A stretch of 64,000 nucleotides of DNA. It comes from Basidiobolus meristosporus CBS 931.73 (taxonomy: Eukaryota > Basidiobolomycota > Basidiobolomycetes > Basidiobolales > Basidiobolaceae). A program made the position numbers and the translations under genes. Positions 1 through 64,000 of this stretch are shown in pieces. The notes beneath the pieces were generated by a model that saw nothing but the letters and a program-made list of their open reading frames with translations, searched no databases and was not told where the DNA came from. The stretch spans positions 62,001 to 126,000 of the forward strand of contig MCFE01000062.1 in NCBI GenBank assembly GCA_002104905.1, given 5' to 3'. Each line of letters opens with the position of its first letter. Position 1 is the first letter of the stretch.

Positions 1-488
1 GCTCTTCCCTGTGATGGCGCAACATCCTATCTAACATGGCCCCTTCAAAGTTTTCACTAGTTAGCTGGTAAACTCAAAATGTTGGCTACCTCGGCAATGC
101 TGAATATATACATCTGATGGTGCCTGCCCTGCTTGCAAGTAGATACGGGACTTGAAAGTGCTCTAGTTATTCCTATTTGGTGATATTTCCTATCTTTTCG
201 GGGCTGGAAATGCTGGGATAGTAAAATGATAGGATTGTGTGTATATTAATGAGGCTGTTGAGGTATTCTGTTGCTAAACTTGTGAAAATCCACAAAAGGA
301 ACAGGTACTCTATGTTTACTATACAAACCAGTAAGTGAGTGCCATATTTTCCTCTCTAATTTCCTCACTGGCCTCTAATAGCAACATTTTAAATCTATTC
401 TTTGTGGTCAAGAAGTCCCCAAGCCATGACATAGACTCATAAGTATGTGTCAGATTTCTTCCCATCTCCTTTTATACTTACTTCTATT

Positions 489-838
489 TGTTGTAAACTT
501 TGTATTTACATCAAAATCTTCACCTAACTCAGTCACTTAGATCATTGTCTACAAATCTTAGAGAATTCTGGCCAAATTCCTGGTCGAGATTTATATAGAG
601 CATTTTCTGCAAGACATCAGGTACCCCAAACATGGAAAATCTCAAAGTTGCCTAAGCAGGCCCATGCCTCTCAAACCTCTTCTTGGGACTTTCTTAAGCA
701 TATTTTACTTATTTGTTTTGCCAAGACCATGTAACAGTATAAATACCACTCTTACATTCAATACATCATTAGGTGAAAACCACAAATCCACTTGCTCTCA
801 ATGCACCTTTCAGTATCTCAATAGACTCTTTCAGAGAA
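489..838 (+). repeat. Degenerate Copia-type LTR fragment
   Basis: This stretch begins TGTTGTAAAC and follows the same order of blocks as the better-preserved copy at 1485-1834 (CACCTAACT.AGTCACTTAGATCATT, then AGGTACCC, then CTTGGGAC, then TACATTCAATA). It is diverged and its right end is blurred. The orientation is that of a Copia element transcribed on the plus strand. It looks like an old solo LTR. Confidence 0.7.
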
Positions 839-1484
839 TATCTGCATCAACCCAGAAACTTGGATCCTAGCTTATATACTTTCTTACTTGCTGCACAAAT
901 TTCTTGTCATGAAGTATATAGTTCACTTGGATTGATATTACAGGTACCCAGAGCATGAAAAATTTCCAAGTTATTCCAGAAGTTCCTCACTTTGCACACA
1001 TACACTTGGTATTCCCTATAACACATTCTAAATGTTTGCTTCATCAAGAAAAAATAAAATTACAATGCCACTTTTATATATGATAAACCATGAGTGAAGA
1101 CTATATTCTAGTAGTCCTCCTAGTTGCTTCCAATATTCTGGAGACTCCAACTGCCTAGTAAGGGAATATGTATATATTACACATTATTTCTCCATATCAC
1201 TGTTTGTGACTCTTGTTGCAAGATTCTAAGGAATATTGGCAATGATTTGTTTGTTGTCATGTTGAGTTGAAGTAATACATTTATACTTTCAGGAGAGCTT
1301 TGCAAAGCCAACAACATAAATTCATCACAAGAGGCTTCTGTCCTGGTTTTATTCATTGTAAAATTGGTATTTGCACCTATATAGTCCATTAACTTGGTTG
1401 CTTGGATGATTGCGTATGATCCTTACTATACCTCTTGTCCAAATTCCTGGTCAGGATCTATTTGGAATATTTTCACCAAAATGT

Positions 1485-1834
1485 TGTTGTAAAAATTCTT
1501 ATTTCCACCTAAATATTCACCTAACTTAGTCACTTAGATCATCACCTTCAAATCCTAGAGAATACTGACCAAAATTCCTTGTTGGGATTTACTTAGAATA
1601 TTATCACCAAAATACCAGGTACCCAGAACATGAAAATTCTCAAAGTTGTCCAAACAGCCCCAAACTTTGCACACATGTTCTTGGGACCCTCCTTAACCTA
1701 TTCTACATGCTTGTAATGCCAAGACCAGGTAAAAGTATTAATATTGCTTTTACATTCAATAAATCATTCAGTGAGAACCACATAATCTACTTGTTCTCCC
1801 AATCACTTCCAATATCTCCAAGACTCTTACAACA
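1485..1834 (+). repeat. Copia-type solo LTR (350 bp)
   Basis: The copy starts TGTTGTAAAAATT and ends CTCTTACAACA, so TGTTG and CAACA form the short terminal inverted repeat. The same sequence forms both LTRs of the Copia element at 23988-33316, which fixes its identity. No internal region adjoins it. The left flank (about 1439-1484) is itself a piece of another LTR copy, so this looks like an insertion into an older copy. No clean target duplication was found. Confidence 0.85.
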
Positions 1835-1837
1835 TTA

Positions 1838-2027
1838 GGTTCACATGAGTATTGACCAAGAAGTGATATGATAGCATTACATTGTTGAAGGTCAAACTGT
1901 TATCCCCATGGATAAGACTACTTTGACTCAAAGCTGTAAGAGAAGAGAAAGAAGACCATATTGCTATTGTGGCAAGCCTCTGAGCCATGAAGCATGCAGA
2001 CAGCATAGGAAGTATTACAAGGATCAT
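1838..2027 (+). pseudogene. CACTA Tnp2 transposase, N-terminal fragment
   Basis: From the ATG at 1908 the frame reads MDKTTLTQSCKRRERRPYCY, followed by a Cys/His cluster ending CRQHRKYYKDH. This is the same N-terminus as the transposase copies starting near 45292 and 23026. The 70 bases before the ATG (containing TCACATGAGTATTGACCAA) match the region upstream of the copy at 45292. The fragment is cut at 2027 by a Copia LTR half. Only the first 40 or so residues survive. Confidence 0.75.
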
Positions 2028-2414
2028 GTTCTTGGGACCTTCCTTAACCTATTCTACGTGTTTGTTATGCCAAGACCAGGTAAAAGTATAAATACTACTT
2101 TTACATTCAATAAATCATTAAGTGAAAACCACACAATCTACTTGTCCTCCCAATCACTTCCAATATCTCCAAGACTCTTACAACAAATGTGAAGTACCCA
2201 GAGCATGAGAATTTGATGAGCTGTCCAAAAGCCCCCAAACTGTGCGTGCATGCTCCTGAGATCTTCTTTGGCAGGCAACATGTATAATATGCCAAAGCTA
2301 TACAAAAGATAAGCACCACTTTTACATTCAATAAATAATCAAAGGAAAACCAATCACATAAACCATTAGTTCTCCAAATCACTTACAACATCTCCAAGAC
2401 CCTCACAGCATTGT
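2028..2414 (+). repeat. Two truncated Copia LTR pieces in tandem
   Basis: Bases 2028-2190 match the right half of the LTR at 1485-1834, from CTTGGGACC to CTCTTACAACA. Bases 2191-2414 are a second, more diverged right half, from GTACCCAGAGCATGA to CCAAGACCCTCACAGCA. Both lack the left LTR half. Confidence 0.65.
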
Positions 2415-5066
2415 TTGGCTGATGATATTGTAAGTATAACTGAATAAATTACTTAGTCCCCACTTGACTCATCAAGTAAAAAGGAAGATTTAGACCAATA
2501 CTTTTGCTTTAATTATTCAATATTGTGGAATCATTGAAATGATGGAACTTTGAAGCATCCAATATACTGCCAAACTTCAGATTTGAAATCAATTCAAATA
2601 TATTTCTTTTAGAAATACTGATTCAACTGCTCAGTCATTCAAAAGCACCCATAGTGTGTGCTTTTAAAAACTTGTTGAAAGTATTAAAATATTCATGCTC
2701 ATATGGCTCTACACAAGTACAAAAAATTTCTTGATATTGGAAACAAATGTTGAACCTGCACCTATATGACATATTCCTTTCACTAATGCTAGTTTGCACA
2801 GATATTGAGGATAGCGACTAGTTAAGCGTTTCCAAACTTGAATATTTCTTGGATATATGATAGCAAGTGTTTCCGGCAGTGAATCGGAAAGTATGGCACT
2901 TCATTTGTTCTCCCTATCGCCACACTCATTTTGCCTGGGCTTGTGGTGCAAGAGTTGTATATTAGTATCATTCTATTTTGGTAGTAGCAGTAGTAGAATG
3001 TTGGCATGGAATGCCGCTTGGCTGCTCGTCTATATTTATAGTAAAGGATATTTCAACTAGGCTTTCACAAACTCATCAAGCTCCGGAACATTATTCAAGG
3101 CTAGCCGGGCGTGACAACCCGCAATTACAAGTTTTTACCTAGCTATTCATATACGTATATTTTACTCAAGCCGAGCGGCTGGAGCTGAAGTATTTTCACA
3201 CTCCTGAAGAACCATAGAAGATATGCTACGAAATTGAAATCAAAGTTCAACCTCTGAATTACTGAATATGAAATTGGCTATATGGATAATGGAGTGTAGA
3301 GCTAATTATTTGCAACTAGTTGATAATATTAGTAGTAGTGGCCCCATGAGTACCGGCAGCAGTAGTACCAAGACCATATCAGCAGTTTTTTAGATAATTT
3401 CCAATCTACAGAACACAGGTAATTATAACCCTCGGCTTGTATAATGAATAACATCATTTGTACCGTCATTTGACATCACATTATTACCGTCTGATTAGGA
3501 TTAAAACCTCCTGCTCCAGTCAACCAGGAACAACCATGATTATTATACCTCGTGCCTCTAGATTGGACTATGGAGCGCTGGTAGGGCGTGCTGTTGTTTG
3601 AGGATTACAAGTGGCTGGGATAGGGTCGACTGAAATAAGCTCCATTGTTAAAAATCCAGGTAGTTTGTATGGACGAATGAGCGAGCCCTAATCAGTTTCA
3701 AGAGCACGCACCTGTGGAAGATTCACACCACCGTTACAGATACGTGTGCTGGATTCAGTATATTCAACAGAATACTTTTTATTCGCAATCGGATGCTCTG
3801 GAAGCGATGATGCGCAGCTGGGAGTATTTCCGATCCATTAGCCACCCGGCGAGTGTAGTCTCCGAGTTCAAGATTCACATAGCATATGAAACCTCTTTTG
3901 TTGTAACCTGTACAAAGTGCGTCGCCTCTTTTACCAAACAATTATTAGTCGCCCAGTCTAGATAACCATAATGGCCGGGCTCACAAAGGATTAGTTGCAC
4001 TGCATGGGAGCCTACCATCAGTAATATCTGGTAATTCATCTTGCGACAATCTACCATTGGCCAAGTGTCTTCATGGCATAATTTAATACTTGATCATATG
4101 ATTACAACATACCATCATACTCCATCAGCACTGCTATTACACTATTTCGTGCCTCTTGGATTCCACCAGTGTTTAGGTTATACTACTTCGTAATGTGTTT
4201 TCCTAACCTCTAACCAGGCAGTTATCTAACCTACAAATGTGACATCCAACTATTGGAGGTGCCCTAAATACTAGCTTAAAGCTGTTGGGAGCTGTTGGGA
4301 ATTCTTGATTCAGCCAGATTAGTAAAAATCTCAGGGATACTAGGTAGGAGGAGCACATGCACTGGAAACGCACCTCCACTGATTGTACACTTTCCGAATC
4401 GATTCCAAGGCTCCTGCCGAATTGATGAAACACGAGGATAACTATGGCTTTATCAAGGTATCATCAGACCGCATGGCTAGGATGGTACAGAATCAAGTTA
4501 CCAAACTTCCCTAAACCCAAGTCAAACCGGAGATTGAAGTGGGTCTTATCCTTGAAACCAGAGTTCATGGCCTTGGGTATGGATGGAGACGACTTAATGC
4601 GGTGGAAACCTGATGCACATGGTCACTAATCTCTTGGCTGCACCATTGGTTTCAGCTGGAGGTCATGCTCAGTCAAACACCGTTCAGCCAGCTGAGCCTC
4701 GGCAAGTTCTCCACGAAGCTCATTGCATTCAACACACGAAACCTCAGGTCTGTGGGGATAGTTCAGGGCGATCGTGAGAGGACAATGCTATGTGGATGGC
4801 CCTGAGCGGCGTGGTAGACTATAGACTGCGTGGTTGAGACAAAGCGGTTTTATTGGATTTACCAAGAATCTCATGATTCAAGAAGGCTACAATATACAGA
4901 CTCGTGCGAGTTCGAGGAAAGCGCCCTACGATGGCGCGGGTGTTATGATTAACTATTAGACAATCGAAATAAAGAGGAATTGAATCAGACGGGACTAAGG
5001 TTCGGTGGAGTGGTTAATTTTACATGGAAGGTGAGGATACAACAAATATGCATGATCAAAAGTTGG
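2415..5066. other. Intergenic, no gene recognised
   Basis: Only short open frames without recognisable motifs are present (for example the overlapping frames around 3714-3965 on both strands). No repeat shared with the rest of the window was noticed. From about 4900 the sequence is the 3' flank of the minus-strand kinase gene. Confidence 0.5.
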
Positions 5067-6302
5067 CTAATATCTTTTCACGTGCATATTTCGTCTCAGC
5101 TCGACCTCCTCAGTAAAATGGTTGTGATGCCCATGAATCGTTTCACAGTCATCACACACCTCAATGCCCTTGAACCACTCATTCTCTAGGATTTCCTGAA
5201 CAGTAATGCGCTCACTAGGGTTTGGTTCCAGTATGCGCATGAGAAGCTCGCGACAACCAGGCGGCAGCTTGTTCAACGGTTCGTAGGTTCCAAGACGTCG
5301 GTGTTCAAGATAGTTTTTGTAGTTGGGGTCATTCTTGGTGGCAGTGCGGAAAGGAATCCCGTGGTATGTCATGGCGTAGTAAACGATCCCACAGGCCCAG
5401 ATATCGACCTCGCGGCCATCGTACTCTTTTTTGGTAAACGCCTCGGGAGCAATATATGGTTCAGAGCCGCAAATTCCCCTGGAGAGATGTGGTTGCTGCT
5501 CCCAACACATCCTGAAGACGTCCGAAACCCCAAAATCAGTGATCTTCAGATGCCCATGGTCATCTAGAAGAAGGTTCTCGGGCTTGATGTCACGGTGAGC
5601 GACACCCATGGAGTGCAAATACGCAACGCCATGGATCAATTGTTTAAAGCAACAGTTGATCTCGGTGGTTGACATTCTACCGTTCTTTATCACGTTATAC
5701 AGGTCACCGCCAGAGCAGAACTCCATGACCTCGCACCATCGATTGTTTTCATCCAACACGAGATCAACCGTTTCAACGACATTAACGTGGTGAAGTGAAG
5801 AGGAGATGCAGAACTCGGACGTTAATTTCTTCACGTATTCTCGCTCACCTTCGTCCTTTCTGCGACGACGGAAGGACTTCACGGCGTAGAGTTTTTCATC
5901 CTCCAGGGACCCAACATAATCGATTCTATGAGCTAGACGAACGACAGCCGTTGCCCCACGACCGATACAGCCCTTGTCGCACTTGTATTTTTTGTGGAGG
6001 AAATTATCCCCTTTGTATCCTGGTCGCTTGCAGTCCCCACTGTCGGAAGGCGGAGGCGAGTTGAAAATCCGCTGCAGCAGATTTTTCTTGGTCTGCTCAA
6101 CCTCGGGGTCGTCTGCGTACTGATTCTCGTTGTCTGGCTCGGGCAGTGGCAGAGAGAGCACGTTGTTGGGAGCCGTCTTGAAGAAAGCGGGCTTCTCGCT
6201 GCGAAATCCCGGCTTTCTTTCGCTCAAGAGCCCGGGCTCCGCTCTACGACGGACATTAGAATCCATAGCAGGGGCCCAGAAGTCGGGAGAAAATGTGACC
6301 AT
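5067..6302 (-). CDS. Serine/threonine protein kinase, fungal HAL4/HAL5 (SAT4-like) family
   Basis: The single exon encodes 411 residues. Residues 1-100 are a poorly structured, basic N-terminal region containing GDCKRPGYKGDNF just before the kinase fold. The kinase domain shows the glycine loop GRGATAVVRL (114-123), the VAIK-type lysine (AVK, K142), the alpha-C glutamate (E163), the catalytic loop HRDIKPEN (D238), the DFG motif (D256) and APEAF in the activation segment, and it ends near residue 395. All catalytic residues are present, so it should be active. In yeasts, HAL4/HAL5-type kinases stabilise plasma-membrane potassium and nutrient transporters and support salt tolerance; that role is transferred from the family. 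An in-frame TAA lies three codons upstream of the chosen ATG, so the start is well supported. The N-terminal extension is shorter than in the yeast proteins. The gene stands alone. Confidence 0.9.
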   Translation of the reverse strand: MVTFSPDFWAPAMDSNVRRRAEPGLLSERKPGFRSEKPAFFKTAPNNVLSLPLPEPDNENQYADDPEVEQTKKNLLQRIFNSPPPSDSGDCKRPGYKGDNFLHKKYKCDKGCIGRGATAVVRLAHRIDYVGSLEDEKLYAVKSFRRRRKDEGEREYVKKLTSEFCISSSLHHVNVVETVDLVLDENNRWCEVMEFCSGGDLYNVIKNGRMSTTEINCCFKQLIHGVAYLHSMGVAHRDIKPENLLLDDHGHLKITDFGVSDVFRMCWEQQPHLSRGICGSEPYIAPEAFTKKEYDGREVDIWACGIVYYAMTYHGIPFRTATKNDPNYKNYLEHRRLGTYEPLNKLPPGCRELLMRILEPNPSERITVQEILENEWFKGIEVCDDCETIHGHHNHFTEEVELRRNMHVKRY

Positions 6303-8348
6303 GTCTTCTTACAATACAGATATATCAAACCAACCAGCACAAATACGAAGGCAAACGCAGAGCAAGCAGGGTGGTGATTAGCGAGGATAGCTGAATACCA
6401 GGATAGAAATCAGTCAGCCACTTGGAGGTTAAATACTTCAAGATGTCTGCAACAAGTTTGATCAATGACAGTAGGAACTTGGATGCAGGAATACCAATGG
6501 GTATTTATCCAAATGTTGGCACTAGAAAAATACCGAGATTGGGCGGCCGTTTATGGAGTGGAGAAGCAATAAAATTTACTAGGGCTCGATGATTGGGCAC
6601 TTCTCAGTCTAATACACCCTACGAAAATCGGATCTATAAGTAGTATATGATAGGTGTGATGGGTACGAAGGTAAGTCCAAGAGTTTCAGGTTTTCTGGAC
6701 ACCCCTGCGGTGAAAATTTTGGAATGGACTCAGCAACTGAGATCTATAGGGATAGTCCAAGAAAAGCGCAGACAACCTTGTCCACATGTAGGAATCCCAA
6801 CCCCAATCGGACCCATACCAGACACTGAAGATTCCCCAAATTATAGGTATTTAACATGGCTGCATTATGGAGGGAATTTGGGCAATATGGCTAAAATGCC
6901 AAATGCGGATTTTTCTTTTCTTCACTAATAAGCTTAATATGTGCGGGACCATGGAACTCTCCAATCAAGTAAATGATTTAATCAAAAAGGATAGAGTTGA
7001 GCAGGGGCAATCGAAATTCGGTCGGTCATCTCGCACAGCGGATTGATCGTGTTGATGGCCACACTATGGTCGCATTATACGGCAACTTGATTAATTGGGC
7101 AAAGTGGGAGCTCAGTAGGCTCATTCATTTGTACACCCATACCCCCACTCAAATAAGGAATCATATGTAGAGATGGGTATCCAAAATGAGCGACGGATGT
7201 CACCAATTACCGGCACCAACCCCTCCCGTGTTACATCAGATGTACGTGTCGAGGTGTTTGAGAACCTCTTGGTGTGTGGCTATTCATCACCCGCTGCACC
7301 GACACTCAGCCCATCGGCCATTGCAGCATGTTAGAAAGCGGAGGCAGAGTTACATCATGGACATATGGAACCCTGCGTTTGAAAGAGCTGGGATGATTCG
7401 ATTCAGCAACCATAGCACTCAACCCCAATGAGCCAAATGAATCAAACAGGCCTGAGTCGTGTTATGCTCGTTATTGATGCGAGAGAGGCCCAACACTGAA
7501 AATGAAATCTACACGGTGGCCCTAATCGAGACTCTACGTCTAGAATCTTCATACGAATGTGGAACTTCCTGGCGCTGGTTTGATAGGTATTAGATCACAG
7601 CAAAGTATGGAATGCGCCGCACGATGATCATAAATTTGGCTATAGTAAAATGTACTCTAAATGTAACCTAAAGCTAGCCATATTTGTATCCAAGGATCTG
7701 CAAGCCATCCATTCGCTAATGAGTCTGACGAAGGTACCATCCAGTGGTTCCCGCTTCAACTCAATTTATTCTCATTATATTGGGCGTGGCTGGGTGTAGC
7801 ATTATGCAAATAAAACGGTTGCAGATTATCAACATTGCAATTTCAACCATTGATATTAGAGGCCAGCTGCCGTCTACATTGAAACCATCCAGCTGGTAAA
7901 TCCATCCAATTTTGCAGTCAGCTGGGGCCTACGAGTCAGGCCATATGCGACGATTATGCCAGATGGAGATGGTGATATTGGGAACTACACTGCGCCAGAT
8001 CAACCCGTCACTGGCTTATCCTCCCAGATCACCTCGAATCGGCTCAGTAATTCTGGAGCAATTAGACGCTGTATAATCATTGACTTTCCCGGGCATTAAT
8101 CTTATGTCGGGTCACGTTTCCTTTTGTGACCTACTCCCAAGTACATCACCACATACAAAGTACAACTCGATGGGTGGAGTCGAAACCTATAACCGCCAGT
8201 TCTCAGTCCGGACCGTATGTCTATGGATTAATAGGCGGTAAGCAACAGGCTTCTCAGAGACATTGTGTGATCCGAGTGCCTAAGTGCAATACATGTCCAC
8301 CACCTCCAATATATTTTATTCAGCAACGAACGGCTTTACAATGTACAT
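6303..8348. other. Intergenic, no gene recognised
   Basis: This stretch contains the 5' flank of the minus-strand kinase gene and the 3' flank of the next minus-strand gene. Open frames of 76-93 codons exist (for example 6647-6928 plus) but have no recognisable motif. No repeat was noticed. Confidence 0.45.
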
Positions 8349-8977
8349 TTAGCTGATTGGCTGCGAACCCGACTTATTACTTGTCTTGTTTATTGCCTCG
8401 TCCTCAGCGCTCCACTCCATCTCCGGCTCCATCCCAACATCAGGCTTCTGGTTGGTCAATGTTTGAAGAGCCTCCTCAAATTTCGGCTTTACGTTGGTCT
8501 TCGTCATGTAGACTAGTTCATCTGGATTCTTAACTAGAAAACGGTCGGAGTGACTGTCTTCGATATGTTTCATACTCGAACGGATCGCCTCGGCTAAGAT
8601 TCACGATTGAGGAGATTAGCATGATGGGGACTGTAGACGCCTGCCAGCCAACCAAGCTTACCCGTCACTCTATAGCCCACCGCGGCGTCACCTTGCTTTG
8701 AAACTTCATTCGGCTGACGTACAGAAACCCTAAACATGTGCTGTAAAATGCGACTAAGTTTGCTGCACCGTCCCAACTTTGATTTACTTGATGTTACCTT
8801 GGGGGATTTGGAATCCAGGAATCTGGACATTTCATCTACGGTGTAGGATTGGTGGGGCGAATCATCGCGCAATAAAGACGATGTCGAAAAACGGGCAGCA
8901 TAGACGCTAGCTGGCATCCGCAACAGAGAGGGCTTAAGTGTAAAGAGGCTTGTGGCAAGATATCTTTGATGCGGCAT
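8349..8977 (-). CDS. Small protein with a probable mitochondrial presequence, function unknown
   Basis: I model three exons: 8977-8798, 8740-8662 and 8593-8349, joined by GT-AG introns of 57 nt (8741-8797) and 68 nt (8594-8661). The exon total is 504 nt, divisible by three, giving 167 residues. The N-terminus MPHQRYLATSLFTLKPSLLR, followed by MPASVYAARFSTSSLLR, is rich in Arg, Ser and Leu with no acidic residue, as in mitochondrial presequences. The rest is polar and probably helical, ending with an acidic stretch (EPEMEWSAEDEA). I do not recognise the family. The first acceptor is the least certain point: another AG lies 12 nt upstream, but it gives a frame closed by a stop. Possible identities include a small mitochondrial ribosome or respiratory-assembly factor, but nothing seen proves this. 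Confidence 0.6.
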
Positions 8978-10778
8978 ATTGTGACTGGGTTAATGGGATT
9001 ATCAATCAGTGAAGTGCAATAGAGTCAGTGCTTTTATATCGTTGTAAAGGATATCTAGGCGTCTGATTAAAAGAGGTACTGCTTATTGAGTATAGGCTGG
9101 GGTTTATGTAAGGTTTTCTCAATGAAACTTCTAATCTATAGAAAGGGTGTTCTTGGTAAGCTTAACGTCACTCGCCAACGTCAGCCACGTCTGCATTATT
9201 CGTACAATCGGGCTATTCATGAGTTCATATATCGATCAAGAGTATTGACGTCAACAGCCATTTCATATATGTGAGTAATCACCGAATCCGATGCTTTGAA
9301 TCGGGACTCTGTTACCCTAGCATCGACCAAATTTCTGATGCTAACGATGCAAGACCCCCATTAAAGAGATCTTATTTTTCTGACCAGTGCGTCGGGGATG
9401 CTTCGAAATACTTGGCGATCTCAGTCCGTTGTAATTACATTGAAAGGCGACCACGTTCCAGCTGCCTCTTGTAAACTGTATATGGTATGCAGGTAAAAGG
9501 ATCATTACATCATATGCGGTTCCCTTAAATATCCAGTTCTTTGAGTCATCGATTTTGACCCTAACCCTACTACGTTTTGATAGACCGGAGAAATGTTGGA
9601 TCTTGCCATGGAGTGTCCATTGGATTTCCACTTGATGACCTCAATAATCTCAGTCTATCTTATGTAACGACCTTCTTTCATCATCATAACTGATTGCCAC
9701 CTAGTGGCTTACATGTGACATTTCAGCACCAAGGATAAGCAAGAGCCTATGTTATAACTGAGCTCTGCGTGTTAGAGATCATATTTTTAGGGTATTAGAT
9801 ATGTGATGAACTATTTGACATAATTGTAGAAATGGAAATATAGCTCAGGAACCTCAATAGAATGATGCCCAAAAGCTGGAGGTTAATAGAATATGATGCC
9901 ACTGATCCATCAATTGTACATATTGGAAGCAAGTCCTGATACCGGGAGACCCAGAGGAAATATTAGTTTACACCGTTTTCTGTACCTTGATGCTGTGCAC
10001 TCTAAATTGATATGGGATGCCACTGACACAGTAGAAAAAACCACCACAACACCCATAAATATTATTCTGAGCTTCTCTTAATTGCAACTGGATTCACTCA
10101 ACATAAAAGGTTGCTCATCTGTTCTTGATTATTCTGCACTAGTATAATTAACTTCGATTGGATAGGTGGCAGTCCATCGTTGATCATTCTGATAATCGAT
10201 TGATCGATATATCGATCAAGATATTTGCTCCCGAACGGTTTCGAATTGTAGCTTTCTGGTCTCGCTCTACAACGAAGCCTCTTGTATTGTATATTGCTCA
10301 TACGACCTCGATCGCTCAGGTCGGTTCTAGAAAAATACACCTTGGAATCCTAGATGAATTGCTGAATAATATGCCACCGTGAGGCTGTATATTTCATCTC
10401 ACCAATGCCAGGGAAGGGAAAGCTTCCATTTCGTAGAAAACGTAGGAAACGTAGGAAACAAATGAAATGGTGCGCTCGATTAGAAATCCAAGTGGTGCGA
10501 CTACCAACCCTCATCCTCTGAAAAACGAAGTCCATTTGATATTCTATTTAGAATCACGAAACTAATTCGTGGCTTATCATGAGTGTACATAAATCATAGA
10601 TCTTATTTTCATTGGGGTAGTATCTGTAGAATATATTTTGCGGGGCCACGATATTCCAATGTCGAGATGCCTAATTTGTCTTCGATTTTTCATCAATTTG
10701 AACCAATGGAAAGCAAGAGAATGATCTTTTAACCGTAGCTGGTAAACCAATTTAAGATGCGGGAAAGGTGGAGAAGTC
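8978..10778. other. Intergenic, no gene recognised
   Basis: This is AT-rich sequence with only short open frames. It holds the promoter side of the minus-strand gene at 8977 and, at its right edge, the globin promoter. A short CCCTAACCCTA occurs near 9560 and is too short to count as a telomeric tract. Confidence 0.45.
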
Positions 10779-10786
10779 TATATAAG
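10779..10786 (+). promoter_or_regulatory. TATA box of the globin gene
   Basis: TATATAAG lies 50 nt upstream of the globin ATG. This is a close match to the TATA consensus at a plausible distance for a short 5' leader. No other promoter element was recognised. Confidence 0.5.
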
Positions 10787-10835
10787 CATTTGTCTAGGCT
10801 CGAGGTTTGCCATACAAATCATTCCTCAATTTAGT

Positions 10836-11933
10836 ATGTCTGCTGTCGAACAAACCCTTTACGAAACCCTTGGCGGGGAAGAGACCATCGGAAAAGTGGT
10901 TGATGTCTTCTACAACAAATATGTCCTCAACGATGATAGAATTAAAGATTTCTTTGTTGGTGTTGACATGGAAAAACAACGCCTCATGCAAACCAAATTC
11001 CTGGCCTTTGCTTTCGGAGGACCTGCCTTTAATGGAAAGAAGATGAACGTCGCCCATCGCCACCTCAAATTGAAGGACGAACACTTCGATGCAGTCATTG
11101 ATGATCTTGGTAAGGCTCTGCGTGATTTTGATGTGTCCGACGAGATTATTGCCAAGATCGTCGCCGTTGCGGAAACCACCCGTGACGATGTCCTGGGACG
11201 TACCGAGAAGAGTGCCCCAGTTGTTCCCGAGATGGAACATGTGGATCGTGAGCTCCTACACACTGATCCCATCTACCGTTTCCAGTACGTCGCCAAGTTT
11301 GTTGATTTCTCGGATAAGGACGTTGAGGCCATCAAGTCGGTTGCTGAACAACTTGCTCCTCTGGGCTCAGTCTTGGTTGACGCTGTTTATGACAAACTTC
11401 ACAAATTCGATGTTACTTGGGCATCAATGGCCAAGCGCCACGAGGGCTATTCCGGCCAAGTGGTTGAAAATGTCGATGATCTCGGCGTCGACAGCTCTCA
11501 GATCAAGTATCGCAAAGACATGCTTACTCGTTATATTGGTCGCCTTCTGACTAACCCATACGATGAGCGCATGATCAAATATCTTGATTGGGTAGCCAAG
11601 ATTCATACCGATATTCCCGGAAAGCAATCCAAGATCAACGTTGAATACATTCACATCTCCGCCCTTCTTGGCTTTGTCGAATCCACCTTGATTTGGGCCA
11701 TCAGCACCCTCAAACTCGAAAGAGAACACGAACTCCGCGTGATTCTTGCATTCAACAAGGTTTTGTGGTTGCAGAACGACTTCTTTGCCAAGTACTACGC
11801 TAAGGATGGCTCGGACGTTCCCAACTCGTTTGGCCTTCATGCCCACCCTCCCAAGTCCAAGTTCAGTCTCCAGAGCGCCATTATTGGTGGAGCTGTTGCT
11901 GCCATTGGTTTCCTAGTGGCTCGTCGCCTTTAA
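10836..11933 (+). CDS. Chimeric globin: truncated haemoglobin (group I) fused to a protoglobin-like domain, with a C-terminal hydrophobic tail
   Basis: One exon encodes 365 residues. Residues 5-122 are a group I truncated haemoglobin: LYETLGG at the start, FYNKYVL with the B10 tyrosine (Y26), DRIKDFF, a glutamine at E7 (Q48), AFGG, the proximal histidine in VAHRHL (H74) and EHFDAV. The E10 histidine used as sixth ligand in some cyanobacterial homologues is replaced by Met51. Residues 134-322 resemble the protoglobin/globin-sensor family: HVDRELLHTDPIYRFQY, FVDFSDKDV, then YLDWVAKIHTDIPGK, where H257 is the likely proximal ligand. Residues 347-362 (SAIIGGAVAAIGFLVA) form one hydrophobic segment before the terminal RRL, as in tail-anchored proteins of outer mitochondrial or other organelle membranes. 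The protein probably binds two haems and acts in oxygen or NO sensing or detoxification at a membrane; this is inference. No transmitter domain is present. Confidence 0.88.
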   Translation: MSAVEQTLYETLGGEETIGKVVDVFYNKYVLNDDRIKDFFVGVDMEKQRLMQTKFLAFAFGGPAFNGKKMNVAHRHLKLKDEHFDAVIDDLGKALRDFDVSDEIIAKIVAVAETTRDDVLGRTEKSAPVVPEMEHVDRELLHTDPIYRFQYVAKFVDFSDKDVEAIKSVAEQLAPLGSVLVDAVYDKLHKFDVTWASMAKRHEGYSGQVVENVDDLGVDSSQIKYRKDMLTRYIGRLLTNPYDERMIKYLDWVAKIHTDIPGKQSKINVEYIHISALLGFVESTLIWAISTLKLEREHELRVILAFNKVLWLQNDFFAKYYAKDGSDVPNSFGLHAHPPKSKFSLQSAIIGGAVAAIGFLVARRL

Positions 11934-11994
11934 ATTTCATTTCTCTCAACCATGTAAATCTCTACGGAATGATTTAAATATGTGAATATTAGTG

Positions 11995-12000
11995 AATAAA
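11995..12000 (+). terminator. Polyadenylation signal of the globin gene
   Basis: AATAAA lies about 62 nt after the globin stop codon in AT-rich sequence, a normal position for a eukaryotic poly(A) signal. Confidence 0.4.
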
Positions 12001-12436
12001 ATGAATTAGATCACCACGATATGGGCTGCGTTTGATCGGTAAATGGTTTCGTCAATCAAATGGCAGAGCTTGAAAACGTACCCTCAAATCAGAAGGCCAT
12101 CTATCTGACCAAACACTGGCATTAGTCTGGTATGCGAATGCAGTTTGGGACGAAGGTTGCCGATTTGGGATAAATGAAGATTGGGTTGAAGAAAGCCATC
12201 AGAAGATTCTACCTCCATAATTTGAATCTGAGCACTACTGACAACATCAAAAGCTTCACTCAAATTATGGCCTAGGCATTTCGAACGTAGTCTAGATTGA
12301 TCTGTATTTACCAAACCACATACCCGAAATGATCTGTTTCCTATCGTCCAGCTCTCTATATATATGTATGTGTGTGCATATCTATGTAACAAGCTTTGCC
12401 ATAGTACACAAAGCCTAGACCACAAAGATCACGAAA

Positions 12437-13131
12437 TTGGTGCATATCCTCGTTCCACCAAATCCGGTATTTTTCTGTCTAGAGATATCTTCACTCTCCA
12501 CCTCAGTAAACCACATGGACCACAAAAGGCCATTATACAGGTACGAATCAAACTTCCCCGCTGGATTTATCGTGTCACGCTCGACGACAAGTCAAGTTTT
12601 GGGCAGAATTAACTTCGGTCCAGGTTCATCGAACTTATATGGAGTTCGAAGCCTCTTCAATTCAACATTCAGTTCTATCCGCATTTCAAGGATGAAACTT
12701 ACATGTTACATACACTCCACCCTGATCGATGATGATCGTAATCAATCGTAGTTGATTGAGCCCCATAACGAGGCGAAAAGGATATATGAAATATCTACCT
12801 TAGCAGCTGGATCTCTTGCTGTGCAATCTTCCTGTCAAAATCCAGTTAAATGATTTAAATTCCGTTGACATCACTTCAACGAATTCGCACGAAGATAGAA
12901 AACAATGGCGTCCAATGGTCGAATCAAGTCGAACGGTTCGCAACCGTTTTCAAAGCAGGCACCAGGCTAGATGACATCATCCTCATCGGTATGCCGTATA
13001 AAGGACTGGGTTATCAGTTCCAAGGTAGCGTTGCTATCACCCAAGTTGTTCTTCGACCGAGCAATTCTACATCGACCGGTGTAGGAAAACACAACCAACC
13101 AATACTAACGGGATCGATACAAAATGTTTAA
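12437..13131 (+). CDS. Possible coding region, unrecognised (low support)
   Basis: Two plus-strand open stretches (12437-12751, 104 codons, and 12865-13131, 88 codons) have a more balanced composition than the flanks and could be exons of one gene. The second contains VERFATVFKAGTRLDDIIL and GMPYKGLGYQFQGS, which look protein-like but match no family I know. I could not find convincing splice sites joining them or a clear start. It may be a gene relic or chance. Confidence 0.2.
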
Positions 13132-14486
13132 CAACAGCATTAAAAAGCATATCTCCCTCAAATACTACCAGTATGAGCTAGTCACCTGCATTTATATGTT
13201 AGAGCCTTGGGAGAAGGTCATTTTTAATAGCTTCGTGCTCACAAGCTTATTGGTAACCTTGTACTTTGGAATCACATATCTTCCAATCCCCACCATGCCT
13301 ACCGCCTCCAGTTATGGGCTTTCGTGAGGAACGTCAAGTCCTGCCTGGTCCCTTGGGGTATACCCCAGTCGACTACCTGGAATCTTTGGGTACTTCGCGT
13401 TTGCTTGTCTTTTTCTAGCAAATCTGTCCAAAGGATCCTACAATGTGTATATTTACTTGCATCTAATCAATTTAGAATAAATGTATCCTTCAGCCATTGT
13501 GTACATCTCACCGGACAGTTGGCATAGTATTCTTGCACGGTCCAACATGATGAGCTTGAATACATCAAACTAATAGTATCATTGCCGATAGAACCCCTAG
13601 CAGAGAAAGCCCACAACGCAGTCTGTTGTTTTACCCCGACCAGCACTTTACAATGCTCTTAAGGAGTCGGTGGTTGGTGATGTACACAAGCTTCACGTCG
13701 AGAAATAACATGCGCTCTCTGGAGACCCGGTGGGCTTATTGTATTATGCATGATGTTCCTTCCGATAATCTACGCATGACGCACTCGAAATGATTGTTCG
13801 ACATCATTGGACGGCGAAATTGAGGCGGAAGTTCCCACGATAGGGTAAACTTCTCAGGATTATGAGAAAATGGATTGTTATGAAGTAGAATTCCAGCCTA
13901 TCCAATTGCGGGCCTGAGAAAGATCACACACTGGTATTATCAGGCAGAATAGTGCGGTTCGTATGGGTTGATTTAGTGATTATACTCAGGCGTGGAGAGT
14001 GTGAGAAAAAAGTGTCATCGTGGATTCAACCACCCAACTTGGCTTAAGGGATAGTGAAACAGGGATTTCCTGAATAGCCAATGGTCGTTGGGTATCCGAT
14101 CCGCGGATGCCTTCATTCGTGGTTAAGTTTGGCTAGTATGCTCGTAGACCTGACCACAATCGAAGGGATATTATGCAAGGATGGTTAACTTTGTTCGTAG
14201 GAGGCCAAACTCGGCATATCTTCCTAGCATCTGCGCCATCCCAACAGCTGTCGTGTTGAAAAATTCGACCGCCTGGTAGCACATCCCCAGGATCACATGA
14301 GCTCTTGGGCAGTCCCTTTCGTTCCCACACATAATGGAAGCGAAGAGGGACCGAATGAAGTCACTCCAAATCGCATGCCTATTTATTCCTGACACCCCCG
14401 CCATTGAGACTTCTCTACCAGCCACTAATCCTTCTCTGCGATCTCTTCTTCTGTTTTTCACCTCGATCTAATTTCACGTCTCCCCC
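13132..14486. other. Intergenic, no gene recognised
   Basis: Short overlapping frames on the minus strand around 14133-14461 show no motif. The right end is the promoter region of the E1 alpha gene. No repeat was noticed. Confidence 0.45.
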
Positions 14487-15998
14487 ATGCTTAGATTAAC
14501 CACACGTCGTTTATTGAGCTCTCATGCTAAGAGCGCATTGAAAAACCAATCTCCCGCGGCGTTTGGTTCCATACTCGCTCGTCAGGTATAGAGTTTCCGT
14601 CCGGGATACTAGGAATGTCAGTATTAATAGAAAGTGCTTTAAAGAACTCCACTCGCTCAGCTATTAGCCAGGCTCTTAGAAAAAAGGTCCCATTTCCTGG
14701 CGCGTCGGATTCCTACTTTACTCAGGAGATGAAGTTCATCGGTAAAGGTGAAGCAATCCCTACATATCACGTCATGGATGTTGATGGCAACGTCCTGAAC
14801 CCTTCAGAGGATCCCAAGGTGAATCAGCCTTTTCATTCTCTGTGGTGAGCGATTAGGTACTAACCGTAGTCTGCGGGACACTAGGTTTCGAAAGAGTTTG
14901 CTTTGAAACTTTACCAAGATATGGTCACTTTGAACGTGATGGATCTGATCCTTTACGAAGCCCAACGTCAGGGCCGTATTAGCTTCTACATGACCAGTTA
15001 CGGCGAGGAAGCATATATCGGCAGTGCTGCAGGGCTTGTCAACGAAGATGTTGTGTTCGGCCAGGTGCGTACTTTCGCTACGATATTTCCATGTTGGCTC
15101 ACTATGCTAACCCCCACTTGGATAGTATCGTGAAAGTGGTGTTCTGCTCTACCGTGGTTTCACATTGGACGAGTTTATGAATCAGTGTTATAGTAACGAG
15201 CTCGATTACGGAAAGGGTCGCCAGATGCCTATTCATTACGGTTCCACCAAACATAACTTCCACACCATCTCCTCTCCTTTAGCCACTCAGATCCCTCACG
15301 CCGCTGGTGCCGCCTACGCCCTGAAGATGGAGGGTAAGAAGAACTGTGTGATGTGTTACTTCGGTGATGGTGCCGCTAGCGAAGGTGACTTCCACGCTGC
15401 ATTAAATATGGCAGCCACCATGCACTGTCCAGTCATCTTCTTCTGTCGTAACAATGGATTTGCCATTTCGACCCCTACCTCAGAGCAGTACCAAGGAGAT
15501 GGTATTGCCAGTCGAGGCATCGGCTACGGTATCGATACCATCCGTGTTGATGGCAATGATGTTTGGGCGGTCTACAACGCAACCAAAGAAGCCAGAAGAA
15601 TTGCTGTGGAGGAGAACCGACCAGTGTTGATCGAGGCGATGACCTATCGTATTGGACACCATAGTACTTCTGATGACTCCTCCGCCTATAGATCAAAGAA
15701 GGAGGTGGAGGACTGGGAACGTTTGGATAGTCCATTGACCCGCATTAGAAAGTATCTTGAAAGAAAGGGCTGGTGGAGTGATGAGGAAGAGAAGGCTTAT
15801 CGTAAAGAGACCCGCACCAAGATTCTCAAGTCGTTCAGTGCCGCTGAGAAGTACAAGAAGCCCGCTATCAAGGAGTTGTTTGAAGATGTGTACGACAAAA
15901 TGACCCCTAACCTGGTAGAACAGAAAGCGGAGCTTGATGAATTGCTGAAAAAATACCCACAATACTACCCATCCGTCCAAGAGCACGCTCAGAATTAG
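14487..15998 (+). CDS. BCKDHA: 2-oxoisovalerate dehydrogenase E1 component, alpha subunit (mitochondrial)
   Basis: The gene has four exons: 14487-14580, 14631-14818, 14885-15064 and 15126-15998, with introns of 50-66 nt. The sum is 1335 nt, giving 444 residues. An alternative first intron, 14586-14644, also keeps the frame. The N-terminus [20 protein letters not shown] is a typical mitochondrial presequence. The thiamine diphosphate motif starts GDGAASEGD (about 234-242) and ends at [21 protein letters not shown] is the loop that carries the regulatory phosphoserines in animal enzymes and marks this as the branched-chain enzyme rather than pyruvate dehydrogenase. [11 protein letters not shown] and [18 protein letters not shown] are also conserved. 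With an E1 beta subunit it decarboxylates the 2-oxoacids from valine, leucine and isoleucine in the mitochondrial matrix. The reading frame is intact. Confidence 0.95.
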
Positions 15999-16505
15999 GC
16001 TCCTAGAGAATCTCGACCATGTAAAATTGCATACCTGTTGCATTTTCACCTACATCGCATTTTTGCCAATTGATAGTATTTCCTGTGGATCCCTTGGGGA
16101 TTGGTTGTGAAATGTCTGCCCTGAGCATACTTTCCCACGCATCCGTGTATGTAATGTCTTTTCAGTCAGTTGTATGCAGAGATCCATACGAACCGTAAAC
16201 AACATCCTTGTTTAAGGGTGTACTAAACATTCAATATCTTACCTGATTTCGATCCTCGGGAATCAATTAGCCTTGATGCAAAAACCACTTGGAAGCATCC
16301 CGCCTGAAACGTTTATAAATCAGACTGTTTTTCCTGTCGTACATCTTTCACATGCACGTCCACTTACCTGGCGAAAGCTTGAAGATCACTTATAGGTGGC
16401 CAAGATCTTTTGGGTTAGCTCTTGATATTGACCTGGAGTGCTTTCCCTGAGCTGAGCAATCGGCCAACATCGTATGATGTAGATTGCCATCATTTGGGGT
16501 GAATC
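15999..16505. other. 3' flank of the E1 alpha gene, no gene
   Basis: This is AT-rich 3' flanking sequence with no coding frame that I trust. It marks the border between the gene-bearing region and the transposon nest. Confidence 0.5.
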
Positions 16506-16725
16506 TGTTGTAAATTTCGTAATTCCACCTAAATATTTACCTAACTTAGTCACATAAATCATTGCCTACAAATCTTGGAGAATTCTGACCAAATTCCTTG
16601 TCAGGATTCACTTGGAATATTTTCACCAAAATATCAGGTACCCAGAACATGAAATTTCTCAAAGTTATCCAAACAGCCCCAAACTTTGCACGCATGTTCT
16701 TGGGACCTTCATAAGCACATTGATA
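16506..16725 (+). repeat. Copia LTR, left part only
   Basis: It begins TGTTGTAAATTTCG and follows the Copia LTR as far as TTCTTGGGACCTTC, then breaks off. The break is followed by about 85 bases of unassigned sequence and a second LTR piece in the opposite orientation. Confidence 0.75.
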
Positions 16726-16811
16726 TATTGGACTACTTGGTATCATTCTGCAGCTAAAATTTTGCTTAACAATTCCACACTAGTCTTAGTCACTGTAAAG
16801 CTCATTTATGC

Positions 16812-16897
16812 TGTAAGAGTTTTGGAGGTATGGAAGTGACTGGGAGATCAAGTAAGTTATGTGGTTTTCATGTAATGATTTATTGAATGTGAAAGTG
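16812..16897 (-). repeat. Copia LTR end fragment, inverted
   Basis: It reads TGTAAGAGTTTTGGAGGTA and continues to TTTATTGAATGTGAAAGT, which is the complement of the right end of the Copia LTR. It is joined at 16898 to a plus-strand fragment of Copia reverse transcriptase, a junction no intact element would have. Confidence 0.65.
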
Positions 16898-16900
16898 GGG

Positions 16901-17353
16901 TACCCTCATACAAAAGGACTTGACTATACTGAGACCTTTGCACTGGTAGCCAAGTTTAATTCCATCAGATTGATGTTGGCTATTGCAGCTAAATATAAGC
17001 TTTTCATTCATCAAATGGATGCAAAAACTGCATATTTGAATGGAGAACTTGATGAGGATGTGTATATGGACCAGCCTGATGGGTTTGTTGACCAAGATAA
17101 CCCCCATTTGGTCTGCAAGCTTAAAATATCTTTATATGGTCTCAAACAATCACCATGAGCCTGAAATTGCAAGATAGAATCTTATGGGAATCTTTGAGTT
17201 GCAAGAGGAGTCATGCTAACAATAACCCCAAATTTTCTTAATTCTTTGTCCAGTAGCTTTCCATGTATGTAATTTAAGGTCAATCTTCAGTACAAAGCTC
17301 TAGGGCTGATACAAGGCCCTGAAACCTGTCTGTCAGGTTATTCAGGATGGTAG
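16901..17353 (+). repeat. Left arm of a large inverted repeat (Copia-derived)
   Basis: These 453 bases are the reverse complement of 18452-18905 with few differences. The first part encodes a piece of Copia reverse transcriptase on the plus strand (PHTKGLDYTETFALVAKFNS to YGLKQSP). The second part is a piece of gag read on the minus strand. The two arms bracket about 1.1 kb of LTR and gag sequence, so the locus could fold back on itself. It probably arose by ectopic recombination or an aberrant integration of Copia cDNA. Confidence 0.8.
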
Positions 17354-17357
17354 CTAT

Positions 17358-17704
17358 TGTTATAAAAATTTGTAATTCCACCAAAATAATCACCTAACTT
17401 AGTCACTTAGATCATTACCTTTAAATCCTATAGAATACTGACCAAAATCCATCTTGGGATTTACTTAGAATACTTTCACCAAAATATCAGATACCCAGAA
17501 TATGGAAATTCTCAAAGCTGTTCAAACAGCACCAAACTTTATACACATGTTCTTGGAGCCTTTCTAAGCCTACTCTATGCGTTTGTTATTCCAAGACCAT
17601 GTAAAGTATAAATACTACTTTCACATTTAGTAATCATTAAGTGAAAACCACTTAATCTACTTGTTCTCCCAATCACTTCCAATATCTCCAAGGCTCTTAT
17701 AACA
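17358..17704 (+). repeat. Copia LTR (347 bp), upstream of gag
   Basis: This is a complete LTR from TGTTATAAAAATTTG to CTCTTATAACA. It is directly followed by a primer-binding site and gag in the same orientation, so it is the 5' LTR of a Copia element whose remainder is rearranged. Confidence 0.85.
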
Positions 17705-17720
17705 GGTTATGAGCCTCAAG
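17705..17720 (+). promoter_or_regulatory. Copia primer-binding site
   Basis: GGTTATGAGCCTCAAG starts at the first base after the LTR. Its complement contains GGCTCATAACC, which matches the anticodon stem-loop of eukaryotic initiator methionine tRNA. Drosophila copia is known to prime from a cleaved 5' half of this tRNA at a similar site, so half-tRNA priming is likely here. Confidence 0.6.
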
Positions 17721-18192
17721 CTGTCACTCTCTGCAATATCTACTACTGCTATTATTGGAACTTTTCCCTCTGTTGAAAGAATGGATGGATCTACCTGCCA
17801 AGTATGGAAGGTGAAGATGAAGATGCTGCTACAAGGAAGAGGTCTTTGGGATATTGTCATGGGAGAAGAATGCCCTCCTCAAAATGTGGGAGAGGAAGCC
17901 TTAAAGTATCAGAAGAAAGAACAAAGTGCCTTTAACTGCATTTGCCATGATGTCAAAGACAAATTGCTAATTCAATGCTCAAGAGCAAAAACAGCAAAGA
18001 ATGCCTGGAAGGCATTAGAAGACACCTACTAGTCATGTTCAGCTGCTAAGAAAATGTATCTTAGACAAAAATGTTTACTACAGAGATGCAGACAGGATAA
18101 GAAATGAAAATCTAATTAACAGAACTACCCTGCTGGTGGATGAGATGGAATCTGTGGGTATTCCAACTACTGATTAGGATGTGATAGCTGTT
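17709..18192 (+). pseudogene. Copia Gag, broken
   Basis: The frame reads TVSL-type leader sequence, then MDGSTCQVWKVKMKMLLQGR and GLWDIVMGEECPP, then WKALEDTY followed by a TAG. Downstream YLRQK and DEMESVGIPTTD can still be read with stops and a small deletion. The order matches the longer minus-strand Gag at 32253-32940. An inverted LTR fragment (18193-18447) interrupts it; the next gag codons resume at 18448-18590 (ILNNLTDRFQGLVSALELCT). It is not functional. Confidence 0.8.
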
Positions 18193-18447
18193 CTCAGAGT
18201 CTTGGAGATATTGGAAATGATTGGGAAACCAAGTAGATCATGTGGTTTTCACTTAATGATTTATTGAATATAAAAGTAGTATTTATACTTTTACATGGTC
18301 TTGGCATTTCAACACATAGGATAGGCTAAGGAAGGTCTCAAGAGCATTTGTGCAGAGTTTGGGGCTGTTTGGACAACTTTGAGAATTTGCATGTTCTGGG
18401 TACCTGGTATTTTGGTGAAAGTATTCTAAGTAAATCCCAACATGGAT
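18193..18447 (-). repeat. Copia LTR fragment inserted in gag, inverted
   Basis: It runs from CAGAGTCTTGGAGATATTGG to TAAGTAAATCCCAACATGGA and matches the complement of the Copia LTR right part. It splits the gag sequence at 18192 and lacks the LTR left end. Confidence 0.7.
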
Positions 18448-18451
18448 TTTA

Positions 18452-18905
18452 CTACCATCCTGAATAACCTGACAGACAGGTTTCAGGGCCTTGTATCAGC
18501 CCTAGAGCTTTGTACTGAAGATTGACCTTAAGTTACATACATGGAAGGCTACTGGACAAAGAATTAAGAAAATTTGGGGTTATTGTTAGCATGACTCCTC
18601 TTGCAACTCAAAGATTTCCATACAATTCTATCCTGCAATTCCAGGCTCTTGGTGATTGTTTGAGACCATATAAAAATATTTTAAGCTTGCAGACCAAATG
18701 GGGGTTATCTTGGTCAACAAACCCATCAGGCTGGTCCATATACACATCCTCATCAAGTTCTCCATTCAAATATGCAGTTTTTGCATCCATTTGATGAATG
18801 AAAAGCTTATATTTAGCTGCAATAGCCAACATCAATCTGATGGAATTAAACTTGGCTACCAGTGCAAAGGTCTCAGTATAGTCAAGTCCTTTTGTATGAG
18901 GGTAT
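18452..18905 (-). repeat. Right arm of the large inverted repeat (Copia-derived)
   Basis: This is the partner of the arm at 16901-17353. It contains the end of gag on the plus strand and the start of a minus-strand reverse transcriptase fragment. It continues beyond 18905 into Copia pol that the left arm lacks, so this side is the parent of the duplication. Confidence 0.8.
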
Positions 18906-20110
18906 CCTTTGGCCACAAGTCTTGCTTTGTATCTCTCAATTGAACCATCAGTCTTGTACTTTGTCTTAAAGACCCATCTGCATCCAGTTGATTTAAGTTG
19001 ATTGGTAATTTGACTAAGTCCCAAGTTTGATTTTCCATCAGAGCCTGATATTCTGCAGTCATTGGAGATCTCCAAATCTTTGTCTGAGGGCTATTTAGGG
19101 CCTGTTTTACAGTCTGGGGTTCATCAAGATGGACTGACTAGGCATAGGCTAAGTTGGTACCCTCATTGATATAGAAATATGGGCTATTTCTTGTCTGGTG
19201 GAATCTCCAGGCATTTGATACTGGAATGATCACTTCTGGCATATTCCTGGGCACTGATCTAGTTTTTGTCATCATCTGATGTCATTTTTTGTAAAAGTCT
19301 TGAATTTTCCTCAGGTAGCACATCCATGGACTTGATTAGCTACTTTGCATTGGTATTGTGGAGTCTGTATGCTCTACTCTCATTGCAATAGCCCAAAAAT
19401 ATGCATTTTACACTTTTGGCCCAAACTTTGGCTAATTTCTGGGTGGTTTCCTGGCATAAGATGTACACCCAAATATTCTTAGATATTCTGCACTTGGTCT
19501 GTATCCATACCATGCTTTGAGTTGAGTAGAATCACAAAGTATTCTGTTGCAATTCCTACTTCTAAGGTATGTATATATGGCAACTGATTCCACCCAAATA
19601 TCATGGGATAATTTTTGATCATGGATCATAGATCTGGCAATATCAATTATTATTCTGTTTGCATATTGTGCTACTCCATTTTGCTGTGGGGAGTATGGTA
19701 CTGTAGCCTCTTGCTTTATCCCGTGAATTTTGCAGAAGTGGATGAAGAGTTTTGAGGTATATTCTCCACCATTGTCTGAGCATATTTTCTTGATTTTTTC
19801 ACCAGTTTCTCTCTCTGCCATGGCTTTGAGCTCCCTGAACTTAGACAGAGCTTCTTCCTTTCTCTCCATGAAGTAGACCAACATGTATCTTGTATAATTA
19901 TCAATAAAAGTGATTAAATACTTCATCCCACCTAAGTACAAATTTGCATAGGTCCAAACAGATCTAAGTGAATTAGATCTAATTTTTTCTCAGTTTTAAT
20001 TAACTCAGAGCTCTTGAATGGTTGTCTGGCTTGTTTCCCATATATGCAGGCTTCACAGTGCTCCAAATTAGCTGGGGGATCATTTTTTACTCCAGATATT
20101 AGCTGATCTT
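18606..20110 (-). pseudogene. Copia Pol fragment: integrase core and N-terminal reverse transcriptase
   Basis: Read on the minus strand, the integrase core lies at about 19985-19432 with FIDNYTRY (first Asp), SDNGGEY (second Asp), PQQNGV and YGYRPSAEYLRIFGC. The third acidic residue appears to be lost: the codons read VAQYANR, while the copy near 30670 reads VAEHANR. Reverse transcriptase follows at 19075-18608 (GCRWVFKTKYKTDG, LVAKGY, MDAKTAYLNGELDE, LYGLKQSP) and stops before the YGDD active site. The upstream edge at about 20110 is a junction with a CACTA-type element. It is inactive. Confidence 0.85.
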
Positions 20111-23026
20111 ATGGATCCAGCCAGCCAGGACATCTAATTGCCTTATATGGCAAGAAACTTGATGGTATTTTAATGGACTCACAGCAAGACTCTGATGGCA
20201 TTATATTGGCAGTATGACAGCCTACAGCTGGTTCTGCAAAATGCTACCATACCAACTTACTAAATGGAATTCTTTTTCCACCTCCCCTTGTGCAATTCAT
20301 ATATCCCACTGTAGAATTACCCCTCTTTATTTGCTTGTCCACTACTACCTTGGGTATTATGCATATAGTTCAGATCAAAAAAAAACTATGGCCTCCTGCT
20401 TACTAACCTCTACAAACACACATACCTGCCTCAATTGACATACTTCTATCACCTCAACTTCACAGCTTTTTAGAGTGATACTTGCAAAGTTGCCATATAA
20501 CTTGTACTGCTGGTAACATATACATCTTGCAAACATGTGCTTGGTTGTTGCCACTTCTGCTTTAAATACCTCCTGAATATCCGCAAAGAACTTCTTGGTA
20601 TTTAGCCAATATAATTCTTCTTCCTGCTGGATTCTAGTCCCCCTTATAGGTGCACTCTGGCTCTTGTTGTGTGAATTCCATATTGAATGGTGTAGAAGTT
20701 TGCTTGTGACCAAGGAAAATCCAGCATACCTTGGTAGAGTTTTCCTAATAAGAATTAGTTGCTTGTTGCACCCAACCAAGCTTTGCATTACTCAACTGAT
20801 TACCCATGCTTTGGGGCTGCTTAGCTTCCTAATGCCATAGGCATAGGTGTCTCCATGTGCACATTTGTCCTCAGTATTTTCCAACTCTTCCTGGCTGTCC
20901 TCCATGTGCCAACTCCTCACACCCATGATGGACTTGAAGGTGGTGTTCTTGATGAGATTGGGATATGGTAGTACCTGCAACTTGACTTGTCTTCCTATCT
21001 TGCCATACATCTGCTCCATAGGAAACTCCCAAAAGGTGAAGCAATGCCCAATATTCTCCACACACCATGCAAGATGGAGTAGAGAACAGATACAGTAGTG
21101 GCAGAGATCTATGCATTCAGCTTTATGTTTGTAGTATAGCTACTCAAATCCTGTCACAAACTCCTTGCACAACAGCTATAGATGCATCAAGTTGGCATTG
21201 GTGATCTGCTTCTGGATAAATATTCCTACAATATCCATATATGACTCCCAATGCTTCCAATGTACTCTTGGTAGGAATGGCTTCAGAATGCCTCTTGAAT
21301 AAATATATATCCAGTTCATCCAGCCTTTGCATTTGAATTGTTGCATATGCATATGGATATTAATTGGAGCCTGTGAGAAGTACTTACAGCAGCAGATACT
21401 CTGTAATATCTTGCCAATTCTTTGAAAATTCTCCAGTATCTCAAAGGGCTCATCTAGCTTGCAATGCCCCACATACAACTTAGTCAGCAGTATAGGGATA
21501 TTGTTGCAAAGCAAATGCATTGCTCCCAGTGGAAAGCTTTTGTTCCAACAGATACCCTCTATCTTAAATATATCTGGCTTCCAATTGATTCCATATTCCA
21601 GCCAATGGCTTATAGCTTGCCAACTATGCTGCAATTGCATGCTGACTTCTGTACATTCTCTCTGTGGAAAGATGATGTTCTTAGTGCTGGTGTTCAGGTA
21701 ATAATAAGATGTGTGAGTTATGGAGTAAATCTCCTGGTTCTCATACATTTGACCGCAATACCATCCATTGTGCTCAGAGAAACCTGCTATCTTGCCAATG
21801 GCTGGGGTATCTCCAATGCAGATAATAATATGTGCTTTTACATGACAGCCATTTACTGTTATCCTGCTGGAAAGCATACAAAACTCATCCAGCAATGGAT
21901 ACAGGTAGCTATCCAGGTTGGATGGTGATTTAGGCCCAGATACCAGTGAGACTACCATCAGATTATTGCTCTGATACCATAAGATGGGCAGCATATCAAG
22001 ATTGATGAGAATCAGTGGCTTGCAGGATTTGCTGGTAGAGTACTTGTTTAATGAGAGTCTATCAGGTGCTAAGGCAAAGGCATGGCCATACATACCTTCA
22101 AAGTAGCACTTGCTTCCCAGCTGTTTGTAATGTTTGCCTTCAAGTATATCAGATATGTTTGCACTTGATTGATACTGAGTGTGGTACTGTACAGCTTTGC
22201 AACATTTGTTGGACTGCATCAGCTTCCTCAGACAGGGTATTACCGGAACATATCTGGAGTGTGAACAATGTTTTCCCTCAATGGTGATAGATTCCTCACA
22301 ATTTGGACACATTGCAATGGTAGCATCTTTAGATGTGAATGCCATGCAACTGTTACCACATGCTGGAATCTGGACAGTCTCTGGATCATATGTTGTCTGC
22401 CACATGATGGTTGTTCACTTATACCATGTGTATGGCAAGTTGCATCCTGGTACAATTTTGGCAAGAAGTAGTAACAAATCCTCAAAGCCCCCATTACTGA
22501 TATTAGTGGAAACACGCCACTTCTCTAGCCACAATATTACATCATTCACCAGTAGATGGTTTACTGTGCTCACTTGGCTCCATAAAGTATCCTTGGCATT
22601 TTTTTCAATGGGTGTTATCTCATTGCATATTGGGATTTGACTGGGCTCATTCATGGTACTGTTGTTAGAGGAGATAGGCACACAATCCATCAATGAACCT
22701 TTGTTGTCAGAGCTATCACTCTGCATGCCATGCTCAGAAGGCTGAGGCAAGCCTAAAGGCATCACACACTCACCTGACTTAGTTTGTGCAAGGTGACAAA
22801 GACAGCCAGGTGCCAATATAGAAGTATTAACTGGTCAGCAAGATAATGTTGGTACAGGAGTGACCAATGAATGGTCAAATATGACTTGTATGGTAAAACA
22901 CTGGCCATGATCCTTGTAATACTTCCTATGCTGTCTGCATGCATCATGGCTGAGAGGCTTGCTGCAATAGCCACATGGTCTTTTTTCTCTTCTCTTATGG
23001 TGCTGAGTCAAAGTAGTGTGGTCCAT
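20111..23026 (-). pseudogene. CACTA-type Tnp2 transposase (copy A), decayed
   Basis: Read on the minus strand from the ATG at 23026, the protein starts MDHTTLTQHHKRREKRPCGY with a Cys/His cluster, then a polar linker, then a 409-codon open core (22405-21176). The core has the Tnp2 family order: YDPETVQIPACGNSCMAF with CPNC, IPCLRKLM, KPLILINLDMLP, LVSGPKSPSNLDSYLYPLLD, GDTPAIGKIAGFSEHNG. A C-terminal part follows with DKCAHGDTYAYGI. Tnp2 is the DDE-type transposase of CACTA/EnSpm elements and cuts at their terminal inverted repeats. At least two in-frame stops in the N-terminal third and frameshifts below 21176 make this copy inactive as read. A divergent partner ORF starts at 23249. Confidence 0.8.
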
Positions 23027-23248
23027 GGGGAAAACAGTTTGACCTTCAACAATGTGACACCATTATATCACCTTTTGGTCAATACTTGTGTGTACTCAAG
23101 ATAGTGCTGTATTTGAGACATTGCACCTACATGAATGTAAGATTCAATGATGACCTGCCATAGTAAGCATTATAGATAAAGTTGTGGCACCACATACACA
23201 TGTATATGTGACACTATTTCCCCTGTGGTCTGACTCACTTCCATATAT
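23027..23248. promoter_or_regulatory. Shared intergenic region between divergent CACTA genes
   Basis: About 220 bp separate the Tnp2 start (23026, minus) from the accessory ORF start (23249, plus). Related sequence (TGTAAGATTCAATGATGACC, then GTGGCACCACATACACA) recurs between the same two genes near 45120-45290 and 49860-50070. A TATATAT sits just before the plus-strand ATG. It is probably a bidirectional promoter; this is inferred from position and conservation. Confidence 0.5.
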
Positions 23249-23987
23249 ATGCTGCCAAAAAATAAAGCAAATTTGCCTGGTTTCCAACCAAACCCCACCG
23301 CTTATGGCAACAGAAGAACAGTTGGACAACAGCCTGCTTTGACATTCAGTGCAACAAGCAGGGCTACATTCCAAAAAGACCCTGTGGACAGTGTGCCCAT
23401 TGAAGTTAATAATGGCAACTCCTCTGGCTCTCAGTCAAGTGGGCAATTGAGAGCCTCTGCAGAGCCACAAGCTGACCATTATACTCAGGCAGAGGATAAT
23501 GTAGCAACTACAGTACCCTTAATTGAAGACCAGCAAGTGGCTGTAATAACATCACCACCACCCATATTGGCAAGTATGTTGTCAGCTCATACCAAAGCAT
23601 TAATGAAGCAATTAGTTGCAGTGGCTGATAGCACAGATGTAATGGCCCAGAGAAATCAGGAAATAATCCAGAAACAGGATGAGTGGATAATACATGTAGG
23701 GCATCAGTATCCCAGGTAGAGAAAGCAGTATCTTTGCTGCAAAAAAAGAACTCAAGTAGCTCAATGTCACAGCCAAGAGTTGAGCCATCTCACAATGTAA
23801 CAGCAGAGGAACACCATACAGCCTTTGAAGCACAACAACAGTGCCCAAAGATAAAGCCCACAGAAATACCTATCACAGCATGGGAGGGAGACAATATGGT
23901 GTTAATACTAAGGCCTAAAAGTCAAAAGACATTGAAGATCCATGGAGCTATTGAGTGCAATAATAAAGAGTGGGCTAATGCTCCAAA
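23249..23987 (+). pseudogene. CACTA accessory ORF (copy A), N-terminal part
   Basis: The frame from 23249 gives 156 codons (MLPKNKANLPGFQPNP, PPPILASMLSAHTKALMKQL), then a frameshift near 23700 leads into SQVEKAVSLLQKKNSSSSMS and AIECNNKEWANAP. The middle (about residues 110-175) is heptad-like and may be a coiled coil. The same ORF is found divergent to Tnp2 at 45070-44104, 50070-52010 and 61633-59990. I do not recognise a domain; in plant CACTA elements a second gene (TnpA/TnpD type) binds subterminal repeats, and this ORF could do a similar job. The Copia element at 23988 cuts it, and the gene resumes at 33317. Confidence 0.65.
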
Positions 23988-24334
23988 TGTTGTAAGAGTC
24001 TTGGGATATTGGAAGTGATTTGGGAGGACAAGTAGATTACGTGGTTATCACCTAATGTTTTATTGAATGTAAAAGTAGTATTTATACTTTACATGGTTTT
24101 GGCATAACAAGCATGTAGAATAGGTTAAGGAAGGTCCCAATTACATGCATGCAAAGTTTGGGGCATTTGGACAACTTTGAGAATTTTCATGTTCTGGGTA
24201 CATGGTATTTTGGTGAAGATATTTCAACAGAATCCTGACAAGGGATTTGGTCACTATTCTCTTGGATTTGGAGGTAATGATCTAAGTGACTATGTTAGGT
24301 GAATATTTAGGTGGAATTATAAGCTTTTACAACA
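23988..24334 (-). repeat. 3' LTR of Copia copy B (347 bp)
   Basis: On the plus strand it reads TGTTGTAAGAGTC to TTTTACAACA. The adjoining purine tract, read on the minus strand as GAGTGGGGG just before the LTR, fits a polypurine tract. Confidence 0.9.
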
Positions 24335-25217
24335 CCCCCACTCAGCTAAATGTTCATACTGACTAGCCCTAATTTTGACCCAAGATATTTGAACTTGTCT
24401 CTAGCTGATGGTTTGGTAAATATCTCTGCAATCTTATCATCTGAAAGGCAGTAAACTAAGCTAACCAAGTTATTCTCTATAGCTTCACATATGAAATGAT
24501 GTCTAATATCTATGTGCTTAGCTCTAGCATGAAAAGTTGGATTTTTACCTAATTGTATACATCCTTGATTATCTTGAAATAAAGTAATAGGCATTTTTTA
24601 CACAGGCTTAAATCTGTAAAAAGCTTTCTTATTCACATTGCTTCTTTTGTAGGCTCACAGGCTGCTATATACTCTGCCTCTGTGGTAGAAAGCGCTGCAG
24701 TTGGTTGCTTTCTTGAATTCCATGAAATTGCTCCTTTTCAATAAAGAATGGTGTTTACTGTGGTGGAACTTCTGTCTTCCAAATTTTGTCCCCAATTAGC
24801 ATCAGAGTATCCTGCTAGATCCTGTTCTTAGTCCTTATAAGTCTATCCTAAGCAGATATCAGCAGTTCCTTTTAGGTATCTAGAAATCCGCTTAACTGCT
24901 GCAATATGATCAGATCTATAGTTCTGATTATGTTGGCTGACAACTCCCACTAAATATGAGATATCTGGACATGTTCCAAGCATGATATACATCAGACTGC
25001 CAACCATAGATTGATAAGGAAGCTCAGGGTTTCAGATGGCACCAAGCCCTCTTGATTTGTTTGAGTTTTGACCAAGACAAGGTTTACCTCCATCAGGGCA
25101 GCTGCCAGTTTACAGACTTCCATTTGGCACTTATTTAGTATATCTTGAATATGCTTGGATTGGCTAAGGGTGAGAGTCTGGGTACTTCTGTCTATGGAGA
25201 ACTTAATCCCTAAGTAA
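24335..25217 (-). pseudogene. Copia RNase H and C-terminal Pol
   Basis: The minus strand reads LGIKFSIDRSTQTLTLSQSK, then SDANWG, AEYIAACEPTKEA, and QDNQGCIQLGKNPTFHARAK with HIDIRHHFI and IFTKP near the end. This is the normal order of the RNase H domain at the end of Copia Pol. Stops are frequent. The upstream part is separated from it by the Harbinger-like insertion. Confidence 0.8.
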
Positions 25218-25559
25218 TAGACTTGTTCTGCTGGATAGTGCTACATAGTGCCAGCCTTTTTATAGTGCCAGATCAATCTGGCACTATCTTGCACTATGAT
25301 TTCTACTATCATGCCAGTGGTGGGATATAGTTACTGGTAACTTTACTCAATCTTACTTATGTTGCACAGAGTAGTGCTTTCCTTGCTTTATTTACTCTTC
25401 ACAATGCTCCAGACACATTTCTCTCAATGGATGTCTTCTTGTATGAATATACTGTGCATTGATAAGTACCTTAACTATTTTACCTATTCTGCTGCTTTCT
25501 CCTATACATGAATTTTCTCTGTTTTACCTGCCAATATGCTGAATCTCTTCAGATATCCA

Positions 25560-26324
25560 AATGTATGCTCTACCCTCACTCTAAATGATTAAATAACTCA
25601 TTGTAGAGCTTCTGCTTCCTGCTAAGCACACCATTCCTTAGCTTCCTATAAGCTGTAATACATCCTAATCTCTGATAATCCTCTCCTATGTAAGCTAAGT
25701 CTGCCATACATTTCTCCCCTTTACTGAATCTTGGATGATTCTCTACCCAGAGTGCTTTGTCATGCCTACTTCCAGCAAATGACCCACTGAATCAGATGAT
25801 GTTACCCTCAATGTCAGACAGTGCTTGAAACTTCACACAGTGTGCCTTGTGCTTGCCAGAATAAAAGTGCCTCTGCCCTCTGGAAGGTCTGTTAATCCTG
25901 ACTGGGAAGGTATCCAAAATACTTCTTATAGGGAACCTGTTGCTGAACACTCAGGGATATGGAAGTCTATTGGAGCTTCTGAACCTAGTGCTCCAAGCTT
26001 GCTCTAAGTCATTCATACCCTTTGCAAGGTGGTTATCCATTGCTGTCAGCTGGGAATAAAGCTCCTAGGACTTTTGTTGCCATGAATGGTGGGATGAAAC
26101 CTTGTAGAGCAAAAGTTTTTGTAATAGCAGAGAAGCACAACAAGAGATCTCCTTGAGTAGATTGGGGTTGATGGACCACAGTACCTGGTATAGATCTCCT
26201 CTAGTGTGTCAAAAGGAAATCCAGTGGTAGTGATGGGGTTGATGAGAAAAGACTGTTCAGATGAGTAAGTCATATTAAAATAGGTAAGGATTGGGCTGAG
26301 ATAATTTGATTTGATTTGGCGCAA
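25560..26324 (-). pseudogene. Harbinger/DDE_Tnp_4-like transposase
   Basis: A 92-codon open stretch from 26324 reads MRQIKSNYLSPILTYF to VLLCYYKNF. A stop-interrupted part follows: LDTFPVRINRPSRG (first catalytic Asp), FYSGKHKAHCVKFQALSDIE, SGSFAGSRHDKALW, and GEKCMADLAYIGEDYQ (second Asp), then AYRKLRNGVLSRKQKLYNE. This spacing is that of DDE_Tnp_4 (IS5/Harbinger) transposases. Several stop codons and a frame change are present, so it is inactive. Confidence 0.75.
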
Positions 26325-26534
26325 TAAGCTTTATTTATCTGATTTTTCATGCACTATGATTAGATCTCCATCAATTGCCATGTATCCCATCATTATGTTG
26401 CAAAAATCATCCTCAAACAATTACTGGGTATTTTTATTGATGTTTTACTCACAAGTCTAAAATCAAATAGGAAATCTGCAATTGATGTGATCTGATCCAT
26501 GTCAATGCAATCCAAGATGCATCATGCATAATAT

Positions 26535-27053
26535 ATGGCAAATTCAGCAATCACATTAGTTTTCATATATATTTCATGTAAGACCAGGCTGATGCCAATA
26601 CACCACTGTATAAGTATTCAAATCCGTCACTATGGTCCCATACCAAGTCTCAACTCTTCTTTAGTTCAACCCAGAAAAAACCCATCCCCCAGCTCACAAG
26701 CACAGTCTGAACCAGAAAAGGCAATGTTAGATCTGTTCAAGTTCTTGCCAAATGATTTCAGTATGGCCCCAGTGCTTATAATGGGCCTTTGTACAGATAT
26801 TTGGGCACTGCTCATTAATCTAGCAGAACTAGATACCTTGGAGAGTCAACAGAGATGGAAGAACCTGAGTAGAAAGCTGTGGCATGAGTTCTACATCAAG
26901 AAGCCAGCGGATGTATACAAGAAGATATATAACAAGACAAGTATTGAAATCCAGAATGAGCTGAGAGTGAGGGAATTTGATGAGGAAGCCGTGCAGGAAC
27001 AATTTTGCAACAATTTGCTCAGTACAGGCTGGACGCATCTGCTTGTGCCCTGA
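26535..27053 (+). CDS. Plus-strand ORF of the Harbinger-like element, function unknown
   Basis: The 172-codon frame reads LDLFKFLPNDFSMAPVLI in its middle and ESQQRWKNLSRKLWHEFYIK with ADVYKKIYNKTSIEIQNELR further on. The second half is strongly helical and charged. Harbinger elements often carry a second gene for a Myb/SANT-like DNA-binding partner; I see no clear Myb tryptophan pattern, so the function is open. The last 110 residues look more protein-like than the first 60, so the true start may be the Met near 26724. Confidence 0.45.
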   Translation: MANSAITLVFIYISCKTRLMPIHHCISIQIRHYGPIPSLNSSLVQPRKNPSPSSQAQSEPEKAMLDLFKFLPNDFSMAPVLIMGLCTDIWALLINLAELDTLESQQRWKNLSRKLWHEFYIKKPADVYKKIYNKTSIEIQNELRVREFDEEAVQEQFCNNLLSTGWTHLLVP

Positions 27054-27130
27054 CTTTTCAAACTAAAGAGATTTTGAATGAGTTTTTGCCTCAAATGACT
27101 AATGTATTATGTGATATATTAGTAGAGCTA

Positions 27131-27877
27131 AGTGGTTTCTAAGAGCAATATACACAGGACTCATCCAGGCAATAGTTGCAAAGTATTAGACAGAGGGCAA
27201 GTGAATACCTTGAGGAATCAGAAGGTGAGCTTCAAGAGGAAGAATACAGACTGCAAGCAACATTGTCTAGATTGTGCCAGCATGCCTTGCTGGATTGCTT
27301 ACCCTCCCTTGCAACTTCAGCATGCCGGTGCATGTCAATCCAGACTACGCTAACACCCTTCACAAGAGCACCTTGCATTGACTCAACATGTATTGGGTCA
27401 ACGCACACGCTTCAGAGCAAAACCACCAGAACCCGCTAAACTGCTCAAAAAGACACAAGTCCATTAGAGTGGGCTGAGTTGCGTCAACAAGCAGCATCAC
27501 ATTGAACTCAGCCAAGGGCCATGCCAGCACATCAAGTTGCATCTGCGTGTGCCATTACACCTAACCATCAGCAAGTTTCTTCTAGTGAACCAACTGATGA
27601 TGACCCATATGAAGTGCCTCAAGCACCAGAGCCTTTGGCAAGTAAAAGAATGCGTCAGCACATAGTACTGCAGGCCGGCTCAGTTGCATCATCCAGAGCA
27701 ATTCAGCTCAGCCAAGCTGCAGCATTGCACTCATTAACTAGGAGGCAAAATACTGACTACAAATACACAAGTAGCCAAGCGGATAGTCAACAAGAAAGTA
27801 GTTTAGGTGTGCAAAGTGAATCACTACCAAATGCTTCAGTAGTAATCCCTGCAAGAAAAAAGCCTAGGAGAAGATGA
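27131..27877 (+). pseudogene. Low-complexity plus-strand coding remnant in the Harbinger-like element
   Basis: Overlapping frames at 27176-27439 and 27521-27877 encode polar, Gln/Ser/Ala-rich sequence ending in the basic run ARKKPRRR, which resembles a nuclear localisation signal. It may be the C-terminal part of the same protein as the ORF ending at 27053, separated by a stop and frameshifts. Confidence 0.35.
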
Positions 27878-28620
27878 TGCAACTGCATTGAATTGCTATT
27901 ATTTGTAATGATCCAAACAACACATTTTTTTTGCAATCCACATTAAGCCATTGCAAATTGGTGATCACTAAATTTTTGATTTAAGCAATATCAAGGTTGT
28001 CTCACATTGGAGACAGGACCCCTATAAATAAACACCCTGCATATGTATACATCATCTGTGGCACCAGTGTAGCCATTTGATCTGATTTGCACCCATACAG
28101 CTGGCTGTGTGCTAGCTATGGCACCTTGTCCAATCACTAGGATCAGGGATTTACTTGCTTAATGGGCAAAATGGGATATTTAGTGGCAAATCAGGTAGCT
28201 TGTGTATTGGTCAAAGACCCAATAGGGGGCTGAAAGATTCAGGATACTTTTGGACCAATTAACCACCTAAATACCATCCAATTGGAGTGATGGTAACCAA
28301 AATGGTAAGTATCAGTGTAGTTTATAGTGTGCTATGCATTTATTTCCATTTACATTAAAGAAACAAATCCAAATACTGGATTTTACCTACCATAATAGCT
28401 GTATCCAATTGTCACGTGATGCAAACATTATAAGTGGGCGCAATTGTTTGTCCCAACCTCATTGTGTCAGATTGTGCCATAGTGTGCAAGATTGTCCCAC
28501 ATGGTTCAAAATTGTTCAAGAGCAATCCTGCCTACTGGTAGCTACAATTTTGTGCCCAATCATTCTTAGACACTATGGATTGTGCCACACACCCTAGCAT
28601 GGTATAATGGAACAAGTCTA

Positions 28621-29557
28621 GTAACTGAGCTCTCCTAGATCAGACATCTTGAACCCCTTAGATAGGCTGGATTTAGTCTATTTCAATGTTTCTATGTTAT
28701 TAGCAGCTATAATAAGATCATCCCCATACAGAGCTAATAAAGCTGAATTTGCTTTATCTGATTTATAGTATATACTACAGTCAGCATTACTCCTATTGAA
28801 ACTCAAAGACTCCAAACAAGAATATATCTTGCAATTCCAGGCTCTTGGTGATTGTTTGAGACCATAAAGAGATTTTTTAAGCTTGTAGGCCAAATGGGGG
28901 TTATCTTGGTCAGTAAACCCATCTGGCTAGTCCATATACACGTTCTCATCAAGTTCCCCATCAAAAATGCAGTTTTTACATCCATTTAATGTATAAAAAG
29001 CTTGTTTTTGGCTGCAATAGCCAATATCAATTGGATGGAATTAAACTTGGCTACAGGTGCAAAGGTCTCAGTATAGCCAAGTCCTTTTTTCTGAGAGTAT
29101 CCTTTGGCCACAAGTCTTGCTTTGTATCTATCAATTGAACCATCAACCTAGTGTATTGTCTTAAAGATTCATCTGCATGTAATTGATTTTTGGTTAATTG
29201 GTAACATGACTAAGTCCAAAGTTTGATTTTCCCTCAGGGTCTGGTATTCATCAGTCATTGCAGATCTGCAAAACTTTTTCTGAAGGCTATTTGGGGCCTC
29301 ATTTACAGTCTGGGGCTTATCAATATGGACTGAATAGGCATAGGGTAAGTTAGTACCCTCATTGATATAGTAATTTGGGTTGTTTCTGGTCCGGTTGAGT
29401 CTCCTGGCATCTGATACTAGATCAGTCACTTCTGGGATATTCCTGGGCACTGCTTCATACTGAACCACAGTTGTAGAGTCCTCTGGAGTGAAAAATTCAT
29501 TGTTATGCTCTGATTCAATTCTGACAATTGGTGGACTTGAGATCAGATTTTTGTCAT
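28621..29557 (-). pseudogene. Copia reverse transcriptase
   Basis: Read on the minus strand: ARRLNRTRNNPNYYINEGTN, then [11 protein letters not shown]-like sequence, MDVKTAFL(M)GNL, KKSLYGLKQSPRAWN, and LLALYGDDLIIAANN, which holds the active-site YGDD-type motif. The part after DLGELSY lies beyond the Harbinger-like insertion. Stops and frameshifts are present throughout. Confidence 0.85.
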
Positions 29558-30293
29558 TAGACTTGTTTGGTTGGAGAGTGCCACATTGAGCCATTAGTGC
29601 CAAATGATGCCATAGTGTGCCAGAGAGGTCAAGTGAGCCTATACTTGGCCACAGAGTGTGAAACATAGCTCCGCATCTTCATGTAAAGCAGCCCCTGTGT
29701 TTCACCTATTGCGCAGGAGAAAATCCATTTTTTGACCTTTTTTTGTGGATCAATGTAGCTCAGGATGTGTAAGAGCACAAGCAGATTGAAGATATGCATC
29801 TGGTACTCAATACCCATGGCACTTGGAATCTAGCTCCTGTAGCTTGTATCATGTCACAAAAATGAATGGCACTATCTTGGTCCACTGGTACTATCTGGCA
29901 CTATAAGTGCTTTGTATAGATCTTACTTTAGGGCTAATATTTAAATATAGCGCCAGATAGTACCAGTGGACCAAGATAGTGCCATTCATTTTTGTGACAT
30001 GATACAAGCTACAGGAGCTAGATTCAGAGTGCCATGGGTATTGAGTACCAGATGCATATCTTCAATCTGCTTGTGATCTAACACATCATGAGCTACATTG
30101 ATCCAAAAAAAAAGGTCAAAACATGGATTTTCTCCAACACAATGGGTGAAACATAGGGGCTGCTTTGCATGAAGACGCGGAGCTATGTTTCACACTCTGT
30201 GGCCAGGTAGAGGCTCAATTGGCCTCTCTGGCACACTATGGCATTATTTGGCACTCATGGCTCAATGTGGCACTATCCAACGGAACAAGTCTA
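29558..30293. mobile_element. Palindromic foldback/MITE element (736 bp)
   Basis: The element is almost one perfect palindrome. The arm 29558-29904 is the reverse complement of 29946-30293, around a loop of about 41 bases. Its ends TAGACTTGTT and AACAAGTCTA are identical to those of the 3.4-kb transposon at 25218-28620, so it is probably mobilised by that family. It is flanked by TCAT and TTAT (one mismatch). The related Copia copy near 19270 lacks it, which confirms insertion. It encodes nothing evident. Confidence 0.9.
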
Positions 30294-31334
30294 TTATCTG
30301 ATGTCATTTTTTGTGAAAATTTTAAATTTTCATCAGGTAACTCATCCCTGGACTTGATCAGCTTCTTTGCTTTGGTATAGTAGAGTCTGTATGCCCTACT
30401 CTCTTTGCAGTAGCCCAGAAATATACATTTTGCACTTTTTGGCTCAAATTTTGACTAATTTCTGGGCAGTTTCTTGGCATATGCGGTAGACCAAAATATT
30501 CTTAGATGTTCTGCACTTGGTCTGTACCCACACTGTGCTTCAAACAGATTAGAATCACAAAGTATTCTGTTATAACTCCTATTTTTAAGGTATACAGTTG
30601 TGGCAACTGATTCCACCTAAAAATTATAGGACAATTTTTGATCATGGATCATCAATCCTACCATATCAATAATTGATCTGTTTGCATGTTCTGCTACTCC
30701 ATTTTGCTGTGGGGAGTATGGCACAGTAGTCTGCTGCTTCATCCCGTGATTTTGCAGAACTGGATGAAGAGTTTTGAGTTATATTCTCTGTTTTGATCAC
30801 ATGACATCCCTTGTCTCCAGATATCAAGCCAATTCAAGTCAGTGAAGAGATCCCAGTTCCTTCTAGAAAGTTCTACTACATTCTACCAACTTCTTAAATG
30901 CTCTGAGTTAATGTTACACAATGGAACATTCTATGGAAGCTTCCCATTGAGATTTATGTAGCCCCATGCCATATATGGCAACTACATGTCACATGACCTA
31001 GTCACATGATCAGCTGACCCCTGACATATTTCCATTTGATTTTCCAGTCTGTTCCTTAGTATATTCTATCTTGGCACACTTACTGTGCCTCACCCTAGAA
31101 CTCCATCAGTGTTAGCCAATATCTCTTGGCATCCATATTGCCAAAAGGTATATATAGTCCTATCCCCCTTTATGTATTCCTGAGTTGGATCAACACAGGT
31201 CTTGAATAAACAGCCTTGCTTTGGAAATGTGCCTTCCCTTGGAAACATGCCATGTCTTATTGATCCATACCTAAGTACTTTCCTGGTCCTGCCTTGCCTA
31301 GCTCTACTCTCCTGCCTTGTGTCTATTCATAACA
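30294..31334 (-). pseudogene. Copia integrase, C-terminal part, interrupted by a solo LTR
   Basis: Bases 30294-30788 read on the minus strand contain PQQNGVAEHANRSIIDM with the catalytic Glu kept, and the YGYRPSAEHLRIF-type block. The frame is interrupted at 30789 by a solo LTR and resumes at 31340. Stops occur in all parts. Confidence 0.75.
30789..31334 (+). repeat. Solo LTR of the chromovirus family (546 bp)
   Basis: It starts TGTTTTGATCACATGAC and ends TCTATTCATAACA. It matches the 3' LTR at 43576-44103 across its length, including GTCCTATCCCCC, AGGTCTTGAATAAACAGCC and CTAGCTCTACTCTCCTGCC. It is flanked by a perfect 5-bp duplication, TTCTC (30784-30788 and 31335-31339), inside the Copia integrase. 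An internal TATATATAG and AATAAA fit an LTR promoter and poly(A) signal. Confidence 0.92.
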
Positions 31335-32252
31335 TTCTCCACCATTGTCAGAGCATATTTTCTTGATTTTTTCACCAGTTTTGTTCTCCACTGTGGCTTT
31401 GAACTCCCTAAACTTAGACAGAGCTTATTACTTTCTCTCCAAGAAGTAAACCCATATGTATCTTGTATAATCATCTACAATAGTGATTAAATACTACATC
31501 CTGCCTAAGGATAAAGTTTGCATAGGTGCACACAGATCTGAGTAAATTAGATCTAATTGTTTCTTAGTTTTGATGAACCCAGAGCTCCTGAACAGCTGTC
31601 TGTCTTGTTTCCCATACATGTAGGCTTTGCAGTGCTCCAAATTAGCAGGGGGATCAACTTTTACTCCAGAAATTACCTGATCTTTGCTCATTTTGCACAA
31701 ATAATTAAAATTGATGAGTCCAAATCTCCTATGACAAAGCATTGGTATTTCTTCATTTAAGTTACTCACATTGGCTTCCAGATATGATGAAATATAAGTT
31801 AACTTGGATATATCTTGATCTCTGATACTCAAAGCAATATGAGCAACAGTTTGATCAGTGATTCTGCATCCAGAATTGTCAAAGCTGAAACTAGGTCCTT
31901 CTGCTGTAGCCTTGCTTACAGAGAGTAGGTTCTTGGCTATCACTGGTACATAGAGTACTTCTTTAAAAGGCAGTGTCTGCTTCCTTCACTGCTTCTAAGC
32001 CTTACTTGAATAGTTTCTTCTCACACTGCATCAAGTGTTCTATTGTCACCCATGAAAACCTTCTTAATTGGAATTTCTTGATATTGGGTAAAAAGCTCTT
32101 TTTGGTGTGTACAGTGTTGAGATACTCCAGAGTCAATACACCATATCTGAGAATCCTTGTTTGTAGTCATATTCAGTGCAGATATGATTAGTCTATCTTT
32201 CATTATCTCTCTTTTTGAGACACTGGTCAGATGTGTGCCCTTTGCTTTTGCA
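31335..32252 (-). pseudogene. Copia gag-pre-integrase region and N-terminal integrase
   Basis: Read on the minus strand: CKSKGHTSDQC (a CCHC zinc knuckle close to the Gag end), then VPVIAKNLLSVSKATAEG (end of the aspartic protease region), MLCHRRFGLINFNYLCKMSK (HHCC zinc-binding region), HCKAYMYGKQDRQLF, and KTKKQLDLIYSDLCAPM leading into the integrase core. The longest open stretch is 31943-31494 (149 codons). The protease Asp region around 32090 is broken by stops. Confidence 0.75.
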
Positions 32253-32940
32253 TTAGTTGCAAAACAAGTTGGTGTTGCCTATGTAGGGTCTTGTATACAT
32301 CCTTTGTTGGTTATCACTGCTTTTTAAAGCATTTTCTTTCTTCTTTTTATAGGTGCTTGATTTTCTTAATCCTTCATCCAGCAGCCTTCCATATATGTAG
32401 TTTAAGGTGAAATTTTCAGTTCTGGACTCTAAGGAAGATACAATGCCCCAAAACTTGTCTGTCAGGCTATCTAGGATGGTGACTATCATATCCTCATCAG
32501 TAGTTGGTACACCTACAGATGCCATTTCATCTAATAGCAGGGTAAGTCTGTTAATTAGATTTTTCATTTCTTCTCCTTGCTGCTTCTTTGTAGTAAAGAG
32601 TTTTTGTCTCAAATACATTTTCCTAGCAGCTGAAAATGCCTGGTAGGTGTCTTCTAATGCCTTCCAGGCATTCTTTGCTGTTTTTGTTCTTGAGCATTGA
32701 ATTAGCAACTTAACTTTAACATAAAGGCAAATACAGTTAAAGGCACTTTGTTCTTTCTTCTGGTACTTTAAGGCTTCCTCTCCCAAGCTTATAGGAGGGC
32801 ATTCTTCTCCCATGACAATATCCCAAAGTCCACTTTCTTGTAGCAGCATTGTCATCTTCACCTTCCACACTTGGTGGTTAGATCCATCCTAATTTTCAGC
32901 AGAGGGAAAAATTCCAGCAATAGGAGTTGTAGACATTGCC
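32253..32940 (-). pseudogene. Copia Gag
   Basis: A 205-codon open stretch (32870-32253) reads MWKVKMTMLLQESGLWDIVM, KNAWKALEDTYQAFSAARKM, YLRQKLFTTKKQQGEEMKNL and LDEMASVGVPTTDEDMIVTI. This is the UBN2/DUF4219-type Gag of Copia elements. The upstream 23 codons (MSTTPIAGIFPSAEN) are cut off by one stop (TAG near 32890). It is the best-preserved Gag of this family in the window. Confidence 0.85.
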
Positions 32941-32967
32941 AAGAGTGACAACTTGGGCCTCATCACC

Positions 32968-33316
32968 TGTTGTAAGAGTCTTGGAGATATTGGAAGTGAT
33001 TTGGGAGGACAAGTAGATTGTGTGGTTTTCACTTAATGTTTTATTGAATGTAAAAGTACTATCTATATTTTTACATGGTGTTGGCATTAAAAACACATAG
33101 AATAGGCTAAGGAAGGTCCCAAGAACATGTGTGCAAAGTTTGGGGCTGTTTGACAACTTTGAGAATTTTCATGTTCTGGGTACCTGGTATTTTGATTATA
33201 ATATTCCAAGTAAATCCCAACAAAAAATTTAGTCAGTATTCACTAGGAGCTGAAGGTAATTATATAAGTGACTACGCTAGGTGAATATTTAGGAGAAATT
33301 ACAAATTTTTGCAACA
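32968..33316 (-). repeat. 5' LTR of Copia copy B (349 bp)
   Basis: Plus strand TGTTGTAAGAGTC to TTTTTGCAACA. On the minus strand it is followed by a degenerate primer-binding site GGTGATGAGGCCCAAG (32967-32952), compared with GGTTATGAGCCTCAAG at 17705. It differs from the 3' LTR at 23988-24334 at many positions, so the element is not young. Confidence 0.9.
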
Positions 33317-34012
33317 CAAGAGGCTGCCAGATGTCCAGCATGTCTTCACCTCAAGGCCAGCATACCATAGGGCCATCAGGAACTCAAGGCCAAGAAGAAT
33401 GCACTTGACTAATTCCATGAGCATTATCCTGGATTCAAATGGGCAAATGAATTTTGGGCTGGCATTGGTATGCTAAGAAAGTATCTTAAGAATAGCCGAG
33501 ACTATCAAAGGCAGAAGAACAAGGGTGCCATGGCTAAAAACCTGTGGCTTCCTCAAGAGCTTGTTACAAGCAGGGCCAAAAGCTCCAGACAAGCATCAAA
33601 GATACATCTGGTAGCTGTAAGAGTGCCAATTAGGGACACACAGGCAGACATGGATGCACAAGCACAACATTTATCAAGGAAAAAGCGTAGTACCACTCAA
33701 GTAGCACTCAATCAAAGTTGTAGTGAAGGACCTGGTAGTGATAAAAACCTGCAGCTTTTGCAGGAGCCTGTCACAACTACAGCTGATAGCTCATAACAAG
33801 CAGGAAAGAGACGTCAGGTAGCCAGAAGAGTGCCCGCAAGAGACAAGCAAGCCAAAACAGCTGCGTTGTAGCAGAATTCATCAAGGAAAAATTGTAGTTC
33901 ATTACAAGAAGCACTCAGACAAAGTAGCAGTAAAAGAGCTGGCAGTGATAAAGGAAAAGGTAAATGAAAAGGTGTCTACCCAGGCCTGAGACAGGGAGTT
34001 ATACAAGAAAAC
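33317..34012 (+). pseudogene. CACTA accessory ORF (copy A), C-terminal part
   Basis: This continues the gene cut at 23987. The longest open stretch (33470-33796) reads MLRKYLKNSRDYQRQKNKGAMA, LPQELVTSRAKSSRQASK and SRKKRSTTQVALNQSCSEGP. It contains two diverged internal repeats of a basic, Ser-rich unit (RVPIRDTQAD... and RVPARDKQA...), a possible nucleic-acid-binding tail. Several stops are present. Around 34012 it passes into gag of a Ty3/Gypsy element; the exact joint is uncertain. Confidence 0.6.
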
Positions 34013-35281
34013 TGCAGTTGCAATTGATAGTGCCAATTACAAGAAACTATCAAAGAGTGAAAAGTCCAGACATCAACAAGCCAACCTCTGTCTATACTGT
34101 GGCCAACCAGGTCACTTTGCCAAGTCCTGCCCAACAAGAAGTCCAGCTTCAAGCTGATGCAGTCCTCCAGTAGCCAACCTGATTCAGATCTGTTGGGAAA
34201 CTCCAATGTCCAGTTGCACTGACAGGCTTGCAACTGGACCCACCCATGAAAATCCAACATATCCAAGAATCTTCCTTTGTCACAAAACCTATCCAGTCCT
34301 TGAGAATGCCTGTTAAGATCCAGATCCCTGACTCCAGTCCTATCCCAGTCCTGGCCCTGATTGATTCCGGAGCTTCATCCTGTTTCATTGACCAAGCCTT
34401 TGTCCAGAAGCACTCTATTCCTGTTACCTTGAAATCCTGTCCAGTCCAAGTAGAAGTTATTGATGGAAGATCACTCTCCTCTGGTGCCATTACCCATGAA
34501 ACATGCTTACTCCAGCTGTCCAGTACTGCTCACCAAGAAAGAATTGCCTTCAACATCATCAACTCCATGCAATCTCCAGACCCTGATAACCATGAAAAGA
34601 CTGTTGCCAACAGTTCAACAGCCCAAGATACCTTGCCAGCTGAAGGAGCCCCCTCAGCAACTATACCAGCCAAGTACCAAGAGTTTGCCCATGTCTTTGA
34701 CAAGAAGAAAGCAGAACTCCTCCCTGACCATTGGCCTTACAACTGCCCTGTTGACCTTGAAGATGGAAAAGTCCCTCCATTTGGCCCAATATATAACCTC
34801 TCCCAACCAGAGTTGAAATAACTCCATGGTTATATTCAAGAAAACCTCCAGAAGGGTTTTATTCAGCACTCCAAATCACCTGCTGGAGCCCCAGTCCTCT
34901 TTGTCAAGAAGAAGAATGGTACCCTCTGAATGTGTGTGGACTACCGTGCTTTGAATAAGATAACAGCCAAGAACCGCTACCCCCTGCCCCTGATCAACAC
35001 ACTGTTGGACCAGCTATCTGCTGCCCAAGTCTTCACCAAGATAGACTTGAGAGGAGCTTACAATCTAGTCAGAATCAAGCCTGGTCATGAATGGAAAACT
35101 GCCTTTTGCACAAGATATGGTCACTTTGAGTACAAAGTAATGCCATTTGGCTTCACCAATGCCTCTGCTGTGTTTCAACACCTCATGAATGACATATTCT
35201 GTGAATACCTTGACCAGCTTGTGGTAATCCACCTTGATGATATTTTCATATACTCCAAGAGCCAAGATGAACATGATGAAC
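34013..35281 (+). pseudogene. Chromovirus Gag zinc knuckle, protease and reverse transcriptase (N-terminal part)
   Basis: CLYCGQPGHFAKSCP (CCHC knuckle, about 34088-34132) is followed after stops by an open stretch 34228-34821 with the protease motif ALIDSGASSCFID. A likely deletion follows NSMQS. Then EFAHVFDKKKAELLPDHW (reverse transcriptase start), a stop at 34819-34821, [14 protein letters not shown], a stop, and [20 protein letters not shown] with [30 protein letters not shown] and [12 protein letters not shown]. The active site reads HLDD instead of the usual YLDD. The frame is cut at 35281 by the 1.24-kb element. Confidence 0.85.
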
Positions 35282-36525
35282 TGTGGTAATGGAAAGTATT
35301 CCATTACTACAGTATTTCTAAACCAATGTTGCACTCATTTCTTTATTTTGCTTTTTGCTATCGTAACACACAAGAGAAAGATCAAGAATTTCCAACTTTG
35401 AAGAGCAAATGCTCCAGACCCTGACAAGCAATCCACCCAAGAATATTATGTCATACAGAACATGTAGTAGCCAACACATGTTTCAAATTACAGCTCATTT
35501 GAAAGCAGTACTTAAGGAGTTATGACCAAAAGAGTCCAACTATTATATATACTATGCCTTATTGCTAGGATTACTATGGTGACTTTGATTGCGTGTAACA
35601 TTTGAACCAGCCAATCAAATCACGTGAAATTTTCACAGGTGCTGCGCCTATGTCCGATCTGCGCCACTGCAAAATTTTAGCTTTGTATCACGTGTATTGC
35701 TTGCGCAATCGCCCAAAAACTTTGATCCTTCAAAATTTTCATATATATGACTTCCCCAGCTGAAAAATAAAGGGAGAGCCTCTCTTTCCAGAATCTCCAC
35801 ACTACAATTACAAGTTTAAAGGTTATAAGACTTCCCCTGCATCACTTGCACTGTTGAGTATTCTGACTTTGATCGGTACTACATCAGTGAAGAGACTGCA
35901 AAGCTCACAAGAATCCAATCTAAGTTCTACAAGAAACTACCACTTTTCTGTTGGAAAAGTCCCCTCTAAGAAACCCCTTTACTCTAAAGACACCCCTTTA
36001 CACACCCCTTTAGTCTAAAGATCCCTTTAGAGACCCCTTAAAGAAACCCCTTTACTCTAAAGAAGCCCCTTTAGGCACCCCTTTAGTGTAAAGTCCACTT
36101 TAGAGACCACTACAAGAAGCCCCTTTACTCTAAAGACACCCCTTTAGACACCACTTTAGGTCTAAAGACCCCTTTAGAGACTTCTACAACACACCCCATT
36201 AGGTTAAAGGGGAGTTCACAATTTCCATATTAGGAAATATTTTCTCAGAAAGGAAAGTGACTTCCAAATAAGGAAAAGTTACTATAAAAGTAAATAAGCC
36301 CATTAGTCAACAGAAGGTCAGAACACTGCTGTAGAAGTGATAAACACTGCCTACAGTATATTTTGAGCCCAAGATTGAGGAAATTAGTGAAAGTTATATC
36401 TTCTATTGGTATATCAAACTCCCAATAAACTATTTCAGTATTAGCATACTGGAAGTTGTTGTATATTGTTGATTAGCCTCTACATTGTAGAATAAGCCCC
36501 AAACTAATCATAATACATCACAACA
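35282..36525. mobile_element. 1.24-kb LTR-like solo element (copy 1) inserted in reverse transcriptase
   Basis: It starts TGTGGTAATGG and ends ATCACAACA (TGT...ACA), and is flanked by the 4-bp duplication GAAC (35278-35281 and 36526-36529). Removing it rejoins the reverse transcriptase frame at DEHDE/HVKKVL. It contains a TATATATGAC and an AATAAA (about 35745-35770), as expected of an LTR, and a dense array of CCCTTTA/TAAAG words (35940-36215). A second copy lies at 61807-62982. No matching internal region occurs in the window, so its parent family is unknown. Confidence 0.82.
35940..36215. repeat. Dyad-rich short repeat array inside the 1.24-kb element
   Basis: About ten CCCTTTA words alternate with TCTAAAG words, several as the perfect dyad CTTTAGTCTAAAG or the near-dyad CTTTACTCTAAAG, spaced by short ACACC or AGAAA linkers. 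The array is shorter in the second copy (about 62490-62665). Confidence 0.8.
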
Positions 36526-38625
36526 GAACATGTCAAGAAAGTATTGAGAAAACTAGACTCTGCTGGTCTCTATGCCAAGCTAGAGAAGTGTGAATTTGAC
36601 CAGAGAGAAGTGGAATTTCTTGGTTACCTCATCAGCCCTGAGGGAACAAGAATGGACCCAAAGAAAGTTGACTCAGTCCAATCCCGGAATACTCCAAGCT
36701 CAGTCAAGGAAGTACAATCCTTCCTGAGATTTGCCAACTTCTATTGCAGGTTCATAGCCAACTACTCCAAGATACTTACCACTCTGACAAAGCTTACCCA
36801 GACAAGCACACCTTTTGCCTGGAATGAAGAGCAATCCACCTCATTCAACCAACTCAAGAAATCTTTCCTGAAGGCCCCCCCTGCTTGCCCACCCTGACCT
36901 TGAGAGGCAATTCATAGTGGAGACTGATGCTTCTGATTTTGCCCTTGGTGCCATACTCTCCAAGTATGATGAAGACAATGTGTTGCACCCCATTGCATTA
37001 TATTCTTGGAAGTTTTCCCCTGCAGAGATCAGCTATGATATTTATGATAAGGAGTTGCTTGCCATCATTGTAGCATTTGAGCAATGGAGATGGTGCAAAA
37101 CACAAAATCAAAGTCTTCTGTGACCATAAGAACCTTGAGTACTTTGCAACTTCCAAAGTGCCAAACCAAGACAAGCCAGATGGTCACTCTTCCTGTCCAT
37201 CTTTGACTTGACTATCACCTATAGACCTGGTGCAAAGCAAGGAAAGCCTGATGCCCTGTCCAGAAAAAAGTAATATGCCCTGGAAGAGGGAGATGATGCC
37301 TGTTGGCAAATGGAACACCCATTGCTGAGCTAGAAACATTTTGAGATTCTTGCCACCTAGTCCTCAAGTCTTGTCATCCCTTCATTCCTAGTAAGGATAT
37401 TAGAATCCCAAGCCTCTGATATGACTTCCAGCACCATCAAGATATATCTGGAATCCCCAGTTGGGCCCCTTCCCAGGTTCCCAAACATCCAGAACCTGCA
37501 TTTGGTAAACAACCTCATCTACCACAAGCAGCAGCTTTATGTCTCAGACCTTGCCACCCAGCTAGATATCATTAAGTCTCAGCATGATTCAATGGCTGCA
37601 AGCCACTTTGGTACTGCCAAAACCTTGAATGCTATCAAAAGAGATTTCTGGTGGCCTAGAATGATAGCTCTTGTCAAAGAGTACATTCTGACTTGTGATA
37701 TTTGCAACCGTGCAAAACCAGCCAGACACCAGCCCTATGGACTTCTTCAGCACTTGCCTATGCCAGAACATCAATGGAGATCTATATCTATGGACTTCAT
37801 TACTGACCTCCCTGAGTCCTATGGCTTCAATGCTATACTTGTAGTGGCTAACCAGCTGACCAAGATGGCTCACTTTATCCCTTGCAGTAAGAACATTGAT
37901 GCAAAAGAAACAGCTGCATTAGTCCTGAAGAATATTTTCTGCCTTCATGGTATCTTCAGTGATATTGCATCAGATAGAGGCCCACAGTTTGTGTCCAAGT
38001 TTTGGAAACACTTCATGCAATACCTTAGTGTTCAAGTCAAACTCTCCACTGCCTTCCATCCTCAATCTGATGGCCAGACTGAGAGAATCAACCAGATTCT
38101 AGAGCAATACCTCCAGTGCTATATCAATTATCAGCAAGACAATTGGGTTGATCTACTCCCTGTTGCTGAGTTTGCCTACAACAACTCAAGCCATAGTGCA
38201 ACCGGTTTTACACCATTCTATGCAAACTATGCATTCCACCCTCAGTTTGATATCCAGATTCCAACAAACCCAATGAGCCCACATGCGGCTGAACATGCCC
38301 AAGCAATCCAGGACATCCAGAACACCCTCAAGGAAGAGCTATCCTTAACTCAGGAAAGCTACAAGAAATTTGCCAATCTAAAATGGCATCCCAATCCTGA
38401 TCTTAATGAAGGAGATTCTGTAAGGTTGCTCAGAAGAAACATCAGCACCAACCACCCTTGTTACAAATTGGATTTCAAGAAACTTGGTCCCTTCAAGATC
38501 AAGAAGAAGCTTAGCCCTATAGTATATCAGCTACAGTTACCAGCAAGTATGAAAATCCATGATACTTTCCATGTGTCCCTCCTGGAGCTGTATTGTAGGA
38601 GCACCTTGCCAAACCGGCAAGAAGC
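36526..38625 (+). pseudogene. Chromovirus reverse transcriptase C-terminus, RNase H and integrase
   Basis: 36544-36897 reads LYAKLEKCEFDQREVEFLGY and LTKLTQTSTPFAW (reverse transcriptase thumb). RNase H continues at 36917-37123 with ETDASDFALGAILS and YDKELLAIIVAF. After a broken stretch (37124-37420) the integrase is open for 410 codons (37421-38653): zinc-binding HDSMAASHFG and CDICNRAK, core MDFITDLPE (D), SDRGPQF (D), QSDGQTERINQ (E), and the GPF motif LGPFKIKKKL. The last codons of that frame already lie in the inserted LTR at 38626. The integrase core itself looks intact. Confidence 0.9.
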
Positions 38626-38993
38626 TGTTATGATCTGCTGCTTGAATGTTTAAGTTAGATCAGTTTTTAGTCAAATCAATTAGTATATGTTTATGTTATC
38701 AGTATATCAGTATTATCTATGAAATCAGTAGCATTAGTCAGCAAATGAATCAGCAGATCCTTATCAGACAGAAATAGATATATTAAGTAGGATCTTATTG
38801 GGTGATGATGATGCAATCAAATGAGTCATTGGCCACAACCTACATTAGGAAATACAATTAGTCAGCAATTGATCTGGCAAAATGTATATAAGGAGCTGCT
38901 GGAACCTCAATAAAAATCAGTTCAAGTTTTAGTGAATACAATATTAGCTAAACTCCCTATCCCTCTACAACTCTTATACCAAGACTTGTAACA
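38626..38993 (+). repeat. 5' LTR of Gypsy element B (368 bp)
   Basis: TGTTATGATCTGCTGC to CAAGACTTGTAACA; terminal inverted repeat TGTTA/TAACA. An internal TATATAAGG and CAATAAAAATC fit promoter and poly(A) signals. Confidence 0.95.
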
Positions 38994-38994
38994 T

Positions 38995-39004
38995 TGGTAG
39001 CAGC
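38995..39004 (+). promoter_or_regulatory. Primer-binding site of Gypsy element B
   Basis: TGGTAGCAGC starts two bases after the 5' LTR. TGGTAGC is complementary to the 3' end of initiator methionine tRNA, the usual primer of many fungal LTR elements. Confidence 0.75.
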
Positions 39005-39050
39005 AATAACCAGAAACCTCCCTCCCAAAGAAAGAAGAAACCACCCTCAA

Positions 39051-42047
39051 GATGTTGGACAATCAACAATGGAAGAATGCCATGCAGCAACTAAATCTAA
39101 AAAATAATAGTTTTTCAAGATCAGGTCAGCCACTATGATGGGATGCTCTACAACCTCTACCTGGGATGAGTTTGTGTAGGAAATTCAGGATGCTTTTGAA
39201 CCTCCACACCAGCAGACACTACTAAGAAGGAAGTTAAAGACACTCAGACAGAAAGGAATGGTGCAAGAATACATCTATGAGTACAGATGACTACTTGGAC
39301 AAATTGAAAGAATGGACCCCTTGGATCAAGTTGAATACTTTAATGATGGGTCGAAAGAAAGAACTTGCAAGGAAGTGAATTACCAAAGACCTCAGACTAT
39401 TGAAGAAGCCATCAAGATTGCCATTGACTATGATTCAGCTATGTTTGGAGCTGGGAAGCCTACAGTGACTAACCAGAAAGGCTGCAATCATTATGAAAGA
39501 AGACAATCAGAAGCAGTACCAATGGAAATAGACGCTATGCAGAAGAATCCTACCTCAGAAGAATTTAAGAAGAAAGGACTTTGCTTCAATTGCCACCAGC
39601 AAGGACATATTGCAAAGTACCGCCCTCAGAGAAGAAATGGACACCAGCCAACAAGAACCTTCAACCATATTGAGTCCCATGAACACAGTAATGTGGAAGA
39701 CAAGCTTGAAGAAGACTTGGAACTCACCTTCCATATGACAGAAGAATACTTGTTCCAAATGACCTCAAACTCAGGGAAGTTATTGTACTTGAATGGAGTA
39801 ATCAATGGAGTACCTGCCAAGATCATGATAGACTCAGGAGCATTGCATGAATACATGTCAGAGCAATTTGCTCTGAAAGCTGGGATCAACTCAGAACCTA
39901 CCAAATCAACTTCAGTCTCAACAGCTGATGGGAACTCTCACATAGTCAACCGTATTACTCAGCCAGTAAGAATGAAGATCAATGACTATGAAGAAGACCT
40001 ACAGGCTTATATATTTGGGAACTGCAAGTTTGACCTTGTACATGGAAAAACCTGGCTATTTTGTTGTAATCCATCAATCAACTGGAGAACCCATGCTACT
40101 CAGATCCAAAAAGACAACAAGACCTATGAGCTATTACCTGCCAGGCGGGATTTCAACTTGGTCAATTCCAGTATGTGTGAGACAAGTGAACTTAGCAAGA
40201 CCCAGTTTTGTAGAGCACTTAGAAAAGGTACCCAGATGTTCCTCATGGCTGTATTACAGGAGGATTCTGCTACCCCAGCACCCCAGCAGGTCCAGACTCT
40301 CCTGAAGAAATATTTGGACGTGTTTCCAGATGAGCTTGTAAGCCTACCACCAGTCAGAGATGTGGATCATGCCATTGACACAGGAGATGGCCCTTCAGTG
40401 AGCAAGACACCTTACAGAATGAGTCCATTGGAATTGGAGGAAATGAAGAGACAAATTGATCAGCTATTAGAGCAAGGATATATCAGGCCCAGCAAGTCAC
40501 CCTGGGGAGCACCAGTGCTTTTTGTGAAAAAGAAGGATGGAACACTTAGGATGTGCATTGACTACAGAGCCCTGAACTCAGTTACCGTCAAGAATAAGTA
40601 CCCCATACCTTGGATTGATGAGCTTTTGGACCAACTTAATGGAGTTACTATTTTCAGCAAGATTGACCTCATGTCAGGATACAACCAGATTAGGGTGAAG
40701 CCAGAAGACATCCCTAAGACAGCATTCAGGACCAGATATGGACATTACAAGTACTTAGTCATGAGTTTTGGCCTTACCAATGCCCATGCAACTTTCATGA
40801 CCCTGATGCAGACTGTCCTCCAGGAGTACTTAGACAAGTTTGTCATAATCTACCTAGATGATATACTGATATACAGCAAGACAGAAGAGGATCACTTGGT
40901 GCACATTGAAAAGGTCTTGCAGAAGCTAAGAGAGAACAAGCTTTATGGCAAGCTACCCAAGTGTGAATTCTTCAAGGAACATGTAGAATATCTGGGACAC
41001 ATAGTGACTAGCACAGGAGTAACCGTAGATCCCAAGAAGGTGGAAGTAGTAAAGAATTTGAAGCAGCCCCATAGCATATCAGAACTCAGATCATTCCTTG
41101 GAATGGTTTCCTATTATTGGAGATTTGTCAAGTCTATTGCAAGTATTGCAGCCCCTTTAACTGATATTGTCAAGAAAGACAATACCTACAAGTGGGACAT
41201 AGCATGTGAGACTGCCTTCCAGATGCTCAAGAATGAACTTGCTCAGCTGCCAAGCTTAAGAATACCAGATTTCAGAAAAGAGTTCACTCTGTGCACAGAT
41301 GCTTCAGATTATGCAATTGGTGGAGTGCTGAGCCAAGAACACAAGGGAAAGGACTACGCTGTTGCCTTTGAATCCAAGAAACTGAACTCAGCAGAACAAA
41401 ACTATTCAGTGCATGAGAAGGAGATGCTTGCTATAATACACTGTTTGAAGACATGGAGATGCTATATTGAAGGAGTCAAATGCACTGTGAAGTCTGATCA
41501 TGCCTCCCTCAAGTATATATTTACTCAGAAGGTACTCTCTAGAAGAATGACAAGATGGAGTAAATACATTCAGCAATTTGACCTGGAGATTGTCTACTGC
41601 CCTGGAAAAAACAACATGGTTGCTGACACCTTATCAAGATTAGATCAAGTTGCACAACTCAACTTGGTGCATGAATCAGATTGGCCTAGCCTATTATCAA
41701 AGTACTTGGAGGACCAAGCCATTCCTAATGAGGTGGATGAAGATATCAAGAAGATAATCCATGATGAAGCCAGCAAATTTGTAGTACAGGATCAAACACT
41801 CTACCAAATTGTTGATGGAAGCCCTATTGCCTATTGCCCTTATGTTTCTTGCCTGGATTTAATACATAAGCTACACAATGGATATGGACATCTTGGGATT
41901 GAAGGAACCTATAGCCTTGTGACAGCCAGAGCATGGTGGCCCAGAATGAAACAAGATATTGAGAAGCTAGTGAAATATGCCCAAACTGCCAAATCTATCA
42001 AGGCCAGCCACAAAGAATTGCCAAACTCTTCCCTTTGGAGCCTGTAA
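39051..42047 (+). pseudogene. Gypsy element B Gag-Pol (broken gag; protease, reverse transcriptase, RNase H)
   Basis: Gag starts near MLDNQQWKNAMQQLNLKNNS (39051), soon shifts frame, and meets a TGA at about 39288. From 39312 one frame stays open for 911 codons: the Gag end ([20 protein letters not shown]), a zinc knuckle [14 protein letters not shown] whose last Cys is Arg, the protease [11 protein letters not shown], reverse transcriptase ([45 protein letters not shown]), RNase H ([26 protein letters not shown]) and the start of integrase with [12 protein letters not shown]. The CxxC half of the integrase zinc site reads YAQTAK, so both Cys are lost. A one-base frame change near 42010-42035 separates the integrase core. 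Confidence 0.92.
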
Positions 42048-42946
42048 GACCCTTTGAGAGATGGGGAATTGACTTTATTGGAAGACTGCCAACTACCAGG
42101 AAATGCAACCGTTGGATCCTAGCAGCAATTGACCATGCCACTAAATGGCCAGTTGCTAAAGCTGTACCAATAGCCAGTGAACAAGAAGTTGCAAGTTTCA
42201 TTTACCATGAGATCCTGTTGAAGTTTGGATGCCCTGTGGAGATCTTATCTGATAGAGGAGCAAACTTTATGGCAAAGACATTAGAGGCTTACCTGGAAAT
42301 GCAGCAGATCAGACACTTGAAAACCTCAGCATATCACCCCAGAACTAATGGAGTCACTGAGCGGTTTAATGGATTATTTGAAAAAATGCTCGCCAAGTAT
42401 GCAAATGGAGTTGTCAGTAGATGGGATGAGTATATAGACCAAGCACTCTTTGCATGCAGAGTCAGAGTACACAACACCACTCAGCAATCACCATTTTACT
42501 TAGTGTATGGATGTGAACCAAGGATTCCAGGAGATCTCACACAACCAAAGCTTACAGATACCTTAGAAGATGAACTCAGTCAGACAAGTAGACACCAGCA
42601 ACTGGAACATAGACGTCAAGAGGCCCAGACCAAAGTATCTCAAAGTGCAGAAAAGATGAAGCAGAGATTTGATAAGACTATAGCACCAGAAGCATTGACA
42701 GTTGGGAACTTTGTATTGCTAAGAAACAACACTTGGAAGAAGTTTGAGCCACAATGGACAGGACCATTCAAGATCATCAGAGAATGTCCATATGCAACTT
42801 ACCAACTGGTGGACAAACAAGGCAATATCCGGGAAGACTTAGTGCATAGGGACAGACTCAAGCTTGCAAGACTTGCTGATAATACTGAACCATCAAGATA
42901 TTGGTATCACAAGAAAAGAGATTCAGGAGAACCCTTTCTACTTTAG
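42035..42946 (+). pseudogene. Gypsy element B integrase core and C-terminal domain
   Basis: This continues pol in the next frame. The core motifs are complete: RWGIDFIGRLP (D), LSDRGANF (D), HPRTNGVTERFNGLFE (E). The C-terminal part has VLLRNNTWKKFEPQWTGPFK and ends DSGEPFLL. No chromodomain is present. It is set off from 39312-42047 by a single frameshift; a programmed shift is possible but nothing in the overlap resembles a known slippery site. Confidence 0.9.
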
Positions 42947-42956
42947 TAGGGGAGAA
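42944..42956 (+). promoter_or_regulatory. Polypurine tract of Gypsy element B
   Basis: TAGTAGGGGAGAA directly precedes the 3' LTR and overlaps the pol stop codon. This is the normal plus-strand primer position. Confidence 0.75.
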
Positions 42957-43324
42957 TGTTATGATCTGCCGCTTGAATGTTTAAGTTAGATCAGTTTTTA
43001 GTCAAATCAATTAGTATATGTTTATGTTATCAGTATATCAGTATTATCTATGAAATCAGTAGCATTAGTCAGCAAATGAATCAGCAGATCCTTATCAGAC
43101 AGAAATAGATATATTAAGTAGGATCTTATTGGGTGATGATGATGCAATCAAATGAGTCATTGGCCACAACCTACATTAGGAAATACAATTAGTCAGCAAT
43201 TGATCTGGCAAAATGTATATAAGGAGCTGCTGGAACCTCAATAAAAATCAGTTCAAGTTTTAGTGAATACAATACTAGCTAAACTCCCTATCCCTCTACA
43301 ACTCTTATACCAAGACTTGTAACA
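42957..43324 (+). repeat. 3' LTR of Gypsy element B (368 bp)
   Basis: It is nearly identical to the 5' LTR. The visible differences are CTGCCG for CTGCTG near the start and AATACT for AATATT near the end. Confidence 0.95.
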
Positions 43325-43561
43325 AAGCAAAGCCCCAAGCCATCCAGGTTGACCAACATCAAGAATTTGAAGTTAAACAGATTGTAGACTCCAAGTATAT
43401 CCAGTTAAAGCTGTATTACTTAGTAGACTAGATTGGTTATGGTCCAAGTGACCAAACATGGGAACCAGCTACCCATCTCACTAATTGTCAAGAACTAGTT
43501 ACCCAGTTCCACCAGCAATATCCAGCAAAACCTGCCCCAAAGAGAAACAAAGCTTCCCCTT
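43325..43561 (+). pseudogene. Chromodomain of chromovirus A, separated from its integrase
   Basis: After the Gypsy B insertion the frame resumes with KPQAIQVDQHQEFEVKQIVD, then SKYIQLKLYYLVD, a TAG, and IGYGPSDQTWEPATHL. This is a chromodomain, which in chromoviruses targets integration to modified histones. The TAG stands where the family has the Trp of VDWxGY (TGG to TAG). Confidence 0.88.
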
Positions 43562-43575
43562 GAAGAGGAGAATAG

Positions 43576-44103
43576 TGTCATGATCACATGACAACCATGA
43601 ACACCCATGCCGAGTTTCAGCTTCCTAGCTCAATTTCCATGAGATTTCTTCTGGAACCTTCTACCACCTTCCAGAAAGGTCCTGTCCATTCCAAACCATT
43701 GTTACACAATGGAACAATCCATGAAAGCCTCCCATTGTATTTTTCCTAGTTCAGTACCATATATGGAAATACCAGGTCATATGACTTAGTCATATGATCA
43801 GGTGACCCAACGCATTTCCCCATCTAGTTTCAGTACCATGTCATCTATGTCATTATCCCCAGCACCATGCTTTGTCTCACTCCACAAGCCCATTAGTATT
43901 AACCAATATCTCTTGGCATCAGTATAGCCAAAAAATATATATAGTCCTATCCCCCCTTAAGTATTCCTCAGTCTGATAAATACAGGTCTTGAATAAACAG
44001 CCTTGCCTTGGAAATCTGCCTTGCCTTGTTGATCCACACCTAAGTCCTTTCTTGGTCCTGCCTTGCCTAGCTCTACTCTCCTGCCTTGTGTTTATTCTTA
44101 ACA
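43576..44103 (+). repeat. 3' LTR of chromovirus A (528 bp)
   Basis: TGTCATGATCACATGAC to TGTTTATTCTTAACA, matching the solo LTR at 30789-31334. An AATATATATAG and a CTTGAATAAACAG fit promoter and poly(A) signals. It ends in the accessory ORF of CACTA copy B. Confidence 0.92.
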
Positions 44104-45070
44104 ACCACTAGCTTTTAGCCATGGTACCCTTGTTCTTCTGCCTTTAATAGTTTCTGCTATTCTTAAGATACTTTCTTAGCATACCAATGCTGGCCCAAAA
44201 TCTGTTTGCTTGTTTGAATCCAGGATAATGCTCATGGAACAAGTCAAGTACATTCTGCTTGGCCTTGATTTCCCAATGGTCCCATGGTATGCCGGCCTTG
44301 AGGTGATGGTGTGCTAGACTTCTGACAGCCTCTTGAATATTAGCCCACTATTCATTATTGCACTCAATGGCTTCACAGATCTTCAAGGTCTTTTGAATTT
44401 TAGGCTCTGGTATAAACACCACATTGCTTCCCTCCTATGCTATGATATGTTTTTCTGTGGGATTTATCTTTGGGCACTGTTGTTGAGCTTCAAAGACTGT
44501 GCAGTGTTCATCTGCTGTTACATTGTGAAATGACTCAATTTGTGACTTTGATATTGAGCTACTTGAGTTCCTTCTTTGCAGCAAAGATACTGCTTTCTCT
44601 ACCTGGGATATTGATTGCCCTGCATGTATTATCTGCTCATCTTGTTCCTGGACTATTTCCTCATTTCTCTGGGCCATTGCATCTATCCTATCAGCCACTG
44701 CATCCAATTGCTTCATTAATGCTTTGGTATGAGCTGAAAACATACTTGCTAATATGGATGGTGGTGATATTATGACAGCCACTTGCTAGTCTTCAACCGA
44801 GGGTACTGCATTTGCTGCATTCTCATCTGCCCAAGCATAATGGTCAGCTTGTAGCTCTGCAGAGGTTCTTAATTGCCTTCATCACTGAGAGCCTGAGGAG
44901 TTTGCATTATTACCTTCAATGGGCACACTTTCCACTAGGCCTTTTTTGGATGTAGCCCCACTGGTTACACTGAATGTCAAAGCAAACTGTTGTGCAACCG
45001 TACTTCTGTTGCAATCAGCAGTGGGGTTTAGTTGGGAACCTGACAGTTATACTTTTTTTTTTGGCAGCAT
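44104..45070 (-). pseudogene. CACTA accessory ORF (copy B), 3'-truncated
   Basis: Read on the minus strand from ATG 45070 (MLPKK). The best open stretch is 44782-44435: SPPSILASMFSAHTKALMKQ, ADRIDAMAQRNEEIVQEQDE, SQVEKAVSLLQRRNSSSS. Further on it reads HHHLKAGIPWDH-like sequence and HEHYPGFKQANRFWASIGML, then KYLKNSRNY at 44150. The chromovirus LTR at 44103 cuts the rest. Residues about 110-175 form heptads that suggest a coiled coil. It is divergent from the Tnp2 gene starting at 45292. Confidence 0.65.
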
Positions 45071-45291
45071 ACATATGGAAGTAAGTCAAACCAAAGGGGA
45101 AATAGTGTTTTGTATACATGTGTATGTAGTGCCACAACTTTATTTACAGTGCTTACTATGGCAGGCCATCATCAAATCTTACATTCATGTACGTGCAATG
45201 TCTCAAATACAAGACCATCTTAAGCTCACATGAGTATTGACCAAAAAGTGATATGAAAGTGTTACATTGTTGAAGGTCAAGCTATTTCTCT

Positions 45292-48160
45292 ATGGACAAG
45301 ACTACTTTGACTCAACACCATAAGAGAAGCAAAAAAGACCATGTGGCTATTGTGGCAAGCCTCTCAGCCATGAAGCATGTAGACAGCATAGGAAGTATCA
45401 CAAGGATCATGGCCAGTGTTTGCCATACAAGTTATATTTGACCAATCATTGGTCACTACTGTACCAACATTTTCTTGCCAGCCAGTTGATGCTTCTATAT
45501 TGGCACCTGGTCATCTTTATCACCTGGCACAATATGAGTCAGGTGAGTATTTGATGCCTTTAGGCTCACCTCAGCCATGTGAATATGGCATGCAGAATGA
45601 TAGCTCTGACAAAGAAGGTTCACTGATGGATTGTGTACCTATCTCCCCTAACAACAGTACCATGTATGAGCCCAGTCAAATCCCTATATGCAATAAGACA
45701 GCTCCCATTGAAACAAATGACAAGGATACTTTATGGAGCCAAGTGAGCCCAGTAAGCCATCTACTGGTGAATAATGTAATGTTGTGGCTAGAGAAGTGGC
45801 TCATTTCTGCTATTATCAGTAATTGGGGCTTTGAGGACTTATTACTATTTCTTGCCAAAATCATACCACAATGCAACTGACCATGTACATGGTACAAGTG
45901 GACAACCATGATGTGGCTGGCAGCATATGATCCAGAGACTATCCTGATTCCAGCATGTGTTAATAGTTGCATGGCATCCACATCCAAGAATGCTACTGTT
46001 GCAACATGTCCAAATTGTCAGGAGTCCACCACCATTGAGGGAAAACATTGTTCACACTCTGGATATATAAATGTCATACCCTGTCTGAGGAAACTGATGC
46101 AGTCCAACGCATATTGCAAAGCTATACAGTACTGCATTTAGTATTAATCAAGCACAAGTATATTCAATATAATTGAAGGGAAAGATTACCTACAACTAAG
46201 AAGCAAGGCTACCTTGAAGGTATGCATGACCATGCCTTTGCCTTAGCACTTGATGGATTCTGAATAAACAAGTACTCTACCAGCAAATCCTGCTGGCCAC
46301 TGATTCTCATCAATCTGAATCTGCCGCCCATCTTATGGTATCAGTGCAGTAATCTGCTGATAGTCTCACTGGTATCTAGGCCTAAATCACCGTCCAACCT
46401 GGATAGCTACCTGTATTCACTGCTGGATGAGTTTTGTATGCTTTCCAGCAGGATAATAGTAAATGGCCATCATGTGATGGTGCATATTATTATCTGCATT
46501 GAAGAAACCCCAGCCATCAGCAAGATAGCAGATTTTTCTGGGCACAATGAATGGTATTGCTGTTGAATATGTGAGAACCAGGGGATTTACTCCACAACTT
46601 GAACACATGATAATTACCTCAACACCAGCACTATGAACATCATCTTTTCACAGAGAGAGCATACAGAAGTCAGCATGCAATTGCGGAAAATTGGCAAGTT
46701 GTAAGCCATTGGCTAGAATACAAAATCAGTCAGAACTAGAGATATTTAAGATAGAGGGTATCTGTTGGAGCAAAAGCTTTCTACTGGGAGCTGTGCATTG
46801 GCTTTGCAGAAATATCCCTATACTGATGACCAAGTTGTACATGGGGCATTTCAAGCTAAATGAGCCCTTTGAGATACTGGAGAAACTTGAAAGATTTGGC
46901 AAGATAATACAGAGTATCTGCTACCCTAGGTACTTCTCATGGGCTCCAATTAATATTTATATGTATATGCAACAATGCAAATGCAAAGACCGGATGAAAC
47001 GGATATGTATTTATCCAAGTGGTGTTATGAAGCATTCCTATCAAGAGTACAATGGAAGCATTGGGAGTCATATGCTGACATTGTAAGGATGTTAATCTAG
47101 AAGTGGATCACTAATGCCAATTTGATGCATCTACAGCTGTTGTGCAACGAGTTTGTAACAGGATATGAGTAGCTCTACTATAAACATAAAGCTCAATGAG
47201 TAGATCTCTGCCACTACTGTATCCATTCTCTACTCCTTCTGCCATGGTGTGTGGAGAATATTGGGAGTTTCCTATGGAGTGAATGTGTGGGGAGATAGGA
47301 AGACAAGTTGGGTTGCAGGTTCCACCATATCAAAAGCTTATCAAGAATATCACCTTCAAGTCTGTCATGGATGTGATGAGTTGGAAAATACTGAGGACAA
47401 ATGTGCACATGGAGACACCTATGCTTATGGCATTAACAAGCTAAGCAGCCCCAATGTGTGGGTAATCAGTTAAGTAATGGAAAGTTGGGTTAGGTGCAAC
47501 AAGCAACTAATTTTTGTTTGGAAAACTCTACTAAGGTATGCCAGATTTCTCTTGGTCACAAGCCAACTTCTACACCATCCAATATGGAATTCACACAAAC
47601 AAAAGCCATAGCTCATCTATTAGTGGGACTTGAATCCAGCAGGGTGAAAAATATATTGGCTAAATACTGAGAAGTTCTTTGTGGATATTCAGGAGGTATT
47701 CATAGCAGAAGAGGCAACGACCAAGCATATGTTTGCAAGACTCCTATGTTACCAAGAGTACAAGGTAAATGGCAACTTTGCAAGTATCACACTAAAAAGC
47801 AGTAGAGTTGAGGTGATAGAAGTATGTCAATTGTGGCAGGTATGCGTGTTTGTAGAGGTTATTAAGCAGTAGGCCATAGTTTTTTTTGATCTGAACTATA
47901 TGTAGAATACCCAAGGTAGTAGTGGGCAAGCAAATAAAGAGGGGTGATTATATAGTGGAATATGTGAATTGCCCAAGGGGAGGTAGAAAAAAGAAATGCC
48001 ATTTGGTAAATTGGTATGGTAGCATTATACAGAACTAGCTGTAGGCTGTCCTACTGCCAATGTAATGCCATCAGAGTCTTGCTGTGAGGCTGTCAAAATA
48101 CAATCAAGTTTCTTGCCATATAAGGCAACTCAATGTCCTGGCCAGTTGGATCCACCTCAA
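45292..48160 (+). pseudogene. CACTA-type Tnp2 transposase (copy B), decayed
   Basis: From ATG 45292 the order is the same as in copy A: N-terminal Cys/His cluster (PLSHEACRQHRKYHKDH-like), the linker open at 45416-45880 (MFAIQVIFDQSLVTTVPTF, LVNNVMLWLEKWLISAII), YDPETILIPACVNSCMA with CPNC (45908-46141), KSCWPLILINLNLPPI-like and SRPKSPSNLDSYL-like sequence (46290-46440), WSKSFLLGAVHWLCRNIPIL (46691-47086), DKCAHGDTYAYGINKLSS (47249-47473) and a C-terminal region (47681-47872). There are many stops and frameshifts. A shared subterminal segment follows at 48405. Confidence 0.78.
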
Positions 48161-48404
48161 ATAGTTGTAGAGCGTAAAAGACCACAACAATACCTTGCAA
48201 TTATTGTCATAGCACCAATTAAATCTTGTCAAGTTTTATCACTTTGTTTGAATGTAAGATTAGTAAAATACTCTTGTGATCCTGTCATAAGATTGTTAAG
48301 AGGTTACTAATTCCAAGATGTTGTTATTATGACAGTCTCCAAATGGGATCCTGCTGGCAGATCCAGATTGCATCCACCCACAGGACCAAATTTGTTTTCA
48401 TAGG

Positions 48405-48600
48405 GAACAGTTGAATCAGGAAGTAAGGAGTATGAAAAAGAGGCAATAGCCAATCAATGCACACAAATGTAGGAGGTGATAGAGTGTCCAGGATTGAAAA
48501 GTGAGCAAATTGGCAGAAAACTAATCAGAAGCCACTTATACATTGTTGTGATGAAAATTTTGACTATGTTTTTTGTGAAATCTGGAGTGCAATTAATTCT
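48405..48600 (+). repeat. CACTA subterminal segment, Tnp2 side
   Basis: GAGGCAATAGCCAATCAATG to TTTTTTGTGAAATCTGG. Closely related copies lie after the accessory ORF at 56400-56600 (plus) and, inverted, at 59540-59745. The same segment therefore lies outside both genes, as expected of long terminal or subterminal inverted repeats of one element. Confidence 0.65.
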
Positions 48601-48800
48601 CTATGGTCTCTCAGAATACAGGGCAAAGAATGGATTTTCTCCAGCACAGTGGGTGAAACAAAGGGGCTGCTTTGCATGAAGATGCAGATCTCTGCTTCAT
48701 ACTCTGTGGCCAAGTATAAGTCTACTTGGCCTCCCTGGCCCACTATAGCAGCATTTGGCACTCATAGCTCAATGTGGAGCTATCCAACACAACATATCTA
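48601..48800. repeat. Remnant of the palindromic foldback element
   Basis: Bases from about 48620 (AAGAATGGATTTTCTCCAGC) to CTATCCAACACAACATATCTA match the right arm of the palindrome at 30110-30293, including GGGGCTGCTTTGCATGAAGA. The left arm is missing. Confidence 0.7.
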
Positions 48801-49040
48801 TCTGCTCAGCCATTAACAAGACAGAAATTGAAATATCTTCAGTCAAAGTTGGGACTAGTCAGCATGAACACTTGGTAAGCAGGAGTGTTGAAAAAATCTG
48901 TAATTCCACCTAAATAATCATTAGACTTTGTTACTTTGATCAATGCTTACAAATCTTAGCAAATACTGACCAAATTGTTTGTTGTTATTTACTTGGATTA
49001 TTTTCACCATCACATCAGGTAACCAGAACAAGAAAGTTCT
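48801..49040 (+). repeat. Copia 3' end and partial LTR
   Basis: Bases 48805-48885 encode the last Pol residues of a plus-strand Copia copy (KYLQSKLGLVSMNTW). Then an LTR starts TGTTGAAAAAATCTG (48888) and breaks off near 49040 after CATCAGGTAACCAGAACA. Confidence 0.65.
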
Positions 49041-49045
49041 CAAGG

Positions 49046-49470
49046 CTGTTGCTGCAGCAGATATCATCTATCTTAGTTATCTATGTTTTCCAATTAATTT
49101 CACATTCTGGCCAATGGCTTATAGCTTGCCAACTTTGCTGCAATTGCATGCTGACTTCTGTATGTTCTCTCTGTGGGATAATAATGTGCTTAGTGTTGGT
49201 ATTTGGGTAATAATAATGTGTGTCAGTTATGAAGTGGATCTCCAGGATCTCACACATTTGACAGCAGTACCAGCCATTGTGCCCAGAAAAATCTGCTATC
49301 TTGTTGATAGATGGGATATCTCCAGTGTAGATAATAATATGTGCTTTGACATTTTGGCCATTTACTGTAATCCTGCTGAAAAGCATACAAAACACAACCA
49401 TCAATGAACACAGGTAGCTATCCATATTGGACAGTAATTTAGGCCCAGATACCAGTAAGACTACCATCAG
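49046..49470 (-). pseudogene. CACTA Tnp2 transposase (copy C), central fragment
   Basis: The minus strand reads LVSGPKLLSNMDSYLCSL, GDIPSINKIADFSGHNGWYC and REHTEVSMQLQQSWQAI in a 128-codon open stretch. This is the same core block as copy A at 21950-21560. A partial Gypsy B LTR separates it from its N-terminus. Confidence 0.78.
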
Positions 49471-49474
49471 ATCT

Positions 49475-49696
49475 CAATAGATATATTAAGTAGGATCTTA
49501 TTGGGTGATGATGATGCAATCAAACGAGTCATTGGCCACAACCTACATTAGGAAATACAATTAGTCAGCAATTGATCTGGCAAAATATATCTAAGGAGCT
49601 GCTGGAACCTCAATAAAAATCAGTTCAAGTTTTAGTGAATACACTACTAGCTAAACTCCCTATTCCTCTACAACTCTTATACCAAGACTTGTAACA
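49475..49696 (+). repeat. Gypsy B-type LTR, right part only
   Basis: It runs from CAATAGATATATTAAGTAGG to CAAGACTTGTAACA and is nearly identical to the right 60 percent of the LTR at 38626-38993. The left part is missing, so it was deleted or the cDNA end was truncated. The low divergence shows it is young. Confidence 0.85.
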
Positions 49697-49948
49697 GTTG
49701 AATATGACTTGGGTGGCAAAGGACTGGCTGTGATCTGTGCAGTATCTTCTATGCTGTCTGCCTGCTTCATGGCTGAGAGGCTTGCTACAATAGCTGCATA
49801 GTCTTTTTTTTGTTCTCTTATGGCATTGAATCAGAGTAGCCTTGTCCATGGGGCCACAGTTTAATCTTGAGCAATGTAGCACTATTATATCACTTATTAG
49901 TAAATACTCATGTGAATTTAAGACAGTGTTGTATTTGAGACTTTGCAC
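49697..49948 (-). pseudogene. CACTA Tnp2 transposase (copy C), N-terminal fragment
   Basis: The minus strand reads MDKATLIQCHKRTKKRLCSY, then CSKPLSHEAGRQHRRYCTDH. The Cys/His cluster is kept except that the third Cys is now Gly. It is divergent from the accessory ORF starting near 50070. Confidence 0.75.
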
Positions 49949-50069
49949 CTACACAAATGTAAGATTCAATGATGACCTGCCAAAGTACGCATTATAAATG
50001 TAGCTGTGGCACCACATACACATATATATATAATGCTATTACCCCTTTAGCTTGGCCCACTTCCATATA

Positions 50070-50747
50070 TATGCCACCAAAAAAAAGTACAGTTGTCCAG
50101 TTCCCAACCACACCGCACCACTGATAGCAACAGAAGAACAGTTGGACAACAGCTTGCTTTGGCACTCAGTGCAACAAGCAGGGCTACATCCAAAAAAGGC
50201 CCTGTGAACAGTGTGCCCACTGAAGGTAATAATGCAGACTCCTCAGGCTCTCAGTCATGCAGGCAATTGAGAACTACTGAAGAGCTACAAGCTGACCATT
50301 ATGCTTGGGCAGATGAGAATGTAGTAAATGCAGTACCCTCAGCTAAAGACCAGCAAGTGGCTGTCATAACAGCACCACCACCCATATTAGCAAGTATGTT
50401 GTCAGCTCATACCAAGACATTAATGAAGTAATTATATACAGTGGCTGATAGAATAGATGCAATAGCCCAGATAAATCAGGAAATACCCCAGAAACAGGAT
50501 GAGCAGATAATGCATGTAGAGCAATCTATATTCCAGGTAGAGAAAGCATTATCTTTGATGCAAAGGAACTCAAGTTGCTCAATGTCACAGCCAAGAATTG
50601 AGCCATTTCCCAATGTAACAGCAGAGGAAAACTGTACAGTCTTTAAAGCACAACAACAATGCCCAGGATAACACCCACAGAACAACCTATCATAGCATAG
50701 GAGGAAGGCATTGTGGTGTTTATACTAAAGCCTAAAAACCAAATGGC
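50070..50747 (+). pseudogene. CACTA accessory ORF (copy C), N-terminal part
   Basis: Open stretches 50093-50431 and 50441-50671 read NRRTVGQQLALALSATSRAT, PPPILASMLSAHTKTLMK, a TAA, ADRIDAIAQINQEIPQKQDE and QVEKALSLMQRNSSCSMS. It is interrupted by a solo Gypsy LTR at 50748 and resumes at 51116. Confidence 0.65.
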
Positions 50748-51115
50748 TGTTACAAGTCTTGGTATAAGAGTTGTAGAGGAATAGGAAGTTTAGCTAGTAT
50801 TGTATTCACTAAAACTCAAACTCATTTTTATTGAGGTTCCAGCAGCTCCTTATATTCATTTTGCCAGATCATTTGCTGACTTATTGTATTTCCTAATGTA
50901 GGCTGTGGCTGATGACCCATTTGAATGCATCATCATCACCTAATTAGAATCTACTTAATATAACTATTTCTGTCTGATAAGGATCTGCTGATTCATTTGC
51001 TGACTGATGCTACTGATTTGATAGATAACACTGATATACTAATAGGCTAAACATAAAACTAATTGATTTGACTAAAACTGATCTAACTTGAACATTCAAG
51101 CGGTAGATCATAACA
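50748..51115 (-). repeat. Gypsy B-type solo LTR (368 bp), inverted
   Basis: Plus strand TGTTACAAGTCTTGG to GTAGATCATAACA, the exact length of the LTRs of element B. It is flanked by TGGC and TGGT, a 4-bp duplication with one mismatch, inside the accessory ORF. Confidence 0.92.
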
Positions 51116-52010
51116 TGGTATTGAGGGTCTGTGAAGCTGTTGAGTGCAATGGTGAAGAGTGGACTAATGCTCTAGTGGCTGTTAAAAGTCTTTCATGCCA
51201 TCACCTTGAGGTTGGCATAACATGTGACCAACAGAAACTCAAGGTTAAGCTGAATGTCCTCAACTTGCTCTATGAGCGTTATCCTGGATTCAAATGGGCA
51301 AAATGATTTTGGGCCAGCAATGATATGCTAAGAATGTATCTTATGGACAGCAGAAGCTATCAAAGGCAGAAGAACAAGGGTGCTATGGCTAAAAAACAGC
51401 GGCTTCCTAAGAGTCTGCTCCAGGCAGGGCTAAAAGCTCCAAGCAAGGGTCAAAGAGATATCAGGTAGCTGGAAGAGTGCCAATTGAGGACAAGCAGGCA
51501 GACAAAGATGCACCAGTTCATCATTTTTCAAGGAAAAAGTGTAGTACCACTCAAGTAGCACTCTGTCAAAGTAGCAGTGAAGGACCTGGCAGTCATGATA
51601 ACCAGCAGCTTTTTCAGGAGCCTGTCACAACTGCAGCTGAAAGCTCAACATAAGTAGAAAAAATGTTGGGTTGCTGAGAGAATGCCTGCAAGGGACATGC
51701 AGGCTAAAACAAATGTGTAAGAACAGTTCTTATCAAGGAGAAAACATAGTTCACTGCAAGAGACACTCAGAAAAAGTAGCAGTGAAAGATCTGGCTGTGA
51801 TAACAAAAAAGATGAAGGGAAAAATGTGGACCCAAGCCTGACACAGGGAAGTAAACAAATAAGCTGCAGTTCTTACAATTTAATGCATCAAGTCTGGAAC
51901 AAATTGAATCCCATGATAGCCAAGAAGAATTGCCACCACTGCAGCGCTGACACATCATTTGCCAGTCTTGGCAATAAATCCTTGCAACATTTAAGTGTGA
52001 CTTCTTGACT
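51116..52010 (+). pseudogene. CACTA accessory ORF (copy C), C-terminal part
   Basis: It reads LRVCEAVECNGEEWTNAL, YERYPGFKWAK, SYQRQKNKGAMAKK, then the repeated basic Ser-rich units, with many stops. The order is the same as in 33317-34012. Confidence 0.6.
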
Positions 52011-52650
52011 ACTGCTCTTGAAGAAGCACTGCACCTCTTAGTGTGCCTATAGTGGAGGTGGAAATCAGCTCAACTGGCTGTTCTTCTAGCTCTTACCCTA
52101 TGAGAAAGAACTTGGTCCTGCTTGCAGATTTAATCCAGATCTGCCATCATGATCCCACCAAAATGTAGTCTTAATACCAGCTGCATGGAGTTTTTGGACC
52201 TCTTTGCATACTTATTACATGAATGTTTAGGTATTTTGCTGACTTACTGCTGGATAAGTAAACATAGTTGACAGTGTTTTAGTGGACCATTGATAGAATT
52301 TCAATGGCATTCTAATGCCCTACAAAAAATCATTATGTTCTGTGGTGGATCCAATCCGGATCAGCCATCTAGATCCCATTGGGGGACTCCTAAAACACCA
52401 GCAGCTTGGAATTATTAACCATGCACACAATCTTATGATGGTATCACAATGGCAATTGGCTAATTTTACAGCTGAATAAAGTTAACAACATAGTGGCGCT
52501 TTTATGGTGCTTTGCCAAGGGTGGCATGGCATTGTTGCAGCCTTAGTGTGCTCTAAAACTATTTGTGTGGATCTAACTGGCCAATACATCTAATCGCCAT
52601 ATATGGCAAAAAACATGACAGTGCTTTGACTAGGACTCAGCTATGTTGAG
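52011..52650. other. Decayed 3' region of CACTA copy C
   Basis: No coding frame is kept. Phrases such as CTAATCGCCATATATGGCAA (52590) recur at 20131 and 56733 near the ends of other copies, so this is probably the outer part of the element. The exact terminus was not found. Confidence 0.4.
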
Positions 52651-55077
52651 AGTTAGAAAGCCCACAATGACTAGTTGGAGAGGCTACAATCACTATGAAA
52701 GATGACAATCAGAAGCAGTGCCAATGGAAATAGATGCTATGCTGAAGAATCCAACCTCAGAAGAATGTAAGAAGAAGGGACTTTGCTTTATTTGCCACCA
52801 GCAGGGACATATTGCAAAGTATGGCCCTCAAAGAAAAAATGGGCACCAGCCATCAAGTCACTTCAGCCATATTGAAGCCCTTGAACTAAGTAACATTGAG
52901 GATGAACTTGAAGAAGGCACAGAACTTACCTTCTATATGACTGAAGAATACCTTTCCCAGATGACCTCAAACTGAGGAAAGCTGCTATACTTGAATGGAG
53001 TAATTAATGGAGTACCAGCCAAGCTCATGATCAACTCAGGAGCATTGCATGGGTACATTTCAGAGCAATAGGCTTTAAAGCTGGAATCAGCTCAAGACTC
53101 ACCAAATCAACTTCAGTCTCAACAGCTGATAGGAACTCTCCCATAATCAACTGTGTTACTGGTAAGAAAGAAGATCAATGATTATAAAAAACCTACAGGC
53201 CTATATAATTGGGAGCTGCAAATTTGACCTTGTACTTGAAAAACCTGGCTAATTTGTTGTAATCCATCAGGCAACTGGTGAACTCATACTACTGAGATTT
53301 GGAAGGACTACAAGACCTATGAGCTAATACCTCCCAGACTGGATTTCAACTTTGTCAATTCCAGTATATTTGAAACAAGCAAACTTACCAGGAAACTGTT
53401 TTGTTGAGTGCTTAGAAAAGGTACCCAGATGTACCTCATGGTGGTATTACAGGAGGACTCCTTCACTTCAGCACCCCAGAAGGGCCAGACTCTTTGAAGC
53501 AATATTCAAAAATATTTCCAGATGAACTTTTAAGCCTACAACCAGTCAGAGATGTGGATCAAGCCAATGATGCAGGAGATAGCCTTCCAGTGAGTAGGAC
53601 ACCTTACAGAATGAGTCCATTGGAGTTGAAAGAAACAAAGAGACAGATGGATCAATTAATGGAGGAAGGGAATATCAGACTTTGTAAGTCTCTTTGGAAG
53701 GCAGCAGTACTTTTTGCAAAATAGAAGGAAAGAACACTTAAGATATGCATTGACTACCTAGCCCTCAACCCAGTTACCATGAAGAATAAGTACCCCATAG
53801 ATAGGATTGATGAGCTTTTGTCCCAACTCAAAGGAGCTACCATATTCAGTAACATTGTCACATCAGGATACAACCAGTATAGGGTGAAACCTGAAGACTT
53901 CCCTTAGAGAGAATTCAGGACCAGATATGGACATTGAAGGTAATTAGTCATGAGTCTTGGCCTTATCATTACCCCTGCAACACACATGAATTTGATGCAA
54001 ACAGTCTTCCAGGTGTACTTAGACAAGTCTGTGATGATCTACCTAGATGCTTCAGGAGTACCTTAACAAGTTTGTGATACTCAACCTAGATGAAATATTG
54101 ATATACAGCAAGACAGAAGAGGATCATGTGGTACACATTGAAAAGGTCTTAAAGAAGCTAAGAGAGAGCAAACTATATGGCAAGCTGGCCAAGTGAGAAT
54201 TCTTCAAGGAACATATTCAGTACCTGGGACACATAGTGACTAGCACAGGAGTGACCTTGGACCCTAAGAAGGTTGAAGTATTCAAAATCTGAAGCAGCCC
54301 CATAGCTTTTGAGAAATCAGATCATTACTTGGAATATTCACTATCATTGAAGATTTGTTAAATCCTGTTCAAGAATTGCAGCCTGTTCAACTGATATTCT
54401 CAGGAAAGACAACATCTTGAAGTGAGACATAGCCTTTGAGACTGCCTTTCAGATGCTCAAAAATGAACTTGATAAGCTGTCAAGCATAAGAATCAAAGAC
54501 TTCAGAAACAAGTTTACTTTGTGCACAGATGCTTTAGACTATGCAATTGGTGGAGTACTGAGCCAAGAACATGAGGCAAAGGATGGCCCAGTTGCTTTTG
54601 AGTTCAAAAAACCAAACTCTAGCTTTATTGCAAAAATATTGGAAGCTTACCTGGAAATGCAGCATATTGAGCACTGAAAACCTCAGCATATCACCCTAAA
54701 ACTAAATGAGTTACTGAGTGATTCAATGATTTTTTTGAAATATGCTGACCAAGTATGTAAATGGAGCTGTCAGTTGATGGGATGAATTTTAGACTAAGCA
54801 CTTTTTGTATGCAGAGTTAGAATACACAACACCACTAAACAATTGCCATTTTACTCAGTGTATGGATGTGAACCATGGATACCAGGAGATCTCACGCAAT
54901 CACAGCTTACAGATGCCTTAGTAGATGAGCTCAGTCAGTCAAGTAGACACCAACAGCTGGAACAAAGATGTGATTTAGCTCATAGATATAGACTCAAGCT
55001 TGCAAGACTTGCAAAGAATACTGAACCATCAAGATGTTGGCATCATTAAAAAAGATTAAAGGGAACCCCCTCTATAA
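52651..55077 (+). pseudogene. Old Gypsy B-related element (copy C), gag-pol relic
   Basis: It is collinear with 39465-42946 but with deletions and many stops: [16 protein letters not shown] (knuckle, last Cys also lost), protease region MINSGALHG-like (53020), [20 protein letters not shown] (53494-53724), [15 protein letters not shown]-like (54090), [17 protein letters not shown] (54453-54677), then a jump into the integrase end (FYSVYGCEPWIPGDLTQSQL, 54843). The RNase H to integrase middle is deleted. It is long dead. Confidence 0.85.
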
Positions 55078-55445
55078 GTCATGATCCTCCACTTGGGTGT
55101 TTAGATTAGATCAGCTTTTAGTCAAAACAATTAGTAAATGTTAAGACTATCAGTATAATAGTTTAGTCCATCAGATCAGTAGCATTTGTCAGCAAAATGA
55201 ATCAACAAACCCTTCTTGGACAGAAATAGATATATTAAATAGGATCTTATTAGGTGATGATGATGCAATTAAATGAGTTAACAGCTACAACCTACATTAG
55301 GATATAAGATTAGTCAGCAATTGACCTGGCAAATTGCATTTAAGGAGCTGTTGGAATACAGATAAAAATCAGTTCAAGTTTCAGCAAGTGCAATACTAGC
55401 TAAACTCCCTATATCTACACAATTCTTCTATCAAGTCTTGTAACT
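55078..55445 (+). repeat. Diverged Gypsy B-type 3' LTR
   Basis: GTCATGATCCTCCACTTGGG to CAAGTCTTGTAACTA, collinear with the LTR at 42957 but with many changes, consistent with the decay of the adjacent pol. Confidence 0.8.
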
Positions 55446-56200
55446 ATAAAAATGAGTGGCTACCTCAGAGGCCTATCACAGCATGGGCTGAGAGCTGAAA
55501 ACCAAAGAGAAAGAAGCATTGGGTTGCCTACAAAGTGCCAGCAAAGGACAGGCAGGCCAAAGCAGATGCATCAGAGCAGCATATATCAAGGGGAGCTTGT
55601 AGTCTAATACTAGAAGTACTCAAGCAAGATAGCAGTAAAAGACCTGGCAGTGATAAAGCAGAGAGTAAGGGGAAAAAGTCTACCCAAGCCAGAGACAGAG
55701 AAGAGTGAGAAAAAAGCTGCAGTTGTTGCCCAATAACACCATAAGCCCACAACAGATTGAATTCCACCATAGCCATGAAGAAATACCTACAAGAAAACCG
55801 CTGTTTGAAGAGGAGTTGGAAGTGCAGCCAGTTGAGTTACACTCCAGTGAGGCAGATGAGTTTGCAGAGAAGGGTAATTTATCTACTACATTCACATTCC
55901 CCACTGTGACAGAGCAGAAATATCAGTAACAGAAAAAGTAACAATGCCAAAAACTAACATGGTTATCTCAGTGACTTTAGTTGAATTTTGAAACATTAAT
56001 AGGCACACAAAGAGGCTGCAGCATTTCTTCAACAGCAGTACTCAAGGAAATGCACTGAATGTTGCACAGAATTATTGTAAAGACTTGCAGATGAGGAGCA
56101 AGAACTTGCAGTGCCAGATGAAGACCAGGAAGTATGGGAACCAGGGAATGAACAGTGCCATACAGCCATAGGGTTTTTGCCAAAGTGATGGAAACACAGC
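55446..56200 (+). pseudogene. CACTA accessory ORF (copy D), C-terminal part
   Basis: It begins in the basic Ser-rich repeats and continues into the far C-terminus: open stretch 55705-55929 with PQQIEFHHSHEEIPTRKPLF and EVQPVELHSSEADEFAEKGN. The same C-terminus occurs at 60407-60051 (minus). After 55929 only broken frames remain, ending near 56190. The N-terminal half is missing upstream of 55446. Confidence 0.6.
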
Positions 56201-56399
56201 ATTAGAGCGGATATATATATTGAGTAATGGGTATTAATAGAGTTACTTATTGCATATGGGGTTGGACTTGATGTTAGTCTAGGGTAAAGAGACTTGTATA
56301 GGTCAATACAATTGACCACTCAGGTACAGCTGATATTTTGACGGAAATAAATCAAGTTGTTTGCATGAAAAGTAAGAGAAATGACTGAGTCAGGCAGTA

Positions 56400-56600
56400 T
56401 GGGGTGTTAAAAGAGGCAATAGCCAATCAATGCAAACAAATGTAGGAGGTGATAGAGTGTTCAGGATCAGAAAGTGAGAAACTGTTGGAAAACCAATCAA
56501 GCACCACTTTTGTAATGTTGTGATGAACAATTTTGATCATGTTTTTTGTGAAATCTGGGAGGCAATTATTTTTGATAGTCTTTACAAGGTGTCCAGATGG
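56400..56600 (+). repeat. CACTA subterminal segment, accessory-ORF side
   Basis: AAAGAGGCAATAGCCAATCA to GTGAAATCTGGGAGGCAATT, closely related to 48405-48600, which lies on the Tnp2 side of copy B, and to the inverted copy at 59540-59745. Confidence 0.65.
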
Positions 56601-56639
56601 GGTCAATTCCACTTTGTCATGGGACTTTAGCCATGTGAA

Positions 56640-57075
56640 AGCCTTTTGACAGGATCATCAAAATAACTTATCATAGGGATGGTCTTATTGCTACCTATGC
56701 TTATTTGAGCAGACTTGACCAGACAATACATCCAATTGGCATATATGGAGCAAAACTCCCTAGTATTTTGATGGCCTCAATATAGACATCTGTTTGCATT
56801 ATAACAGCAGTTTGGTGGCCTGCAGCTAGCCCTGTCTAATGCAACCATATCAATTTACCAAATGGTATATCCTTGTGCCACTTCCCCCTGCAACATACAT
56901 ATGTCCCATTATAGAGAAATGCATGTGCTTTCCACTTACATTTTGAATCAAAAAAAATTATGGCCTCCTGCTTACTAGCCTTTATATACATGCACACCTG
57001 CCTACATTGCCCTTCAACTGATACCCTGACAAGAGACAGTTCATTGAAGTGAAATATAGTATTTAAGACTGCCAT
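56640..57075 (-). pseudogene. CACTA Tnp2 transposase, C-terminal fragment
   Basis: The minus-strand stretch 57075-56836 reads VEGQCRQVCMYIKASKQEAI and IFFDSKCKWKAHAFLYNGTY. This matches the end of Tnp2 copy A around 20470-20300 (CQLRQVCVFVEVSKQEAIVF). The rest of the gene is absent, replaced by Gypsy relic sequence. Confidence 0.6.
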
Positions 57076-58726
57076 TTAGACACTTAAGGATGAGCATTCC
57101 AAGCTGCTAAGCTTATGAATACCTACCTTCAGAGAACAGTCTACTACATGCATAGGTGCTTGACATAGTGTAATTGGGGGAGTACCTTGTTGCACAAGAG
57201 CCCAATAAGCTGAACTAAACAGAACCAGCCTACTCATCACATGAGAAAGAGCAGCTTACTATAATACACCATTTAAAGACACATTGATGCTACATCAAAG
57301 GAGTCATTTGCACTGATCAAGCCTTACTTTGATACAAAAGCCCTCAAAAGAAACTGTACAGAAAAATGACAAGACAGGGTGAGCATGTTCAGCAACTTGT
57401 TTGCACAAATTCTTCTGCCCTCAGTAAATAATACATTTGCTGTGCCTTATTAAGACTAAATATAGTTGCACAACTCAACCTTGTGCATGATTGAATTGAC
57501 CCTGCTTATTACCAAAGTACTTGTATGGTTCAGCTGTTTCTTGCAGGGCACATGTGTGTGAAGTCTTGACAAAGAAGAATTGCAATGGAATACAAGCATT
57601 AACTAGTGTCATGTTCACTAACACAGGAATTGATTTAAACTCATATTACAACCGCTCCTTAGATCCATTATGACAGACCAGAATGGCCTGATTGTATTTT
57701 ATAGCAGAGGATATATCTGCAAGCAATACTGCTGATGTGATACATTGCCCCCAAGCTAATGGAGTGACAGAGTTGTGTAATACACTATTTGAAAAATTGC
57801 TGACTAAGAACTAAAATCAAGGTGTCAGTTGATGGGATGACTCCTCACACATTGAGTGAATTTGGCATCATTTAGTAGCTGAAAACTCATGCGGCAACTT
57901 TAACTAGTCTTAGCCATTGTAGGATGCATATAATACCCAAATGTGCCACTTTTCTGAGGTATATAATCCTGTGATCATTTTTCAAAAGATATGATCTAAT
58001 TGGCACTTTTTCAAAAAACTACATACTAGCCATTAAAAAGTAACAACTTGCACCTGAGTACTTAGTAACTCTCTAAACCTAGTGCAACAGTTGTATTGCA
58101 TCTAGAAAGGGATAAATACTGAGTATTTTTATGCATACCCAATAGTTCAGCCATTACACTATTTCTTGACAAGCTCCATATATACAAACACTTCATACAT
58201 TACTATCATGATTATCTTGACTGAGCACTATTTGCCTGTAGAGTTAGAGTATATAGCATCACTCAGCAATAGTCATTTTGCTTTGTGGATGGAGATAATT
58301 CAAGGATTCCAGGATTTTCCATAAATTCAAAGCTTACAGATATCTTGAAAGATGATCTAGGCTAGCCAAGAAAGCACCAACCACTAAAACCAAAGTGTCA
58401 AGAGGCACAGGCTAAAGTGCCCAGGAGTGAAGAAAAGATAAAGCAGAATTTTGCTTAGACTATGTAATCAGAGGCATTTACCATTGTAGTTTTTGTATTA
58501 CCAAGAAACAACAACTGGAAGAGTTATGAGCCCCAATAAGCAGCACCATTTAGATTATCACAGAATGCCAATATGTGTCATACCAACCAGCAGCCAAACA
58601 GGGCAATATCCAAGAAGATTTGTTTCTTACAGTTAGATCAACTATGCTATACTTTCTGAATCTGCAGGACCAACAAGCTATTGGAGTCACAACAAAAGAG
58701 ATCTAGACAAACTATTCCAGCAGGAG
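57076..58726 (+). pseudogene. Very old Gypsy B-related relic (RNase H to integrase end)
   Basis: Pieces of RNase H (LKDEHSKLLSL, then IGGVP near 57170), of integrase (HCPQANGVTELCNTLFEKLL-like near 57750; RVRVYSITQQ near 58240), and of the integrase C-terminus (NNNWKSYEPQ, QYVSYQPAAKQGNIQEDL near 58510-58615) appear in order. An unassigned stretch at 57880-58190 interrupts it. No open frame remains. Confidence 0.65.
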
Positions 58727-59146
58727 ACAATGTTGCAATTTACTACTTGAATGCTGAATTAATTCAGCTTTTAGTCATGTAACTTTGTATTTATGTTAGG
58801 CCCTCTATTGATGAGTGTTCCCTATCAAATTTGTAGTACTAGTTAACAGGTACCATATGTAAAATCTCAAACTTGGAGTACATATGATTTTTGGCTGGTA
58901 TTTGTCTGATATTTACATGGTATTAACCAGAATTTTGCTGATGTGTCTGTTTCAAGCTTTCAGTTGTAGTCAATGATAGAACTGATGGCAAACAATCACC
59001 AAATTTGGAAAGAGTGCTACTTGGCCTAGTATCCCCCTATAAAGAATGTATGCTTACCAGCTTTGAAGCTAGTGCCAAAGATGCTGAGAGTTGCCACTTA
59101 TGGGAAAGCAGGAGTTTTACTGATAAAATGCTGGTATTCTGCTGGC
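58727..59146 (+). repeat. Decayed Gypsy LTR and unassigned sequence
   Basis: The first 60 bases (ATGTTGCAATTTACTACTTG, then AGCTTTTAGTCA) resemble the start of the Gypsy B LTR. The following sequence is only vaguely similar (GGAAAGAGTGCTACTTGG and so on). No gene is seen. Confidence 0.35.
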
Positions 59147-59279
59147 TGTAACAATTTGTGTATCCACCAATGTACTCACCTGACTAGTTACTTGGACAAT
59201 TACCTACAAATCCCAAGGAATACAAACCAAATTCATTGTTGGGTTTTAATTGGGATACTTCCACCAAAACATCAGGTAC
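59147..59279 (+). repeat. Copia LTR, left fragment
   Basis: It starts TGTAACAATTTGTGTATCC and follows the Copia LTR to ACCAAAACATCAGGTAC, then breaks off. Confidence 0.6.
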
Positions 59280-59989
59280 ACTAAGGCTCACAGCTACTTT
59301 AAAAGGAATGGTAAGGCATTAGATTGGTGCTTCTAACAGAGAGTAAAGGAGCCCAAAGAGCCTTAGTAAGGAGATACTGCAGTAACTGGGTATAGCCTAT
59401 TCATATTTGCTCCAAATGATGCTACAAACAAGGCAACAAATGTGAGGTATTTATATGAGAAATTGTCATGATAATCCTGTTAAAAGGCCATCACAAATTT
59501 GAAGTCCCATGACTAAGAGGTATTGATCTCATTGGGACATTGTGCAAAAACCATCAAATAATAATTGCATCCCAGATTTCACAAAAAATTAGTCAAAACT
59601 TTTAATCACAAGCCAACAAAAGTGGCTATTGATTGATTCTCTGGCAATTTTCTCACTTTCTGATCCTGGACACTTTATTACCTCCTATGTTTGTGTACAT
59701 TGATTGGCTATTGCCGCTTTTTCACACTTCTTACTTCCTGACCTAACCATTTCTCTTACTTTTCATGCAAACAAATTGATTTATTTCTGTTGAAACTTCA
59801 GCTGTACCTCAATTGCCAGTTATATCAGCCTACACAAGTCCCTATACCTTTGATAAACATTAAACCCAACTCCACACTCAATAGGTCACTCCATTAGATT
59901 CCACCATTCAATATGTATTTCTGCTGTAATGCTGTATTTTCATGACTTTGGTGGGAACCCTATGGCTTTATGCCACTGTTGATTCACTA
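59280..59989 (-). repeat. Outer region of CACTA copy E with inverted subterminal segment
   Basis: Bases 59540-59745, read on the minus strand, match the subterminal segments at 48405-48600 and 56400-56600 (CAATAGCCAATCAATG, then TTTTTTGTGAAATCTGG). Bases 59280-59540 show no gene and no clear repeat. Confidence 0.55.
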
Positions 59990-61633
59990 ACTCTCATACA
60001 TCCTAGTCTTCAGCCAGCAATGCAATGTCTAGCACCTCATCTGCTAGTCTTTACAATAAATTTGTGCAATATTCAAGTGTATTTTTTTGAGCACTGCTCT
60101 TGAAGAAGTGCTGCAACCTCTTGCAAGTTTTTGATGTTGTGACTTTGTCTCTTGGTGATATCTTCACTCTGTCCACAATGGAGGATGTGGAGGCTGTGGT
60201 AGACAAATTGCCTTTTTTGGCAAATACATCTACCTCACTGGAGTGTAGCTCAACTGGCGGCACTTCTAACTGTTGTGAAAACAGCTGTTTTCTTGTTGGT
60301 AATTCTCCTTGGCTATAATGGGATTTGGTCTGTTCTGGGCTTACAGCATAAATTGGCAAGAACTGCAGCTTCTTTTGGACACATCCCTGTTTCTGGCCTG
60401 GGTGCATATTTGCCCATTATCTTTTCCTTTGCCACAGCCAGGTCTTTTACAGCTACTTTGTCAGAGAGCTGCTTGTGTTGAACTACATTTTCTCCTTGAT
60501 AAATGCTGCCATAATGCATCTGTTTTGGCCTTCTTGCTCCTTACTGGCACTCTGCAGGCAACCTGATGCTTTTTTCCTGCTTGTACTGAGCTCTCAGCCC
60601 ATTCTGTGATGGGCTCCTGATGTAGCCACTGGTTTTATTACTGCCAAATCCATCACTGCTAATTTGACTGGATGCTTATAGAGTCAAATTATACTTTTCA
60701 CTGACAAATGTTGTGCTGGTGTATCTGTGTCTGCTTGCATGTCCCCTATCAGTACTCTTCTAGCTACCCAATGTCTCTTTGATGCGTGTTTGGAGCTTTT
60801 GGCCCTGCTTGTAACAAACTCTTGAGGAAGCTGCTGGTTTCTAGCCATTATACCCTTGTTCTTCTATCTTTGGCAGTCTCTGCTATTCTGGAGAAGCTTT
60901 CTTAGCATACCAATGCTGGCCCAAAGTCTATTTGCTTGCTTGAATCAGAATAATGCTCATGGAACATATTAAGCACATTCTGCTTGGGCATAAGTTCCTG
61001 ATGATCCCCTGGTAAGCTGGCCTTAAGGTATTGGCTTGCAAGACTTCTAAAGGTCTCATGAATATCAGCCTGCTCTTCATTGTAGCACTCAATAGCTGCA
61101 AAGATCCTTAATGTCTTTTGATTGTTAGGCTTTGGTGTGAACGCTACATTGTCTCCCTCCAATGATATGATAGGTTTTTCTGTAACCTTTATCTTTGGGC
61201 TCTGTTATTGTGTTTCAAAGACTTTACACTGTTGCTCTGCTGTTGCATTACAAAATGCCTACTGCACCTAATTACCTCATTAATGCTTTGGTTAAGCTTA
61301 AAGTTTACTTGCTAGTAAAGGCAGTTGTGATGTCATGATGGCCACTTGCCACTCTGCAACTGAAGGTACTTCTTTTGCTACATTTGCATCTGCCTCAGTA
61401 TAACAGTCAGCTAGTGGCTCCACACAGATTCCCCATTGCTTACTTGACTGCAAGCCTGAGGAGTCCACATTATTCCCTTCAGTGGGCATACTGTCCACAG
61501 GGCCTTTTTTGGATGTAGCTACACTTGTTGCACTTAATGTCAAAGCAAGCTGCTGTCCAACCATTCTTCTGTTGCTGTCAGGGGTGGGGTTTGGTTGGGA
61601 ACCAGACAACTTTGCTTTATTTTTTGGAGGCAT
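59990..61633 (-). pseudogene. CACTA accessory ORF (copy E), nearly full length but broken
   Basis: Read on the minus strand from ATG 61633: MPPKNKAKLSGSQPNPTPDS and RRMVGQQLALTLSATSVATS (open to 61298), a deletion of most of the heptad region, then VAFTPKPNNQKTLRIFAAIE and FRSLASQYLKASLPGDHQEL (61162-60902), HEHYSDSSKQ, the basic Ser-rich repeats, and the C-terminus PPVELHSSEVDVFAKKGNLS with ISPRDKVTTSKTCKRLQHFF (60407-60051). This copy shows that the conserved 5' and 3' parts seen elsewhere belong to one gene of roughly 550-600 codons. Confidence 0.65.
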
Positions 61634-61806
61634 ATATATGGATGTGAGTCAAACCAAAGGGGAAATGGCATCAAATATACATGTATTTGTTGTGCCACAA
61701 GTTTAATATAATGGTTATTAAGGTGGTAGGCATGATCACCATAACTCATCCAAAAATTTTTTCCATTCACAAATAAAGTGAAGAGTATCTTCCCGCATAG
61801 TGAATG

Positions 61807-62982
61807 TGTGGTAATGGAAGTATTCCATTACTACAATACCTCTAAATCAATATTGCACTCATTTCTTTATTTTGCTTTTGGCTATTGTAACACACAAGTG
61901 AAAGATCAAGAGTTTCCAACTCTGAAGGATAAATGCTCCAGACGCTGTCAAGCAATCCACCCAAGAATACTATGTCATACAGAACACATAGTAGCCAGCA
62001 CATGTTTCAAATTACAGCTCATTTGAAGCAGTGCTTAAGGAGTTATGACCAAAAGAGTCCAATTATTGTATACACTAGGTCTCTAATGAACAGATTACTA
62101 TGATGACTTTGATCACATGTAGCTTGTGAACCAGCCAGCCAAATCACGTGAGATCTTCACAGGTGCTGCACCAATGTCCAATCTGTGCCACTGCAAGATT
62201 TTGGCTTTGTAGCACATATATTGCTTGCGCAATTGCCCAAGAACTTTGATCCTTCAGAATTTTCATATATTTGACTTCCCCAGCTGAAAAATAGGAGAGA
62301 GCCTCTCTTTCCAGAATCTCCACACTACAATTACAAGTTTAACGGTTATAAGACTTCCCCTGCATCACTTGCACTGTTGAGTATTCTGACTTTGATTGGT
62401 ACTACATTAGTAAAGAGACTGCAAAGCTCACAAAAATCCAATCTAAGTTCCACAAGAAACTTCCACTTTTCTGTTGGAAAAGTCCCCTCTAAGAAACACC
62501 TTTACTCTAAAGTCACCCCTTTAGACACCCCTTTAGTCTAAAGACCCCTTTAGAGACACCTTTAAGAAACCCCTTTACTCTAAAGAAGCCTGTTTACTCT
62601 AAAGACACCCCTTCAGGTCTAAAGACCCCTTTAGAGACTTCTACAACACACCCCTTCAAATTAAAGGGGAGTTCAGAATTTCCATATTAGGAAATATTTT
62701 CTCAGCAAGCAAAGTGACTTCCAAATAAGGAAAAGTTACTATAAAATTAAATAAACCCATTAGTTGACAGAAGGTGAGAACACTGCTGTAGAAGTGATAA
62801 ACACTGCCTATAGAATGTTTTGAGCCTAAGATTGAGGAAATTAGTGAAAGTTATATCTTCTATCAATATATCAAACTCCCAATAAACAATTTCAGTATTA
62901 GCATACTGGAAGTTGTTGTATATTGTTGATTAGCCTCTGCATTATAGAACAAGCCCCAAACTAATCATAATACAACACAACA
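61807..62982. mobile_element. 1.18-kb LTR-like solo element (copy 2) inserted in Tnp2
   Basis: TGTGGTAATGGAAG to CAACACAACA, collinear with 35282-36525 over its whole length with a shorter dyad array. The flanks AATG and GATG are a probable 4-bp duplication with one mismatch. It splits the IFPxxECxEVSMQLQ region of Tnp2. Confidence 0.82.
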
Positions 62983-63164
62983 GATGCATGGCAGTTAGTA
63001 TGCAATTGCAGCAAGGTAAGTAAGCTTTACCCCATCAGCCATAATATGCGACTAATCAAAACTAAAGTCTCAAAATAGAGGGAACCTGTTAAAGCAAAAG
63101 CACTTAACTGTGCACAATGCATTTACTCTTCCAAAGTATCTTTACACTACTGACCAAGTTATAC

Positions 63165-63531
63165 CCCTACAAGTCTTGATATAAGAGTTGCAGAGGAATA
63201 GGGAGTTTAGTTAGTATTGTATTAAGTAAAACTTGAAATGATTTTTATTGAGGCTTCAGCAGCTCCTAGTATATATTTTGCCAGATCAATTGCTGACTAA
63301 TTGTATTGCCTAATGTAGGTTGTGGCTGATGATTCATTTGAGTGCATCATTGTCATCCAATAAAATCCTACTTAATATATATTTTTGTCTGATAAAGATC
63401 TGCTGATTCATTTGCTGAATAATGCTGCTGATTTGATAGATAGTAGTGACAAAGTGATAGGCTAAACATATAACTAATTGGTTTGGCTAAAAACTGATCT
63501 AACTAGAACATTCAAGTAATAGATAATAACA
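63165..63531 (-). repeat. Gypsy B-type solo LTR (367 bp), inverted
   Basis: Plus strand CCCTACAAGTCTTGAT to TAGATAATAACA. It is flanked by a perfect 4-bp duplication ATAC (63161-63164 and 63532-63535) inside Tnp2 copy E. Confidence 0.9.
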
Positions 63532-64000
63532 ATACATAGGCCATTTCAAGCCAAATGTGCCCTTTGAGATACTAAGCAAGATATTAGAGAATATTTTCTA
63601 CCCTAAGTACTTCTCACAGGCTCCAATCAGCATTCATACACATATTGAACAATACCAGTGCAAGGACTGGATGAGCTGGATATGTATTTATTTCAGTGGC
63701 CTTCTGAAGCCATTTCTACCACAAGTATATTGGAAGCATTGGGAGTTATATGTGATCATAATATGAGTATTTATCCATAAGCAGATCCACAATGCTAACT
63801 TGACACATCTACAGCTTTTGTGCAAGGAGTTTGCAACTAGGTTTGTGCGGTTATACTACAAATATAAAGCTGAACATGAAGATTTCTGCCAACAATGTAT
63901 CCATTTGCTATTCCATCATGCTTGGAGTGTTGAGAATATTGGGCCTTGCTTCATCTTTTTGAAGTTTCCTATGGAGCATATGTGTGAGGAGATAGGAAGA

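Follow-up and report, generated by a model that had tools for sequence, protein, structure and literature searches.

Globins fall into three old families, F, S and T. As set out in the text of the 2012 census of fungal globins (PMC3287990), the NO dioxygenase of fungi is normally a flavohaemoglobin, the turnover of a globin requires a reductase, T globins occur in fungi, and protoglobins are placed in the sensor-globin lineage, the structure and function of the fungal sensor globins being described there as wholly obscure. In the account given in PMC4720485, truncated haemoglobins with Tyr B10 and Gln E11 tend to hold O2, their rates of O2 release ranging from moderate to very low. The protoglobin of Methanosarcina acetivorans (MaPgb) is presented in PMC4020757 as a homodimer capable of peroxynitrite isomerisation and nitrite reduction, and a passage of PMC3820574 states that membrane association may aid reduction by membrane reductases.

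We analysed a window of 64,000 nucleotides from Basidiobolus meristosporus CBS 931.73 (GenBank:MCFE01000062.1, positions 62,001 to 126,000), in which an original prediction, made from the sequence alone, had described a truncated haemoglobin fused to a protoglobin-like domain with a membrane tail. At the sequence level, the fusion is shown to be one conserved protein consisting of a group I truncated haemoglobin, a short variable linker and a fungal protoglobin with a hydrophobic end helix. Both domains are known families and it is their combination that is new. No T + S globin fusion was described in the portions of the open-access literature searched, and the claim that no protein with this order of domains had been described agrees with that literature and with our protein searches, within the limited reach of both. 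Basidiobolus is not mentioned in the main text of the fungal globin census (PMC3287990), nor did a term search find any globin in the main text of PMC7466969 on gene transfer in Basidiobolus.

Reading frame, globin domains and C-terminal tail

The frame is uninterrupted from ATG to TAA over 365 codons (Table 1), as originally predicted, and a paralogue frame of like build is also unbroken. In a Pfam scan of the protein, PF01152 matched residues 7-119 (E 4.9e-16; 59.5 bits versus a curated cut-off of 21) and PF11563 matched residues 148-325 (E 6.4e-37; 127.4 bits versus a curated cut-off of 25), the latter overlapping residues 134-322, to which the second globin had been assigned. Five families were matched at E<=10, the remaining three being far below their own curated cut-offs; no C-terminal transmitter domain, as expected of a globin-coupled sensor, was among the five, and PF00042 and the FAD- and NAD-binding domains of a flavohaemoglobin were unmatched by Pfam in the 365 residues. 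An NCBIfam scan gave no globin match. The C-terminal domain is a protoglobin, but the whole protein, a chimera behind a truncated haemoglobin, is not a "single-domain" protoglobin. Fold comparison of the predicted structures of the domains recovered both globin types, in keeping with the two globin folds proposed, and the reading as truncated haemoglobin, protoglobin and membrane tail was thus supported by Pfam, profile search, fold comparison and conserved ligands.

Table 1 Features of the fusion locus, in window coordinates
Feature	Coordinates	Strand	Basis
TATA-like element, 50 bases 5' of ATG, in block common with the C1168 paralogue	10779..10786	+	Upstream alignment
Whole fusion ORF, 365 aa and stop	10836..11933	+	Open frame; close relatives known
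Group I truncated haemoglobin domain, residues 7-119	10854..11192	+	PF01152; PDB 3aq5; Foldseek; isolated-domain model
Codon Tyr26 (B10, distal)	10911..10913	+	3aq5 alignment; row conservation
Codons Gln48 (E7) to Gln52 (E11), distal pair	10977..10991	+	3aq5 alignment; row conservation
Codon His74 (F8, proximal)	11055..11057	+	63/63 rows
Linker, residues 123-143	11202..11264	+	Variable (pN 0.26), in frame in the fusions compared
Protoglobin domain, residues 148-325	11277..11810	+	PF11563
Codon Tyr185, likely B10	11388..11390	+	25/25 rows; B10 placing from a low-scoring local match to HemAT (4.1 bits)
Codon His257 (proximal F8)	11604..11606	+	25/25 rows; 2w31 alignment
C-terminal hydrophobic helix (residues 345-364) ending in basic RRL	11868..11927	+	KD15 2.42; predicted helix
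Putative polyadenylation signal AATAAA, about 60 bases 3' of stop	11995..12000	+	Read by eye

For the N-terminal half, the closest solved structure by sequence was that of Tetrahymena (PDB 3aq5, E 3.6e-25). In the full-length model (pTM 0.64) the mutual orientation of the two globin domains was uncertain, and its alignment carried single-domain truncated haemoglobin rows at about 13-18% identity, versus 41-57% in a better alignment; because these misplaced rows gave low model confidence for the N-terminal half, the domain was then modelled alone (pLDDT 91.5). In predicted structure, the domain has the 2-on-2 fold; Foldseek gave a TMt of 0.85, and across 113 columns the domain was 42% identical to 3aq7. 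Alignment to 3aq5 paired H74 with the His conserved among solved group I truncated haemoglobins and placed Y26, Q48 and Q52, which we take to be B10, E7 and E11, on the distal side, so that a proximal His F8, a Tyr B10 and polar E7 and E11 residues are all present. In the truncated haemoglobin rows, Y26 was conserved in 62 of 63 (with one gap), Q48 in 57, Q52 in 62 and H74 in all 63, although in the B. ranarum copy P0005 Leu replaces Gln E11. Y26, Q48 and H74 had been named beforehand as haem-pocket residues, and Q52 is added here. It was also observed that many stand-alone truncated haemoglobins of the B. meristosporus genome (L003, L004, L005, L007, L008, L021, L022, L023 and L025) have N-terminal extensions with at least one Cys-Pro motif (CPF, CPV, CPI or CPY), to us reminiscent of haem-regulatory motifs.

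When the C-terminal half was searched as a single sequence against solved structures, no protoglobin structure was found. A profile built from 25 relatives matched the Geobacter sensor globin 2w31 (E 5.4e-4) and paired H257, the proximal His F8 suspected from the outset, with the conserved His of that structure. The same profile matched HemAT (1or4) at E 0.23, which is not taken as evidence by itself, since an unrelated phosphoprotein ranked beside it (E 0.27). H257 and Y185 were each invariant in the 25 protoglobin rows, the haem-ligand His being invariant in the rows aligned for either domain, and the predicted structure of the domain has a 3-on-3 globin fold like that of MaPgb.

A hydrophobic tail was scored where 15 residues beyond the last globin helix averaged 1.6 or more on the Kyte-Doolittle scale, and the segment found here, 3 residues from the C-terminus, bears out the hydrophobic stretch predicted before RRL. 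The sequence has the two marks of a tail anchor, one hydrophobic helix near the C-terminus and no evident N-terminal signal, the globin match beginning at residue 6-7; basic residues at the end suit a mitochondrial tail anchor. Among the best 120 matches listed, the rule assigned a tail to 40 of the 71 fungal rows, or to 33 of 64 once the seven Basidiobolus are set aside. In a comparison set of 37 other rows, made up of two named planctomycetes and 35 with no organism given, a tail was found in one, P0079, and that tail is Mucorales-like by eye; fungal P0064 and P0065 were dropped as they had no landmark motif, and 10 of the 120 belonged to neither set. The tail therefore seems to be a trait of the fungal protoglobin and not of the fusion, which corrects the original prediction on this point. 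By the same rule 31 of the 71 fungal rows were tailless, 28 of which we assign to Mortierellaceae from their genus names. Most Mortierellaceae protoglobins (most of P0008-P0035) have instead of the hydrophobic helix a conserved aromatic end, GFFxRLWxxFF or GILTRLWxFFF, perhaps an amphipathic membrane binder.

Fusions and protoglobin-only genes in Basidiobolus

The B. meristosporus genome (89.0 Mb, 1311 contigs) contained a second intact fusion on contig C1168 (177,289 bases), built alike and open without a break over 367 codons. NCBI records this copy as two proteins, P0121 (122 aa, "bacterial-like globin, partial") and P0006 (234 aa), identical to the first 122 and last 234 residues of the frame and separated by 11 codons without a stop; the annotation splits an unbroken fusion frame. 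In B. ranarum, four fusion proteins are annotated (366-371 aa, 77-87% identical to the query), and both domains were above curated cut-offs in all six fusions scanned, the window copy and five others. At the level of sequence, the fusion is shown to be older than the split between B. meristosporus and B. ranarum. A whole-protein search returned 355 proteins at E<=0.001 from 6174 candidates, and among the best 120 of these, five had both domains, the query and the four of B. ranarum; a search with residues 1-130 in proteins of about 200-640 residues gave 5 matches from 165 candidates, the same five fusions. The domain order was thus found in Basidiobolus and in no fusion from elsewhere among the best 120 of 355 proteins and the 165 candidates, and, since both searches require shared 5-residue words, distant fusions may escape them. 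A search at single-domain length gave 15 matches from 24 candidates, including the 111-residue B. ranarum P0122, which is similar to the start of P0005.

At least 15 PF01152 places and at least 12 PF11563 places were present in the B. meristosporus genome, 15 PF01152 places being a large set for a fungus. The background assumed in the original prediction, that fungi have flavohaemoglobins and sensor globins, holds but is too narrow, as truncated haemoglobins and single-domain protoglobins occur in fungi too. In the chytrid Irineochytrium annulatum, a 613-residue protein (P0066) combines a protoglobin with PF01112, which could reflect either a fusion or two genes run together in annotation.

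Comparison of the two B. meristosporus fusions gave a saturated pS in both domains with low pN (truncated haemoglobin, pS 0.70 and pN 0.070; protoglobin, pS 0.82 and pN 0.061), and by these values purifying selection acts on both domains within one frame, maintaining both halves. The linker (pN 0.26) and the tail (pN 0.24) were looser, and the linker length differences among fusions were whole codons. The 200 bases 5' of the two genes gave a local alignment score of 40.5, versus no more than 23.0 in any of 500 block shuffles; this shared block with its TATA-like element suggests that a conserved promoter probably lies ahead of the truncated haemoglobin. The element at 10779..10786 resembles a TATA box, and the AATAAA beyond the stop codon matches the polyadenylation consensus and may serve as such a signal.

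The 12 PF11563 places comprised 1) the two fusions, 2) six intact protoglobin-only frames (three on C801, two on C564 and one on C223), 3) two truncated genes (L019 and L020), and 4) two remnants (L017 and L018). The six intact and two truncated genes have 38 residues ahead of HVDR, counted from a Met aligned with the fusion start, and these N-termini (e.g. MSAVERT...LGHDQTTRDN...; L011 and L012 start with MFTV, not MSAV) match the two ends of the truncated haemoglobin in the fusion. Relative to the C1168 fusion, the eight lack 97 codons in frame, and this net difference is the firm part of the deletion, as its site is not unique: the protein alignment omits residues 16-112 and resumes in the last truncated haemoglobin helix, and the gap in the DNA alignment falls elsewhere. 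The N-terminus of L014 scored 25.5 against fusion DNA, whereas 1000 codon shuffles averaged 1.4 and never exceeded 13.5; the NCBI model P0007, which is L014 from a later Met, begins after this remnant piece. Compared with C1168, the solo protoglobins had pS of 0.48-0.50 and pN of 0.060-0.064, and the six intact genes look constrained.

In a protoglobin tree of 39 rows (seven trimmed by a cruder rule, and P0098 with only 55 residues), five of the six intact solo genes were included, L012 being omitted as a near copy of L011, and these five branched next to C1168 within the fusion clade of Basidiobolus (100/96), with 98/85, 94/89 and 91/77 at the intervening forks; the Basidiobolus clade (100/100) adjoined Mortierellaceae (98/94). 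Given the truncated haemoglobin remnants and the solo genes nested among fusions, the history is most simply read as an ancestral fusion in Basidiobolus, followed by deletion of the truncated haemoglobin in one lineage, which then multiplied. In the truncated haemoglobin tree (25 of 80 bacterial loci, 26 having been chosen and one dropped for a stop; 10 of 13 solo places of the genome itself, without L024, L026 and L027), the six fusions formed one group with P0122 inside (100/97), and the fusions, solo Basidiobolus genes, Entophlyctis and P0126 were separated from 36 rows that were bacterial or unnamed (99/97); being midpoint-rooted, this tree settles neither donor nor direction.

An operon origin, in which a bacterial protoglobin beside a truncated haemoglobin became fused to it, was also considered, and no protoglobin was matched at E<=10 in 604,625 bases flanking the best 80 of at least 452 bacterial loci (up to 4 kb each side). 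The test counts weakly against that origin; its home-made profile found 6 of 6 control protoglobins and did not match an adjacent control truncated haemoglobin. Two neighbourhoods were noticed besides: protoglobin-only genes are tandemly arrayed with a frame of about 560-590 residues for a multi-pass membrane protein (L028 on C801, L030 on C564), which to us resembles a concentrative nucleoside transporter, and about 7 kb downstream of the fusion, at 18608-19941, two minus-strand frames look by eye like pieces of copia-type reverse transcriptase and integrase.

Possible roles of the two-haem protein

Our tentative preference, at rather less than an even chance, is that the fusion is a tail-anchored two-haem scavenger of NO and O2 that faces the cytosol and stands in for flavohaemoglobin. 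With no evident N-terminal signal, the protein would be inserted by its C-terminal helix, leaving both globins cytosolic, most likely at the mitochondrial outer membrane. The truncated haemoglobin, with Tyr B10, Gln E7 and Gln E11, would bind O2 tightly, oxidise NO to nitrate and be re-reduced by a membrane reductase, and the protoglobin would act as the anchor, would probably mediate dimerisation and would offer a further haem site at which NO, nitrite or peroxynitrite could react. The fusion would thereby replace the flavohaemoglobin undetected in the B. meristosporus genome: a six-frame search, exon by exon, found no PF00042 globin in the 89 Mb (a small-exon flavohaemoglobin could escape it), and the same search was positive in 3 of 14 control genomes, so that the usual fungal flavohaemoglobin may be absent. 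It is the pocket type, the published points on reductases and membranes, the lack of a PF00042 match and the chemistry of MaPgb that lead us to favour a scavenger. Counted against it are the 31 of 71 tailless fungal rows, the sensor-globin lineage of protoglobins and the protoglobin-only genes, six of which look constrained without a truncated haemoglobin, which indicates that the two halves are not always required together. In general terms, the original suggestion that the protein relays or balances O2 and NO chemistry at an organelle surface is plausible. A bolder proposal, which we hold to be unlikely, is that this would be the first known union of a T-family and an S-family globin, a coupled-pair membrane two-haem enzyme evolved in Basidiobolus in replacement of flavohaemoglobin; for example, one haem would convert NO and the other clear nitrite or peroxynitrite, or the two would exchange electrons.

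The main rival to the scavenger reading is a membrane-bound O2/NO sensor, whose protoglobin would read the gas and whose truncated haemoglobin would set its local level or report the redox state to partners. We give it a minor chance, as no known transmitter domain (kinase, cyclase or MCP) was matched above curated cut-off in the 365 residues. Less likely than a sensor is an O2 store or facilitator holding O2 at the membrane for respiration or an oxygen-using enzyme: two unlike haems at one membrane could conceivably broaden the O2 range, but pockets with Tyr B10 and Gln E11, for which moderate to very low O2 release is given in PMC4720485, would be poor for delivery. More doubtful still is a passenger fusion, in which the protoglobin works and the truncated haemoglobin, joined by accident, is being lost; 8 of the 12 protoglobin places are indeed N-terminally shortened, 97 codons below C1168 with truncated haemoglobin remnants at both ends, and P0005 has Leu where Gln E11 would be, but comparison of the two retained fusions shows nearly equal constraint on the two globin domains, with the pocket residues of the truncated haemoglobin kept. 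That two genes, or an assembly artefact, were misread as one and the cell makes two proteins, as the split NCBI record of C1168 might imply, is very improbable, and the paralogue, the codon statistics and the four proteins annotated as fused in B. ranarum led us to reject it: the frame is unbroken in both copies, the NCBI pieces lie 11 codons apart in the same frame with P0121 labelled partial, the linker changes length by whole codons, and it would presumably be too short to leave much room for a promoter.

Comparison with known globins

A natural T + S fusion, selected in several copies until synonymous sites saturate, offers a ready test of cooperation between globin types, and if Basidiobolus is truly without flavohaemoglobin it would be a natural experiment in fungal NO handling. 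The hydrophobic C-terminal tail on many fungal protoglobins has been little noticed, and the recording of the second copy as two proteins is a warning on annotation.

The C-terminal domain resembles the fungal protoglobins or single-domain sensor globins (PF11563) of Mortierella, Mucor, Rhizopus and Blastocladiella, the named rows outside Basidiobolus being 41-62% identical over 39-65% of the query; unlike the fusion, those listed are without PF01152. The M. acetivorans protoglobin (2veb) is 17% identical, archaeal and without a second globin, and its Trp B9 would correspond to Val184 of the fusion if Y185 is B10. The group I truncated haemoglobins of Tetrahymena (3aq5) and Mycobacterium (HbN, 1idr) have in common with the N-terminal domain the 2/2 fold, Tyr B10, Gln E7, Gln E11 and His F8, but the solved members listed are single-domain proteins of 116-164 residues, whereas here the domain is fused ahead of a protoglobin and a membrane tail. 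The T-globin chimera of Allomyces macrogynus, as described in the text of PMC3287990, likewise has a group I truncated haemoglobin within a larger fungal protein, of 1129 residues, but its partner there is a leucine-rich-repeat region and not another globin.
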